From assembly GCA_022508565.1 (NCBI GenBank), contig JAFLUY010000001.1, positions 62,001 to 126,000 of the forward strand: 64,000 nt of DNA, in the 5' to 3' direction. A model generated the notes under the pieces. The model saw only the letters and a list, made by a program, of their open reading frames with translations. It made no database searches and was not told the origin of the DNA. This document shows, piece by piece, positions 1 to 64,000 of the stretch. How positions within the stretch are numbered: the stretch's first letter is position 1; the number at the start of each line of letters is the position of its first letter. Source of the DNA: Erysipelotrichales bacterium. Lineage in GTDB: Bacteria > Bacillota_I > Bacilli_A > RF39 > UBA660. The translations under genes were made by a program, and so were the position numbers.

Positions 1-109
1 TGGTGAAAAGAAATTTATAGTAGAGTTACACGAAAATTTAGATAAATTTCTTATCGATTGTGATCCTTATAGAGAAAAATATAATTTTATTTTAAAACAT
101 TACGAAGAA

Positions 110-895
110 ATGTCATGTGTTGATGATGTTGAATTTATCATAGACGGATTAAAAGATATAAAGGTTACTGATGAACTAATTGATTTTGTTAGAAAATATT
201 TATATAAAAAAGCAAGAAGAGCACAATTTAAACCAGTAAAACCTGAAGTGGTAGTTGAACAACCAAAAGAAGAACCTAAAAAAGAAGTAAAAAAAGTAGA
301 ATCTCAAGTTATAACTAAGAAAGATACAGCTAAATATCACAAGAAACCAGAATACCTGACTGAACAAGATGTAAGAGACTTAAAGAAGTTTATTAAAAAG
401 TATTATGACCTATACAATGTAACACTTTTTGAAACTCCAGATTATGAAAATTTATTAAAGTGTTTAGATGCAATGGAAAAATTAGAAACCGATAAATACC
501 AAGTAAGAAGATTCTTAGAAGATAATTTTAAAACTATCTTAAAAGATGATGAATATATTAAAACATATGATGAATTGATCATGTTACTTCATTATTTAGT
601 AAAATATGAAGTTGAAGATAAAAAGACAGATAGTCTAATAACTAAATATAGATCTTTAAAAGAACACTTTGAAAATCCGGTAGCAGAAGCAATTCATTAT
701 ATAGATGAATTTGCTTACTACGATCAAGTATTAGGTAATGAATTAAGAGAATACCTTGAACAAATATTCATACCAAATGAAGAAGGATATGAAACTATAA
801 AAGGTATGATCGAAGCTTATATTGAAGACTTTAAAGAATATCAAGAAAGACTTGACTATGAAAAACAATTAGCCAAAAATATTAAAAGTAGATAA
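110..895 (+). CDS. hypothetical protein, charged/alpha-helical
   Basis: Open ORF with strong coding composition, followed by a terminator hairpin; no family recognised. Confidence 0.7.
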   Translation: MSCVDDVEFIIDGLKDIKVTDELIDFVRKYLYKKARRAQFKPVKPEVVVEQPKEEPKKEVKKVESQVITKKDTAKYHKKPEYLTEQDVRDLKKFIKKYYDLYNVTLFETPDYENLLKCLDAMEKLETDKYQVRRFLEDNFKTILKDDEYIKTYDELIMLLHYLVKYEVEDKKTDSLITKYRSLKEHFENPVAEAIHYIDEFAYYDQVLGNELREYLEQIFIPNEEGYETIKGMIEAYIEDFKEYQERLDYEKQLAKNIKSR

Positions 896-910
896 CATCT
901 ACTTTTTTTG
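885..910 (+). terminator. Rho-independent terminator
   Basis: AAAGTAGAT-AAC-ATCTACTTT followed by T-tract, overlapping the stop codon. Confidence 0.8.
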
Positions 911-936
911 TTATACTCATTTTAAGGATGATTATA

Positions 937-1398
937 ATGGAAAAAACACAAGTAATGCGTATTTTAGATAAAAATAAAATTGAATATAATACTTATACTT
1001 ATGAAGGAGTAGTATCTGGTTTAGATGTAGCTGAATATTTAAATTTAGATAAATCAAGAATGTTTAAAACTTTAGTAACTATTTCAAATACAAAAAACAT
1101 CTATGTCTTTTTAGTAAGTGTAGATTCTGAGTTGGATTTAAAAAAAGCCGCACAAGTAGTTGGTGAAAAAGGGTTAGATATGTTACCATCTGCAAATTTA
1201 CTAAATACTACTGGTTATATTCATGGTGGCTGTTCACCAATTGGCATGAAAAAAACTTTTAAGACAGTTATAGATGAAAGTGCAAAAATGCATGAAACAA
1301 TCTACTTTAGTGCTGGTAAAATCGGTTTCCAAGTAGAAATGCATTTAGACGATTTAGCTAAAGTAATTGATTTTACTTTGGCTGACATATCAAAATAA
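937..1398 (+). CDS. ybaK: YbaK/EbsC-family Cys-tRNA(Pro) deacylase
   Basis: ORF 928-1398; motifs 'LNLDKSRMFKTLV', 'YIHGGCSPIGMKK', 'FSAGKIGFQVEM' typical of the YbaK family; SD AAGGA favours the ATG at 937. Confidence 0.88.
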   Translation: MEKTQVMRILDKNKIEYNTYTYEGVVSGLDVAEYLNLDKSRMFKTLVTISNTKNIYVFLVSVDSELDLKKAAQVVGEKGLDMLPSANLLNTTGYIHGGCSPIGMKKTFKTVIDESAKMHETIYFSAGKIGFQVEMHLDDLAKVIDFTLADISK

Positions 1399-1401
1399 GA
1401 A

Positions 1402-1430
1402 TTGTTAAAAGTATTAAAAAATGATATTAT
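1402..1430 (+). promoter_or_regulatory. sigma-A-type promoter
   Basis: TTGTTA-N17-TATTAT upstream of the polymerase-like gene. Confidence 0.5.
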
Positions 1431-1462
1431 CAATATAAGATATGAATAAAGGATGGAAAGTT

Positions 1463-2755
1463 ATGAAATTATATAACAACCGAGCATTAACAACTTATTT
1501 TATACTTCAACCAATTATTGATATTATAACTGGTATAATGAAATATAATACTAGTTTAACTATATCTTTAGCGATGATAGTACGATTCTTATTTATTATC
1601 TATTGTGCTATTTATCTTATTAAAAGTAAGAATAAAAAGATTTTTATTTTTGCTCTCATTTGGCTTATTTACTGTACAATATCAACAGTTGGTAATTTTT
1701 ACATAAAGAATAACTTTAGTATTGTTCATCATATATATAATTTATTTAGGGTTGCTTATTTTCAAATAACTTTATTATTCTTTTATATGTATATGAAAAA
1801 TAATAAGAGCATTGATACTAAAGTATTTACGAGTATGGGATTAATCGTTGGAGTATCTTTTATAATTTCCTTAATTACAAATACTTCATTTTGTTCATAT
1901 GCTGAATTCGATAATTGTTTAGAAAGAGGATATCAAGGATATTTCTTCTCAGCCAATGAATATGGGTCAATACTTATTGCTTTACTAGGATACCAAATGA
2001 TTGAACTTTTAAGAAATAAAAAGTTAATTAATTTTGTAGTTTTACTTATGTTAACTTTATTCTTGTGTTTATTAGGAACAAAGACAAGCATAATGGGTTT
2101 ATATGGTTTATTAATTGGTTTTATAGTTTACCATATAGTTACTTTATTTATTGATAAAGAAAAAAGATTAAATAATAAATATGCTTTAGTATTTTTTGCA
2201 ATTTTGTGTGTTGTAACACTATGTATAAAAAAATTACCAGTATACTTTAATCTTTATACTCAATATCAAGTAGTTGTTGAAACAAATAAAAACGAAAATC
2301 CTGAAATAACGGATGAAGAATTAAAAACACAAGTAAGCAATTCATTAGTTTTTAATGGACGAAATGATTATGTAGCTGTTAATAAAGTAATTTATAAAAA
2401 TGCACCTTTATTTAATAAATTATTTGGTATAACTGACCAAGATAATTATTATGAAGGCCAATTAATGAAACAAGTAAATGAAAGAGACTTTCACGATCTT
2501 TACATGTTTTATGGAATAGTTGGTTTAATAGTTGAATTATTACTACCAGGCTATTTATTCTTTAAATTAATTAGTTCGTTGATCAAAAAAATCAAAGTTC
2601 TTTTAAATGATGAAACAGTTATTCTAGGTTTTACTCTTGTATTATTATTAGGAGTAGGATACATGGCAGGACATTCACTGCTACATCCTGGAGTATCGTT
2701 TTATATTGCATATGTAATAAATGATTTAATAAAGAAAGTAGATAAGATATCATGA
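1463..2755 (+). CDS. O-antigen ligase/polymerase-like (Wzy-like) membrane protein
   Basis: Multi-TM protein in a polysaccharide locus; SD GGATGG favours ATG 1463 over 1442. Confidence 0.65.
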   Translation: MKLYNNRALTTYFILQPIIDIITGIMKYNTSLTISLAMIVRFLFIIYCAIYLIKSKNKKIFIFALIWLIYCTISTVGNFYIKNNFSIVHHIYNLFRVAYFQITLLFFYMYMKNNKSIDTKVFTSMGLIVGVSFIISLITNTSFCSYAEFDNCLERGYQGYFFSANEYGSILIALLGYQMIELLRNKKLINFVVLLMLTLFLCLLGTKTSIMGLYGLLIGFIVYHIVTLFIDKEKRLNNKYALVFFAILCVVTLCIKKLPVYFNLYTQYQVVVETNKNENPEITDEELKTQVSNSLVFNGRNDYVAVNKVIYKNAPLFNKLFGITDQDNYYEGQLMKQVNERDFHDLYMFYGIVGLIVELLLPGYLFFKLISSLIKKIKVLLNDETVILGFTLVLLLGVGYMAGHSLLHPGVSFYIAYVINDLIKKVDKIS

Positions 2756-3603
2756 GTATAGGTTTTGTTATTGTAAATTATAATGATTCGAAAAATACAA
2801 TTAAATTGATTAATTCAATTAAAGATTTTAATTGTATAAAAAGAATAGTTGTCGTTGACAACAATTCTAGTGATAAACAATTTGAATTATTAGAAAGACT
2901 AGAAATTAATAATTTAAAAATAATTAGAAATAAAGAAAACTATGGCTATGCTAAAGCTTTAAATGTTGGTGCAAAATATGTTAATGATTCTTTAAATGAT
3001 CCAATTATTTGTATGTCCAATTCAGATGTTTTAGTTGAAAGTGAAGATGTTATTAAGACACTAGCAAACATGATAAATGATGATGTTAAATGTGTTATGC
3101 CTAAAATTAAAGAGGGAGATAATTTTGCTTATGGTTGGAAATCAACTAATGCCTTCTTAGATTTAGTATCAAATATCCCTTTAATTAATCGTGCAATAAG
3201 AGATAAAGTAATTAATTATGATGAAAGTTATTTTAATAAAGAAAGTGTAGTAGTTGATGTTCCATATGGTTGCTTTTTTTTAATAGATGGAACAACTTTA
3301 AAAAACATTGGTTACTTTGATGAAAAAACATTCTTATATTATGAAGAATATATCTTAGCTAAAAAATTAAAAAGAATTAATAAATTAACTATGCTAAATA
3401 CTACAGTTTACGTTAGTCATATACATGATGCAGTAATCGGTAATAATCTATCTAAACTAAATAAATATAAAGCTTATAAGAAAAGTCAATTATATTATGA
3501 AAAAGAATATAACAATGCTAATTTTATAGAAATGCTTTTATTTAAAATATTTTATTTATTTAATTTAATACCATATAAATTAAAATCTAAAACAAAAAAA
3601 TAA
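2752..3603 (+). CDS. glycosyltransferase family 2 (rhamnosyltransferase-like)
   Basis: 'IGFVIVNYNDSKNTIKLI', 'VVVDNNSSD', 'MSNSDVLV'; ATGA overlap with the upstream gene. Confidence 0.85.
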   Translation: MSIGFVIVNYNDSKNTIKLINSIKDFNCIKRIVVVDNNSSDKQFELLERLEINNLKIIRNKENYGYAKALNVGAKYVNDSLNDPIICMSNSDVLVESEDVIKTLANMINDDVKCVMPKIKEGDNFAYGWKSTNAFLDLVSNIPLINRAIRDKVINYDESYFNKESVVVDVPYGCFFLIDGTTLKNIGYFDEKTFLYYEEYILAKKLKRINKLTMLNTTVYVSHIHDAVIGNNLSKLNKYKAYKKSQLYYEKEYNNANFIEMLLFKIFYLFNLIPYKLKSKTKK

Positions 3604-3668
3604 TTTTTCCTTTTAAAAATAATTTTTATGTTTTATAATATTTAACCATACAGGAGGTTTTTGTTTTT

Positions 3669-4550
3669 ATGAAATATTTGGTTACTGGAGGATCAGGACA
3701 AGTAGGATTCGACGTTGTACAAGAGTTGATTGCAAGATATGGTAGTGATGCTGAAATATATGTTCCAACTCATGCTGAGATGGATATAGTAAATGAAGAA
3801 GAAACATATCTTTATATAAAAAGTGTTAGTCCTGATGTAATCTTCCACTGCGCAGCTTATACAAGAGTAGATGATGCTGAAAAAGATTGTAAGACATGTT
3901 TTGATATAAATGTTAATGGAACAAAAAATATTGTTAAGGTAGCAGAAGAAGTTGGTTCTAAACTTATTTATGTTAGTACCGATTATGTGTTTGATGGTAC
4001 TAAACATTTATATAAAGTTGATGATGAAGCTCACCCAATTAATGTTTATGGAGAAACCAAATTACTAGGTGAACAAATAGTAGAAGAATATGAAAAACAT
4101 TTTATTGTTCGTACATCATGGGTATTTGGAAATCATGGGAACTCCAACTTTATAAAAACTATGTTAAGACTTGCAGAAACAAGAAAAGAAGTAACTGTAG
4201 TATCAGATCAAGTTGGAAGTCCAACTTATTCCAAAGACTTAGCAAGACTTTTAGTAGATCTGTCTGAAACTAATAAATATGGTAAATATCATGGTTCTAA
4301 TGAAGGATATACTTCATGGTATGATTTTGCCAAATATATTTTTGAAGAAGCACGCATGGAAATGAATGTCTTACCAATTAAAACAGAAGATTATAAAACA
4401 GATGCAAGAAGACCATTAAATACATGCCTTGATAAAAGCAGTGTTACAGATGCTGGTTTTGAACTATTACCAAAATGGGAAGATGCAGTTAATAGATATT
4501 TAGGAGAATCTCTAAAAAACAACAAAGATTTAAGAAAGAAGGTACAATAG
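3669..4550 (+). CDS. rfbD: dTDP-4-dehydrorhamnose reductase
   Basis: 'LVTGGSGQVGFDV', 'YVSTDYVFDG', 'YGETKLLGE', 'RTSWVFG' RfbD signatures; AGGAGG SD. Confidence 0.93.
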   Translation: MKYLVTGGSGQVGFDVVQELIARYGSDAEIYVPTHAEMDIVNEEETYLYIKSVSPDVIFHCAAYTRVDDAEKDCKTCFDINVNGTKNIVKVAEEVGSKLIYVSTDYVFDGTKHLYKVDDEAHPINVYGETKLLGEQIVEEYEKHFIVRTSWVFGNHGNSNFIKTMLRLAETRKEVTVVSDQVGSPTYSKDLARLLVDLSETNKYGKYHGSNEGYTSWYDFAKYIFEEARMEMNVLPIKTEDYKTDARRPLNTCLDKSSVTDAGFELLPKWEDAVNRYLGESLKNNKDLRKKVQ

Positions 4551-5216
4551 ATGGAAGAGATTATATTTACAAACGGGGCAAAAGCTATTCCAACAGAATT
4601 ACAAGATTGTTATATTATTGAACCAAAATATTTTGGTGATGAAAGAGGCTACTTTGTAGCTGACTTTATTCTAGAAGATATGCAAAAATTGGGCTTTGAT
4701 CAAGTATATCAACATAACACAAGTAAAAGTGCAAAAGGTGTGGTTAGAGGAATGCATTTCCAACTAGATCCTTATGCTCAAACAAAAATAGTAAGTGTTA
4801 TATCAGGTGCTGCCGTAGATGTAGTTATTGATATTCGTGTCGGTTCACCAACATATGGACAAGCAACATCAGTACTTTTAACACCATACGATCCAAACAT
4901 TCCTGGTAGCGGAAGACAATTATATGTTCCACGTGGATTTGCACATGGTTTTGTAAGTTTAAAAGATAATACATTATTCCAATATTATGTTGACAATAAA
5001 TATGCACCACAATATGAAGAAGGAATATCATGGAATGGTGAAGAGACAACAGAATTATTTAAAAAAGCATTTGATGAATATAAAATTTCTAATGCTGAAA
5101 TAACTATAAGTGCAAAGGATCAAGCAAGATTATCACTTAAATATGAACCTAAATACTTTACATACCAAAAAAACTCAAAAGCATCAGATAACTATAGTTT
5201 TGAAGCAGGAGTGTAA
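4551..5216 (+). CDS. rfbC: dTDP-4-dehydrorhamnose 3,5-epimerase
   Basis: 'DERGYFVADF', 'QHNTSKSAKGVVRGMHFQ', 'YVPRGFAHGFVSL' RfbC signatures. Confidence 0.93.
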   Translation: MEEIIFTNGAKAIPTELQDCYIIEPKYFGDERGYFVADFILEDMQKLGFDQVYQHNTSKSAKGVVRGMHFQLDPYAQTKIVSVISGAAVDVVIDIRVGSPTYGQATSVLLTPYDPNIPGSGRQLYVPRGFAHGFVSLKDNTLFQYYVDNKYAPQYEEGISWNGEETTELFKKAFDEYKISNAEITISAKDQARLSLKYEPKYFTYQKNSKASDNYSFEAGV

Positions 5217-5240
5217 GAAAACTTACAAGATAATTATATA

Positions 5241-5271
5241 AAGCAAGATGAAGAATAAATCTTGCTTTTTT
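5241..5271 (+). terminator. Rho-independent terminator after rfbC
   Basis: AAGCAAGAT ... ATCTTGCTT TTTT. Confidence 0.85.
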
Positions 5272-5392
5272 CATGATAATAGTTAGTAATAGATACACAA
5301 ATATGATATAATTGAGTATATGAGATCATAAAAGAATTTTTAGTTTAGAAGTATACATACTAAAAGTAAATAAACTTTAGTAAGGAGTTAAT

Positions 5393-6127
5393 ATGGAAAA
5401 ATATAATGCAATAGAAATAAAGAATATGAGCAAAAAGTTTAAACTTTTCTATGATAAACCAAGTACTTTAAAAGAAAGATTAGTGTTTTGGAATCATAAG
5501 AAAGCAGAAACTAGAACGGTTTTAGATAATATCAATATAGAAATAAAGAAGGGCGAAACAGTTGCTTTAATTGGAGTAAATGGTTCAGGTAAATCAACTT
5601 TATTAAAGTTGATGACAAAAATCATTTATCCAACAAATGGGACTGTTGAGACAAATGGTAAATTAACTTCTTTACTAGAGTTAGGGGCAGGTTTTCACCC
5701 TGACTTTACTGGAAGAGAAAATATTTATTTTAATGCATCTATTTTTGGGTTAACAAGAAAAGAAATAGATAAAAGAATGGATGATATAATCGCATTCTCT
5801 GAGTTAGAAGAATTTATTGATAATCCGGTAAGAACATATTCTTCAGGGCAATATATGCGTCTTGCATTTTCGATTGCTATAAATGTTGATGCAGAAATAC
5901 TACTAATCGATGAAATATTAGCGGTTGGCGATCAACACTTTCAAGAAAAATGCTACGCTAAGCTAGAAGAATTAAGAGATAGTGACAAAACAATTGTTAT
6001 TGTTAGTCATGCACTAGATCAACTTAGAAAAATTTGTACAAGAGGTATTTGGATACACGAAGGTAAAATAGAAGTAGATGACAAAATAGATAAAGCAGTA
6101 GATGAATATTTATCTAAGTGTGTATAA
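5393..6127 (+). CDS. polysaccharide ABC exporter, ATP-binding subunit (Wzt/TagH/RfbE type, no C-terminal carbohydrate-binding extension)
   Basis: Walker A 'GVNGSGKSTLLKL', signature 'YSSGQYMRLAFSIA', Walker B 'ILLIDEILAVGD'; only 244 aa. Confidence 0.92.
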   Translation: MEKYNAIEIKNMSKKFKLFYDKPSTLKERLVFWNHKKAETRTVLDNINIEIKKGETVALIGVNGSGKSTLLKLMTKIIYPTNGTVETNGKLTSLLELGAGFHPDFTGRENIYFNASIFGLTRKEIDKRMDDIIAFSELEEFIDNPVRTYSSGQYMRLAFSIAINVDAEILLIDEILAVGDQHFQEKCYAKLEELRDSDKTIVIVSHALDQLRKICTRGIWIHEGKIEVDDKIDKAVDEYLSKCV

Positions 6128-6138
6128 GGAGTGAAGTT

Positions 6139-6924
6139 ATGAAGCTTTTTAAAGATTTATATGCTTATCGTGAGCTTTTAAAATCAAATGTTAAAAAAGA
6201 TATTAGAGGAAAATATAAGGGTTCATTTTTAGGAGTTCTTTGGTCATTTGTAAGTCCCTTACTTATGACTTTAGTTTATGCAATAGTGTTTCCATATTTA
6301 ATGCGCGGAGCAGGGTATGAACATTACACAACATTCTTAGTTATTGGTATTTTGCCTTGGACTTGGTTTACCACAAGTATAGCTCAAGGAACATGGACAA
6401 TAATAGGTAATGGCGCAATAATAAAAAAAGTTTATTTCCCAAGAGAAATACTGCCTATTTCAATTGTAACAAGTGGAGTAATTAATTTTTTGATTTCATG
6501 TGTAATAATTGCACTTTTCTTAATATTCAGTGGGATTGGCTTTAGTATTTATATATTATTTTTACCACTAGTAATATTAGCTCAATATTTGTTAACTTTA
6601 GGTATAATATTCATAACTAGTGCAGTTAACGTTTATATAAGAGATTTAGAATATATAATAAATTTTATAATTCAAATGTTGTTCTATGGAACACCAATAC
6701 TTTATTCTTTAGATATGTTTTCAAATGCTCCAGTGGTGATAAAGACATTAATTGAATTAAACCCTATGGCTACAATTATTACGAGTTATCGTGATATTTT
6801 ATACTGGGGTAATATGCCACATTTAAAATCTATTTTATTTGTTATTTTGTTTAGTTTGGTTTTATGCGTTTTTGGACTAGCAATATTTAGAAAACTATCA
6901 AAAGGATTTGCTGAGGAGGTTTAG
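6139..6924 (+). CDS. polysaccharide ABC exporter permease (Wzm/TagG type)
   Basis: 'KDIRGKYKGSFLGVLWSFVSPLLMTLVYAIVF' typical ABC2 exporter N-terminus; SD GGAG upstream of ATG 6139. Confidence 0.92.
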   Translation: MKLFKDLYAYRELLKSNVKKDIRGKYKGSFLGVLWSFVSPLLMTLVYAIVFPYLMRGAGYEHYTTFLVIGILPWTWFTTSIAQGTWTIIGNGAIIKKVYFPREILPISIVTSGVINFLISCVIIALFLIFSGIGFSIYILFLPLVILAQYLLTLGIIFITSAVNVYIRDLEYIINFIIQMLFYGTPILYSLDMFSNAPVVIKTLIELNPMATIITSYRDILYWGNMPHLKSILFVILFSLVLCVFGLAIFRKLSKGFAEEV

Positions 6925-6931
6925 AGGTTTT

Positions 6932-9394
6932 ATGAATGATGTAAATAATAAAATTTCTTTAGTGGCCCTAAATTGCATAAATAAAAATGATAATAAGATA
7001 GTAAAAATAATATTTCATTCTAATAAAAAATTAGAGAATATAAACATTGAATATAATAACTCAAAGAAGGAATATAACTTAACTAAACTAATGGATGAAT
7101 TATATTTTCTTGAATTAATTCTAGATAAAGATGTAAAAAAACTAACTGCAGCTTGTGAATATGACTATTCTGAAACTATTGATTTGAAAATAAAAAAGCC
7201 ATCTATATTAAGACCTACATCTAATAAAGTTGATTTAGTTGGAATTCAACTATTTGCTTTATCAGGTATTAAAAATGCAGCATTTTTAATTCAAGGAACA
7301 GTTGCTAGTAAAGATTTTAAAGTAAAAATACTTGGTGATGGAGAAGAACTTGAATATATAAGTAATCCGGTTGATGATGATTATTCTTTTTCTATTAAAG
7401 CTAGTCTAAAGAAGAAAACAAAATTAGTTGAATTTATCTTATCAATCAATAACCAAGATTTTGTAGTAAAAACAATTAAAAATTCTATTCTAAATAGAAT
7501 TAATAATAGAGTAAAAACAATTATAAAAAGAATTATTGGCAAAATAAGAGTTTTCTGTGTTGTTATGGTTAGAGGTATAAAATTCCTATGGAGAGAACAT
7601 CATTTTTTAGTTCCACTATATTTATGGCCTAAATACTTTAAACGATTATTATACAGGATGAAAAATGTAAATGATTTATTTTATAATCCATTTATTCAAT
7701 CAGATTATAATAAGTGGTTAATGGAAAATAAACAAGAAGTAGAAATAAAAGAACTTTCTTATAATCCATTGATATCTGTATTAATTCCAGTTTATAATGT
7801 TAAATCAAAATATTTAGAAGAATGTATAAATTCAGTACTAGAACAAAGTTATCAAAACTTTGAAATATGCTTAGTTGATGATGCATCAACTTTAGAAGAG
7901 ACAATTGAAACATTAAAAAAATATGAAAAAATAGATGATCGAATAAAAATTAAGTATAGAAAAGAAAATGGGCATATTTCTGCATCAACAAATGATGCAT
8001 TGAAGATGGCTAAGGGCGAATTTATAGCGCTTCTTGATAATGATGATGTTTTAGATAAAAATGCTTTATATGAAAATGTTTTAGCATTAAATGAAAATAA
8101 AAAATTAGACTTTATCTATAGTGATGAAGATAAATTAGATCTAAATGGAAAATATCGAGATCCACACTTTAAACCAGATTTTTCACCAGATACTTTGTTA
8201 AGTCTAAATTATATTTGTCATTTTTCAGTTATAAGAAAATCACTAGTAGAAAAAGTAGGTGGTTTTGAAGTTGGTTTAGAAGGTGCTCAAGATCATGACT
8301 TATTCCTAAAAATATCTGAGAATACTCGTGAAATTCATCATATACCAAAGATTTTATATCATTGGAGAATGAGTGAAACATCAACCGCTATGAATTTAGA
8401 TAATAAAGCTTATATTAATGATATCGGTATAAAAGTAATTGAAAATGCTTTAAAAAGAAGAGGTTTAAAAGGAATAGTTAAAAGAGATCCAGTAAGTAAC
8501 TATTTTATAGTAGAATATGAAACTACAAACAATCCACTAGTATCTATAATTATTCCAACAAAAGATTATGCAGATACATTAGCTACTTGCTTAAATTCTT
8601 TATTTAAAAAAACAATTTATAAGAATTATGAAGTAATAGTTGTTAATAACAACAGTGTAGAGCAAGCTACATTTGATTTATTTGAAAGTTTCAAAAAGAA
8701 GCATAAGAACTTTAAAGTAATTGATGCAAATTTTGAATTTAATTATTCTAAGATAAATAATTTAGCTGTAAAAGAGTCTAAGGGTGACTACATTTTATTA
8801 CTTAATAACGATACAGAAGTTATTGATCCAAATTGGTTGAGTATTATGTTAGGATATGCAATGCTTCCACATGCTGGAGCAATTGGACCAAAACTTTTAT
8901 ATCCAGACACAACAGTGCAACACGCTGGAGTTATTCTTGGCCTTGGTGGAGTTGCATCACATGCATATTTAGGAAGTGATAGAAAAGATCCGGGTATGTA
9001 TGGAAGAATGCGAGTTCCATATGACTATGGTGCAGTTACGGCAGCATGTCTTTTGGTAAAAAAATCTAAATATTTAGAAGTAGGAGGCTTAGAAGAAGAA
9101 CTTAAAGTCGCTTACAACGATATAGATTTTAACATTAAATTATTAGAAAGAGGTTATTATAATATCTGTGTTCCACAAACCGAGATGTTCCATTATGAAT
9201 CTAAATCAAGAGGATTAGATAATACATCAGAAAAATATAAAAGATTCTTAACTGAGTCAAAATATATGAACGACAAATGGGGAAGTCGTTTAACAGGTGA
9301 CCCATTCTACAATCCTAACTTTGCTTCAAGAGCATGGTTCTTACTTGATAGAAAAGGAAAAGAAAAAAATAATAATTTTATAAATGTAGTATAA
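6932..9394 (+). CDS. multidomain glycosyltransferase: N-terminal ~250 aa accessory region plus two GT2 domains
   Basis: Two GT2 cores: 'ISVLIPVYNVKSKYLEECINSVLEQSY...DNDDVLD' and 'VSIIIPTKDYADTLATCLNSL...LLNNDTEV'. Confidence 0.88.
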   Translation: MNDVNNKISLVALNCINKNDNKIVKIIFHSNKKLENINIEYNNSKKEYNLTKLMDELYFLELILDKDVKKLTAACEYDYSETIDLKIKKPSILRPTSNKVDLVGIQLFALSGIKNAAFLIQGTVASKDFKVKILGDGEELEYISNPVDDDYSFSIKASLKKKTKLVEFILSINNQDFVVKTIKNSILNRINNRVKTIIKRIIGKIRVFCVVMVRGIKFLWREHHFLVPLYLWPKYFKRLLYRMKNVNDLFYNPFIQSDYNKWLMENKQEVEIKELSYNPLISVLIPVYNVKSKYLEECINSVLEQSYQNFEICLVDDASTLEETIETLKKYEKIDDRIKIKYRKENGHISASTNDALKMAKGEFIALLDNDDVLDKNALYENVLALNENKKLDFIYSDEDKLDLNGKYRDPHFKPDFSPDTLLSLNYICHFSVIRKSLVEKVGGFEVGLEGAQDHDLFLKISENTREIHHIPKILYHWRMSETSTAMNLDNKAYINDIGIKVIENALKRRGLKGIVKRDPVSNYFIVEYETTNNPLVSIIIPTKDYADTLATCLNSLFKKTIYKNYEVIVVNNNSVEQATFDLFESFKKKHKNFKVIDANFEFNYSKINNLAVKESKGDYILLLNNDTEVIDPNWLSIMLGYAMLPHAGAIGPKLLYPDTTVQHAGVILGLGGVASHAYLGSDRKDPGMYGRMRVPYDYGAVTAACLLVKKSKYLEVGGLEEELKVAYNDIDFNIKLLERGYYNICVPQTEMFHYESKSRGLDNTSEKYKRFLTESKYMNDKWGSRLTGDPFYNPNFASRAWFLLDRKGKEKNNNFINVV

Positions 9395-9420
9395 TAAATG
9401 TTATATAGGAGGGTATATTT

Positions 9421-11520
9421 ATGGAAAAACTATTTAATAAAAAAATATATGTACTTATTCGTTTGCTTGCAATTATTTGTGTTTTTCTTGGAGGTTATAT
9501 TTTAGATAGACAATATCAAAGTTATATGAATATGGATTTTTCTGTTGATAGATTATTATTCATATTTATGATATGTATATACCTTTCTTTTAACATATAT
9601 TTTGGTATTAGAAAAACAAATGAATTTTGCTTTAAAAAGAGATATTTAATTGGTTTAGTTTTATTTATATATATAGTAAGTAATGGCTATCATGGTTCAT
9701 CTATCTATGTATATAATGAAGTAGTTGAACCTAGTTATTCGATTACATCATCTAAACCATTTATTTCACAATATAGAGGTATAAGAAGTGACGAATTCCT
9801 TGTTGATACCCCTGTTTTATTAAATCAAGCATTAAAAAAACCAAATTATAGCAGTATTAATAATTCTATAATGGCTCAAGATAAAACAGTATTAATGTTT
9901 CCACAACTTCCAACATATAACATTTCTGTTTTATCTAATCCTAGATTATTTGGTTTTTTCTTTCTCAACATTGAACAGGCATTTTCATTTTATTGGTATT
10001 TGGTATTCTTTGCTGGATTTTTCGGAATTTTAGAATTATTACTCATAGTTACTAAGCAAAAAAAATTATTATCTGTCGCCGGAGCATTTTTAATTATTTT
10101 TTCTCCAGGTGTACAATGGTGGGGGGCTCCAGGCTTTTTAGCTTATGGTAGCTGGGTAATTGTAATCTTCAATCAATTTTTCAAAGAAAAAAAGGTTAGC
10201 AAAAGAATATTATTGTCTATATTGCTCGGTTGGGTAGGTAGCATGTATATAATGTTACTATATCCGGCATGGATGCTTACATATGGATACATGTACTTGG
10301 GCTTTGTAATTTATATATTATATTTAAATCGTAAAGATTTAAAACCAAGTAATTTATTGTATTTATTACCAACTATAATTACGATGATTATAATTATTTT
10401 GCCAGCCATTATTGGCTCTACTACCACAATTGAAAGAATGACACAAACATTATACCCGGGTGCTAGAAAATCTGTTGGAGGACAAGGCTGGCCAAATTAC
10501 TTTAATTATTTAATAGCATTATTTTATAATCGTCATCAAATAGCTAATGCCAGCGAATATAGTCAATATATTTCGTTCTTTCCAATCCCTCTATTAATTG
10601 GAATATACCAAATAATTAAAAATACAAGAAATAAAAAACAAGATGTATTCTTAAATTGTATGGTTGCTATTGCAATACTAATGGGAATATGGAATTTTGT
10701 TAAACTTCCAATATTTAGTAGAATAACATTACTATATATGTCGCCTCCAGAAAGATCTCTTATGACTGTTAGTGTTATGTGCACGATTATAGCTATTTAT
10801 TTAATGGCACATTATGAAAATAAAAAAATAAGTGATGTAAAAATTGGTATATCGTTTTTAATTTCGTGCATCATTTTACTCTTTGCGATAAGAGTTATTA
10901 ACAATTATGTACCAGGATACCTTACAATCAATCTGACAACTTTTATTGTTTTACTTTACTTGGCGTTATTTATGATGCTTCTGCTAAATTATAAAAAGAC
11001 AAATATTATGTTTTGTATTGTATCTGTTATAATTTCCGGATATGTTCTTGTAACTGTTAATCCAGTTTCAAAAGGTTTGGAAATAATGTTTGAAAAACCA
11101 ATTGCAAAAGAGATTCAACAAATAGTTGATGAAGATGAGGACGCAAAATGGTTAGTAGCAGATGCATCAATTTATATTCAAAGTTATTTATTAGCAAATG
11201 GTGCTAGAGTAATAAATTCTACAAATTATTATCCAAACTTCGAACTATGGGAAAAGTTTGACCCAGAGCGTTTGGAAGATGAGAATTATAATAGATATGC
11301 TCATATAATAGTTTCTACAACAGAAGATGATACTTATTTTGAACTTTTATCACAAGATGCTATGAGAATAAATGTAAGTATCAGTGATTTTTGTAAATTT
11401 GATGCAAAATATGTAGTAAGTGAACGAACTTTAGAAGATTATAATAATTCTGATATTCAATTTGAAAAAATATATAAAGAAGAAAACTTAGGAATTTATC
11501 AAACATCCTGTGTAAATTAA
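9421..11520 (+). CDS. large multi-TM protein, candidate GT-C glycosyltransferase (GacL-like position)
   Basis: ~13 predicted TM segments, acidic extracytoplasmic motif 'GIRSDEFLV', adjacent to GacI/GacJ-like genes. Confidence 0.6.
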   Translation: MEKLFNKKIYVLIRLLAIICVFLGGYILDRQYQSYMNMDFSVDRLLFIFMICIYLSFNIYFGIRKTNEFCFKKRYLIGLVLFIYIVSNGYHGSSIYVYNEVVEPSYSITSSKPFISQYRGIRSDEFLVDTPVLLNQALKKPNYSSINNSIMAQDKTVLMFPQLPTYNISVLSNPRLFGFFFLNIEQAFSFYWYLVFFAGFFGILELLLIVTKQKKLLSVAGAFLIIFSPGVQWWGAPGFLAYGSWVIVIFNQFFKEKKVSKRILLSILLGWVGSMYIMLLYPAWMLTYGYMYLGFVIYILYLNRKDLKPSNLLYLLPTIITMIIIILPAIIGSTTTIERMTQTLYPGARKSVGGQGWPNYFNYLIALFYNRHQIANASEYSQYISFFPIPLLIGIYQIIKNTRNKKQDVFLNCMVAIAILMGIWNFVKLPIFSRITLLYMSPPERSLMTVSVMCTIIAIYLMAHYENKKISDVKIGISFLISCIILLFAIRVINNYVPGYLTINLTTFIVLLYLALFMMLLLNYKKTNIMFCIVSVIISGYVLVTVNPVSKGLEIMFEKPIAKEIQQIVDEDEDAKWLVADASIYIQSYLLANGARVINSTNYYPNFELWEKFDPERLEDENYNRYAHIIVSTTEDDTYFELLSQDAMRINVSISDFCKFDAKYVVSERTLEDYNNSDIQFEKIYKEENLGIYQTSCVN

Positions 11521-11534
11521 TCATGGAGGAAAAT

Positions 11535-12263
11535 ATGGAAAAAGTCATATTAATAATACCAGCATACAACGAAGAGAAGAATATTTTAAAAACTGTTAGA
11601 AATGTTGAAAAATATAACAAAGAGAATAAAACAAACTACGACTTAATTGTAATTAATGATGGTTCTACAGATAATACACAAAAGATATTAGAAGAGAATA
11701 ATATACCACACATTAATTTAATTCATAATTTAGGCATAGGTGGAGCTGTTCAAACAGGTTATAAGTACGCATTTATAAATAATTATGATATAGCTATTCA
11801 ATTTGATGGCGATGGACAGCATGATGTTAAATATGTCGAAAAATTAATAAAACCAATTATTGAAAATAATGTTGACTTAGTTATAGGCTCTAGATTCTTA
11901 GAAAAAGATTCTAGTAAATTTAAATCTACTTTTATTAGAAGAATAGGAATTCGTTTTATCTCTTTACTTACAAATATTTGTGCTGGAAAGAGAATAACTG
12001 ATACTACAAGCGGATTTAGAGCAGCAAATAAGAATGTTATTAAAGAGTTTGCAATAGATTATCCTATTGACTCTCCAGAGCCTGCATCTTTTGTTACAAT
12101 TACAAAAAATGGTTATACTTCTAAAGAAGTAGCTGTTTCTATGAATGAAAGAGAAGGTGGCAAATCTTCAGTCACAAGTAATATTTGGAAACCAATTTAT
12201 TATATGATAAATGTTTCTTTATCAATTATTGTTACTGGCTTTAAGACTAGGAGGGTAAAATAA
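11535..12263 (+). CDS. GT2 polyprenyl-phosphate glycosyltransferase (DPM1/GacI-like)
   Basis: 'ILIIPAYNEEKNILKTV', 'DGDGQHD', 'VIGSRFLEK', 'TSGFRAANK'; SD GGAGG upstream of ATG 11535. Confidence 0.85.
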   Translation: MEKVILIIPAYNEEKNILKTVRNVEKYNKENKTNYDLIVINDGSTDNTQKILEENNIPHINLIHNLGIGGAVQTGYKYAFINNYDIAIQFDGDGQHDVKYVEKLIKPIIENNVDLVIGSRFLEKDSSKFKSTFIRRIGIRFISLLTNICAGKRITDTTSGFRAANKNVIKEFAIDYPIDSPEPASFVTITKNGYTSKEVAVSMNEREGGKSSVTSNIWKPIYYMINVSLSIIVTGFKTRRVK

Positions 12264-12622
12264 TGGAAATAAGTTCAAGAACACTATTATTATTTGCAAT
12301 AATTATATTTATTATTGTAATGCTTAATTTTATAAAAAAAGATAATGTAAGTATTAAGTATTCTCTTATTTGGTTAATAAGTTCATTAATAGTAATTGTA
12401 CTTATTCTTATACCAAATTGTTTAGAATGGATGAGTCATTTATTAGGTTTTGAGTTAATATCTAATATGATATTTGTTATCGCTATTTTGATTCTATTTG
12501 CTATTTGTTTTTCTTTTACAGTTATCGTTACAAGAGAAACAAGAAAAATTAGATTGTTAATTCAAGAAATATCTATTCTAAAAGCAAAGGTTGAATCATT
12601 AGAAAAGAAACAAGAAAAATAA
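12263..12622 (+). CDS. DUF2304 small membrane protein (GacJ-like)
   Basis: Three TM segments and a C-terminal coiled coil, start overlaps the GT2 gene (TAATG). Confidence 0.78.
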   Translation: MEISSRTLLLFAIIIFIIVMLNFIKKDNVSIKYSLIWLISSLIVIVLILIPNCLEWMSHLLGFELISNMIFVIAILILFAICFSFTVIVTRETRKIRLLIQEISILKAKVESLEKKQEK

Positions 12623-12639
12623 AAAGGATTTGAAAAATA

Positions 12640-13878
12640 ATGGATAGCAATGTAAGAAAAAATTTTATATGGAATGTACTAGGATCTACTCTTAATGCAA
12701 CTACATCATTATTCTTTTTAATCATTGTAACTAGATTAAATGGGGTAAATGATGCTGGAATATTCACATTTGCATTCTCGACTGCATGTCTACTTGAAGT
12801 AATTGGAACTTATTATGGTAGAGCTTATCAAGTTACTGAAAGAGATAAAAAATTTAGTAACAGTGATTTTTTATATAGTAGATATTTTTCATGTGCATTA
12901 ATGATGCTAGCTGCTTTTATTTTTTCGTTTTCTAGATCTTATTCAATATATAAAATTATAATTATATTATTGTTAGCATTTTATAAAATGCTTGAAGCAT
13001 TTAGTGAATCACTTTATGCAACAATTCAAAAGAATAATGAACTTTATAAAGTAGGTATATCATTATTCTTAAAAGGATTATGTTCATTAGTGATTTTTAT
13101 ATTTACAGATTATATTACAAATAATATTATATTCTCAATTATTGGTATGATTTTAATTTATATTTTGCTGATATTATTTTATGATATAAAGAATGTAAGA
13201 CTATATAATGAGAAGAAAACAAGATTTGATAATAAGAAAATAATGTTATTATTTAAAAGTGGTTTTTTTACATTCTTATTCACTTTATTAATTCAATATA
13301 TAATCAATGCTCCAAGATATGCAATTGATAATGTATTATCCGATAATTATCAAACTATTTTTGGGATTATTGTAATGCCCGCAACTGTAATAATACTTTT
13401 TGGCCAATTTATGATACATCCTTTTTTAGTGCGTTTGACAAATCAACTTAACGAAAAAAAGATTGGAGATTTTTGTGCGTTAGTTGCTAAACTTGGTGTT
13501 TGCTTATTTATAATTGGCTTTCTAGCTAATGTAGTAGCGTATTTTATTGGAATTCCATTTTTAGAACTTGTTTATGGGTTAGAACTTAAAGAGTATTTAT
13601 TATCATTATTGATTATAATTAGTGGTGCAACACTTTATGGAGTATCATTTATAATATCAAATGCTTTAATAGCAATGAGAAAAACTAAGGTCCAATGTGT
13701 TATATATATTATTGCAAGTTTATTTGCATTAGTTATTTCTAATATACTCGTAAATTCATATGGCGTATTCGGAGCAACACTTGCATACTTAGGCACAATG
13801 ACTTTAATTTTAATTATGTATATAATTGTTTTTATAAGAGAAACTAAAAAATTAAAATTGGAGGTAGATCATGAATAA
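12640..13878 (+). CDS. Wzx-like polysaccharide flippase
   Basis: 'NFIWNVLGSTLNATTSLFFLIIVTRLNGVNDAGIFTFAFS' typical MOP/Wzx N-terminus; multi-TM. Confidence 0.85.
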   Translation: MDSNVRKNFIWNVLGSTLNATTSLFFLIIVTRLNGVNDAGIFTFAFSTACLLEVIGTYYGRAYQVTERDKKFSNSDFLYSRYFSCALMMLAAFIFSFSRSYSIYKIIIILLLAFYKMLEAFSESLYATIQKNNELYKVGISLFLKGLCSLVIFIFTDYITNNIIFSIIGMILIYILLILFYDIKNVRLYNEKKTRFDNKKIMLLFKSGFFTFLFTLLIQYIINAPRYAIDNVLSDNYQTIFGIIVMPATVIILFGQFMIHPFLVRLTNQLNEKKIGDFCALVAKLGVCLFIIGFLANVVAYFIGIPFLELVYGLELKEYLLSLLIIISGATLYGVSFIISNALIAMRKTKVQCVIYIIASLFALVISNILVNSYGVFGATLAYLGTMTLILIMYIIVFIRETKKLKLEVDHE

Positions 13879-14848
13879 AGTATCAATTGTAATTCCAATT
13901 TATAATGCCGAAAAATATATAGAAAAATGTTTAACAAGTATTTTAAATCAAAGTTACAAAGATATAGAAGTTATTGCTGTAAATGATGGAAGCAAAGATG
14001 GAAGTTTAAAAATTTTAAAAGAATATGCAGCTAAATACAATAACATTAAAGTGTTTGATCAAAAGAATCAAGGTTCTGCAGCTGCCAGAAATAATGGTAT
14101 TAAACATGCTGAAGGTGAATATCTAACTTTTGTAGATGCAGATGATTTTATTGATTCGGATTATATAGAAACATTAGTTACAAATATAGCTGATAATGAT
14201 TTTATTGTTTCTGGTTATAAAAGTTGTGATTCTATAAAAACTCTTTTTACAAAAAAACCATATGAAGACGCGATATGGTCAGCTTTCAAGTATATCGCGA
14301 CTTGCGGAAAATTATATAAAACTGATTTTGTTAAAAAGAATAATATAAAGTTCGGAACAAAATATAAGATAGGTGAAGATGTTTATTTCACAATGAATGC
14401 AATTACTAGAACAAATAAAATAAAAACAGTATCTTATGCAGGTTATAATTATTTTGTTAATACTTCATCTTTAACTCACACAGTTAACCAAACTAAAGAA
14501 ACAAAAAATAATGAAATGATTTCATTATTACAAGAAGTAGATAAATTAATTGAAAACAACGAATTTGTTCATTTATATAGAAATGAAATATCTTATTTCT
14601 ATTTAAAGACTTTTGTTTTTCATTTAGAACAACAAAGACATATATTAAATATGCAAGAATACTTTTTAGAATATAAAAATTGTTTTGAAGTTATAGAAAA
14701 AATAAGTATGAAATATACAGGAAAAAAATTAAAAATGCATTGGCAAAAAGAAGAAGAGTTTGCAATAAATTTAATATGTAATTTATTCTTACTTTCTAGA
14801 AAATTACATATTGAAAAAGTATTGTTATTTTTACTTCAAAGATTTTAG
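13871..14848 (+). CDS. glycosyltransferase family 2
   Basis: 'VSIVIPIYNAEKYIEKCLTSILNQSYKDIEVIAVNDGSKDGS', 'FVDADDFID'. Confidence 0.92.
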   Translation: MNKVSIVIPIYNAEKYIEKCLTSILNQSYKDIEVIAVNDGSKDGSLKILKEYAAKYNNIKVFDQKNQGSAAARNNGIKHAEGEYLTFVDADDFIDSDYIETLVTNIADNDFIVSGYKSCDSIKTLFTKKPYEDAIWSAFKYIATCGKLYKTDFVKKNNIKFGTKYKIGEDVYFTMNAITRTNKIKTVSYAGYNYFVNTSSLTHTVNQTKETKNNEMISLLQEVDKLIENNEFVHLYRNEISYFYLKTFVFHLEQQRHILNMQEYFLEYKNCFEVIEKISMKYTGKKLKMHWQKEEEFAINLICNLFLLSRKLHIEKVLLFLLQRF

Positions 14849-14878
14849 GAATTGTAGAATATAAAGGAAGATGTAGAA

Positions 14879-15655
14879 ATGAAAATAACTTTAATTACAG
14901 TTTGCTATAATTCAGAGAAAACTATCAAAGATACATTAGAATCTGTTCTTATGCAAACATATGAAAACTATGAATATCTAATAATTGATGGTAAAAGTAA
15001 AGATGAAACTGTAAGTATTTTAAAAGAATATGAAAAAAAGTTTAAAGGAAAAATGAAATTTGTATCTGAAAAAGATAAAGGTCTTTATGATGCCATGAAT
15101 AAAGGTATAGATATGTCTACAGGAGACATTGTAGGTATACTAAATTCTGATGATGTATTAATAGATAAGGATGTATTCAAGAAAATTGTTGATAATTATA
15201 AGGAAGACACAGATGTTTTATATGCTGACTTGATTTATGTTGATGAAACTTTAAAAACACCAATTCGTGATTATATTAGTGGATATAAAAGTGGTGATTA
15301 TTGGTGTCCAGCACATCCAACAATGTACATTAGAAAAAAAGTATTCGATGAAATAGGTAAATATAATTTAGAATATAAAACATGTGCCGATTATGATTTT
15401 ATGGTGCGTCTTAATATTAATAATTATAAATTCACATATCTTCGTGATTATTTAGTACTAATGCGTATGGGTGGAGTTAGTAACGGAATTAAGGGCTACT
15501 ATAATAACTTTAAAGATGCTTATAGCATATTAAAGGATAATAAGGTTAAATTTCCTTTATTAAAGACATTTAGAAGAATAATTCATATTATGTTTCAATA
15601 TGTTAATGCACTAGGGAAACAAGGAAAAATAAAAGAAATTATTAATAATAAATAA
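14879..15655 (+). CDS. glycosyltransferase family 2
   Basis: 'ITLITVCYNSEKTIKDTLESVLMQTYENYEYLIIDGKSKDET', 'GILNSDDVL'. Confidence 0.92.
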   Translation: MKITLITVCYNSEKTIKDTLESVLMQTYENYEYLIIDGKSKDETVSILKEYEKKFKGKMKFVSEKDKGLYDAMNKGIDMSTGDIVGILNSDDVLIDKDVFKKIVDNYKEDTDVLYADLIYVDETLKTPIRDYISGYKSGDYWCPAHPTMYIRKKVFDEIGKYNLEYKTCADYDFMVRLNINNYKFTYLRDYLVLMRMGGVSNGIKGYYNNFKDAYSILKDNKVKFPLLKTFRRIIHIMFQYVNALGKQGKIKEIINNK

Positions 15656-15876
15656 CCAGATTAAACATAATATACATATTATTTACAAAATAATAGTTTT
15701 ATTAAAAATATTGCCATTTTACTGGTGATAATGGGCATAAATAAGGTGTCTTTATTTCTATTATTAAAATTATTGTCATATTTTGTTAAATTATGCAAAA
15801 AATATTAAAAAATGACAAAATATATTGTATAATACTATTAAGACTAAAAGATAGGATAATATCTCAAAGATTAGAT

Positions 15877-15905
15877 TTGACAAATATGTTTACAGGTAAT
15901 ATAAT
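15877..15905 (+). promoter_or_regulatory. consensus sigma-A promoter for the second polysaccharide module
   Basis: TTGACA-N17-TATAAT exact consensus, about 45 nt upstream of the sugar transferase ATG. Confidence 0.8.
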
Positions 15906-15949
15906 ATACCGCAGCAAAGAGGGAAATCTAGTGTGAAGGAGAAATAATT

Positions 15950-16612
15950 ATGAATAGTGCTGAATTAGTAGCAGATACAATAAGTATAAAAAAGCAACCA
16001 TATTTAGTAGTTAAAAGAATATTAGATATAGTAATTAGTCTATTCGGATTAATTGTTTTTTCGCCTGTCTTATTAATAGTTGCTATTGCTATAAAATTAG
16101 AAAGCAAAGGACCAATATTATATGCTCATGATCGTATAGGTCAATATGGAAAACTATTTAGATTCTATAAATTTAGATCAATGGTATATGATGCTGATGA
16201 TATTTTATATAATAAATTATTAAAAGATGAAGAAATGGCTGAAGAATATAAAATAAATAAAAAATTAAATCGTGATCCAAGAATTACTAAAGTAGGAAGA
16301 TTTTTAAGAAAAACATCTATGGATGAATTGCCTCAACTTTGGAATGTGTTAAAGGGTGATATGTCACTTGTTGGGAATCGTCCTTATATGCCAAGAGAAA
16401 AAGAAGACATGGGGGAATATTTTAATGATATTGTTAAAACAAAACCTGGCTTAACTGGTTATTGGCAAGTATCAGGAAGAAGTAATAAATCCTTCAAAAA
16501 GAGATTAAAACTTGAGCAAGAATATTCAAATATTTATTCATTTAAATTAGATGTAAAGATATTTTTTAAAACATTCTTTGTTGTATTTAATCATGACGGT
16601 GGAGCTAAGTAA
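15950..16612 (+). CDS. polyprenyl-phosphate sugar phosphotransferase (bacterial sugar transferase family, initiating enzyme)
   Basis: 'VKRILDIVISLFGLIVFSPVLLIVAIAIKLESKGPILYAHDRIG', 'KFRSM', 'DELPQLWNVLKGDMSLVGNRPY', 'KPGLTGYWQVSGRS'. Confidence 0.95.
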   Translation: MNSAELVADTISIKKQPYLVVKRILDIVISLFGLIVFSPVLLIVAIAIKLESKGPILYAHDRIGQYGKLFRFYKFRSMVYDADDILYNKLLKDEEMAEEYKINKKLNRDPRITKVGRFLRKTSMDELPQLWNVLKGDMSLVGNRPYMPREKEDMGEYFNDIVKTKPGLTGYWQVSGRSNKSFKKRLKLEQEYSNIYSFKLDVKIFFKTFFVVFNHDGGAK

Positions 16613-16631
16613 AATTATCTTAGCTTTTTTT
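16603..16631 (+). terminator. Rho-independent terminator
   Basis: AGCTAAG ... CTTAGCT TTTTTT overlapping the stop codon. Confidence 0.75.
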
Positions 16632-16728
16632 ATGCAATAATTGTGTTAATGTGAATAAAAACTATATAAAATCGACAGCATATTTGATATAATGATAAGA
16701 GAGTATAGATTATGAAAGGATTAACTAC

Positions 16729-17775
16729 ATGAAGAAAGTTGAATTGTCAAACAAAACTTTGTTGCTAACAGGTGTAGCTGGTTTCATTGGTGCAAATCTA
16801 GCTAATAAACTTTTAAAAGATTTTAATGATCTAAAAATAATTGGTATTGATAATATGAATGACTATTATGATGTTAATATTAAGGAATATCGTTTAAATA
16901 AAATTAGTGAACATTCCAATTTTACTTTTATAAAATGTAATATTGCCGATAAGAAAACAATAGATGATATATTTGAAAAGTATAAACCCGATATAGTTGT
17001 TAATTTAGCAGCACAAGCTGGAGTTCGCTATAGTATAACTAATCCTGATGCTTATATTGAATCCAATATAATTGGCTTTTATAATATACTAGAAGCTTGT
17101 CGTAATAATCCAGTAGAACACTTAGTATATGCTTCTTCTTCATCTGTTTATGGATCAAATACTAAGATTCCTTATTCGACTGATGATCAAGTAGATAATC
17201 CAGTTTCATTATACGCAGCAACTAAGAAATCAAACGAATTATTAGCACATGCTTATTCGAAACTATATAATATTCCATCAACTGGTCTAAGATTCTTTAC
17301 TGTATATGGACCAGCAGGAAGACCAGATATGGCATATTTTGGTTTTACTAACAAATTGCTTGCTGGTGAAAAAATTCAAATATTTAATTACGGCAATTGT
17401 AAAAGAGATTTTACATATGTTGATGATATTGTAGAAGGAATAATAAGAGTAATACAAGGAGCCCCAGAACAAAAGGTAGGTGAAGATGGTCTACCAATTC
17501 CACCTTATGCAGTTTATAATATTGGAAATAGTAATCCTGAAAATCTTTTGGATTTTGTTAACATATTACAAGATGAGTTAATAAGAGCAGGAGTATTACC
17601 AGAAGATTATGATTTTGAATCACATAAAGAATTAGCACCAATGCAAGCTGGAGATGTAGCAATAACTTATGCTGATACAACACCACTTGAAAGAGATTAT
17701 GGTTTCAAACCAAATACACCATTAAGAGAAGGTTTAAGAAAATTTGCAGAATGGTATAAAGAATTTTATAAATAA
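16729..17775 (+). CDS. NAD-dependent epimerase, UDP-glucuronate 4-epimerase-like
   Basis: 'LLTGVAGFIGANLANKLL', 'AAQAGVRYSITNPDAYIESNI', 'YASSSSVYG', 'TVYGPAGRPDMAYFGFTNK'. Confidence 0.9.
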   Translation: MKKVELSNKTLLLTGVAGFIGANLANKLLKDFNDLKIIGIDNMNDYYDVNIKEYRLNKISEHSNFTFIKCNIADKKTIDDIFEKYKPDIVVNLAAQAGVRYSITNPDAYIESNIIGFYNILEACRNNPVEHLVYASSSSVYGSNTKIPYSTDDQVDNPVSLYAATKKSNELLAHAYSKLYNIPSTGLRFFTVYGPAGRPDMAYFGFTNKLLAGEKIQIFNYGNCKRDFTYVDDIVEGIIRVIQGAPEQKVGEDGLPIPPYAVYNIGNSNPENLLDFVNILQDELIRAGVLPEDYDFESHKELAPMQAGDVAITYADTTPLERDYGFKPNTPLREGLRKFAEWYKEFYK

Positions 17776-17786
17776 TGGGGGATAAT

Positions 17787-18248
17787 ATGAAGAAAAATCG
17801 TAAGCCAAGATTGTGTTTGGTATCCAGTAGTGGAGGACATTGGGAACAACTACAAAAACTACAACCATTAATAGACAAATACGAAGGATTTATGGTAACG
17901 GAAAAAACACAATTTGAAGCAAAAGCAAAATATTTTATGAAACAAACAGATTTAAAGGACAAATTAATGCCCATAAAAATGTTATGGAATGCATTCTATT
18001 CTCTAATCATTTGGATTAAAGAAAGACCAGATTTTATCATTACAACCGGAACAATGGTTGCATATCCATTTTACTTGCTGTCTGTATTATTTAAAAAAAA
18101 ATTTATATTTATAGAAACTTTTGGTAGAGCGAATATGCCAACTGTTGCTGGAAAGAAAATGGAAAAACATAGTGATTTGTTCATTGTTCAATGGGAATCA
18201 CAAAAGAAACATTATAAAAAAGCTATATATGGAGGGTGTTTATATTGA
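17787..18248 (+). CDS. PssD/Alg14-like glycosyltransferase membrane subunit
   Basis: 'CLVSSSGGHWEQLQKLQPL', 'DFIITTGTMVAYPF', 'FIVQWESQKKHYKKAIYGGCLY'. Confidence 0.88.
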   Translation: MKKNRKPRLCLVSSSGGHWEQLQKLQPLIDKYEGFMVTEKTQFEAKAKYFMKQTDLKDKLMPIKMLWNAFYSLIIWIKERPDFIITTGTMVAYPFYLLSVLFKKKFIFIETFGRANMPTVAGKKMEKHSDLFIVQWESQKKHYKKAIYGGCLY

Positions 18249-18736
18249 TATTTGTTACAGTAGGATCAAGAAATTATCCTTTTAATAGATTATTTATAGA
18301 ATTAGATAAATTATGTGAAGAAGGCGTCATCAAAGATGAAATATTTGCTCAAATAGGAACTTCAACATATAAACCTAAACATTATAAATATAAAGATTTT
18401 ATATCTCAAGAAGAATTTGTTGATTATATAGAAAAATCCAAATATGTAATAAGTCATGGTGCTTCAGGATCAATTATGAAGGCACTTAATGCTGATAAAA
18501 AAGTAATAGCAGTAACAAGATTGGAAAAATATGGTGAGCATATAAATGATCATCAAATACAAAACAATGAGGCTTTTGGTTCCAATAGTTATGTTTTACC
18601 AGTGTACGAGATGGATGAATTAAAAGACGCAATTATTAAAATTCAAACTGGTAAAGATAATCTAAAAAAATGGGAAAATAAAGATCCAATGGCAATTGTT
18701 AATATGATAGATAACTTTATACAAGATAATTGGTAG
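18245..18736 (+). CDS. PssE/Alg13-like glycosyltransferase catalytic subunit
   Basis: 'IFVTVGSRNYPFNRLFIELDKL', 'YVISHGASGSIMKAL', 'RLEKYGEHINDHQ'; likely TTG start at 18245 downstream of SD GGAGGG. Confidence 0.87.
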   Translation: MIFVTVGSRNYPFNRLFIELDKLCEEGVIKDEIFAQIGTSTYKPKHYKYKDFISQEEFVDYIEKSKYVISHGASGSIMKALNADKKVIAVTRLEKYGEHINDHQIQNNEAFGSNSYVLPVYEMDELKDAIIKIQTGKDNLKKWENKDPMAIVNMIDNFIQDNW

Positions 18737-18753
18737 ACAAGGGCGGTCAGATA

Positions 18754-19623
18754 GTGAATAAGAAAAAAATTGCAAGAAAATTAAAAGAATTATTGAAAAT
18801 ATTACCAGATAGAATTTATATTCAATTATATTATTTTTTTCGGTTTCATAAATTTTGTCATTTAAAAAACCCTAAAACTTATAATGAAAAAATCCAATGG
18901 TTGAAGCTGTATGATAGAAACCCAATGTATTCAAATTTGGTTGATAAATATGAAGTAAAAAAAATAGTAGCAAATATAATAGGAGAAGAGCACATCATAA
19001 AAACTTTAGGAATATGGGAAAACTTTGATGAAATAGACTTTAAAAAATTGCCAAATCAGTTTGTTCTTAAATGTACTCACGATTCAGAGGGAATTATTGT
19101 AGTAAAGGATAAAAATAAATTAAATTACAGAAAAGCAAAAAGAAAAATAGAAAGAGCTATGAAATGTAATTTTTTTTATATAGGAAGAGAATGGCCCTAT
19201 AAGAACGTTAAACCAAGAATAATTGCAGAAGAATATATGGAAGATAATACTTATCATGAATTAAGAGACTATAAATTTTTATGTTTTAATGGGAAACCAG
19301 AAATAATGTATATTGCAGCAGGCAGATTTAATCATCAAACCACTATTGATTTCTATGATATGGATTTCAACCACTTAGATATAACGCACCATTATCCAAA
19401 ATCATTAGTTAGAATTGAGAAACCAATTACATTTAATAAAATGATAGAACTTTCAAAAAAATTATCTAAAGATTTTAAACATATTAGAGTAGATTTTTAT
19501 GAAGTTAATGGGAAAATATATTTTGGAGAGTTAACTTTTTATAGTTTTAGCGGTTTTTCTAAAATAGAACCAATAGAATGGGATTATAAACTTGGTGAGC
19601 TTATTAATTTAGAAAATAAATAA
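18754..19623 (+). CDS. TupA-like ATP-grasp protein
   Basis: 'TYNEKIQWLKLYDRNPMYSNLVDKYEVKKIVANIIGEEHIIKTLGIW', 'FVLKCTHDSEGI', 'RVDFYEVNGKIYFGELTFYSFSG'; start uncertain (TTG 18730 or GTG 18754). Confidence 0.82.
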   Translation: MNKKKIARKLKELLKILPDRIYIQLYYFFRFHKFCHLKNPKTYNEKIQWLKLYDRNPMYSNLVDKYEVKKIVANIIGEEHIIKTLGIWENFDEIDFKKLPNQFVLKCTHDSEGIIVVKDKNKLNYRKAKRKIERAMKCNFFYIGREWPYKNVKPRIIAEEYMEDNTYHELRDYKFLCFNGKPEIMYIAAGRFNHQTTIDFYDMDFNHLDITHHYPKSLVRIEKPITFNKMIELSKKLSKDFKHIRVDFYEVNGKIYFGELTFYSFSGFSKIEPIEWDYKLGELINLENK

Positions 19624-19666
19624 TAAAAATATTTTTCGTTTACTATAAAGAAGGGAATGAGTTTTG

Positions 19667-20785
19667 ATGAAAGTATTAAATATTTCAACATCTAGCTTAT
19701 TTTATAATGGTATTGGCATAGTTTTATTAAATTATTATCAAAATATGTATAATGACAAAATTCAAATGGATTATATTTCCCCGGGATATGTTGATCAAGA
19801 TTATAAAAAAGAAATATCAATAAAAGGAAATAAAGTGTTTGAATTTGAATACAAAGGACAAAAGATACGACAAAAAAGGCCAATAAAATATTGTTTTAAA
19901 TTATACAATATCATAAAAAAAGAGAAATATGATATAGTGCATGTTCATGGATCTAGTTCTATGATGGCGATGGATTTATTGGTTGCAAAGCTAGCTGGAA
20001 CGAAAATTAGAATTGCACATAGCCATAACACGCAATCAGATAACAAAATATTAAATATGATTTTTAGACCTATATTTATGAAAAGCTACACACATGCTTT
20101 TGCATGTGGTGAAGAAGCAGGAAAATGGCTTTTTGGACAAAAATCCAACTTTACAATAATCCCAAATGGTAAAGATTGTGAACTTTATGAATATAACGAA
20201 AAAATAAGAAAGAAAATTAGAAAAAAATTTAGAATTCCTGATAATAATATTGTAATAGGACATGTTGGTAATTTTAACGAGCAAAAAAATCATGAGTACT
20301 TATTAAAAATATTTAAAGAATTAAGTGATAATTATCGTCTGCTTTTAGTGGGAAGTGGAGAATTACAAGAAGAAATTGTTTCTTTTGCAAAAAAGATGAA
20401 CATATACGATAGGATTATATTTACTGGCTCTGTGCCTTCTGATATGGTAGCCAAAATTATTCAAGCGATGGATATAATTGTTTTTCCGTCAAAATTTGAG
20501 GGATTCCCTAATGTTCTAATTGAGTGGCAAATATCTGGTCTGCCATGCTTAATTTCTGATAAAATAACTAAGTCAGTAAATCTTACTAATTTAGTTAAGT
20601 TTTTATCAATTAATGAAAATCCAAAGGTTTGGGCTCAAGAAATTAATAAAACTAAAATATTAGATAGAGAAAAAAATAATTTAATGATACGACAAGCAAT
20701 AATTAATGCGGGATATGATATAAAAGAAAATGCAAAAAGGCTCGAACAATTGTATCTTGATCTAAAAAAGGAAGAGTTTAGATGA
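19667..20785 (+). CDS. glycosyltransferase family 4
   Basis: 'HVHGSSSMMAMDLLVAKLAGTKIRIAHSHNTQ', 'IGHVGNFNEQKNHEYLLKIF', 'FPSKFEGFPNVLIEWQ'. Confidence 0.93.
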   Translation: MKVLNISTSSLFYNGIGIVLLNYYQNMYNDKIQMDYISPGYVDQDYKKEISIKGNKVFEFEYKGQKIRQKRPIKYCFKLYNIIKKEKYDIVHVHGSSSMMAMDLLVAKLAGTKIRIAHSHNTQSDNKILNMIFRPIFMKSYTHAFACGEEAGKWLFGQKSNFTIIPNGKDCELYEYNEKIRKKIRKKFRIPDNNIVIGHVGNFNEQKNHEYLLKIFKELSDNYRLLLVGSGELQEEIVSFAKKMNIYDRIIFTGSVPSDMVAKIIQAMDIIVFPSKFEGFPNVLIEWQISGLPCLISDKITKSVNLTNLVKFLSINENPKVWAQEINKTKILDREKNNLMIRQAIINAGYDIKENAKRLEQLYLDLKKEEFR

Positions 20786-21456
20786 AAAAGTTTAATCAAT
20801 TATACGAAACTATAAGATTAATAATTAGAAGAAAATATATGCATTTAACAGCTAAACAAAGAAAAAAAACAATAGATATGGATGATTTTACTATAATTTC
20901 TAACAATTGTTGGGGAGGATTTATTTATCAAAGCTACGGCATTAAGTATAATACACCTACTATTGGCTGTTTCTTTATGGCTAAGGATTATATTAAATTT
21001 ATTTCGAATATTAAACACTATTTAAAGCAATCATTGAAATATATTGATTCTAGCTCTTCGAAGTGGTATCCATTAATTAAAGATAAACCAGATTTTAATA
21101 CATATCCAATTGGAAAATTGGATGATATTGAAATACATTTTTTACATTATTCTTCTTTTGAGGAAGCTTTTAATAAATGGGAAAACCGCTTAAAAAGAAT
21201 TAATTATGAAAAAATAATATACAAATTTAGCGAAATGAACGACTGTGATGAAGCGGACATTTTATCTTTTCAAAAATTAGATATACCTAATAAAATTTGT
21301 TTTATTTCTTCAAAATATAAAAAATTAAAAAATGATTTTACTATAGTTTTAAGTCAAAAAGAAGTAACAGCGTCACATGAACCTTTTGGTAATTCGCGTT
21401 TAATTAACATAAACCATTTTTTAAATGAAATTAATAAAAAAGGAGAGCAAAAATGA
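20782..21456 (+). CDS. DUF1919 exopolysaccharide-associated protein
   Basis: 'TIISNNCWGGFIYQSYGIKYNTPTIGCFFMAKDYIKFI' typical DUF1919 N-terminus. Confidence 0.8.
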   Translation: MKKFNQLYETIRLIIRRKYMHLTAKQRKKTIDMDDFTIISNNCWGGFIYQSYGIKYNTPTIGCFFMAKDYIKFISNIKHYLKQSLKYIDSSSSKWYPLIKDKPDFNTYPIGKLDDIEIHFLHYSSFEEAFNKWENRLKRINYEKIIYKFSEMNDCDEADILSFQKLDIPNKICFISSKYKKLKNDFTIVLSQKEVTASHEPFGNSRLININHFLNEINKKGEQK

Positions 21457-22457
21457 TTACAGTAATTATTCCTGTATACAATGTCGAAAAATATTTAGAA
21501 AAATGTGTGAACAGTGTTCTAGTTCAAACATATAAAGATTTAGAAATAATTTTAGTAGATGATGGTTCAACTGACAGTTCATCTTTATTATGTGATAAAT
21601 TAAAATCAAAAGACAATAGAATTAAAGTAATACATAAAAAAAATCAAGGGTTAGGATTGGCAAGAAATAGTGGGTTAAAAGTGGCTAGTGGGCAATATGT
21701 TACTTTTGTTGATTCAGACGATTTTATTGACCAAGATTTAGTCTTAAATTTACTTTCTGCTATAAATAAAAACGGAATTGATACTGCTATAGGAGGTTTT
21801 AAGAGAATAGAAGAAAATGATAAGATAGTTAGAGAAGAACATTATGTTGCTGAGTTATATACGGGTGAAAATGTTCTAAAATCTTTACTCCCAAGATTAT
21901 TAGGAAGTGCTCCAGAAAAGAGTGACTCTCTAAGACCTTCTGTTTGGAATTGTCTTTATAGTATGGACATAATAAAAAAACACAAAATATTATTTCCTTC
22001 TGAACGAGACTATATATCCGAGGATATAATATTCGATTTACATTATTACCAGTATGCCAAAGGGGTACAAGTCTTAGATAATATTAGCTATAATTACAGG
22101 ATAAATGATAATTCTCTTACTAGAAAATATAAAAAAGATGGATATTACTTATTTAAAAAGCTATATAAAAAAGAATTAGAAATTGTAGAGAAATACAACA
22201 TACTAGAATATACAAAAAATAGAATTACTAGACAATTTTTTGTGAATACGTTAGAATGTATAAGACAGGAAAAAGTGAGAATAGCAAAAAAAAGTTTTAA
22301 AGATTGTTTAGAGTGTTTAAAAAATATTTGTGCTGATAATACACTTTTAAATGCAATAGAAGAGTATCCTGTTAGAAAATTGGGAATTAGACAACAATTA
22401 TTTTTATTTATGGTTAAGAATAAATGCTGTAGGGTTCTATATTTATTAACGAAATAG
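21453..22457 (+). CDS. glycosyltransferase family 2
   Basis: 'ITVIIPVYNVEKYLEKCVNSVLVQTYKDLEIILVDDGSTDSS', 'FVDSDDFID'. Confidence 0.93.
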   Translation: MITVIIPVYNVEKYLEKCVNSVLVQTYKDLEIILVDDGSTDSSSLLCDKLKSKDNRIKVIHKKNQGLGLARNSGLKVASGQYVTFVDSDDFIDQDLVLNLLSAINKNGIDTAIGGFKRIEENDKIVREEHYVAELYTGENVLKSLLPRLLGSAPEKSDSLRPSVWNCLYSMDIIKKHKILFPSERDYISEDIIFDLHYYQYAKGVQVLDNISYNYRINDNSLTRKYKKDGYYLFKKLYKKELEIVEKYNILEYTKNRITRQFFVNTLECIRQEKVRIAKKSFKDCLECLKNICADNTLLNAIEEYPVRKLGIRQQLFLFMVKNKCCRVLYLLTK

Positions 22458-22466
22458 GTGATAATT

Positions 22467-23594
22467 ATGAGTTTAAAAAACAAATTATTGAGACAATTTC
22501 CTTTTTTAACAAAACTAAATGGATTTAAAAATTTAAAGAAAACATTAACAAGTATTAAGAGAATAAAACAAGTATTAATATATAAGAAAATGGATTTTGA
22601 TACGATATCTCTTACTAAAGAAAATTTTGATATTTTCAAAAAAAGTTTTTTAAAATTTGTGTGGTCTCAACCTGAAGATGCAGATTTACCTTTATTATTT
22701 TTTGAAACTAAAATTAAACCAATTTCTAATAAAATTGACATTAAAAGCTTAAGCGAATTTGATCCTCTTCTTATATGTGTTGTAAAGAATGACATTGACA
22801 GAGTAAAAATGATACTTAAACACTATAGAAATATAGGCATTAAAGGATTTGTATTTGTTGATAATATGTCAACTGATGGGACATCCGAATATTTAACAAA
22901 ACAAAATGATGTCGATTTATTTATTTGTGAAACTTCTTATACGACAAAAAATAGAGAGGCATGGATAAATAGAGTAATTGGTCATTATGGGTTTGATAGA
23001 TGGTACTTGTGTGTTGACTCTGATGAATTGTTTATATATGAAAATTATGATAAAATTATAATATCAGAATTTATTAAAACATTAAAAAAGAGAAGGGTTT
23101 TGTCTTTTCTTCTAGATATGTATTCTAAAGAATATTTATTTATGAATGATGTAAAAAGTGATGAAATAATAAAAAAATATTGTTACTTTGATACTGGCAC
23201 TTATTGTCATAGATCAAATTATAAAATGGAAATTATTTCAGGAGGTCCTAGACAAAGAGTTTTTTTTGAAAATAACAATAATACTTTTATGTTAACTAAA
23301 TATCCTTTATTTTATTTTGAAAAGGGCGACATCCAATGTTGTTCACATTATCAGTTTCCTTATAAAGAAAATTTTGGATTCGAATGTAAAACCGCTCTCT
23401 TACATTATAAGTTTCTGAAAAGTGATCTGGATAAATATTTAGAAAGAGCAAAAATTGGAAATTATGCTAATGGAAGTTTTGAGTATAAGAAATATGCTGA
23501 ATTGTACTCTAATGGACAGAAAATATCGCTATATAATTCTGAATCAGCTAAATTTGAAAACTATGAATCTCTTAATAAAATAAAATGGAAATAA
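22467..23594 (+). CDS. glycosyltransferase (GT2_4 / GT92-like)
   Basis: 'LLICVVKNDIDRVKMILKHYRNIGIKGFVFVDNMSTDGTSEYL', 'WYLCVDSDELFIYEN'. Confidence 0.78.
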   Translation: MSLKNKLLRQFPFLTKLNGFKNLKKTLTSIKRIKQVLIYKKMDFDTISLTKENFDIFKKSFLKFVWSQPEDADLPLLFFETKIKPISNKIDIKSLSEFDPLLICVVKNDIDRVKMILKHYRNIGIKGFVFVDNMSTDGTSEYLTKQNDVDLFICETSYTTKNREAWINRVIGHYGFDRWYLCVDSDELFIYENYDKIIISEFIKTLKKRRVLSFLLDMYSKEYLFMNDVKSDEIIKKYCYFDTGTYCHRSNYKMEIISGGPRQRVFFENNNNTFMLTKYPLFYFEKGDIQCCSHYQFPYKENFGFECKTALLHYKFLKSDLDKYLERAKIGNYANGSFEYKKYAELYSNGQKISLYNSESAKFENYESLNKIKWK

Positions 23595-23613
23595 AGAATT
23601 GAGGTGAGAATTG

Positions 23614-24870
23614 ATGAAATTATCTATGAAAAGTTTTTTTCAATTTTTTTCAATATTATTTTTTTCTTCTATACCTTTAATGCCTTTATATACTATCGAC
23701 GTACATAGGATACTTGGTGCTATATGCGTTATGATGTATGCTTTTTCAATTATTATTAATTTCTTTAAGAATAAAAAAATAGAGAGACTATCTATTTTTG
23801 AGGTTTTGTATCTGTTCCTTATTATTTATGCGTGGAAGAGCATTTCTCCTTTTCTATCCTTAAAAAAAATTGATTATCTTTATGAAGCTCAATATATTGT
23901 AAAAACTATGTTATTTAATATCTTGTCTGTAATAGCTGCAACTCGATTAATCTTTTTTAAACAAGAAGACATAAAAAAAAGTATACTTTTAATTGGGAAT
24001 GTTATAACTATATCTACGATTTTAGTATCAACTTATAGTATTATATACGAATATATATATTTAATGAAATTTAGTAGATTGGGAACTTATCTTTTTGCGG
24101 GACAATATGGAACTAGAATGACATATACCTATAATCTTACAATTTCTATTTTTTTCCTCTTATTTAATATATTAAATAATATTAACAAAAGGAAATCCAT
24201 TATATATTTGTTTCTTATTCTAATATTTTCTATACTTTCTGGAACGAGAAAATTATTTTTAATTATGCTTGTTTTTGTTACTTTTTATTATATTTTTAGT
24301 AAAAAAGTAAATCCAGCATTTTTAATTAAAACCCTTATTTTTGGAAGTATATTTTTAACAATTTCAACGGTTTTAATGTTTAATGTGCCAATATTTTATG
24401 AAATGTTTGGTAGTAGGGTTGAAAGTTTAATTATACAAATACAAACGGGAGAAGGAGACTCTTCTTCGTGGGAAAGAAACTTAATGGTTAAACACGGAAA
24501 AAAATATTTTGAAACTAACAAGATGAGTGGCATTGGAACAAATGGATTTAAATATGCCTTCGGATTGGACACGAAAATATATAAATATTCTCATAATAAC
24601 TACATTGAAGTTGCTGTAAATTTTGGAGTCAAAGGCCTATTATTATTTTATGGTGGAATAATTATTATTTTAATAAGATTATTAATCTATAAAAGAGGTA
24701 ATATAGATGAACTTAGAAATTTGTTTATTAGTATTATTTTGTCCCTTATGGTAAGTGATTATTATACTGTAACTTATTATCAAATTCATTTTTTGTTAAT
24801 TTTTATATTAGCGTCTTTCTACAGCTTTAATGTTAATAAGAGAAATAAAAAAAATAATGTGGAGGTATGA
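23614..24870 (+). CDS. O-antigen polymerase-like membrane protein (Wzy-like)
   Basis: Multi-TM; 'GIGTNGFKYAFGLD..KYSHNNYIEVAVNFGVKGLLLFYGGI' typical Wzy/ligase loop. Confidence 0.8.
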   Translation: MKLSMKSFFQFFSILFFSSIPLMPLYTIDVHRILGAICVMMYAFSIIINFFKNKKIERLSIFEVLYLFLIIYAWKSISPFLSLKKIDYLYEAQYIVKTMLFNILSVIAATRLIFFKQEDIKKSILLIGNVITISTILVSTYSIIYEYIYLMKFSRLGTYLFAGQYGTRMTYTYNLTISIFFLLFNILNNINKRKSIIYLFLILIFSILSGTRKLFLIMLVFVTFYYIFSKKVNPAFLIKTLIFGSIFLTISTVLMFNVPIFYEMFGSRVESLIIQIQTGEGDSSSWERNLMVKHGKKYFETNKMSGIGTNGFKYAFGLDTKIYKYSHNNYIEVAVNFGVKGLLLFYGGIIIILIRLLIYKRGNIDELRNLFISIILSLMVSDYYTVTYYQIHFLLIFILASFYSFNVNKRNKKNNVEV

Positions 24871-24871
24871 T

Positions 24872-26296
24872 ATGGAAGAGAGAAGTAAAAGTCTTATAAA
24901 GAATACAATTATACTTTCGTTTGGAAATTTTCTTACAAAAGGAATAATGTTTTTTATGACGCCTCTTTTTACAAGATGGATTTCTCAATCAGATTATGGT
25001 GTTTTTGATTTGATTTTAACATATATTAGTTTAATTATACCTATTATAACTCTAGAATCAAGTGAAGCTGTTTTTCGTTTTTTGGCTGATAAAAAGCCCA
25101 CCAATAATAGCTATCGAGTCATTGTAACTAACTCATTATTAATTAACTTATTTGGTATTGTTTTATGTTCTATGATTGGTATTGTTTTGGGAGTTGTCTT
25201 TAATAATTTTTACTTTTTTTGTTTAATATTACTCTTATCCATCTTTGAAGGTTTAAATACTTATTTAAATATGTTAGTACGTGGACTGAAAAAAATTGAC
25301 ATTTATACTATTTCAAATATTTCGTTTTGTATTTTCATGGTTATATCAGTTACTTTTTTTGTTAAAATTATAAATCTTGATCTTAATGGAATGTTTATAG
25401 GTTATTTTTTTGCTTATTTCTTAAATGTTATATTTATTTCTCTCATTGTTAAACCTTATAAATTTATTGATTTTTCAGTTTTATCCAAGAAAGAAATTAA
25501 AAGCATGTTAGAGTATTCTATACCATTAATTCCAACGGTTATATCATGGTGGATAATTCTCGTTTCTGATAGAACAATTGTTAGTATCTTTTTAGGTACA
25601 TCTGTGACCGCAATACTTGCAATAGCTAATAAAATACCAAATCTTTGTCAAACTATATTTAATGTTTTTCACTTTTCTTGGCAACAAAATGCAATTGAAA
25701 CCAAAAATGATGTTGATAAAAAAGAGTACTATAATCTAATTTTTAATAAAATGATAAAGACATTAAGTTCGATTGTTATTTTAATTATGGCATTTGATTT
25801 TATTATCTTTTATATTTTATTTGATGAAAGGTATTTTTTAGCTTATTATCAAGCACCAATATTAATGATATCAATTATTTTTTCTATGATGTCACAATTC
25901 ATAGGAGGAATATACATAGCCGATATGAATTCAAAGAAAAATGGATACACAATATTATTTGCTTCTATTGTAAATTTAGTTGTTCATTTAATGCTAATTA
26001 AATTTTTAGGATTGTATGCAGCGTCAATTTCTACGTTAATTTCATATATTTTATTATTCTTTGTTAGATATAAAGACATAAAAACTAGTGTTCGGTTACA
26101 TATAGATAAAGAAAATATAATAGTATTTCTAATTATATTATATTTTGCTATTGGAATTTTTATTAATAATATTTATATGAACGTATTTAATTTGATATTA
26201 TCAATATTATTTTGTTACTTTTTCAACAAAATAGAACTGCATACTATGTTTTGTTCGTTGTTAAATTATAAGAAGGGAAGGTTTTTAAAAAGATGA
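24872..26296 (+). CDS. Wzx-like oligosaccharide flippase
   Basis: 'LIKNTIILSFGNFLTKGIMFFMTPLFTRWISQSDYGVFDLILTYISLI'; SD GGAGGT upstream of ATG 24872. Confidence 0.9.
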   Translation: MEERSKSLIKNTIILSFGNFLTKGIMFFMTPLFTRWISQSDYGVFDLILTYISLIIPIITLESSEAVFRFLADKKPTNNSYRVIVTNSLLINLFGIVLCSMIGIVLGVVFNNFYFFCLILLLSIFEGLNTYLNMLVRGLKKIDIYTISNISFCIFMVISVTFFVKIINLDLNGMFIGYFFAYFLNVIFISLIVKPYKFIDFSVLSKKEIKSMLEYSIPLIPTVISWWIILVSDRTIVSIFLGTSVTAILAIANKIPNLCQTIFNVFHFSWQQNAIETKNDVDKKEYYNLIFNKMIKTLSSIVILIMAFDFIIFYILFDERYFLAYYQAPILMISIIFSMMSQFIGGIYIADMNSKKNGYTILFASIVNLVVHLMLIKFLGLYAASISTLISYILLFFVRYKDIKTSVRLHIDKENIIVFLIILYFAIGIFINNIYMNVFNLILSILFCYFFNKIELHTMFCSLLNYKKGRFLKR

Positions 26297-27027
26297 TAAA
26301 AAGAATTATAAAAAAGGTAGTATTGGGGAAAAAATATAGTTCAGAAACTTATGTAAAATACTTAAAAGGGTTAGGAGTAAAAATTGGTAATAATTGTAGA
26401 ATTTTTTCTCCAATCACAACACTAATTGACACGCAAAATCCAGATATGCTAACAATAGGCGATAACGCTAAGATAACCAACGGAGTGATTATTCTTACCC
26501 ATGATTATAGCTGGTCAGTTGGCTCTTTTATATCTAAAAAAACATATGGTAATATTAGACGTGTAATTATTGGCAATAATTGTTTTATAGGGATGAATTC
26601 TATTATTCTTAGAGGGACTACAATTGGAGATAATGTAATTATTGGTGCAGGGTCAGTCGTATCTGGAAAGATAGAAAGCAATTCAGTTTATGCTGGAAAC
26701 CCAGCGAAAAAAATAATGACGTTAGATGAATTTATAAGTAAGCGAGAAGAAAAGCAGTTATCAGAAGCTGTAGATTTTGCTAATGAAATAAAAAAAAGAC
26801 GTGGTAGACATGCCTCTGAGGATGAGTTATTTGAATATTTTTGGCTGTATTCTAGTACGGATTTATCACCTAGAATGAAAAGACAAATCAAGCATATTGG
26901 TGTAGAAAAAGAAATGCTTGATGAGTATTATTCTTCAAATAGGATATCACAATTCAAAAGTTTCAATGATTTTTTAGAATTTTGTGACAAGCAAGAAAAA
27001 CTTAGGAGTGAAAATGGAAAAAAATGA
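26293..27027 (+). CDS. acyltransferase, left-handed beta-helix (hexapeptide) family
   Basis: 'IGNNCRIFSPITTLIDTQNPDMLTIGDNAKITNGVIILTHDYSW', 'IIGNNCFIGMNSIILRGTTIGDNVIIGAGSVV'. Confidence 0.9.
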   Translation: MIKRIIKKVVLGKKYSSETYVKYLKGLGVKIGNNCRIFSPITTLIDTQNPDMLTIGDNAKITNGVIILTHDYSWSVGSFISKKTYGNIRRVIIGNNCFIGMNSIILRGTTIGDNVIIGAGSVVSGKIESNSVYAGNPAKKIMTLDEFISKREEKQLSEAVDFANEIKKRRGRHASEDELFEYFWLYSSTDLSPRMKRQIKHIGVEKEMLDEYYSSNRISQFKSFNDFLEFCDKQEKLRSENGKK

Positions 27028-28000
27028 TGGCATTCAGTTTTTAAGAGGAGTATTAATACTAATTATTATGTTTTTTCATTACATTTATCGTTTTGGAGAA
27101 ATATATAGTATTAAAACAATTAATTTTCCAACATTAAGCACATGGGGAAGAATAGGAGTTGGTGCTTTTTTCATAATAAGTGGTTTTTTAATGGTCCCTC
27201 AAAAAAAGAATCAAAACTTTTCTATTTTGAAATATATATTAAAAAAAGTTCTTCGTTTTTTACCATCTTATATTTTGGCAATAACAATTATTTATATTGC
27301 TGTTAGCATTTTTACATTACCAGGAAGAGAGGTAACTTTCTTTGATTATCTTTTGAATATTCCTTTGATTAATGGTTTTATAGGTGTTGAATATGTTGAT
27401 GGAGCTCATTGGTATCTTACATATCTAGTGCTTTTTTATTTAATAGTTGGAATTTATATAAAATTTTTTTATAATAAAAAACTGTATTTTGTTATTTTGA
27501 TTATTGTTAAAGATTTATTCTATATTTTTAGTTATAAATATGCATTTTTTTCTATATTTTATAATTTTCTTGGACAAAACTATTTGGAATTAATTTTTTT
27601 GGGCATATTGCTTAAAGATTTGTTAAATTCTAAAATGTCATTGCGTTTCGATTTTTTTTGTTTAATATTTTGCTTTTTGCACTATTTCTATTTTAGCGGA
27701 AAAACCTGCGCTTTGAGTTATTTATTGTTTTTTGTACTTTTTATGTTTTTATTTATAAATAAAAAAGAAATGAAATCTAATATTTTTTGTAGATTTGGAG
27801 ATATTTCTTTTATTCTATATTTAATCCACCAAAATCTTGGTTATATAATAATTTTGAAATTATGTAGTATATACGGTTCGTATTCTCTTTGGTATGTTCT
27901 TATAGCATTTATAATAATTATCTGTATAACTATTTTTATTTATGAAATTTTTGAAAAAAGAATACAATTAGAAATAAAAAAACTAGTTGATTGTTTGTAA
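27014..28000 (+). CDS. acyltransferase 3 (OafA-type) membrane protein
   Basis: 'GIQFLRGVLILIIMFFHYIYRF', 'TWGRIGVGAFFIISGFLM'; SD AGGAG upstream of ATG 27014. Confidence 0.85.
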   Translation: MEKNDGIQFLRGVLILIIMFFHYIYRFGEIYSIKTINFPTLSTWGRIGVGAFFIISGFLMVPQKKNQNFSILKYILKKVLRFLPSYILAITIIYIAVSIFTLPGREVTFFDYLLNIPLINGFIGVEYVDGAHWYLTYLVLFYLIVGIYIKFFYNKKLYFVILIIVKDLFYIFSYKYAFFSIFYNFLGQNYLELIFLGILLKDLLNSKMSLRFDFFCLIFCFLHYFYFSGKTCALSYLLFFVLFMFLFINKKEMKSNIFCRFGDISFILYLIHQNLGYIIILKLCSIYGSYSLWYVLIAFIIIICITIFIYEIFEKRIQLEIKKLVDCL

Positions 28001-28094
28001 TAATTTATGGTTCTTTTGAAAATATATAATTTTTGTCATAGATAAATTATAATTTAAAATATGGAATTATAATTTAATAGAGGAGGTGTTTAAC

Positions 28095-29264
28095 ATAAAA
28101 ATAGCAGTAGCAGGAACCGGATATGTGGGATTATCTATAGGTGTATTACTATCACAAAATAATGAAGTAATAGCATTAGATGTAATAAAAGAAAAGGTAG
28201 ATATGATTAATAATCGTATTTCACCTATAAAAGATGAATATATAGAAGATTATTTAAAGAACAAAAATCTAAATCTTAAAGCCACTTTGGATTATAAAGA
28301 AGCTTTTAAAAATGCAGACTTTGTTGTAATTAGTACACCAACAAATTATAATGAAGAAACTAATTACTTTGATACATCTTCTGTTGAAAATATTATTGAA
28401 AAAGTAATTGGGTTTAATAATCCTAATACAACTATAGTAATTAAATCAACAATACCAGTAGGTTTTGTTGAATCGATGAAGAAAAAATATAATATAGACA
28501 ATATTTTCTTTTCACCTGAATTCTTACGAGAAGGAAAAGCTTTATATGATAATTTATATCCTTCAAGAATTATTGTAGGTGATAATACAGAAAAAGCTCG
28601 TATATTTGCTAATTTATTAAAGAATGCTTCACTAAAAGATGATGTAGTAATTAAATTTATGAACTCAACAGAGGCAGAAGCAGTAAAATTATTTGCTAAT
28701 ACTTATTTAGCATTGAGAGTAGCTTATTTTAATGAACTAGATACATATGCTGAATTAAAGGGTTTAAATACTAAAGATATTATAGATGGTGTATGTTTAG
28801 ACCCAAGAATTGGAGATCATTATAACAATCCATCATTTGGATATGGTGGCTATTGTCTACCCAAAGATACTAAACAATTACTAGCAAACTATAAAGATGT
28901 TCCACAAAATATGATGGAAGCTATAGTTAAAGCTAATGATACAAGAAAAGAGCATATTAAAGACATGATTATGAAACATAATCCTAAAGTAGTTGGTATT
29001 TATAGATTAACTATGAAAACTGATTCAGATAATTTTAGATCATCAGCTATTCAAGGAATAATTGAAAAACTAAAAGAAAATAATGTTGAAGTTATTATTT
29101 ATGAACCAACATTAAATGTTGATATATTTAATGGTTATAAAGTATGTAATGACTTTGATGAATTTGCTAATATTTCTAATATAGTAATAGCAAATAGATT
29201 AGATGATAAAATAAAAACAATAGAAGATAAAATATATACAAGAGATATATTTACAAGAGACTAA
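28095..29264 (+). CDS. ugd: UDP-glucose/GDP-mannose dehydrogenase family (UDP-glucose 6-dehydrogenase-like), apparent AUA start
   Basis: 'KIAVAGTGYVGLSIGVLLSQNNEV', 'STIPVGF', 'SPEFLREGKAL', 'GYGGYCLPKDTKQLL'; see finding on start codon. Confidence 0.92.
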   Translation: MKIAVAGTGYVGLSIGVLLSQNNEVIALDVIKEKVDMINNRISPIKDEYIEDYLKNKNLNLKATLDYKEAFKNADFVVISTPTNYNEETNYFDTSSVENIIEKVIGFNNPNTTIVIKSTIPVGFVESMKKKYNIDNIFFSPEFLREGKALYDNLYPSRIIVGDNTEKARIFANLLKNASLKDDVVIKFMNSTEAEAVKLFANTYLALRVAYFNELDTYAELKGLNTKDIIDGVCLDPRIGDHYNNPSFGYGGYCLPKDTKQLLANYKDVPQNMMEAIVKANDTRKEHIKDMIMKHNPKVVGIYRLTMKTDSDNFRSSAIQGIIEKLKENNVEVIIYEPTLNVDIFNGYKVCNDFDEFANISNIVIANRLDDKIKTIEDKIYTRDIFTRD

Positions 29265-29281
29265 AATATTTAGTCTTTTTT
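29258..29281 (+). terminator. Rho-independent terminator after ugd
   Basis: GACTAAA-ATA-TTTAGTC-TTTTT overlapping the stop codon. Confidence 0.8.
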
Positions 29282-29398
29282 ATTATTTTTAAATATCTTA
29301 GTTAAATGGCTATTATTTCTAGGACGGAGCGGAATGCATGTTGCTTTTTGTTGATTTATAATATATTATAGTTATAAAAGATGGTAGAGGTGTAATAT

Positions 29399-30442
29399 AT
29401 GAAAACATCATTAAGAAATAGTACTTTAGATTTATTAAGATTATTAAGTATTTTTGGAGTATTAATTCTTCATTATTTTAATTCTAATTTTGGGGGAGTT
29501 TTAGGTAACCCAAGCGTTTCAAACATTAATATGCTTTTTGCACATTTTATAGAAAGTTTATGTATTATTGCAGTAAATGTATTTGTTATTATTTCCGGAT
29601 ATTTTATGGTTGATCAAAAATCATTTAAATTAAGAAAAGTTATTGATATTCTTTTAATTTGTCTTTTTTATGGAATAATAATTTTTATTTTATATTTAAT
29701 AATTAATTATTTTCATGGAGTTGAAGTTGTAATAGATGCATATACTGTTAAAACTCTTATTTATTCTATTATCGATAGATGGTTTGTGGTTATTTATATT
29801 ATATTGTACATATTATCTCCATTTATAAATAAACTTTTTAATAGTTTAAATAAAAAAGATATATTGAAATTATTAGGAATTATGATATTGTTTTTTTCTA
29901 TATGGCCAACATTAATTACAAATACAACCGTTAAGGACGATGGATATGGAATAATAAATTTTATTATCTTGTATTTAGTTGGTGCTTATATAAAAAAATA
30001 TAAAAATGACTATAATAAAAAAATTAGTATGTGTATGATTTATATATGTATGACAATAATTACAACTATATTTAGTTACTACTCACCAAAAGCGTGGAGT
30101 TATAATTCTATATTTAATATGATAAGTTCAATTTCACTATTTTTATTTTTTAAATCTATAAAAATAAAAAATAGTAGAGCGATTTCTTATTTTGCTCAAT
30201 TTAGTTTAGGTATATATATAATTCATGAAAACCAATTTATTGTAAAGTATTTATACCAAGATATTTTCAAAACTCCTATGTTTTATGGTAGCAATCTTTT
30301 CTTACCACACATAATTTTTACAGCGTTAGGAATTTTTAGTTTATGTTTAATAATAGAAATAATTAGAAAATTTATTTTTAAATATACAATTGATAGAATT
30401 ATAGATAAAACTAAAATATGCAATATACAATATTCTGTGTAA
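29399..30442 (+). CDS. acyltransferase 3 family membrane protein
   Basis: 'NSTLDLLRLLSIFGVLILHYFNSNFGG', 'VNVFVIISGYFMV'. Confidence 0.85.
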   Translation: MKTSLRNSTLDLLRLLSIFGVLILHYFNSNFGGVLGNPSVSNINMLFAHFIESLCIIAVNVFVIISGYFMVDQKSFKLRKVIDILLICLFYGIIIFILYLIINYFHGVEVVIDAYTVKTLIYSIIDRWFVVIYIILYILSPFINKLFNSLNKKDILKLLGIMILFFSIWPTLITNTTVKDDGYGIINFIILYLVGAYIKKYKNDYNKKISMCMIYICMTIITTIFSYYSPKAWSYNSIFNMISSISLFLFFKSIKIKNSRAISYFAQFSLGIYIIHENQFIVKYLYQDIFKTPMFYGSNLFLPHIIFTALGIFSLCLIIEIIRKFIFKYTIDRIIDKTKICNIQYSV

Positions 30443-30495
30443 TAGCAACAATGTATTTTTATCAAAGATTAAGGTAATATAAATTATCAACAAGA

Positions 30496-30520
30496 GGCTA
30501 AAGTAACTTTAGTCTTTTTT
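30496..30520 (+). terminator. Rho-independent terminator
   Basis: GGCTAAAG..CTTTAGTC followed by TTTTTT. Confidence 0.75.
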
Positions 30521-30579
30521 ATTGCAAAAAACAGGTAATTAGTTTATAATAGGTTATAAATTTTAATAAAGAGGCGCTA

Positions 30580-31956
30580 ATGAAGTATTTAGAATATTTA
30601 GAAAAACTAATTGAAAAAATAAAGAAATATGGGAAAAGCCCATATCTCTTTATTATTCCTTTATGTATATGTGTTTCAATGCATTTTGAAACTAAAAGTA
30701 ATATCAAACAAATTATATTAAATGGAAATACTATTGATGTTGATTTAAGATTATTTTTATATATTGCTATATTTGTAATATTTATAGTAATACTTTTATT
30801 TAATAAATCTAAATTAAAAAACAAAACAGATAAACTAGGAATAGGCCTATTTATTGATAATAGTGATACCAATGACAATAATTTTAGAAGGAATAGATTT
30901 ATTTCTGAGCTAAAAAATGAATTAGAAGATTATTATGAAGTAAAAATCTATACAAAAGAAGATTATAAAAAATATCTTAAAGGTATATTACTAGATGAGA
31001 AGATATTTACCGATTACAATTTATCATGTTCGATTCTTATCGATGATACATCAGATACTAAAAATGATGAGTCATATTATTTTATCAAAAAGAAAAACAT
31101 TCAATTTTACTTTGTATCACCATATGCAGAAAACAAAAGAGAAATATCATTAAAGATGCAATCAGAGTTAATTAAATTATTCCCAGATATTTATGAAATA
31201 AGAGCCAGCGATGGCATGAATGATACTAAAAGAGTAGTTAAAGAGCTTCATTTAGCTATAGATTATATTACATGTGTAAATATATCTCTATCATTAAATC
31301 CATATAATACAATGGAATATATAAATAGTTTATCTTACAATTTAAATGAGTATATCCAACAATTTGGTAGTAATAATATCACCAAATTTATTTCTATTAG
31401 AATACAGCTAAGAGAAATTGATTATCGATTAAATGATATTGAGCAATTTATAACTTACAAACAAAATAGAAGTGTTTATAAAGACAATTATTATTTATTA
31501 ACTAAGATTAATCGTGTTGAAAAACTATTTAATGCAAGCATTTTAGAAAATCCTTACTATTTTAGTTATTTTAATGAATTAATGAATTATAAGATATTAA
31601 CTTTTTTTGATTTAAAAAAATATGATGATATTTTAAAATTAATTAAAAGATTAAATTATGATGAAAACAGCTCCTTTATTTTTATCACTAAATTTGTATC
31701 TATGTGTGGTAGCAAAAAATATAGTAATAAAGATGCTATAGCATATTTTAATCAAAACAAAAAAATATTAAATAATGAAAAGGATATAGAAGATTTAATT
31801 GAATTTATACAAGTAAGATATGAAAATAATAAAGATGATATTATTTTAAAATTTTCGTATTATATGTTAAATAAATATTTCAAAGATCAATCCTTAGCAG
31901 AACGCTTAAAGAAAGAATTACAAAAACAAACTGAGTATTTTAATGATGTTTTATAA
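30580..31956 (+). CDS. uncharacterised protein with two N-terminal TM segments and a large cytosolic helical region
   Basis: Long ORF; hydrophobic segments at residues ~20-35 and ~58-76, soluble remainder; no family recognised. Confidence 0.75.
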   Translation: MKYLEYLEKLIEKIKKYGKSPYLFIIPLCICVSMHFETKSNIKQIILNGNTIDVDLRLFLYIAIFVIFIVILLFNKSKLKNKTDKLGIGLFIDNSDTNDNNFRRNRFISELKNELEDYYEVKIYTKEDYKKYLKGILLDEKIFTDYNLSCSILIDDTSDTKNDESYYFIKKKNIQFYFVSPYAENKREISLKMQSELIKLFPDIYEIRASDGMNDTKRVVKELHLAIDYITCVNISLSLNPYNTMEYINSLSYNLNEYIQQFGSNNITKFISIRIQLREIDYRLNDIEQFITYKQNRSVYKDNYYLLTKINRVEKLFNASILENPYYFSYFNELMNYKILTFFDLKKYDDILKLIKRLNYDENSSFIFITKFVSMCGSKKYSNKDAIAYFNQNKKILNNEKDIEDLIEFIQVRYENNKDDIILKFSYYMLNKYFKDQSLAERLKKELQKQTEYFNDVL

Positions 31957-31995
31957 CATTTATATTGTTGATAACGATTAACAAAAAATGATTAA

Positions 31996-32030
31996 ATAAC
32001 TATACAAAGTATTGTATAGTTATTTTTATT
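31996..32030 (+). terminator. Rho-independent terminator
   Basis: 12-bp perfect stem ATAACTATACAA-AGTA-TTGTATAGTTAT then TTTT. Confidence 0.85.
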
Positions 32031-32180
32031 TTTTAAAAAGTAATTCTTAAATTTCTCGTGTATATATATAAGTGGAGATGAAAATAATTAAGAAAATTAG
32101 AAACAATAACTGTGATTTTCTTTTGACAAATATGAAATTTTATAATAAACTAATTGAGTGCGAAAAAGGGGAGAAACCGG

Positions 32181-33257
32181 ATGAAAAAGAAAATAAGTAA
32201 AAAATTTCTTACTATGGTCTTAATTAGTTTATTAAACTCATCGATATATGGATGTGGACAAAAAGAAAGCCAAGAAACAGAAAATATAAATAAAGTTATA
32301 GAAGAAACTATTGAAGATAATGTTATTAATTTATCATCAAACATTGGTGATGTTGTTGAAAACAATATTACTGAATCTAAAGAGGTAATAGAAGAAGAAA
32401 TAGAAGAAGTAGAAGAAGAGAAAACATCTATTGTAAGTGTGCCAATAGTAATAGCTAATGAAAAAACAGAAATACTAGATGGTTTCGATGGTAATAAATT
32501 AGGTTATTTACCTGATGGTAAATCACTTGAGTTATTAGGTGAATATAGTGATGAAGGTTATTATCAAGTAAAATACTATGATAATATAGCTTATGTTAAT
32601 CAAAATGATGTAACAATAGCACATACATATGATATTAAAGGAGATATTAAAAAAGTATTATATGCAACTGAGGATACTTCTTTAATTATTCCTGAATATT
32701 TAAGTGCATCAGGTGAAGACGAAGAGGTACCAATAAATAAACTTGAATGTTTTGAAGTTTATAAAGAAATAGAAGACTACTATTTAGTACAAACAGCTGA
32801 CTATATCGGTTATATAGAAAAAAATAATGTAGAGGAATTGACCGGAACATTTATTGTTGTTGATATAAGTGATCAAAGATTAATACTATATAAAGATAAT
32901 GGAGTATATAAGATGTATCCAGTTGTTACTGGATTACCAACTAAAGATAGAGCGACATCACAAGGTCTATTTGAAATATATAACATTACATATAATAGAG
33001 ATTTAATTGGTCAAAATGATAGCTATCATTATTGGATTGATATAATGATGAAATTCCACGGTAATGAAGGATTCCATAATGCAAACTACCGTACAAATGA
33101 AAACGGAAAAAGTTATGGTTCAAGACATACATACGATTTTGGTGGAGATACATACACATATAATGGGTCTCATGGTTGTGTTAACATGATATATGAGGAT
33201 GTTATGGAATTATCTGAATATGTAGGTAATGGTACTGCAGTTTTAATTAAACAATAG
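32181..33257 (+). CDS. secreted/lipoprotein L,D-transpeptidase (YkuD) with SH3-like region
   Basis: Signal peptide with Cys near 'SSIYGC', 'FIVVDISDQRLILYKDNGVYKMYPVVTG', catalytic 'YNGSHGCVNMIYEDVMEL'; SD GGGGAG upstream of ATG 32181. Confidence 0.88.
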   Translation: MKKKISKKFLTMVLISLLNSSIYGCGQKESQETENINKVIEETIEDNVINLSSNIGDVVENNITESKEVIEEEIEEVEEEKTSIVSVPIVIANEKTEILDGFDGNKLGYLPDGKSLELLGEYSDEGYYQVKYYDNIAYVNQNDVTIAHTYDIKGDIKKVLYATEDTSLIIPEYLSASGEDEEVPINKLECFEVYKEIEDYYLVQTADYIGYIEKNNVEELTGTFIVVDISDQRLILYKDNGVYKMYPVVTGLPTKDRATSQGLFEIYNITYNRDLIGQNDSYHYWIDIMMKFHGNEGFHNANYRTNENGKSYGSRHTYDFGGDTYTYNGSHGCVNMIYEDVMELSEYVGNGTAVLIKQ

Positions 33258-33258
33258 A

Positions 33259-33286
33259 AATAATCATATTAATGATTATTTTTTTA
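33259..33286 (+). terminator. Rho-independent terminator
   Basis: AATAATCAT-ATTA-ATGATTATT-TTTTT. Confidence 0.75.
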
Positions 33287-33324
33287 ATTTTTATGTTATA
33301 ATTGAAAAAGTAGAGGTGATATAA

Positions 33325-34785
33325 ATGAGATTAAAAAGATCCATTAGAGTAATATTAATATTATTATTTTTAGTAGTAAGCATTATAGCAGCTAAATCAA
33401 TTTATGATTTGAGTGTCTTACCAATGAAATATTTTGTAAGAGTTTGTGAAGGCATATTTGTAATAAACTTCGTAGCAGCTTTTTGTTTATTTATTAATAA
33501 AAGAGGATTTGTTAAAGGATTTAGTTTTATTTTATATCTTTTATTAAATATATTTTGTGTTGCTGCCATTTATTATGGTTCAACAACAAATAAGTTTTTA
33601 AATAATGCATTTGATAATGCTGAAAGTGAATATAAAACAAAATTCTTGCTTTTAAGTAAGAACGACTATGAATTAAATGATTTAAAAGAAAAAGACATTG
33701 CATATTATACTGATTTACAATATAAAGAAAAAGCATTTGCAGAACTTGCAAAGAAAGATATTAAGACATTCTTAGAATATCCGGACATTAATACAACTTT
33801 AGAACAAGATGTATCATTAATTGATAATGGAATGTATATTTATTTAAAAGAAGACCAAAGCGAAATAAAAATTGATGAATATAATATTATTTATGAATTT
33901 GAAGTTGGTATCGAGCTTTCAAATGAAGCAATTGGTGAAGAAGAATTAGAAGAAGAGGAAAAAATTGAATATCAACAATTAACTCCTGGAGAATATTACA
34001 ATATTTTCTTAGGTGGTTATGACTTTACAAATACATTTATGGATTTCAATATGTTAGTGTCTATTAATAAGACTAATAATGAAATACTTATAACTACAAT
34101 TCCAAGAGATTTTTATATAACTGATGCTAAAGTAGGTAAAAGAGATAAATTAAGTGATATGGGTGCAAGAGGTATTGAAACTAATATGGCATCTGTAGCT
34201 AAATTATTTGGAGTAAAGATAGATTATTACATTAAAGTTAATACAAAGAGCTTAGTTGCCTTAGTTGATGCAGTAGGTGGTATTACTTATTGCTCTGATC
34301 AAGAATATACAACAAGCCATGCCATGATCTTAGATACATACAACGATAGCCTTGGTCAAAAGTTACATGTAAAAAAAGGATGCCAATATTTGAATGGTAT
34401 TCAAACATTAACAGTAGCAAGAGAAAGACTAGCATTTAAAACTGGTGATAATCAAAGACAAAAGAACTGTGCTAAAATAATGCAAGCTATTTTAAGTAAA
34501 ATGAAAACACCTGGTATGGCTGTTAAATATCCATCAGTATTAGAAGCTGTTAGTGGCTTCTATACAACAACTATTCCAAAAGAATTAATTACATCAAGTA
34601 TTCAAGATTTACTTGAGAATCCTAATTGGAATATCAAGACTCAATCAGTCACTGGTTATGGTGGACAAGATTATATCTTCTTTGGTTCAACTAAAGATTA
34701 TGTAATGTATCCACATATGAATACAGTTAATGCTGCTAAGAGAAAAATTCAAGGAATGAAGTATAAAAAATTAAGTGAATTATAA
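33325..34785 (+). CDS. LytR-CpsA-Psr (LCP) family cell wall glycopolymer ligase
   Basis: TM N-terminus; 'NMLVSINKTNNEILITTIPRDFYI', 'KVNTKSLVALVDAVGGITY', 'QYLNGIQTLTVARERLAFKTGDNQRQKNC'. Confidence 0.93.
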   Translation: MRLKRSIRVILILLFLVVSIIAAKSIYDLSVLPMKYFVRVCEGIFVINFVAAFCLFINKRGFVKGFSFILYLLLNIFCVAAIYYGSTTNKFLNNAFDNAESEYKTKFLLLSKNDYELNDLKEKDIAYYTDLQYKEKAFAELAKKDIKTFLEYPDINTTLEQDVSLIDNGMYIYLKEDQSEIKIDEYNIIYEFEVGIELSNEAIGEEELEEEEKIEYQQLTPGEYYNIFLGGYDFTNTFMDFNMLVSINKTNNEILITTIPRDFYITDAKVGKRDKLSDMGARGIETNMASVAKLFGVKIDYYIKVNTKSLVALVDAVGGITYCSDQEYTTSHAMILDTYNDSLGQKLHVKKGCQYLNGIQTLTVARERLAFKTGDNQRQKNCAKIMQAILSKMKTPGMAVKYPSVLEAVSGFYTTTIPKELITSSIQDLLENPNWNIKTQSVTGYGGQDYIFFGSTKDYVMYPHMNTVNAAKRKIQGMKYKKLSEL

Positions 34786-34790
34786 TATAA

Positions 34791-34817
34791 ATCGCACTTG
34801 CTGAAAGTGCGATTTTA
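34791..34817 (+). terminator. Rho-independent terminator after LCP gene
   Basis: ATCGCACTT-GCTGA-AAGTGCGAT-TTT. Confidence 0.8.
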
Positions 34818-34826
34818 TGTTATTAT
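34798..34826 (+). promoter_or_regulatory. candidate promoter for the antitoxin-like RNA
   Basis: TTGCTG-N17-TATTAT; partly overlaps the LCP terminator. Confidence 0.45.
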
Positions 34827-34832
34827 GTATGT

Positions 34833-34950
34833 AGATGAAGGAAACTTCATAAAATAAAAAAAGAGGGAAGCCTTAACACTCCAGAGTTGAGTGCTTACCT
34901 AATATATTGGTTTGCGCTTAATCTATGGATTGAGCGCTTGATTCTTTTTA
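34833..34950 (+). ncRNA. candidate antisense antitoxin RNA
   Basis: Predicted between TTGCTG-N17-TATTAT promoter and the terminator hairpin GCGCTTAATC-TATG-GATTGAGCGC + TTGATTCTTTTT; complementary to the 3' part of the toxin-like mRNA. Confidence 0.5.
34914..34950 (+). terminator. Rho-independent terminator of the antitoxin-like RNA
   Basis: 10-bp stem (one G-U) with TATG loop, followed by T-rich tract. Confidence 0.75.
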
Positions 34951-34963
34951 TAATTCATTATCA

Positions 34964-35035
34964 TTAATATGATTGAAAAATAAGCAGAATGATGATAATG
35001 ATTAAAGCTAAGATTAGAAAATCTATCTTTCTCAT
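34964..35035 (-). CDS. candidate type I toxin peptide, 23 aa, MRKIDFLILALIIIIILLIFQSY
   Basis: Unlisted small ORF; perfect SD (GGAGG, 7 nt spacing), single TM helix, SD lies in the hairpin ACCTCC-GAAA-GGAGGT. Confidence 0.6.
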   Translation of the reverse strand: MRKIDFLILALIIIIILLIFQSY

Positions 35036-35041
35036 TTCATC

Positions 35042-35057
35042 ACCTCCTTTCGGAGGT
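35042..35057 (-). promoter_or_regulatory. SD-sequestering stem-loop of toxin-like mRNA
   Basis: Minus strand: ACCTCC-GAAA-GGAGGT, 6 bp perfect stem with GNRA loop, contains the SD of the 23-aa ORF. Confidence 0.7.
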
Positions 35058-35089
35058 AAGCAGCTCAACAGTTAGGTTTCCCTAAATAC

Positions 35090-35119
35090 ATTATAGATGA
35101 GAATAATTGTTGAAAACAA
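35090..35119 (-). promoter_or_regulatory. candidate promoter for toxin-like mRNA
   Basis: Minus strand TTGTTT-N18-TATAAT. Confidence 0.5.
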
Positions 35120-35246
35120 TATAATTCAAACAATTTATTAAATTAGTTTCTAAATCTCATACAGATTTTTAATAACCGTTATTTTCTTTGTATAGGTGAT
35201 GTCAACGCATCAAATATTTTATAAGAAAGTAAGGGATAATAGTTTT

Positions 35247-35275
35247 AGAATAGGTTTCCTATTCTTTTATTTTAT
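35247..35275 (+). terminator. orphan Rho-independent terminator
   Basis: AGAATAGG-TTT-CCTATTCT-TTTATTTT, no + strand gene between LCP and here. Confidence 0.65.
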
Positions 35276-35311
35276 CTTAATTTATTATATAATGTTGATG
35301 GGTGATAACAT

Positions 35312-36355
35312 ATGAAAAAACTAGCTTTATTTCAAGTGGATTTAAATATTGGTGGTATTCAAAAATCATGTGTTAATTTTCTTAATAATATAGATCTTAA
35401 TAAGTATGAAGTAGATTTATATTTAGTAGAAAAAGATAATGCCTATATTAATGATTTAAATAAATACATTAATATTAAATATATTAAGAAATTGCCATAT
35501 ATAACTAAGTTAATTCCAATATCTATTTTAAAGTTATTTTATAACCCTAAAATAGATAAAACTTATGATATCGCAATTGATTTTAATTCATATTCAAATG
35601 AAACAGCTGTTTCTACTAAAAAGGTTAATGCAAATAAAAGAATGATTTGGATTCATAATGATGTTGAAGTAAAGATAAAAGAAGAAATACTATATCGTAT
35701 TCTTCATTTAGTCTTTAAAAGTAAATATAAATACTTTGATTCATTTGTTGGAGTATCAGATGGAGCCTTAAAGTCTTTTATTAAAGTAAATAAGATAAAG
35801 AATAAAGAATGCTTAGTTATACCTAATTTAGTTGATACAAAAGAAATAAAAGAAAAATTAAAAGAAGAGACAGAAATTGATGTTGATAATTCAAAAATTA
35901 ATATATGTTCAACAGGAAGAATAGTTCATCAAAAAGGTTTTGATTTACTTGTTCAAGAAATAAATAAAAATAAAGATATTTTAACAAATCATCATTTTTA
36001 CTTTATTGGTGGTGGATCTGATGAAGCAAAGATTAAGGATTTAGTAAAAGACAATAATTTAGAAGATTTAATAACCATCACAGGTTATCTAAAGAATCCT
36101 TATCCTTTAATGAATAAAATGGATGCCTTCATCTTACTTAGCAGATATGAAGGACAAGGTATGGTATTCTTAGAGGCGAAAGCACTTGACTTAGATGTTA
36201 TCATGCCAAAGCATTTAGAAAAGTATGTTGATGGGGAAATCATTGGTACAGATGATTTAAGAAAATCTTTACTAAATATAAATAAAAGTAATCATAAATT
36301 TAATGATTTAACAGATTATAATAAAAGAATAATTAATAAGATAAATAGTTTATAG
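35312..36355 (+). CDS. glycosyltransferase family 4
   Basis: 'LFQVDLNIGGIQKSCVNFLNNID', 'CSTGRIVHQKGFDLLVQ', 'LSRYEGQGMVFLEAKAL'. Confidence 0.9.
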   Translation: MKKLALFQVDLNIGGIQKSCVNFLNNIDLNKYEVDLYLVEKDNAYINDLNKYINIKYIKKLPYITKLIPISILKLFYNPKIDKTYDIAIDFNSYSNETAVSTKKVNANKRMIWIHNDVEVKIKEEILYRILHLVFKSKYKYFDSFVGVSDGALKSFIKVNKIKNKECLVIPNLVDTKEIKEKLKEETEIDVDNSKINICSTGRIVHQKGFDLLVQEINKNKDILTNHHFYFIGGGSDEAKIKDLVKDNNLEDLITITGYLKNPYPLMNKMDAFILLSRYEGQGMVFLEAKALDLDVIMPKHLEKYVDGEIIGTDDLRKSLLNINKSNHKFNDLTDYNKRIINKINSL

Positions 36356-36363
36356 GAGAAAAT

Positions 36364-36843
36364 ATGAAAAGACAAAAGAAAGTACTATTTATATCTAGTA
36401 CCGGTGGTCATTTTAATGAACTTATGCGTTTAAGACCACTTTTTGCTAAATATAATAGTTATGTTGCAACTGAGAAACAAAAAAGTAATGAATACTTAAG
36501 AAGTGAATTTAAAAATAAAGTATTCTTCCTTTTGTATGGAACAAAAGATCATCCTTTTTCATATCCTTTTAAACTATTTGCGAACTCTTTTATTTCTTTA
36601 TTTTACTTTATTAAAATAAGACCAGATGTTATTGTAACAACTGGTACACATACAGCTGGACCAATATGTTGTATTGCTAAAATATTTGGTAAAAAAGTAA
36701 TTTATATTGAAACTATAGCTAATATAAATTCTAAAACTATCACTGGTCGTATTCTTTATCATATTGCTGATCAATTTTATGTTCAATGGGAATCTATGTT
36801 AAAACTTTATCCAAAAGCTATTTATAAGGGGTGGATTTACTAA
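36364..36843 (+). CDS. PssD/Alg14-like glycosyltransferase subunit
   Basis: 'VLFISSTGGHFNELMRLRPLF', 'DVIVTTGTHTAGPI', 'FYVQWESMLKLYPKAIYKGWIY'. Confidence 0.88.
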   Translation: MKRQKKVLFISSTGGHFNELMRLRPLFAKYNSYVATEKQKSNEYLRSEFKNKVFFLLYGTKDHPFSYPFKLFANSFISLFYFIKIRPDVIVTTGTHTAGPICCIAKIFGKKVIYIETIANINSKTITGRILYHIADQFYVQWESMLKLYPKAIYKGWIY

Positions 36844-38285
36844 TGATACTTGTAACACTCGGAACTCAAGATAAAAGTTTTGATAGATTATTGAATGCAA
36901 TTGATAAAGAAATTGATAATGGCAATATTAAGGATAAAGTTATAGTTCAAGCAGGTTTTACTTTTAAAACCTATAAAAGTAAGAATATGGAAATGTTTGA
37001 CTATGTCGATACTAAAACTATGAATGACTTAGTTAAAAAAAGTGATGTTATTATTTCTCATGCTGGAGCGGGTTCAATTCTTACAGCTTTAGAAAATGAT
37101 AAAAAAATAATAGTTGTTCCAAGACAAAGTAAATATGGAGAACACAATAATGACCATCAAATTGAAATAGCTGAAAAGTTTTCAAATGATGGACATGTAA
37201 TATATCTTAAGAATTTAAATAATTTAGTTGAAACTTTAAATAATATTGATTCATTTAATCCAACTAAATTAAATCATAATAATGAATTACTTAAAAATAT
37301 TGAAGAGTTTATTGATAATACAAAGAAGAAAAAGAAATTCTTGCCATTTGTTATGGTTATCTTATGGGCATGTGCCATTTTCTTCTTATCTAATATGAGT
37401 GGTATAGAATCAAATATAAAGAGCACTACATCATTAGATATCATAATAAAAGAAGTATTAACGTTTACTAATAAAATTGGCTTAACTGATAAACATCCAA
37501 CTGAAGCAAGAATAAGTGAATTTGCTGAAGACATTAATCCAATCATGCGTAAATGCGCTCATGCAACTGTTTTCTTTATTTTAGCTATCTTGATATCTAT
37601 TTTCTTAACAAGATATAATATACGCTTATCATTTGCATTTATATTAACAGTTCTTTTATCCTTCATGTATGCTTTATTTGATGAATATCATCAAACATTT
37701 GTAATTGGGCGCACTGGACAGTTAACAGACTCATTAATTGATGTAAGTGGAGCAATAATAGGCTGTTTCATAGTGCTAATAATAGTTAAAATAAAAAGAA
37801 GAAAAAAGAAAGTTAAGGATAAAAAGAAAGTTATCTTTGTTTCAAGTTTAGGTGGGCATTTAACTCAAATGCTTCAACTAAAAAGTATATTTAATGACTA
37901 TAACTATCTTTTAATCACTGAAAAGTCTAGTGTTACTGAAAACTTAAAGTCAGATTATAATGTTAAATACTATATATACTGTAATAAAAAAATATTTATT
38001 AAATATTTTATAATTAACGTTATTAATGCTTTCCATTCATTATATACTTTCTTTAAAGAAAGACCAGATGTAATTGTAACAACTGGAGCTAATACAGCAG
38101 TACCTCTTTGTTACTTAGGAAGAATATTTGGTAAAAAAGTAATATTTATTGAATCATTTGCAAAAAGAAATGGTAAAACTTTAGCTGGGACTTTATGTTA
38201 TCCAGTAGCAACAACATTTATTGTTCAGTGGGAATCAATGTTAAAGTATTACCCTAAAGCAAAATATTTTGGAGGTATCTATTAA
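36843..38285 (+). CDS. three-domain fusion: PssE/Alg13-like + VanZ-like + PssD/Alg14-like
   Basis: 'MILVTLGTQDKSFDRLLNAID...SHAGAGSILTAL' ; VanZ 'MRKCAHATVFFILA...FDEYHQTFVIGRTGQLTDSLIDVSGAIIG' ; 'VIFVSSLGGHLTQMLQLKSIF...VIVTTGANTAVPLCYLG...FIVQWESMLKYYPKAKYFGGIY'; start ATG 36843 preceded by AAGGGGTGG SD. Confidence 0.9.
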   Translation: MILVTLGTQDKSFDRLLNAIDKEIDNGNIKDKVIVQAGFTFKTYKSKNMEMFDYVDTKTMNDLVKKSDVIISHAGAGSILTALENDKKIIVVPRQSKYGEHNNDHQIEIAEKFSNDGHVIYLKNLNNLVETLNNIDSFNPTKLNHNNELLKNIEEFIDNTKKKKKFLPFVMVILWACAIFFLSNMSGIESNIKSTTSLDIIIKEVLTFTNKIGLTDKHPTEARISEFAEDINPIMRKCAHATVFFILAILISIFLTRYNIRLSFAFILTVLLSFMYALFDEYHQTFVIGRTGQLTDSLIDVSGAIIGCFIVLIIVKIKRRKKKVKDKKKVIFVSSLGGHLTQMLQLKSIFNDYNYLLITEKSSVTENLKSDYNVKYYIYCNKKIFIKYFIINVINAFHSLYTFFKERPDVIVTTGANTAVPLCYLGRIFGKKVIFIESFAKRNGKTLAGTLCYPVATTFIVQWESMLKYYPKAKYFGGIY

Positions 38286-38752
38286 TGATCTTAGTTACAC
38301 TTGGTACTCAAAACCAAAAATTTTATCGCTTACTTGATTATATAGAAAAATCGAGCATTGATGATGAGATAATAGTTCAGGCAGGCGGATCAATTAATTA
38401 TAAATCAAAAAAGATGAAATTATTTAAATTCATCAATTATGATGAAATGATCACGTTAATAAAAAAGGCAGACCTTGTTATAACTCATGGAGGAACAGGA
38501 AGTATCTTTTTACCCTTACAACATGGCAAAAAGGTAATTGCTTGTGCAAGACTCGAAAAATATAAAGAACATATAAATGATCATCAAACTGAAATAGTTT
38601 CAATATTTGCTGAAATGGGTTATTTACTTGAACTAAATGAAGAAAATAATCTTGATGATTTAATAGAACAAGCAAAGACTTTTAAACCAAAAGAATATGT
38701 AAGTAATAAAGATAATTTTATTAAATTATTACAATGTGAAATAGATGAGTAG
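38285..38752 (+). CDS. PssE/Alg13-like glycosyltransferase subunit
   Basis: 'MILVTLGTQNQKFYRLLDYIE', 'LVITHGGTGSIFLPLQHGKKVIACARLEKYKEHINDHQ'. Confidence 0.88.
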   Translation: MILVTLGTQNQKFYRLLDYIEKSSIDDEIIVQAGGSINYKSKKMKLFKFINYDEMITLIKKADLVITHGGTGSIFLPLQHGKKVIACARLEKYKEHINDHQTEIVSIFAEMGYLLELNEENNLDDLIEQAKTFKPKEYVSNKDNFIKLLQCEIDE

Positions 38753-38775
38753 GTATAATTTATACCTACTTTTAT
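38749..38775 (+). terminator. Rho-independent terminator
   Basis: AGTAGGTATAA-TT-TATACCTACT-TTTAT. Confidence 0.75.
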
Positions 38776-38777
38776 AT

Positions 38778-38804
38778 TTAGCACTTTAGTATTGACTCTG
38801 CTAA
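38778..38804 (+). promoter_or_regulatory. CIRCE-like inverted repeat (candidate HrcA operator)
   Basis: TTAGCA-N15-TGCTAA, same half-site spacing as the CIRCE consensus TTAGCACTC-N9-GAGTGCTAA, with inner positions degenerate. Confidence 0.6.
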
Positions 38805-38820
38805 TAATAAGTGGTATAAC
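38792..38820 (+). promoter_or_regulatory. htpG promoter
   Basis: TTGACT-N17-TATAAC; overlaps the CIRCE-like repeat. Confidence 0.6.
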
Positions 38821-38852
38821 ATAAATGTGAGAGAATTAAAGGAGATAATTTT

Positions 38853-40730
38853 ATGGCAAAAAAACAATTTAAAGCAGAATCTAAAAAATTAATGGATTTA
38901 ATGATTAATTCCATTTATACAAATAAAGAAATATTTTTAAGAGAATTAATATCAAATGCTAGTGATGCAATTGATAAATTATATTATAATTCGCTTACAG
39001 ATGATAAAATCTCTGTAAATAAGAAGGATTTTAAAATTGAAATTAAAATCGATGAAGATAAGAAAACATTAACTATATCTGATAATGGTATAGGTATGAA
39101 TAAAGATGATTTAGAAAATAATTTAGGAACAATTGCTAAATCAGGATCTTTAGCTTTTAAAGAGGAAAATGAACATAAAAAGGATATTGATATAATTGGT
39201 CAATTTGGTGTTGGTTTTTATTCAGCATTTATGGTAGCTGATAAAATAGAAGTAATAACTAAAGCTTATGGAGAAAAAGAGGCATACTCTTGGATCTCTT
39301 CTGGAATTGACGGTTATGAAATAAAAGAAGCTAGTAAAGATAGTTACGGAACTGATATTATCTTAAGTATCAAAGAATCAACTGAAGAATATGACTACAG
39401 TGAATTCTTACATGATCATAAGATAGAATCATTAGTAAAGAAGTATTCAGATTATATTACTTATCCAATCATGATGAATGTCTCAAAACGCGAACTTAAA
39501 AAGGGAAGTGACTCAGAGTATGAAGAAAAAACTTCTTTAGAAACTATAAATGATATGGTTCCATTATGGAAAAGAAATAAATCAAAAATAAAAGAAAGTG
39601 ATTATAACACTTTCTATTCAGATAAATTCTTTGACTATGAAGCTCCACTTCATGTCATTCATAGCAAAGCAGAAGGATTAGTAAGTTATAATTCACTTTT
39701 ATTTATTCCATCACATCCTGCTTATGACTTTTATACAAAAAGTTATGAAAAAGGTTTACAACTATATTCTAATGGTGTACTAATCATGGAAAAGTGTGGT
39801 GAATTATTACCAGACTACTATAACTTTGTTAAAGGTGTGGTTGATTCAGAAGATTTATCACTTAATATATCTCGTGAGATGCTTCAACAAGATAGAACAT
39901 TAAAAACAATTGCTAAATCTATTGAAACAAAGATAACCAAAGAATTAACTGATATGCTTCGTGATAATCGTGAGAAGTATGAATCATTCTTTAATACTTT
40001 TGGTGCCAACATTAAATTTGGTATATATGATCAATTTGGAATCAATAAAGATAAGCTAAAAGATTTATTATTATTTACATCATCTAAAACTAAAAAGTTA
40101 ATTACTTTGAGAGAATATATAGAAAATAATAAGACTTGCAAAGGAATATATTATTGTTGTGGCGAAAATGTTGATAAAGTAGATAATTTACCTATAGTTG
40201 AAAACTATAAAGATAAAGATATTGAAGTGCTTTACTGCACAGATTATGTTGATGAATTTGTCTTACAAACTCTAATGAGTTATGAAGACAAAAAGTTTAC
40301 TAACATTGCTGCATCAGAAAGCGATCTATCAACTGATGAAGAAAAAGAACAGTTGAATAAACACAATGAATCAGCAAAAGAAATGTTTGATTTAATGAAA
40401 GAATCTATTCCAGGTGTTAATGAAGTTAGATTTACTAATAAACTAAAGAAACATCCAGTATGTTTATCTAGTAAAGGTAATGTAACAATTGAAATGGAAA
40501 AAGTAATTAATGCTATGCCAACAGATGAAGAAATAAACGCAGAAAAAATACTTGAGATAAATGAAAACCATAAAATAGTTAAAAAGCTTGAAAATCTTTA
40601 TAAGAAAGATAAAGAGGAATTAAAGAATTATTCTAAAATTCTTTATGCTCAAGCAAGACTTATAGAAGGATTACCAATTGATAATCCAACTGAGATTACA
40701 AATCTAATTTGTGAAGAATTATCTAAATAA
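38853..40730 (+). CDS. htpG: molecular chaperone HtpG (Hsp90)
   Basis: 'FLRELISNASDAIDKL', 'ISDNGIGMNKDDL', 'IIGQFGVGFYSAFMVADKIEV', 'DLSLNISREMLQQDR'. Confidence 0.97.
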   Translation: MAKKQFKAESKKLMDLMINSIYTNKEIFLRELISNASDAIDKLYYNSLTDDKISVNKKDFKIEIKIDEDKKTLTISDNGIGMNKDDLENNLGTIAKSGSLAFKEENEHKKDIDIIGQFGVGFYSAFMVADKIEVITKAYGEKEAYSWISSGIDGYEIKEASKDSYGTDIILSIKESTEEYDYSEFLHDHKIESLVKKYSDYITYPIMMNVSKRELKKGSDSEYEEKTSLETINDMVPLWKRNKSKIKESDYNTFYSDKFFDYEAPLHVIHSKAEGLVSYNSLLFIPSHPAYDFYTKSYEKGLQLYSNGVLIMEKCGELLPDYYNFVKGVVDSEDLSLNISREMLQQDRTLKTIAKSIETKITKELTDMLRDNREKYESFFNTFGANIKFGIYDQFGINKDKLKDLLLFTSSKTKKLITLREYIENNKTCKGIYYCCGENVDKVDNLPIVENYKDKDIEVLYCTDYVDEFVLQTLMSYEDKKFTNIAASESDLSTDEEKEQLNKHNESAKEMFDLMKESIPGVNEVRFTNKLKKHPVCLSSKGNVTIEMEKVINAMPTDEEINAEKILEINENHKIVKKLENLYKKDKEELKNYSKILYAQARLIEGLPIDNPTEITNLICEELSK

Positions 40731-40752
40731 GATATCCACCGGATATCTTTTT
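40729..40752 (+). terminator. Rho-independent terminator after htpG
   Basis: AAGATATCC-ACC-GGATATCTT-TTTT. Confidence 0.85.
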
Positions 40753-40812
40753 TATAAAACAAAAGTAAAATAAATTTCTTCCTTGTATATAAAGGGTGAA
40801 GGGAGGAAGCAA

Positions 40813-41061
40813 ATGGAATTAGATACAGTAACAGAAGGATATAAGTATCTTGAATGGATGAATGAAGAAACTGACAAAAAGTTTAAGGAAAATTCTATTA
40901 GAGAAGAGGCCTTTGATAAAGGAATAGAAAAAGGTATTAAAGAAGGTCAAAATAAAATAATTATTTCTATGATTGAGACTGGAATGTCTATTGAAGAAAT
41001 AGACAAAATAACGCATCTTGGAATAGATAAAATAAAAAATATTATTTCAAATAATAACTAG
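40813..41061 (+). CDS. small protein resembling the C-terminal tail of Rpn/PD-(D/E)XK transposase-like nucleases
   Basis: 'EEAFDKGIEKGIKEGQNKIIISMIETGMSIEEIDKITHLGIDKI' is the typical Rpn-family tail; strong SD AGGGAGGA before ATG 40813. Confidence 0.55.
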   Translation: MELDTVTEGYKYLEWMNEETDKKFKENSIREEAFDKGIEKGIKEGQNKIIISMIETGMSIEEIDKITHLGIDKIKNIISNNN

Positions 41062-41133
41062 TAATTAAAACTTTATTACAATGTTCTAATTAACTAAATT
41101 ATTAATATAATAAATTGAAATGAAAGTGATGTT

Positions 41134-42186
41134 ATGGATGTATTTGGATATATAATTCTAAATGGACATTATACATTTGAAGAAAAAGAATTTAATGAAG
41201 TAGATAATATTATATTATCATCATTAATGTACTTAGATTTTACCAGAATTGTACAAACCGGAAATATTGGAATTTCCTTACATGATGCTGGGCATATTTA
41301 TCTAGAGACAAATAAAAGAAAAGATATCTATAAACTTGGCATTGCACAAATAAGTGCTTATCGAATTCTTGAAAGTGTTATAGATACAAATAGATATAAA
41401 AATATTAACTTATCTAGCTACCGTTATATTACTGGCTTAGATACTCAATTTTCAGCTTTAACATTTAATATAAATAAAAGCTTAAAATATATTGGCTTTG
41501 AAGGAACGGATGAATTAATAAGTGGTTGGAAGGAAGATGCTTATCTATCCTTCAAGTTCCCAGTAGATGCTCAAAAATATGCGATTGATTATATCAAAGA
41601 GGTAATTAAGTTTCGTGATAAAAATATCATAATAGGCGGCCATTCTAAAGGTGGCAATCTAGCATTAGTTGCTGGAATGTATACAAATCCTTTATTTAAA
41701 AGAAAAATAAAACAAATAATTTCAAATGATGGCCCAGGACTTAGAAAGGAAGAGTTTATATCAAGAAGATATAAATCAATTAGGAATAAATATACACATA
41801 TTATTCCTTCCAATAGTTTGATAGGCACACTTCTTTATAATGACACTTATAAGGCAGTAAAAACCAATAAAAGAAGTATTTTAGCCCATGATTTAACTAC
41901 TTGGTTAATTGATGGGGAACATTTTATAGAATCACCAAGAGACAAGAGGTCTTTAGAAGTTGAAAAGAAACTAAATGAATATATTTCATCACTAAGTTAT
42001 AAAGAGCAAGAAATGGTTGTTAAAAGTATATTTAAAGAATTAGAACAAGAGGGTTTAAATACAGTATCTGATTTGTTTAAATTTAGGAAACTTTTAAATA
42101 TTGTTCGCAAACTTAATAATATTAATCCAAAATGTAAATCTATATTAATTGAAGTTTTGGAAATAATAATTAATAATTATATATAA
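41134..42186 (+). CDS. DUF2974/Mbeg1-like alpha/beta hydrolase
   Basis: Nucleophile elbow 'IIGGHSKGGNLALVAGMY', 'SNDGPGL'. Confidence 0.83.
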   Translation: MDVFGYIILNGHYTFEEKEFNEVDNIILSSLMYLDFTRIVQTGNIGISLHDAGHIYLETNKRKDIYKLGIAQISAYRILESVIDTNRYKNINLSSYRYITGLDTQFSALTFNINKSLKYIGFEGTDELISGWKEDAYLSFKFPVDAQKYAIDYIKEVIKFRDKNIIIGGHSKGGNLALVAGMYTNPLFKRKIKQIISNDGPGLRKEEFISRRYKSIRNKYTHIIPSNSLIGTLLYNDTYKAVKTNKRSILAHDLTTWLIDGEHFIESPRDKRSLEVEKKLNEYISSLSYKEQEMVVKSIFKELEQEGLNTVSDLFKFRKLLNIVRKLNNINPKCKSILIEVLEIIINNYI

Positions 42187-42223
42187 ATAAGTGTATATAT
42201 GTTATAATTAACTAGGTGGTACC

Positions 42224-42640
42224 ATGAAAAAAGTATTATTAATGATTGCTGTAATTACTTTTTTAACAGCTTGTAAAGCAGCTAATGGTAATTCAGTATC
42301 TAAACTAGAGACAACAATATATAAAACTAATAATCATGAAGAAATACTTATTCAAGATGGTTTTGATTATATAAAAGATATTTTTACAGATAAAGATACT
42401 TTTTATCATGCATCTTTATTAACAATGGAGTATGGTAATAATGATACTTTAGAAAAAGAAGAAATAGTAAAGAATTCAACTAAATCTTATGATGTTTTAT
42501 ATATAACATTTTCATTTGAAACAGGAGATGTATTATACGAGACAATGCAAAGCAATCATGTTTATAAATACGAAACATATTTAGTTAAATCTTATGAACA
42601 TGATAGTTGGCATATTTATAAAATGGAGGCAATAAATTAA
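42224..42640 (+). CDS. small lipoprotein, hypothetical
   Basis: Signal with lipobox 'MIAVITFLTACKA'. Confidence 0.7.
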   Translation: MKKVLLMIAVITFLTACKAANGNSVSKLETTIYKTNNHEEILIQDGFDYIKDIFTDKDTFYHASLLTMEYGNNDTLEKEEIVKNSTKSYDVLYITFSFETGDVLYETMQSNHVYKYETYLVKSYEHDSWHIYKMEAIN

Positions 42641-42664
42641 CGGAAGTAATACTACTTCCGTTTT
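42641..42664. terminator. bidirectional terminator between convergent genes
   Basis: CGGAAGTA-ATAC-TACTTCCG with T/A-rich flanks. Confidence 0.75.
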
Positions 42665-43118
42665 AATTTAATAAATATATGCTATAACTTAAATAAGTTG
42701 CAAATAATAACCATAATAAATATGGAATATTTAAATAAAAACTAGTACGATATTTTTTAAAGAAAAGATATAGCATATAAATAACAACTAAATCTAGAAT
42801 AATTATTTCTACTGTTCCAATAAATCTAAATTTAAAATTGAAAAATATAATTGGCCAGATTAAGTTTAAAATTAGTTGGGTATTATAAGTTTTATCGACA
42901 CTATTATCTTCACCATTCTTTTTATAAAGATAAAAAGATATACCCATAAGTAAATAAAGAATAGACCAAGCAATTCCAAATAGATATGCTGGTGGTGCAA
43001 ACTTAGGCTGAACTAAGTATTCATAATCAATATGATCTTTAATTATTAAGCTAACAATTAATCCTAAAGCTAATGGGCCAAATATATACCAAATATTTTT
43101 TATTTTATTCATAAACAT
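42663..43118 (-). CDS. tspO: TspO/MBR family protein
   Basis: 'YLVQPKFAPPAYLFGIAWSILYLLMGISFYL', 'LNLIWPIIFF'. Confidence 0.9.
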   Translation of the reverse strand: MFMNKIKNIWYIFGPLALGLIVSLIIKDHIDYEYLVQPKFAPPAYLFGIAWSILYLLMGISFYLYKKNGEDNSVDKTYNTQLILNLIWPIIFFNFKFRFIGTVEIIILDLVVIYMLYLFFKKYRTSFYLNIPYLLWLLFATYLSYSIYLLN

Positions 43119-43214
43119 CCTCTCAGTATTAATATATTAAATATTTATAAATTTATACTTAATATGTTTACAAACTTAATCGCATCTTATAATATTATAT
43201 TAGGAGGATAAATA

Positions 43215-44087
43215 ATGGAAAAAGTCTTATTTACAAGTGACACTTCATCAAATGGCTTAGTTAAAATATTTGATGCATTAGGTGTTAAGTTAAATGGTAG
43301 AGTAGCAGTAAAATTACATTCTGGAGAAGCTGGTAATCAAAACTATCTAAAACCAGATTATGTATTAGAATTAATAAATCATGTTAATGGTACAGTTGTT
43401 GAATGTAATACAGCATATGAAGGAGAAAGAGACACAACTGAAAAACACCAAAAATTAATGGAAGATCATGGATGGACTAAAGCATGTAAAGTTGATATTT
43501 TAGATGCAGAAGGGCCAGATTTAGAAATACCTATTGAAAATGGCTTAAAGCTAACTAAAAATTATGTTGGTAAGAATATTGAAAATTATGATTCAGTATT
43601 AGTATTATCACATTTTAAAGGTCATCCAATGGGTGGATATGGTGGAGCTTTAAAACAATTATCAATTGGTTTTGCATCAGGTAAAGGCAAAAGATACATC
43701 CACTGTGTTGGAAAAGAAAATGGTTCATTTGATGATATGTTCCAAGTTAAACAAATAGACTTTTTAGATTCTATGGCTGATGCAGCAAAAACAATTCATG
43801 ATAAGTTTAAAGACAATATTGTTTATATAAATGTTATGACAAATATGTCTGTTGACTGTGATTGTTGTGTAGTTGCAGAAGATCCTTGTATGAAAGATAT
43901 CGGAATACTTGCATCAACTGATCCAGTAGCAATCGATCAAGCATGTATTAATCTTGTTTATAAAAGCGATGACCCAGGACGTGATCATTTAGTTGAAAGA
44001 ATTGAGTCAAGACAAGGAACTCACACTATTGAATCAGCCGAAAAATTGGGGATTGGTTCTAGAGAATACGAACTTGTTGAAATATAA
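43215..44087 (+). CDS. DUF362 domain protein
   Basis: 'RVAVKLHSGEAGNQNYLKPDYV', 'LVLSHFKGHPMGGYGGALKQLSIGFAS', 'DCDCCVVAEDPCMKDIGILASTDPVAIDQA'. Confidence 0.85.
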   Translation: MEKVLFTSDTSSNGLVKIFDALGVKLNGRVAVKLHSGEAGNQNYLKPDYVLELINHVNGTVVECNTAYEGERDTTEKHQKLMEDHGWTKACKVDILDAEGPDLEIPIENGLKLTKNYVGKNIENYDSVLVLSHFKGHPMGGYGGALKQLSIGFASGKGKRYIHCVGKENGSFDDMFQVKQIDFLDSMADAAKTIHDKFKDNIVYINVMTNMSVDCDCCVVAEDPCMKDIGILASTDPVAIDQACINLVYKSDDPGRDHLVERIESRQGTHTIESAEKLGIGSREYELVEI

Positions 44088-44088
44088 A

Positions 44089-44110
44089 ATACCTTTTAGG
44101 TATTTTTTTT
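44089..44110 (+). terminator. Rho-independent terminator
   Basis: AATACCT-TTT-AGGTATT-TTTTT. Confidence 0.8.
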
Positions 44111-44144
44111 ATTATTGTTTCATTTATTTTTATAGGTGATACTC

Positions 44145-44651
44145 TTGAACGATAAAAAAATAGTAATAGATGTACCAAAAACGGAAAATGAAACAGTTAA
44201 TAAACTTATCAATTCATATTTAGAATTAAAAAAACATGAATTTACAAGTATTATAAATAAACTAAGTTATAATGAATATAGTTTTAAAAATATTTATGAA
44301 GAACATAATTATCTTAATTATAAAGATTTACATATCATTCTTTATTACAATTATGGCTATCGCTTGATAAGAGAAGATAAGTTTTTTCATACATTGGATG
44401 ATAAGTTAATTGATATTAATCATTTTACTAATGATATAACTTCTTTAAAAACTTCTTTAAAAGAGTCTTTAAATATGAGTTTAAAAGAATATAAGATAAA
44501 TGAGAGTATGATAGATTATTCAATCAATTTTAGTTTAGATAATTTTTTAGTTTTTGATGATGGTTTAGAATTTATCTTTTCTTTAAATCAGTTTGGTATT
44601 GATTCAAATGAAGAGATAAGAATAAAAGTAAAGGAATTTTATTATGAGTAG
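44145..44651 (+). CDS. hypothetical protein
   Basis: ORF 44136-44651; SD AGGTGAT suggests TTG start at 44145; overlaps mntP. Confidence 0.6.
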   Translation: MNDKKIVIDVPKTENETVNKLINSYLELKKHEFTSIINKLSYNEYSFKNIYEEHNYLNYKDLHIILYYNYGYRLIREDKFFHTLDDKLIDINHFTNDITSLKTSLKESLNMSLKEYKINESMIDYSINFSLDNFLVFDDGLEFIFSLNQFGIDSNEEIRIKVKEFYYE

Positions 44652-45186
44652 TATAGAGGTATTCTTAATAGCCATTTCTTTATCATGTGATGCCTTTGCT
44701 GTATCTTTATCAAAAGGTTTAAGTACTTCTAAGGTTTATTTAAAAAACATCTTGATTGTTGGCATCTATTTTGGTTTATTTCAAGCACTTATGCCAATAA
44801 TAGGGTATTATCTGTCTAAAAATTTAGGAGTTTATTTAGTTCGTTACAGTCACTTAATTGGTTTTATTATTTTAACTATTATTGGAATATCTATGATTAT
44901 TGAAAAAGATGAAGAAGAAAATGATTTATATACACCAAAAATAATGTTGCCACTTGCTATTGGAACATCTATTGATGCATTAGCAGTAGGTGTTACATTT
45001 TCACTTGTTTTAGACTCTATTTTTCATTCATCTATTCTAATCGGGATAACAACCTTTATATTATCATCTGTTGGTGTTATACTTGGAGATAAAATAAAAA
45101 ACAGTATAAATATACCAGCCAAAAAGATTGGAGGAATTATACTACTTTTACTAGGCTTAAATATGTTGTTTGAATATTTATCTTAA
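44644..45186 (+). CDS. mntP: manganese efflux pump MntP
   Basis: 'IAISLSCDAFAVSLSKGL', 'LPLAIGTSIDALAVGVTFS'. Confidence 0.92.
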   Translation: MSSIEVFLIAISLSCDAFAVSLSKGLSTSKVYLKNILIVGIYFGLFQALMPIIGYYLSKNLGVYLVRYSHLIGFIILTIIGISMIIEKDEEENDLYTPKIMLPLAIGTSIDALAVGVTFSLVLDSIFHSSILIGITTFILSSVGVILGDKIKNSINIPAKKIGGIILLLLGLNMLFEYLS

Positions 45187-45367
45187 AATATTATATATAA
45201 AAAATCAAAATTCTCTTTCTATCTTCACTAATTAATAATAAATATATTATGGAATTACTTTAACTATGCCTTATTTTAAATAGATAAAGATACTTGTTGT
45301 GTCTATGCTAATTTGACAATATTTAAATATAGTGTTAAGGTATATTTACTTTTTTAGGAGGGTTTTG

Positions 45368-46015
45368 ATGTTAAAGTATATTAAGGAAGTTATTTTAGAT
45401 AAAGTAAATAAAGAAATTGACGCTACATTAGAACAATTTACTATTAAAACGGCAGAAGTATGTAAACTTGAAGAAGAGAAAAAATACATAGATTCTTATT
45501 TAGCAATATTAAGAGATCAAAAAGATTGTGTATTAAATGTTGTATTTTGGACAGCACTTGCAATTGTATGTGGAGCATTAGGTACAGGTGCTGGAATAGG
45601 TATAGCATTCCGCGTGCTCATGTACATATTTTTCCTTATCGTTGTTAATCAAGGTTTTAAATATTTTGGAATTAAAAATCAAAGAAAAAAGGAATATAAT
45701 GATATATATAAGATTTCTAAAGGAGAACTTCTTGAAAAAAGTGAAGAACTAGGGGTTGAAATAAGCAAAGTTAATGCTCTAATAGACGAATTATTCCAAA
45801 GTATATGGGATAAGTCAGCATATTTAACTGAAGTATCAAAATATGATAATTTACATAGAGAATTTCATAATTCGGTACAAACTGAAGAACCTACATTATT
45901 TGAAGAATTTTTAGATGAAAAGGTTGATACTGCAGATGTTCATTTTGATAATGGATTAACTAATCCAATTGAATATACACCAGAATCAAAACATTACACT
46001 AAAAAATTAGCATGA
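45368..46015 (+). CDS. hypothetical protein with central TM hairpin and coiled coil
   Basis: SD GGAGGG before ATG 45368; hydrophobic 'VVFWTALAIVCGALGTGAGIGIAFRVLMYIFFLIVVNQGF'. Confidence 0.7.
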   Translation: MLKYIKEVILDKVNKEIDATLEQFTIKTAEVCKLEEEKKYIDSYLAILRDQKDCVLNVVFWTALAIVCGALGTGAGIGIAFRVLMYIFFLIVVNQGFKYFGIKNQRKKEYNDIYKISKGELLEKSEELGVEISKVNALIDELFQSIWDKSAYLTEVSKYDNLHREFHNSVQTEEPTLFEEFLDEKVDTADVHFDNGLTNPIEYTPESKHYTKKLA

Positions 46016-46018
46016 AAA

Positions 46019-46049
46019 AAGAACACTTAACTTAGTGTTCTTATTTTTC
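46019..46049. terminator. bidirectional terminator between hypothetical gene and tRNA-His
   Basis: GAACACT-TAACTT-AGTGTTC followed by TTATTTTT. Confidence 0.75.
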
Positions 46050-46053
46050 ATCA

Positions 46054-46130
46054 TGGGGCGAAATAAGGGAGTCGAACCCTTGCATAATAGAGCCACAATC
46101 TACCGTGTTAACCACTTCACCAATTCCGCC
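46054..46130 (-). tRNA. tRNA-His(GTG), CCA encoded
   Basis: Cloverleaf by eye: acceptor GCGGAAT/ATTTCGC with encoded G-1:C73, anticodon arm GTAGA-TTGTGGC-TCTAT, T-arm GTTCGACTC. Confidence 0.95.
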
Positions 46131-46141
46131 ATGACTCACTC

Positions 46142-46170
46142 ATTATAGCAAATTATTGTATATCATGCAA
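46142..46170 (-). promoter_or_regulatory. tRNA-His promoter
   Basis: Minus strand TTGCAT-N17-TATAAT just upstream of the tRNA. Confidence 0.7.
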
Positions 46171-46294
46171 GTAAAACATACACACATGTATATGAAGAAT
46201 GTATAATAAATATGGCTGATATCTATGACATGGATGTCTGATGAAGCTTTAGTTTCTCTTGATTTATATAAAGATAAAATTCTATCTAGCTAAT

Positions 46295-46323
46295 TTGCTC
46301 TAAATGTCATTATATGATAATAT
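46295..46323 (+). promoter_or_regulatory. candidate promoter
   Basis: TTGCTC-N17-TAATAT upstream of the ORF at 46348. Confidence 0.45.
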
Positions 46324-46347
46324 ATACCCCAACCAAGGGGTGTTTTT

Positions 46348-47199
46348 ATGGCTAATAATCAAGAAGTAATGAATTTCTTTACAACACTTAAAGAAAACAA
46401 TTACGAGTTTGATTTTGATGAAATTTCTTCAATTAAAGGTCGACAAAACTATGAAATTCTAAAAGATTTAGCATTAAAAACAAATGCTAATTTAGATCTT
46501 TTTGATATTGTCTCAATACTCCCTGAAGATGTTCTTATAAGATCAACCCAAATCTTAAAAATATTATTTGAAGGTCTTTTTCCACCTATAACAGTTTCTA
46601 AAATTATTTCTAAAATGAAAGTATATGGTGGAGTAAATCCTTATAATGGTCATGTAGTAAAAATGAATGGCGAACAATATATTGCTGTTGAGTGCATTGA
46701 TAAAGTTACATCAGTTATTACTGTTGTTCATGAAGGTTCTCATATACTTTTACCAGCAAAATATGTTCCAAATTATCATCATAGAGAAGTAATTCCAATA
46801 TTGAACGAATTAGTTGCAGCAAGTACCTTAGATGAATTAAAACTAGGATCAAATAACTTAGAGTCTACATATGCCTATAGGGTCAATAATTTAAAATATC
46901 ATTTTTCTCCAAATAATGAATTTGATGATTCAGTACTTAAAAATAATGATGGAATTACTTATGAAAAAATTAAATATATTTACGATAGTCATACCGATTA
47001 TACTTATATAATTTCTATAATTTATGCTTTAAATCTTTTTGCTCTTTATCAAGAAGATCGAAAACAATTTTTAAATGTACTTAGATCATCACTTATAAAT
47101 GATCCAAATATTTACTCATTATATCAATATTATGGCTTAGATTTTAAAGATGAGAAGATTTTAGATGAGCCAACTAATATCTTAAAAAAATATCTTTAG
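46348..47199 (+). CDS. uncharacterised protein with HExxH motif
   Basis: 'SVITVVHEGSHILLPAKYVPNYHHREVIPILNELVAAS' gluzincin-like HExxH...E pattern. Confidence 0.7.
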   Translation: MANNQEVMNFFTTLKENNYEFDFDEISSIKGRQNYEILKDLALKTNANLDLFDIVSILPEDVLIRSTQILKILFEGLFPPITVSKIISKMKVYGGVNPYNGHVVKMNGEQYIAVECIDKVTSVITVVHEGSHILLPAKYVPNYHHREVIPILNELVAASTLDELKLGSNNLESTYAYRVNNLKYHFSPNNEFDDSVLKNNDGITYEKIKYIYDSHTDYTYIISIIYALNLFALYQEDRKQFLNVLRSSLINDPNIYSLYQYYGLDFKDEKILDEPTNILKKYL

Positions 47200-47225
47200 T
47201 ATGCTATAATTAACATGGTGGTATT

Positions 47226-47708
47226 ATGGCTGATAAAAAAACAATTAAAAAAATATTAATTGCATTATGTATAGTAATTGTGTTATTTGTTGGCAATTTA
47301 ATTTATAACGAAGTAAATTACTTTGAAAAGAGATTAACTTGCACTTTTAACAGCACATATACCAATTATAAAGAGACATTAACTTTTAATTTTGTCGATA
47401 ATACTTTATATGAATATATTAGAGAAGAACATATGAGTCCAAGCGGATCATCAACCATTGAAGAATTACTTGAGTTCTTTAATGGTGAAAGAGAAAAAGT
47501 AGAACCTTACTTAAATGAAAACTTTAATTACGAAGTTACTCAAATTGGAGATAAGGTAAAAATATATACTCATATTAAAACTTTATTTAATGAAGAATTT
47601 TATAATAGTTATATTGAAGAAAAAGATATCACGATGGCATCAACTATTGATGAAGTAAAAGAAAAACTCAGCGATGAATATACTTGCGAGATTAGAAAGA
47701 TAAGGTGA
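47226..47708 (+). CDS. hypothetical membrane-anchored protein
   Basis: N-terminal TM 'ILIALCIVIVLFVGNLIYNEV'. Confidence 0.65.
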   Translation: MADKKTIKKILIALCIVIVLFVGNLIYNEVNYFEKRLTCTFNSTYTNYKETLTFNFVDNTLYEYIREEHMSPSGSSTIEELLEFFNGEREKVEPYLNENFNYEVTQIGDKVKIYTHIKTLFNEEFYNSYIEEKDITMASTIDEVKEKLSDEYTCEIRKIR

Positions 47709-47712
47709 GGAT

Positions 47713-48642
47713 ATGGCTAGTATTCATTTAATCTCCTCATCTAGTTATCATGTTACTAACAATTTAATTAAAAAAATAGCTGATGGTAATACTAATATTA
47801 CCTATGAATCACTTACAGATATGTCAATCTATGATTGTATAGACGATGCTTCATATTTTGGACTATTTACTGAGAATAGAGTAATTGTGATAAAAGATGT
47901 AAAATACTTTGGTGGTAAATTTAATTACGAAGATGAAACGAATGCTTTATATGAGTTTTTAAAAAAACTAGATGAGAGTATTACTATTATATTCATCTGT
48001 GATACCATTAGTAAAACTAAGGATATAACCAAAAAAGTAATTAATTTAGGTGCTGAAATTTATGCATTCGAAACTTTAGATGATAATATCTTAAAAGAAA
48101 CTATAAGTGAGTATGCACATGAATATGATTTATTAATAGATGATAATGCGAGAGATCAAATATTAAAAAATAGTTTAAATAATTTAGATGTTGCTATTAA
48201 TGATATTGAAAAGATATCTGTTGTTAATAAACATATAACACTAGATTTAGTTAATACTTATGGTATAAAACTAGAAAGTATTAATAACTTTGATTTTTCA
48301 AATGCTGTAGTAGCAAAAAACTTTAATAAAGCATTTGAATTATTGGATTCACTTATTGCAAATGATACAGACATTTTTTCTATTTTTGGCGCTCTTGCTT
48401 CAAGCTATACAAATATGTATATGGTAAGAGATGCAGTAAGTCATGGCTTAAGTGATGAAGAAATAGCAGAGAAGTTAGGTTACTCTGGAACAAATCGTGT
48501 TTTTGTATTAAAGAAAAACGCTAAAATATATACAACAGATGAATTAAAAGAAATAATTATTTCTTTATCAGAATTAGATATAAAATTAAAAAACGGGTAT
48601 GATCCCGTTTATGAAATAAAAGAATTCTTACTTAATTTATAA
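47713..48642 (+). CDS. holA: DNA polymerase III subunit delta
   Basis: 'YFGLFTENRVIVIKDVKYFGG', 'DTDIFSIFGALASSYTNMYMVRDAVSHGLSDEEIAEKLG', C-term 'LSELDIKLKNGYDPVYEIKEFLL'. Confidence 0.9.
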   Translation: MASIHLISSSSYHVTNNLIKKIADGNTNITYESLTDMSIYDCIDDASYFGLFTENRVIVIKDVKYFGGKFNYEDETNALYEFLKKLDESITIIFICDTISKTKDITKKVINLGAEIYAFETLDDNILKETISEYAHEYDLLIDDNARDQILKNSLNNLDVAINDIEKISVVNKHITLDLVNTYGIKLESINNFDFSNAVVAKNFNKAFELLDSLIANDTDIFSIFGALASSYTNMYMVRDAVSHGLSDEEIAEKLGYSGTNRVFVLKKNAKIYTTDELKEIIISLSELDIKLKNGYDPVYEIKEFLLNL

Positions 48643-49587
48643 GAGTTCTTTTATTTTGTCTGTATTTTTAAAGTTCAATTTAGCAAGTTCATATAGTTTA
48701 TCTTTGCCATACTGTTTAACAATATCCGCACCAACTTTATCAACTCCAGAACCGGCTCCTAGTGGAATGTTAGTACCAATACTTTTTGATAATTTATCCA
48801 TTTCTGTTAAGAATATATATCGTGAGATAATACTGGAAACGGCTACACTTAAACATTTATCTTCTGCATGAGTTGTAAAAGTTATATTTTTAGTGATTTC
48901 TTTTGCAGCAGAAATATGTTTAAAATAATTTGTTGGATAACAGAATTGATCAACAACTACATACTTATAATCAAATTTATCTTTTTTTAATAATTCTGTT
49001 AAAACACGATTATGCAATATTGCTTTAACTTGATTCATGTTCGTAATACCCCATTTATTAAAAAGACTATTATTTAGTATATAAGTGACATGAGGATATT
49101 CACGAATTAAGGTAGGGGCAATATTTCTAATTTTTTCATCATTTAACTTTTTTGAATCCCTTACACCAAGTTCATATAAAAGGGATGCTTTTTCACGTGA
49201 TACGTATGATGCGGTAACAACTATTGGACCAAAGTAATCACCTGTGCCAACTTCGTCGGAACCAATTGTTGAAACTCCTCTAAAACGATCATCTTTTAGT
49301 TCTTCGGCTTTTTCTTCTTTCTTCTTTTTATCTTTATCTATTTCTGAAACTACATCTCTACTATTTTTTATTCTTTCTTGTTCTGTCCAGTAACTAGCTT
49401 CAATATCCGCACCTAATCCTTGAAACATTACTTTACCGGATTCATATAAGGTTATTACACAGTCATAATCTTTTACTTGAAATACTGAATATGGTGGTTT
49501 TTTATCTAAAAAACGGTCTTGATAAAACTCAATCATTTCATCTTTTAAGTTATCCGATACTTTAAAAACAATGGTTTGTTGTTTCAT
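48637..49587 (-). CDS. rnhC: ribonuclease HIII
   Basis: 'STIGSDEVGTGDYFGPIVVTASYV', 'GVRDSKKLND', 'HAEDKCLSVAVSSIISRY', 'IPLGAGSGVDKVGADIV'. Confidence 0.95.
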   Translation of the reverse strand: MKQQTIVFKVSDNLKDEMIEFYQDRFLDKKPPYSVFQVKDYDCVITLYESGKVMFQGLGADIEASYWTEQERIKNSRDVVSEIDKDKKKKEEKAEELKDDRFRGVSTIGSDEVGTGDYFGPIVVTASYVSREKASLLYELGVRDSKKLNDEKIRNIAPTLIREYPHVTYILNNSLFNKWGITNMNQVKAILHNRVLTELLKKDKFDYKYVVVDQFCYPTNYFKHISAAKEITKNITFTTHAEDKCLSVAVSSIISRYIFLTEMDKLSKSIGTNIPLGAGSGVDKVGADIVKQYGKDKLYELAKLNFKNTDKIKELL

Positions 49588-49666
49588 ATTATCACCTGAG
49601 TATATTCTAGCATAATTTATTGCTTTTTAAAATACAATTATATATAATTGTGCTAGGAGAGATAAT

Positions 49667-50380
49667 ATGGGAGCTATTGATTTTGTTATAATTATTTTAT
49701 TTATTTTAGGATTCTTAGAAGGATGGAGAAAAGGACTTTTAACCAGTGCCGTTAATTTTGCTGCAAATATCTTAATATTTGTATTAGCGCTTATCTTAAA
49801 AGGACCAATTAGTTTAATCTTAATTGAACATTTACCATTTATAAATTTTAGTGGTATATTTGCTGATATTACAGCACTAAATATTATTTTATATGAAGGT
49901 ATAGCTTTTATAATAGTTGCACTTATTTTAACTATATTATTTAGAGTATTATTAAAATTCACTGGTTTATTAAATAGAGTTATTAATGCCACAATTTTAT
50001 TTGGTCTTCCAAATAAAATAGGTGGAGCTTTAATCAATTTATTAAGGTATTACCTAATCGCATTTATACTATCTTTTGTTATTAGTTTAATACCTGCAGC
50101 AAGTTTATTAGTTAAACAATCATTAATAGCTGATAATATTTTAAACAAAACACCAATACTTTCTAGTATGACTAAAAACTTAAATGAATCGTTAACTGAT
50201 ATTTATAATTTAGTAACTAGTATAGATGCAAATAGCGACACAGAAGAAATTAACAAAGAATCATTAGAAATATTACTGAAATATGGTATTATAAAAGAAG
50301 AAACGGTCAATAATTTAAATGAATCAGGTAAATTAAAAATTGATAATTTTGAATATAATAAAGGAGATAAAAATGATTAA
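49667..50380 (+). CDS. cvpA: CvpA family membrane protein
   Basis: 'IDFVIIILFILGFLEGWRKGLLTSAVNFAANIL'. Confidence 0.82.
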   Translation: MGAIDFVIIILFILGFLEGWRKGLLTSAVNFAANILIFVLALILKGPISLILIEHLPFINFSGIFADITALNIILYEGIAFIIVALILTILFRVLLKFTGLLNRVINATILFGLPNKIGGALINLLRYYLIAFILSFVISLIPAASLLVKQSLIADNILNKTPILSSMTKNLNESLTDIYNLVTSIDANSDTEEINKESLEILLKYGIIKEETVNNLNESGKLKIDNFEYNKGDKND

Positions 50381-50669
50381 GTATTTGAGAGATGAAAACT
50401 TTGAAGAAGAAGTAGCATCAGGAGTAGTATTAGTTGATTTCTACGCTGATTGGTGTGGTCCATGTAAAAGAATGGGTGAAGTATTAGAAACTATGGAAGA
50501 CGTTAATATCTTAAAAGTAAATACTGATGAACACAGTGAACTTGCTTTATCTTTTGGCGTTATGAGTATTCCGACATTAATACTTTTTAAAGATGGAAGC
50601 GAAGTTTCTAAGTTAATTGGATTACAAAGTAAAGAAGATATTGAACGTTTTATTGCATCAAGCAATTAA
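50373..50669 (+). CDS. trxA: thioredoxin
   Basis: 'VLVDFYADWCGPCKRM', 'VMSIPTLILFKDG'; ATG 50373 with AAGGAGAT SD, overlaps cvpA end. Confidence 0.95.
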   Translation: MIKYLRDENFEEEVASGVVLVDFYADWCGPCKRMGEVLETMEDVNILKVNTDEHSELALSFGVMSIPTLILFKDGSEVSKLIGLQSKEDIERFIASSN

Positions 50670-50692
50670 AAATCTCATTTGAGATTTTTTTC
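50668..50692 (+). terminator. Rho-independent terminator after trxA
   Basis: AAAATCTCA-TT-TGAGATTTT-TTT. Confidence 0.8.
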
Positions 50693-50755
50693 TTTTCTAG
50701 TTATTGTTATATTCAGTCTTGTGTGATAAAATTATAGTATTAGAGGTGAAGTAAA

Positions 50756-50998
50756 TTGGATAAGACAACTCTATTTAATATTGATGAAATTACTAGCGCT
50801 TTAGTTGAGACAACATTGATGGAAGTTTATGATGCTTTAAAAGAAAAGGGTTATAATCCTGTAAGTCAAATAGTTGGTTATTTAGTAAGCGGAGATCCTG
50901 GGTATATTACGACAAGTAATAATGCAAGAGAAAAGATTTTATCGATTGATCGCGGAAAAATCTTAGAAGCCATAGTTAAGGAATATTTAGAAAACTAA
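50756..50998 (+). CDS. ireB: IreB family (DUF965) regulatory protein, TTG start
   Basis: 'ALKEKGYNPVSQIVGYLVSGDPGYITTSNNAREKI'. Confidence 0.92.
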   Translation: MDKTTLFNIDEITSALVETTLMEVYDALKEKGYNPVSQIVGYLVSGDPGYITTSNNAREKILSIDRGKILEAIVKEYLEN

Positions 50999-51411
50999 TG
51001 AAATGTTTAGGAATGGATTTAGGAACTAAAACTTTAGGCCTTGCAATATCTGATAAACTTGGAATAATTGCAAATCCTTATAAGACTTTAAAATATGATA
51101 ATATTGATAGTTTAATTAATGAAGTATTAGAAATTATTGAGACGGAACATATTGAAACTCTTGTATTAGGATATCCAAAAAATATGGATAACTCATTAGG
51201 CTCTGCAGTTGAAAGAACAGAAAGTTTTAAAAGTTTATTAGAAGAAAAAACTGACTTACCAATTGAACTAATTGATGAGAGATTATCAACAGTAGAAGCA
51301 GAAAACATACTTATCTCATCAGATGTTTCAAGAAAAGGAAGAAAAGAAGTAATCGACAGCGTAGCTGCTAGTATTATATTAGATACATACTTAAGAAGAA
51401 TAGAAAGGTGA
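50998..51411 (+). CDS. ruvX: YqgF/RuvX putative pre-16S rRNA nuclease
   Basis: 'CLGMDLGTKTLGLAISDKLG', 'LVLGYPKNMDNSLG', 'LIDERLSTVEAENIL', 'VIDSVAASIILDTYL'. Confidence 0.95.
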   Translation: MKCLGMDLGTKTLGLAISDKLGIIANPYKTLKYDNIDSLINEVLEIIETEHIETLVLGYPKNMDNSLGSAVERTESFKSLLEEKTDLPIELIDERLSTVEAENILISSDVSRKGRKEVIDSVAASIILDTYLRRIER

Positions 51412-51416
51412 ATATT

Positions 51417-51740
51417 ATGAATATTGAAGATGCAAAATTTGTTGTGAAAGATGAAAATGGGGTAGAAAAGGAATATTTTAAACTATTTACATTTGATTCG
51501 GAAGAAACAGGTAAGAGTTATATTGCTTATACTGATAATTCAACTGATGAAAACGGAAATGTAATTATTAGAGCAAATACTTATGATCCGACTGGTGAAG
51601 ATTTATCACTTCAACCACTAACTAGTGAAAAAGAATGGAAAGTAATTGAAAATATTTTAATCTCAACACAAGAAAAACTTCGTGAAGAAATGGAAAAAGA
51701 GGGCAGTGATGATGGAGAAGGAAACATCACTAACAAATAA
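51417..51740 (+). CDS. DUF1292 family protein
   Basis: 'YFKLFTFDSEETGKSYIAYTDNSTDENGNVIIRANTYDP'. Confidence 0.85.
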   Translation: MNIEDAKFVVKDENGVEKEYFKLFTFDSEETGKSYIAYTDNSTDENGNVIIRANTYDPTGEDLSLQPLTSEKEWKVIENILISTQEKLREEMEKEGSDDGEGNITNK

Positions 51741-52812
51741 TATAATAAAAAAATTAAGATTTTATATCTTTATAGCTTTAATTTTAATTGCGATATTTTT
51801 AGTCGGTTTAACAGCTTTTATATTTATCTCTTTAATGCCTGTAAATCCTGATGATGACTCATCGCGCGAATTTGTTCTTGAAAAGGGTTTAGGAGCTAAT
51901 CAAGTGGCTGATAAATTAGAAGGTGCTGGACTTATTAAAAATGCTTTTGTATTTAAAGTTTATATAAAAATAAATGGGTATTCAAATTTCCAAGCTGGAA
52001 CTTATAATTTGTCTTTAAGTATGAGTGCAAATGACATAATAAATTCATTTGTTACTGGCGACAGAATAATTGAAGATACTATTTCCATTACCTTTGTTGA
52101 GGGAAAGAGATTTCCATATTATATAAATAAAATAGCCGAGTCCTTTGACTATAGTTATGATGATATAATGGCTTATGCAACTAGTTCTGAGTTTTTAGAA
52201 AGTGTAATAAGCAAATATTGGTTCATTGATGAAGATATTTTAAATAAAGACTTGTATTATCCATTAGAAGGATATCTATTCCCAGATACTTATGAATTTA
52301 AGAAGGATGCAACTATTGATGAAATCTTAAATAAGATGTTATCGGAGATGGAAACTAAATTAGCTGCCTATAAAGATGAAATTAATTTGAGTAATAAAAA
52401 AGTAAGTAGTTTACTTACAATGGCAAGTATGGTAGAATTAGAGGCTGTGAAGGCAGAACATCGCCTTACAGTTGCAGGAGTATTTTATAATCGCTTAAAT
52501 TCTAACATGACTTTAGGAAGCGATGTAACTACCTATTATGCTGCAAAAAAAGAAATGACTGATAAACTTACAATGAGTGATTTAAATTCATGTAATGCAT
52601 ATAATACTAGGGGTACATGTGTAAGTGGATTACCTGTTGGGCCAATATGTAGTCCATCACTTTCATCAATTGTTGCAGCTATTACTCCTGAAGAGACAGA
52701 TTACTATTATTTTGTTGCTGATTCCAATAATGATGTTTATTTTAGTAAGTCATCATCAGAACAAAATCAAGTAATCGCCAATTTAAGAAGACAAGGGCTT
52801 TGGCCTGAGTAA
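51709..52812 (+). CDS. mltG: endolytic transglycosylase MltG
   Basis: 'VTFVEGKRFPYYINKIAE', 'LEGYLFPDTYEF', 'LTMASMVELEAVKAEHRLTVAGVFYNRL', 'MTLGSDVTTYYA', 'YNTRGTCVSGLPVGPICSPSLSSI'. Confidence 0.95.
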   Translation: MMEKETSLTNNIIKKLRFYIFIALILIAIFLVGLTAFIFISLMPVNPDDDSSREFVLEKGLGANQVADKLEGAGLIKNAFVFKVYIKINGYSNFQAGTYNLSLSMSANDIINSFVTGDRIIEDTISITFVEGKRFPYYINKIAESFDYSYDDIMAYATSSEFLESVISKYWFIDEDILNKDLYYPLEGYLFPDTYEFKKDATIDEILNKMLSEMETKLAAYKDEINLSNKKVSSLLTMASMVELEAVKAEHRLTVAGVFYNRLNSNMTLGSDVTTYYAAKKEMTDKLTMSDLNSCNAYNTRGTCVSGLPVGPICSPSLSSIVAAITPEETDYYYFVADSNNDVYFSKSSSEQNQVIANLRRQGLWPE

Positions 52813-52828
52813 GAGGTGTAATTAAAAT

Positions 52829-53440
52829 ATGAATGATATTATAAAAGAAATGGAACGTTATGCAGAAGCCAACAATGTTCCTATAATAGAAAAAGACTCT
52901 ATTGAATTTATAAGAAAATATATTAAATTAAATAATGTTAAGTCTGTTTTAGAATTAGGTACAGCTATTGGTTATTCAGCTATTCTAATGGCTTCAACTG
53001 ATAAATCAGTCGAAGTAACAACTATCGAAAGAGATGAAAAAAGATATCGTGAAGCCGTTAAAAATGTTAATGAATGTGGTTTAGATAACCAAATTAATAT
53101 AGTTTTTAATGATGCTTTAGATGTTAACTTAGCTGGACATAAATATGATTTAATATTTATAGATGCTGCAAAAGGTCAATATATAAAGTTTTTCGAAAAG
53201 TTTGAAAACTATTTAAACCCAGGGGGAATTATCATTACTGATAACTTACATTTCCACGGATTAGTTGAAAATCATGAAAATATTGAATCTAAAAATGTTT
53301 TAGGTTTAGTAAATAAAATAGAAAAGTATATTGAATTCTTAAAAGAAAATGAAGATTACATTACAAAGTTTTATGATATAGGTGATGGAATTTCTGTAAG
53401 TTTCAGAAAGAATGATGAAAATGTCAAAAATATTGGTTAA
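52829..53440 (+). CDS. O-methyltransferase (YrrM-like)
   Basis: 'VLELGTAIGYSAILMAS', 'YDLIFIDAAKGQYIKFFEKFENYLNPGGIIITDNLHFHG'. Confidence 0.92.
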   Translation: MNDIIKEMERYAEANNVPIIEKDSIEFIRKYIKLNNVKSVLELGTAIGYSAILMASTDKSVEVTTIERDEKRYREAVKNVNECGLDNQINIVFNDALDVNLAGHKYDLIFIDAAKGQYIKFFEKFENYLNPGGIIITDNLHFHGLVENHENIESKNVLGLVNKIEKYIEFLKENEDYITKFYDIGDGISVSFRKNDENVKNIG

Positions 53441-54206
53441 TATTAATAAACTAGAAGAAATAGAAGAATACAAGAAAATTGGCATAACCAATTTTCTTTT
53501 TGCAATTGAGGGATTTTCAATTGGTTATAAAACTTTTGCTTTAAGTGATATACCAGAATTTTCATATCTTCTAATTAATCGAGTATTAGATACTTCTTCA
53601 GTTGATAAACTAGCATCTTTAAAAGATGAAATAAAAAGATTTAAAGGAATTATCTATGAAGATATTGCAGTTTATCAATTATTTAAGAATGAAGATATTG
53701 AACTTATTTGGTTTCAGAATCATTTCACTACCAACTATGCTTCAATTAATTATTGGCTTAATAGTGGATGTATATCTGCAGTTATATCAAATGAAATTAC
53801 AGAAAGCGAAATAAATGAGATTTTTGAAAAATCAAATAAGCCATTAATCTTAAATATTTTAGGGAAGAACCAAATAATGTACTCAAGAAGAAAGTTATTA
53901 ACTAATTTTAATACCTATAATAATTTAAGTGATTATAATAATATGACACTTCTTGAGCCTATCACTAATAATAAATTTAAAGCAAGTGAATCAGATTATG
54001 GAACAGTTATTAGCGATTCCGAATATTTTAATTATGTACCATTAATGAATACAATTGATGATACAAAAATAAAATATTATTTAATTTTAAACCAAGATTT
54101 AAGTGTTATTGACATTAAAGAAATTCTTGAAGGTAAGGAATTTGGCAATACGGGATTCTTAAATAAAAAGACAGTATATAGAATGAGTGAATATAATGAC
54201 AGATAA
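53412..54206 (+). CDS. divergent peptidase U32-associated protein (YrrN-like position)
   Basis: Between yrrM-like and U32 genes; 'KILVNINKLEEIEEYKKIGITNFLFAIEGFSIGYKTF'. Confidence 0.65.
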   Translation: MMKMSKILVNINKLEEIEEYKKIGITNFLFAIEGFSIGYKTFALSDIPEFSYLLINRVLDTSSVDKLASLKDEIKRFKGIIYEDIAVYQLFKNEDIELIWFQNHFTTNYASINYWLNSGCISAVISNEITESEINEIFEKSNKPLILNILGKNQIMYSRRKLLTNFNTYNNLSDYNNMTLLEPITNNKFKASESDYGTVISDSEYFNYVPLMNTIDDTKIKYYLILNQDLSVIDIKEILEGKEFGNTGFLNKKTVYRMSEYNDR

Positions 54207-55395
54207 TGTAGAGTTACTAGCACCAGCTGGAAATTTAGAAAAAATGAAGTTTGCATTCCTTTATGGAGCGGATGCTGTTTATTTTGGTGGCAAAAACTAT
54301 TCCTTAAGAGCAAATGCCAAAAACTTCTCAGAAAGTGAAATGAAGGAAGCGGTAGAATATGCTCACAGTTTAGGTAAAAAAGTATATGTAACTGTTAATA
54401 TAGTGTTCCATAATGAAGATTTAATAGGTTTAGAAGATTATTTAAGATACTTAAGTAGTATAAAAGTTGATGCAATTATTACCAGTGATTTAGCTGTTAT
54501 GAGTTTAATTAATGAAAAAGACATAGATTTAGAAATACATGTTTCAACCCAAGCTAGTATTTTAAACCATGATGCAGCACTTTTTTATAAGAGTATTGGT
54601 GCAACAAGAGTTGTTCTTGCAAGAGAAGCAAGCAAAGAAGATATTAAAAGAATAAAAAGTGAAACTGGTTTAGAACTTGAATGCTTTGTTCATGGAGCTA
54701 TGTGTACAAGTATTTCTGGTAGATGTGTATTATCTAATTATTGCACTAATCGTGATTCAAATCGTGGAGGATGTGCTCAAATATGTCGTTGGACATTTGG
54801 TTATTCGAATGGGGAAGAATTAGTTACTGATAAACCTTTTTCAATGACTCCAAAAGATTTAAACATGATAACTCATGTGGAAGATATGATTAATATTGGT
54901 GTTAATTCCTTTAAAATTGAAGGAAGAATGCGTTCTATATATTATATTTCTACAGTTATTCTAATATATCGTAGAATTATTGATAAAATCAAAAATAATA
55001 CATTAACTGAGGAATATAAAAGGTATGCTTTGAATATCTTAAATAGGGTAGCAAATCGTGAATCAGCTCCACAGTTTTATGAAGGTCTACCAGGTGTAGA
55101 TGAACAATACTACTTAGGACGTGAAGAATTATCTAATCAAGACTTCTTAGGATTAGTCATAGATTATCAAGATGGTGTTATTACAGTTGAACAGAGAAAT
55201 AATTTTAAAGTTGGAGATGAAATTCAAGCTTTTGGCCCTAATCATGACACATATTCTTTCAAGATAGAATATATAATAAATGAAAATGGTGAAAACATCG
55301 ATGTGGCTCGTCATCCACAAATGATTATTAAAATAAATTCGCCATATAAACTTGAAAAAAATGATATGTTACGTATAAAAATGTTTGACATTTGA
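54196..55395 (+). CDS. peptidase U32 family protein (YrrO/TrhP-like)
   Basis: 'ELLAPAGNLEKMKFAFLYGADAVYFGGKNYSLRANAKNFS', 'FVHGAMCTSISGRCVLSNYCTNRDSNRGGCAQICRW'. Confidence 0.95.
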   Translation: MTDNVELLAPAGNLEKMKFAFLYGADAVYFGGKNYSLRANAKNFSESEMKEAVEYAHSLGKKVYVTVNIVFHNEDLIGLEDYLRYLSSIKVDAIITSDLAVMSLINEKDIDLEIHVSTQASILNHDAALFYKSIGATRVVLAREASKEDIKRIKSETGLELECFVHGAMCTSISGRCVLSNYCTNRDSNRGGCAQICRWTFGYSNGEELVTDKPFSMTPKDLNMITHVEDMINIGVNSFKIEGRMRSIYYISTVILIYRRIIDKIKNNTLTEEYKRYALNILNRVANRESAPQFYEGLPGVDEQYYLGREELSNQDFLGLVIDYQDGVITVEQRNNFKVGDEIQAFGPNHDTYSFKIEYIINENGENIDVARHPQMIIKINSPYKLEKNDMLRIKMFDI

Positions 55396-55464
55396 TTATT
55401 TTTGTACTATGATTTTAATCGTAGTTCAAGATTAATGTTTATTACAAAAAGAAGGGTGATTTTT

Positions 55465-55935
55465 ATGTCAGAAAAAAAAGAAATCAAACTAACTGCTGCA
55501 GGGTATGCAGATATAGAAACAGAACTTGCAAAATTAAGAGAAGAAGATAGACCAAGAATTATCCAAGCAATTAAAGAAGCAAGAGCACAAGGAGACTTAT
55601 CAGAAAATGCTGACTACGACGCAGCAAGAGATGAGCAAGCTAAAACTGAATCTAGAATAAAAGAATTAGAATATATGTTAGAACATGCAACTATTATTAA
55701 AAGTGCTAAAAAAGGAACTGTTGGTCTTGGATCAAAAGTTACAATTAGTTATGTTGATGATGATGATGAAGATGAATATATGATAGTTGGTTCTCTTGAA
55801 GCTAATATCTTAGAAAATAAAATATCTGATGAATCAGCAATGGGAGCTGCTTTATGTGGACATAAAGTAGGAGATATTGTTACTATTGAAAGTCCAAATG
55901 GTTCATATGATGTAAAGATTGTTAAAGTTGATTAA
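55465..55935 (+). CDS. greA: transcription elongation factor GreA
   Basis: 'LTAAGYADIETELAKLREEDRPRIIQAIKEARAQGDLSENADYDAARDEQ'; SD AAGGGTGA before ATG 55465. Confidence 0.96.
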   Translation: MSEKKEIKLTAAGYADIETELAKLREEDRPRIIQAIKEARAQGDLSENADYDAARDEQAKTESRIKELEYMLEHATIIKSAKKGTVGLGSKVTISYVDDDDEDEYMIVGSLEANILENKISDESAMGAALCGHKVGDIVTIESPNGSYDVKIVKVD

Positions 55936-55948
55936 CAATCTTTTTTTA
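55917..55948 (+). terminator. Rho-independent terminator after greA
   Basis: GATTGTTA ... TAACAATC TTTTTTT overlapping the stop codon. Confidence 0.8.
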
Positions 55949-56003
55949 TTGTAAATAATATGCTAGAATAAACTGCATCAAATTAAATAAAAGAAGTGAT
56001 GCT

Positions 56004-56798
56004 ATGGCAAAATTATTTTTAGATAAATTAATTCTAAAAGAAATTAGGACACGTGTTCTTGATTATAATGACATTTATAGTTTTATTAAATTTCATCTCA
56101 ATGACTTTGGCTTAGCACATTATGTGAGAACCATTTTTCCTTCTAAAAATAGTGTATCGGCTTATGATTTCTTTGAATATAAATTACGTCTGGATATAGG
56201 AAAAGTTATAAGTGATACTGAAAACTTGGCTCTTAAGCACAAAAAATTTTATCTTGAACGTGGCTTTGATTTTAATGAATGCTTATATATCAATCTGTAT
56301 ATTCTATTTACAATATTACATGAATTGGGACATGCTCTAGAAAATTATGATTTGACGTGTTATCCTAATGACCCAGAAATAATAATAATGAAAGAGGAAA
56401 TAGATTTTTCATGTTTAAAAAGAAATAGAGCTATTTACGATAAATATCACGATTATTTTTTACATGAAAGATTTGCAACTTTTAATGCTTTAGATATTAT
56501 AATTAACACAATTATCGAAAATAACTACGACAATGGTATCTTAGATTCATTTCTACAAGATTTCTTGCATTGGATAAATGTTGGCTATGAAATAAAAGAT
56601 AATAACTTAATTTCTCCAATTGAAACTATAGTAGAACTTATGGATAAAAAAGAATTACTCTCAAATATTGATATTAATTCATTAGATTCTTACACAAGAT
56701 TAAAAAAAGGTTATCCGATTACTCTGATAGAATATGAAAATAGAAAGAAGACAGTTTTAAAAAAATATTTATCAAATACATGTTACTTAATTAAATAA
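56004..56798 (+). CDS. uncharacterised protein with HExxH motif
   Basis: 'LFTILHELGHALENYD' and downstream 'HDYFLHERFATFNAL'. Confidence 0.7.
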   Translation: MAKLFLDKLILKEIRTRVLDYNDIYSFIKFHLNDFGLAHYVRTIFPSKNSVSAYDFFEYKLRLDIGKVISDTENLALKHKKFYLERGFDFNECLYINLYILFTILHELGHALENYDLTCYPNDPEIIIMKEEIDFSCLKRNRAIYDKYHDYFLHERFATFNALDIIINTIIENNYDNGILDSFLQDFLHWINVGYEIKDNNLISPIETIVELMDKKELLSNIDINSLDSYTRLKKGYPITLIEYENRKKTVLKKYLSNTCYLIK

Positions 56799-56827
56799 AA
56801 TAATCCAAAATTTGCTCAAAAAAGATA

Positions 56828-56856
56828 TTGTGAATACTTTCTAAATTTGATATAAT
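56828..56856 (+). promoter_or_regulatory. promoter of rsmC-like gene
   Basis: TTGTGA-N17-TATAAT. Confidence 0.7.
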
Positions 56857-56880
56857 AGTAGTATTCGAAGGGGAAAATTA

Positions 56881-57483
56881 ATGGCACAATACTTTACAAA
56901 CAACGATAATCTAAAAAGTGAGTTTAGAACTATCACATATAAACATGGTGATGAACTTACTAACTTTACAAGTGACCTTGGTGTATTTTCTAAAGATAAA
57001 ATTGATTATGGTAGCAATTTATTGATTGATACTTATTTTAAATTTGGAAGAAAAAATGTGTCTCTATTAGATGTTGGGTGTGGATATGGTGTTATTGGTA
57101 TTATACTTTCAAAATATATGGGCACATCATCTACTTTAATTGACATCAATAAAAGAGCAGTTCATCTTGCTTCCATAAATATTAAAAATATAGGAGTAAA
57201 CGCCAAAGCTTTTGAATCTAATATTTATGAGTCAGTTGAAGGATTTTTTGATGTAATCGTAACAAACCCTCCGATAAGAGCAGGAAAGCAAACTGTTTTA
57301 ACTATTTTACTAGATGCAGAGAAACATCTAGCTGAAAATGGGGAATTATGGTTTGTAATTAGAAAAGATCAAGGGGCAAAAAGTATTATGGATAGTCTTA
57401 AAAATACCTATGATTTAGAGGTGTTGGAAAAAAGTAAAGGTTTTTTCATAATTTTTGCCAAAAAAACATTGACATCAAGTTAA
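56881..57483 (+). CDS. RsmC-like class I SAM methyltransferase (16S rRNA m2G type)
   Basis: 'SLLDVGCGYGVIGIILSKY', 'DVIVTNPPIRAGKQT', 'LWFVIRKDQGAKSI'. Confidence 0.9.
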   Translation: MAQYFTNNDNLKSEFRTITYKHGDELTNFTSDLGVFSKDKIDYGSNLLIDTYFKFGRKNVSLLDVGCGYGVIGIILSKYMGTSSTLIDINKRAVHLASINIKNIGVNAKAFESNIYESVEGFFDVIVTNPPIRAGKQTVLTILLDAEKHLAENGELWFVIRKDQGAKSIMDSLKNTYDLEVLEKSKGFFIIFAKKTLTSS

Positions 57484-57497
57484 ATTATCGATATAAT
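57469..57497 (+). promoter_or_regulatory. consensus rpoBC promoter inside the rsmC-like 3' end
   Basis: TTGACA-N17-TATAAT exact consensus. Confidence 0.75.
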
Positions 57498-57570
57498 TTT
57501 ACATTGGTGGCGTATACTCCTTTTTTTGCATGGAGTTCACAAAAAATTACTATAGTATTGGGGTGACAGG

Positions 57571-60500
57571 ATGGCATACAAAGTTCAAAAATTTGGTGAC
57601 CATAGAGAAAGAAGAAGTTTCTCAAAAACAACTAATGCCTTGGCATTAACTGACTTGCTAGAAATACAAAAGAAATCATATGAAACATTTTTAACAGAAG
57701 GTATTGATGAAGTATTTAAAGATATTTTCCCTGTTGAAAGCTTTACTGGAAAAATCTCTTTATCTTTCGATTCTTATAGCTTCGATAGTCCAAGATATGG
57801 AGTTAAAGAATCTAAAGAACGTATGGTAACTTATTCAGCACCACTAAAAGTTGAAGCTCGAGTATTCATTCATGAAACTGGAGAAGTAAGACAACAAGAA
57901 ATTTTCTTGGGCGATATGCCAATGATGACTGAATCTGGAACATTCATCATAAATGGTGTAGAAAGAGTTATCGTATCTCAATTAGTTAGAAGTCCATCTA
58001 TCTATTTTAAAAGAGAAATTGATAAGAATGGTAGACCAGTTGTATCTGGAGAAGTAATTCCAAATAGAGGTACTTGGTTAGAATTCGAACTAGATGCAAG
58101 AGATGTTGTATATGTAAGAATTGATAGAACTCGTAAAGTTACTATTACAACATTATTACGTGCACTAGGATTATCAAGTGATGAAGAAATCTTAGAAGTA
58201 TTTGGTGAAGATAACCAATTCATCAAAAACACTTTAGAGAAGGACTCAACTAAGAATACAGATGAAGCTTTAATTGAAATATATGAAAAATTAAGACCAG
58301 GAGAACCAGCAACACTTGATTCAGCTAAGAACCAAATGATTACTAGATTCTTCGATAAATTCCGTTATGATTTAGCTAAAGTTGGACGTTATAAATTTAA
58401 CAAGAAATTAAATGTTTTAGATCGTTTAATTGGAATGACTATAGCTGAAGATATTAAAGTTGGTAAAAAAGTAGTATGTGCAAAGGGAACTGTTGTTGAT
58501 AAAACTATGTTAGAAACATTAAGACCTATATTTGCTGAAGGCTATAACCTACGCGAGATAACTATTAATGAAGAGTTAGATCAATATAATAGAATTCAAA
58601 CAGTTAAAGTATTTGATAAAAAGAATGAAGAAAGAGTTATTACTATTATTGGTAATGACCAAACAATCGATTCAAGAAGATTAACAATTTCAGATGTATA
58701 TGGAGCAGTAAGTTATTATTTAAACTTACTTGAAGGAATTGGTTCAGTTGATGAAATCGACCATTTAGGAAACCGTCGTGTAAGACAAGTTGGAGAATTA
58801 ATTCAAAATCAATTCAAAACTGGTATTGCTCGTATGGAAAGAGTTATTCGCGAAAGAATGACTACTCAAGAAATAGAATCAATTACTCCAAAGACACTTA
58901 TTAATATTCGTCCAGTAACTGCAGCAATGAAAGAATTCTTTGGCTCATCACAATTATCAAAATTCATGGATCAAATTAACCCAATTGCTGAGTTAACAGA
59001 TAAACGTCGTTTATCTTCATTAGGACCTGGTGGATTATCAAGAGATAGAGCTGGAATGGACGTTCGTGACGTTAACGTTTCACACTATGGAAGAATTTGT
59101 CCAATCGAATCACCAGAAGGTGCAAACATCGGACTTATTACATCTCTTGCCAGTTACGCTAAGATTAATGAATATGGATTTATAATGACTCCATATCGTA
59201 AAGTGGAAAATTGTCATGTAACTGATGAAATTGTTTATATGACTGCTGATGAAGAAGATGGATATTATATTGGACAAGCAACTATCCAAATGGATGGTAA
59301 GAATAATATAATAGAAGAAGAACCTATTTGTCGTTATAATGGTGATAACGTTTCTACTAAGAAAGAAAACATCAATTTTATCGATGTTGCACCAAGTCAA
59401 ATAGTTTCAATAACTACAAGTATAATTCCATTCTTGGATCACGACGATGCAACTCGTGCCCTAATGGGTTCAAACATGCAACGTCAAGCTGTTCCACTAA
59501 TTAAAACAGAAGCACCATTAATTGGTACTGGTGTTGAATATATTGCAGCTAGAGATTCAGGAAGTACTATAGTATGTAAAGCCGACGGTGTAGTTGAATA
59601 TGCCGATTCTAAGAAAATTGTAGTTAAAACTGCTAAAGATAAAGATGTATACTATTTAGCAAACTTTGAAAGAAGTAATGCTGAAAGTTGTATAAATCAT
59701 TCTCCAATAGTATCAGCTGGAGATAAAGTTCACGCTGGTGAAGTTATTGCCGATGGACCATCAACTGATAAAGGAGAATTAGCATTAGGTAAAAACATGG
59801 TTGTAGCATTTATGACATGTAATGGATATAACTATGAAGATGCCGTTGTATTAAATGAAAGAATTGTTAAAGATGATGTTTATACAAACTTACATATTGA
59901 ACATTATGATATAGATTGTCGTGATACAAAATTAGGACCTGAAGAAATTACAAGAGATATTCCTAACGTTTCTGAAGAAGCTAGAAAGAATCTAGATGCA
60001 GAAGGTATAATTCGTATCGGTACAGAAGTACATGAAGGAGATATTCTTGTTGGTAAAGTTACACCAAAAGGAGTTCAAGAACTTACTTCTGAAGAAAAAC
60101 TATTACATGCAATCTTCGGAGAAAAAACTCGTGAAGTTAGAGATACTTCCCTAAGAGTTGCTCATGGAGCAGATGGAATTGTTCATGATGTTAAAGTATA
60201 TACAAAAGAAAACAGCGACGAATTAGGAGCTGGTGTTTCAAAAACAGTTCGTGTATATATAGTTCAAAAACGTAAGATTCAAGTTGGAGACAAAATGTCT
60301 GGACGTCATGGTAACAAAGGTGTTGTATCACTAATCTTACCAGAAGAAGATATGCCTTACTTACCAGATGGTACTCCAGTAGATGTAGTACTAAATCCAC
60401 AAGGTGTTCCATCTCGTATGAATTTAGGACAAATACTTGAGTTACACTTAGGTATGGCTGCCAAAACATTAGGGGTTCACATTGCTACTCCAGTATTTGA

Positions 60501-61221
60501 TGGAGCATCAATTGAAGAAATTTATGAAACAATGGAAGAAGCCGGAATGGATAAAGATGGTAAAACTGTTCTTTATGATGGACGTACTGGTGAACCATTC
60601 GAAAACAGAGTATCAGTTGGTGTCATGTATATGATCAAACTACATCATATGGTTGATGATAAATTACATGCTCGTTCAACTGGGCCTTACAGTTTAGTTA
60701 CTCAACAACCACTTGGAGGTAAAGCTCAATTTGGTGGACAAAGATTTGGTGAGATGGAAGTTTGGGCATTATATGCTTATGGTGCATCTCATGTCTTACA
60801 AGAAATAATGACAGTTAAATCTGATGACGTAAATGGACGTGTTAAAGTTTACGAATCATTAGTTAAGGGTAAAACTATTTCAACTGCTGGAGTTCCTGAA
60901 AGTTTCCGTGTTCTTATAAAAGAATTCCAAGCTTTAGGATTAAATATCGAAATGCTTGATTACAATGATGAAATACATGATTTAAGAGAACTTGAAGCAG
61001 ATGATGAAGATGCTGGAGAAGCATTAACTATCGATGAAATCGATGTTAACACAGGTCAAGTTAAACAAAAAGAATCAATATTACCTGATGTAGAACTACC
61101 AGAAGATAATATTGAAGAAGATATTGACGAAGACGAATACGCTGATGATTTAGATGAAGAAATGCCAAGTGATGATGAAATCATTGCTATGGAACAAGGT
61201 TTTGAAGGAGGGGAAGAATAA
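57571..61221 (+). CDS. rpoB: DNA-directed RNA polymerase subunit beta
   Basis: '[64 protein letters not shown]' and other RpoB signatures. Confidence 0.99.
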
Positions 61222-64000
61222 TGTTAGAAGTAAACAACATTAAAGGTATTAAAATTAGCATTGCTAGCCCTGAAAAAATACGTGAGTGGTCTTATGGCGA
61301 AGTTAAAAAACCAGAAACTATTAACTATCGTACTTTAAAACCTGAAAGAGATGGACTTTTCTGTGAGAAAATTTTTGGACCATCAAAAGATTATGAATGT
61401 TCTTGTGGTAAATACAAGAGATTAAGATATAAAAATGTTATATGTGATAGATGTGGAGTAGAAGTTACTAAATCTAAAGTACGTCGTGAACGTATGGGAC
61501 ATATTGAACTTGCTTCTCCATGTTCACACATTTGGTTCTTTAAAGGTGTACCTTCAAAGATGGGTCTAGTTCTAGATATGTCTCCAAGAGATCTAGAAGA
61601 AGTACTATATTTCGTAAGTTATGTAGTAATTAACCCTGGATCTGCACCACTTGAAAAGAAACAAACTTTATCAGATAAAGAATATCGTGCATATTATGAA
61701 AAATATGGTACAGGTTTTGAAGTAGGAATGGGTGCTGAAGCAATCAAAAAATTACTTCAAGAAGTTGATGTTGATAAAGAAGTTGAAGAGTTAAGAAAAG
61801 AACTTGAAGGAGCTAATGGTCAAAAACGTGTAAGATTAGTAAAACGTTTAGACTGCTTAGTTGCATTCCAAGAAAGTGGAAACAAACCAGAATGGATGAT
61901 TTTAGATTGCATTCCAGTTATTCCACCAGATTTAAGACCAATGATTCAGTTAGATGGTGGAAGATTTGCCACATCTGATTTAAATGATTTATATAGACGT
62001 ATTATTAATAGAAATAATCGTTTAAAGAAACTACTTGAACTTGGAGCACCATCAATAATCGTTCAAAATGAAAAACGTATGCTTCAAGAAGCTGTAGATA
62101 CATTATTTGATAATGGACGTCGTGGTAGAAGTGTTACTTCTGCAACATCAAGACCTTTAAAATCATTATCAAGTATGTTAAAAGGAAAACAAGGTCGTTT
62201 CCGTCTAAACTTATTAGGAAAACGTGTTGACTACTCTGGTCGTTCAGTTATCGTTGTTGGACCATCTCTAAAGATGTATCAATGTGGTATTCCTAAAGAA
62301 ATGGCACTTGAACTATTTAAACCACATGTTATTAATGGTTTAGTAGAACGTGGTTTAGCTCACAATATTAAAGGTGCTAAAAAGTTAATAGATTATCGTG
62401 ATGACTGCGTTTGGGATGTTGTTGAAGATGTTATTACTGAACATCCAGTAATGTTAAACCGTGCCCCAACACTACATAGATTAGGTATTCAAGCATTTGA
62501 ACCTAAATTAGTTGGTGGAAAAGCTATTAGATTACACCCATTAGTATGTACAGCATTCAATGCTGACTTCGATGGTGACCAAATGGCTGTTCACGTACCA
62601 TTATCTGAAGAAGCAAAAGCAGAAGCTAGAATTTTAATGCTTGGTGCTAACAACATTCTATCTCCAAAGGATGGAAAACCAATCGTTACACCAGGACAAG
62701 ATATGGTATTAGGTAACTATTATCTTACACTTGAAAAAGCAGGTGAAGAAAATGAAGGTAGAGTATTTAAAGATGAAGCAGAAGCTTTAATGGCTTATGA
62801 AAGAAGAGAAATAACTCTACATACAAGAATTGCTTTACCAGTAAGAAGCTTTACTCATAAATTATTTATGGATGAAGTTCAAGATAAGTATTTAGTTACT
62901 ACTGTAGGTAAGATTAAATTTAATGAAATATTACCAGATGCATTCCAATACTTAAATGAAGCATCTAAAGAAAATATTGAAGTAGCAACTCCAATGAAAT
63001 TCTTCTTAGAACAAGGAGTTAATATTCCTGAAGAAATTGCTAAGATGGATATCATTGAAGCATTTGGTAAAAAAGATTTACAAAAGATTATTGCTCAAGT
63101 ATTTAAACGTTTCAAAACAACTGAAACTTCAATCATGCTTGATAAGTTAAAAGACTTAGGATTTAAATTCTCAACTATTGCTGGTATTACATTCTCAATG
63201 GCAGATATCGTTGTATCAGAAAATAAACAAGAGTATTTAAAAGAAGGTCACGATATGGTTGAGAAAATCAACAAACAATATAAACGTGGTCTTATAACAG
63301 ATGAAGAAAGACATAATTCTGTATGTGATGTATGGAATGGTGTTCAAGATAAGGTTCATGGTGAACTTGCTGCTATTGCTAAAGTTCAAACTGATAACCC
63401 AATATTTATGATGATGAACTCTGGTGCCCGTGGTTCTGTTGGACAATTCGGTCAAATGGCTGGTATGTCAGGATTAATGGCAAAACCAGATGGTACAGTA
63501 TCAGAAGTTCCAATCACATCTTCATTAGTTGAAGGACGTAAAGTTAATGAGTTCTTCTTAAATACACATGGTGCTCGTAAAGGTTCTGCCGACACAGCAT
63601 TACGTACTGCAGACTCTGGATACTTAACACGTCGTTTAGTTGATGTATCTCAAGATATTATCGTAAAAGAAGAAGATTGTGGATGCATGTCAGGATTAGT
63701 TGTAAGAACTTTCGTAAACGAAAAAGATGGTTCTGTAATCGAATCATTATCAGATCGTATTTTAGGAAGATTTGCAGCTAAGAGAGTAATAAATCCTGAA
63801 ACTAAAGCAGTAATTGTTGAAAAAGACGAAATGATTACTGAATCAGAAGTTGCAAAAATTGAAAAAGCTGGAATCACTGAAGTTGAAATTCGTAGTGCAC
63901 TTACTTGTACATCAGCTAATGGTGTTTGTCAAAAATGTTATGGACGTAACTTGGCAACTGGTAACTTAGTTGAAACAGGTGAAGCTGTTGGTATTATGGC
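61221..64000 (+). CDS. rpoC: DNA-directed RNA polymerase subunit beta', partial (runs off the window)
   Basis: Frame from ATG 61221 (TAATG overlap with rpoB): '[54 protein letters not shown]', '[12 protein letters not shown]'; missing from the ORF track because no stop lies inside the window. Confidence 0.98.

Follow-up and report, generated by a model that had tools for sequence, protein, structure and literature searches.

A three-domain fusion of PssE/Alg13-like, VanZ and PssD/Alg14-like sequences in an Erysipelotrichales bacterium

The window, a 64,000-nucleotide stretch of DNA from an uncultured gut-type bacterium of the Erysipelotrichales, carries on its forward strand genes for a YkuD L,D-transpeptidase-like protein with SH3 (32154..33257; PF03734, 9.9e-18), a LytR-CpsA-Psr (LCP) protein (33325..34785; PF03816, 2.1e-29) and a GT4 glycosyltransferase (35312..36355; Glycos_transf_1, 4.6e-17). 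Directly downstream of the GT4 gene is D1, a separate PssD/Alg14-like subunit (36364..36843; Alg14, 1.2e-18), followed by an uninterrupted frame of 480 amino acids with its ATG at 36843 and its stop at 38285, and then by E2, a separate PssE/Alg13-like subunit (38285..38752). The D1 stop touches the start of the long frame, and the stop of the latter touches the E2 start, as in a translationally coupled operon; an in-frame GTG at 36831, upstream of the ATG, overlaps D1. The gene for HtpG forms the right flank after E2. Between the LCP and GT4 genes (34786-35311), the window is without long open reading frames; in a second species of the same genus (genome G008) this position is occupied by a 585-amino-acid BspA-like repeat protein (L154:12701-14458). 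A third PssD-PssE pair of the genome is at 17775-18736, and its D sequence is very divergent from all other D sequences fetched. A 92-amino-acid frame at 40783-41061 resembles the tail of an Rpn-type transposase-like nuclease and is presumably a remnant.

The long frame is a real fusion of PssE/Alg13-like, VanZ and PssD/Alg14-like domains in one chain. Pfam finds Glyco_tran_28_C at residues 1-148 (E 1.6e-17), VanZ PF04892 at residues 170-314 (E 2.9e-17; 63.9 bits with a cut-off of 30.1) and Alg14 at residues 391-477 (E 1.7e-15). NCBIfam profiles with curated cut-offs agree. The first domain, E1 (residues 1-159; 36843..37319), scores 136.5 bits with PssE (cut-off 120), the VanZ domain (residues 165-323; 37335..37811) 81.1 bits with NF037970 (cut-off 20), and the last domain, D2 (residues 327-480 plus stop; 37821..38285), 165.3 bits with PssD (cut-off 110). 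D2 is 75-86% identical to the unfused D sequences of loci L018-L020. The flanking subunits belong to the same families, D1 with 172.3 bits for PssD and E2 with 128.7 bits for PssE. Scores of 34.1 bits with the murG equivalog (250) and 179.4 bits with the WelK glucuronosyltransferase equivalog (400) place these sequences outside both families. The original prediction of one frame with these three domains is thus borne out by both profile collections, all above cut-off, and its domain positions agree with theirs to about 20 bases.

The VanZ domain is complete. It retains the two motifs of VanZ-2, RKxxH as RKCAH (residues 236-240; 37548..37562) and DxxxD as DSLID (residues 296-300; 37728..37742), as well as DEYHQ (37680-37694), which is likewise conserved. 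The AlphaFold2 model of the fusion protein (26-sequence alignment; mean pLDDT 86.3, pTM 0.67) shows two Rossmann halves separated by four long helices (167-186, 221-257, 262-288 and 294-323). As the number of VanZ helices is even, E1 and D2 should be on the same side of the membrane. By the positive-inside rule, the lysine-rich flanks of the helices (KKKKK, KIKRRKKKVKDKKK) suggest that this side is presumably the cytosol. In a Foldseek comparison with the PDB, the best 50 matches are single GT-B domains only, of about 145 columns, with MurG among them and no VanZ match; a sequence search gave yeast ALG13 and one weak glycosyltransferase match.

The fusion is also found in the second species, on contig CATNCE010000002.1 (locus L017, genome G008). 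The arrangement GT4-D1-[E1-VanZ-D2...] is the same, and the wider gene order YkuD-LCP-...-GT4-D1-fusion is common to both genomes. The two proteins are 65% identical overall, E1 being 73%, VanZ 55% and the readable N-terminal part of D2 78% identical; a run of N begins 38 residues into D2 and hides most of PssD. The VanZ-2 motifs are present as RKLAH and DALID. The earlier view of a complete VanZ domain with an Alg13-like domain attached on one side and an Alg14-like domain on the other is supported. Both the E1/VanZ and the VanZ/D2 junctions are in frame in the two species, with differing nucleotides. Could an assembly or sequencing error have joined separate genes? Both junctions in the window are A-rich, which could conceal an indel, and the genes are separate in most relatives. 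Yet the second genome is of another species and independently assembled, and it has the same junctions in different DNA, so a misassembly in a single genome does not explain the fusion, and an artefact is very improbable.

The coding sequence itself ties D2 to the fusion. In both species, there is no ATG, GTG or TTG from VanZ to the GGH motif of D2, and a complete D2 can therefore not be produced separately. The whole genome has only three Alg14 domains, and D2 is thus without a spare copy. In both species the first VanZ helix has a TTG at its beginning, where separate initiation of VanZ is possible by codons; no strong Shine-Dalgarno match is seen at this TTG in either the window or L017. A Shine-Dalgarno-like sequence, TTAAGGAT, is located directly 5′ of D2 at 37810-37822 and is possibly a relic of an earlier independent start.

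Whole-protein searches in genomes of the family, order and class (about 1,000 genome searches in overlapping draws) yielded no E-VanZ-D fusions beyond G000 and G008, so that the known cases come from two species, both of one genus. Partial matches, such as one to residues 241-480 in G344, proved to be something else, in this case an O-antigen-ligase/PssD fusion.

Separate trees of about 95 D and about 95 E domains show which halves belong together. D1 clusters with the D sequences of L017 and of L021, an unfused pair (SH-aLRT 98), and E1 clusters with the E sequences of the same two loci (SH-aLRT 97). D2, in turn, is placed with the D sequences of the unfused pairs of L018, L019, L020 and L097 (SH-aLRT 99), and E2 with the E sequences of these pairs (SH-aLRT 98). 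D1 with E1 and D2 with E2 thus group by descent, and each half is adjoined by its matching partner half. The unfused loci have corresponding surroundings. L021 displays GT4-D-E followed by GtrA as the next gene, and GT4 is upstream of D1 in L017 also; L019, in genome G001 of the same genus as the window, has an unfused D-E pair and then HtpG, exactly the right flank of the window. As the two trees agree, it is well supported by phylogeny that the fused halves come from two separate bipartite glycosyltransferases, VanZ linking the end of one D-E pair to the start of another.

These results change the earlier picture. The fused halves had been taken as partners, and their order as the reverse of the usual one, with Alg13 first. 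The trees instead give E1 to the upstream D1 and D2 to the downstream E2, with SH-aLRT values of 97-99. As D1 and E2 flank the frame, the locus reads D1 / E1-VanZ-D2 / E2, which is the usual order D-E, D-E; the trees and the flanking genes together rule out a reversed Alg13-Alg14 pair. A related proposal is that E1 and D2 together form a single MurG-like active site, within one chain or between the two chains of a dimer, D1 and E2 being accessory or paired separately. Both halves of a GT-B fold are indeed present in one chain and tethered on the same membrane side, but such pairing is unlikely because in the trees E1 and D2 fall into separate co-inherited pairs, each with its true partner in the neighbouring gene.

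The relatives of the VanZ domain were sought in 291 genomes of the family, where a group of closer VanZ sequences (E about 1e-28 or better) stands apart from the general VanZ paralogues. Several standalone members of the closer group adjoin LCP and/or UDP-glucose dehydrogenase (Ugd) genes at L126, L130, L132, L141, L155 and L156. The gene order is Ugd-VanZ-LCP in L130 and L132, LCP-VanZ-YkuD-Ugd in L155 (genome G001) and LCP-VanZ in L156 (genome G005); Ugd is near the standalone VanZ gene in L141 and L126. The fused VanZ groups with L156 and the L155 set (94/95). A VanZ gene from an LCP locus, we infer, was enclosed by two D-E pairs and then merged with both.

The following explanation, to which as a whole we assign a probability of roughly 0.55, best accommodates these observations. 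The locus would encode two GT28-type bipartite glycosyltransferases, D1/E1 and D2/E2, both divided in the manner of Alg14/Alg13. E1-VanZ-D2 would hold one half of each enzyme, one at either cytosolic end of its four-helix VanZ domain, and the separate D1 may dock on E1 and the separate E2 on D2, such that two active sites are yoked to one membrane protein. Both enzymes would add sugars to a polyprenyl-diphosphate-linked surface glycan, probably in consecutive steps. VanZ would at minimum anchor both enzymes and, in view of its retained lipocone motifs and its membership of the LCP/Ugd-linked group, probably also works at the outer face on the lipid-linked glycan that they extend. More tentatively, VanZ might be an active lipocone enzyme that works after flipping on the glycan built by the yoked glycosyltransferases and so links assembly in the cytosol with release, transfer or carrier recycling outside the cell.

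Fusions of PssD and PssE with other neighbours bear on this explanation. Among the loci fetched by general searches, a large partner is fused to the N-terminal side of 8 of 92 distinct PssD domains and to the C-terminal side of 6 of 94 distinct PssE domains. PssD is found behind an O-antigen-ligase/Wzy-like protein in L088 (3035-4864), L101 (1498-3258, reverse strand), L103 (379-2034) and L115 (217-2055), further in L162, L171 (1498-3519, reverse strand) and L173 (1085-2878), and by similarity in L174; these fusions are spread over several genera of the same family. GT4-PssD proteins, two glycosyltransferases in one chain, are encoded in L067 (4819-6471), L074 (4873-6480), L084 (4867-6474) and L090 (4873-6474). 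PssE carries a C-terminal GtrA four-helix module in L056 (6459-7340), L083 (3386-4285), L091 (6480-7403), L092 (6417-7358) and L179 (1066-1989, reverse strand), and a GtrA-related module below the Pfam threshold in L057; GtrA is the next separate gene in L018, L021, L022 and L097. Other fusions are PssE-DHHW (L164:2-1510, reverse strand), PssE-DUF6056 (L171:1-1485, reverse strand) and an O-antigen ligase joined to GT2 (L020:3554-5989).

Such counts are what would be expected if packed polysaccharide genes often lose the stop between them. VanZ would then be only an anchor or passenger and the fusion harmless, an account that the O-antigen-ligase/Wzy-like, GT4, GtrA and VanZ partners and the O-antigen-ligase/GT2 protein of L020 all favour. 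It is a serious alternative, if the less probable one; against it, a fusion with two junctions has outlasted divergence to 55-78% identity with its VanZ motifs intact. The partners are also repeatedly proteins of lipid-linked glycans, yet this is likewise the base rate in such operons. The original prediction held that the fusion suggests a role for VanZ in lipid-linked glycans. The polysaccharide and LCP loci of the standalone relatives favour such a role; the step from fusion to function is weaker than claimed, since PssD and PssE here fuse to many other neighbours. The fusion is therefore moderate, not strong, evidence on VanZ function. It mainly shows that VanZ was a neighbour in a polysaccharide operon, and co-fusion adds little beyond co-operon membership where fusions of neighbouring polysaccharide genes are common in the lineage. 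As one of several fusion partners, VanZ is supported in a role in lipid-linked glycan assembly, without this showing what it does.

VanZ proteins are very widespread, and we know of no proven reaction for them. A protein that covalently binds VanZ to two glycosyltransferase halves therefore offers a candidate pathway, and E1-VanZ-D2 is a construct for a direct test of VanZ in lipid-linked glycan metabolism. The fusion hints that VanZ proteins act close to the enzymes by which lipid-carried surface sugars are made. In an experimental study, VanZ reduces lipoglycopeptide binding to cells (PMC7146870). PMC12419801 unites VanZ with Wnt, PTDSS and TelC in the Lipocone superfamily and defines VanZ-2 by RKxxH and DxxxD. 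It predicts an outward-facing active site and proposes, as a prediction only, that the head groups of lipid-linked glycans are cleaved or transesterified. VanZ is also described there as fused to, or encoded near, flippases and polyprenyl-phosphate sugar transferases, the association of VanZ-2 being mainly with peptidoglycan genes.

The window VanZ is similar to VanZ-2 as described in PMC12419801 in its two motifs, its four-helix core and its links to exopolysaccharide and peptidoglycan genes; the searched portions of that paper's main text do not mention VanZ-2 fused to Alg13/Alg14-type domains, nor Alg14 or MurG. No report of an E-VanZ-D architecture was found in the open-access literature. 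The locus resembles PssD/PssE (Cps14F/Cps14G, EpsE/EpsF) and Alg14/Alg13 in that a GT28 enzyme is split into membrane and nucleotide-sugar halves encoded by adjacent genes of a polysaccharide locus, but the window joins an E half and a D half of different pairs through VanZ. As in the window, both halves are in one chain in MurG and, in some organisms, in fused Alg14-Alg13, the split and fused forms of which have been reviewed (PMC4973528). The natural Alg14-Alg13 fusions consist of partners, D then E, whereas here E comes first, then VanZ and D, and E and D belong to different pairs. A further comparison is with the proteins of related Bacilli in which PssE has a C-terminal multi-helix module (PssE-GtrA) or PssD an N-terminal module (O-antigen-ligase/Wzy-like-PssD, with a membrane module, and GT4-PssD). 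Together with the VanZ fusion, they suggest that PssD/PssE are physically beside membrane proteins of polymer assembly. These are two-part proteins, none with VanZ or with an E half and a D half together. PssE joined to a membrane module and a membrane module joined to PssD each exist elsewhere, and the window protein combines the two arrangements through one VanZ domain.
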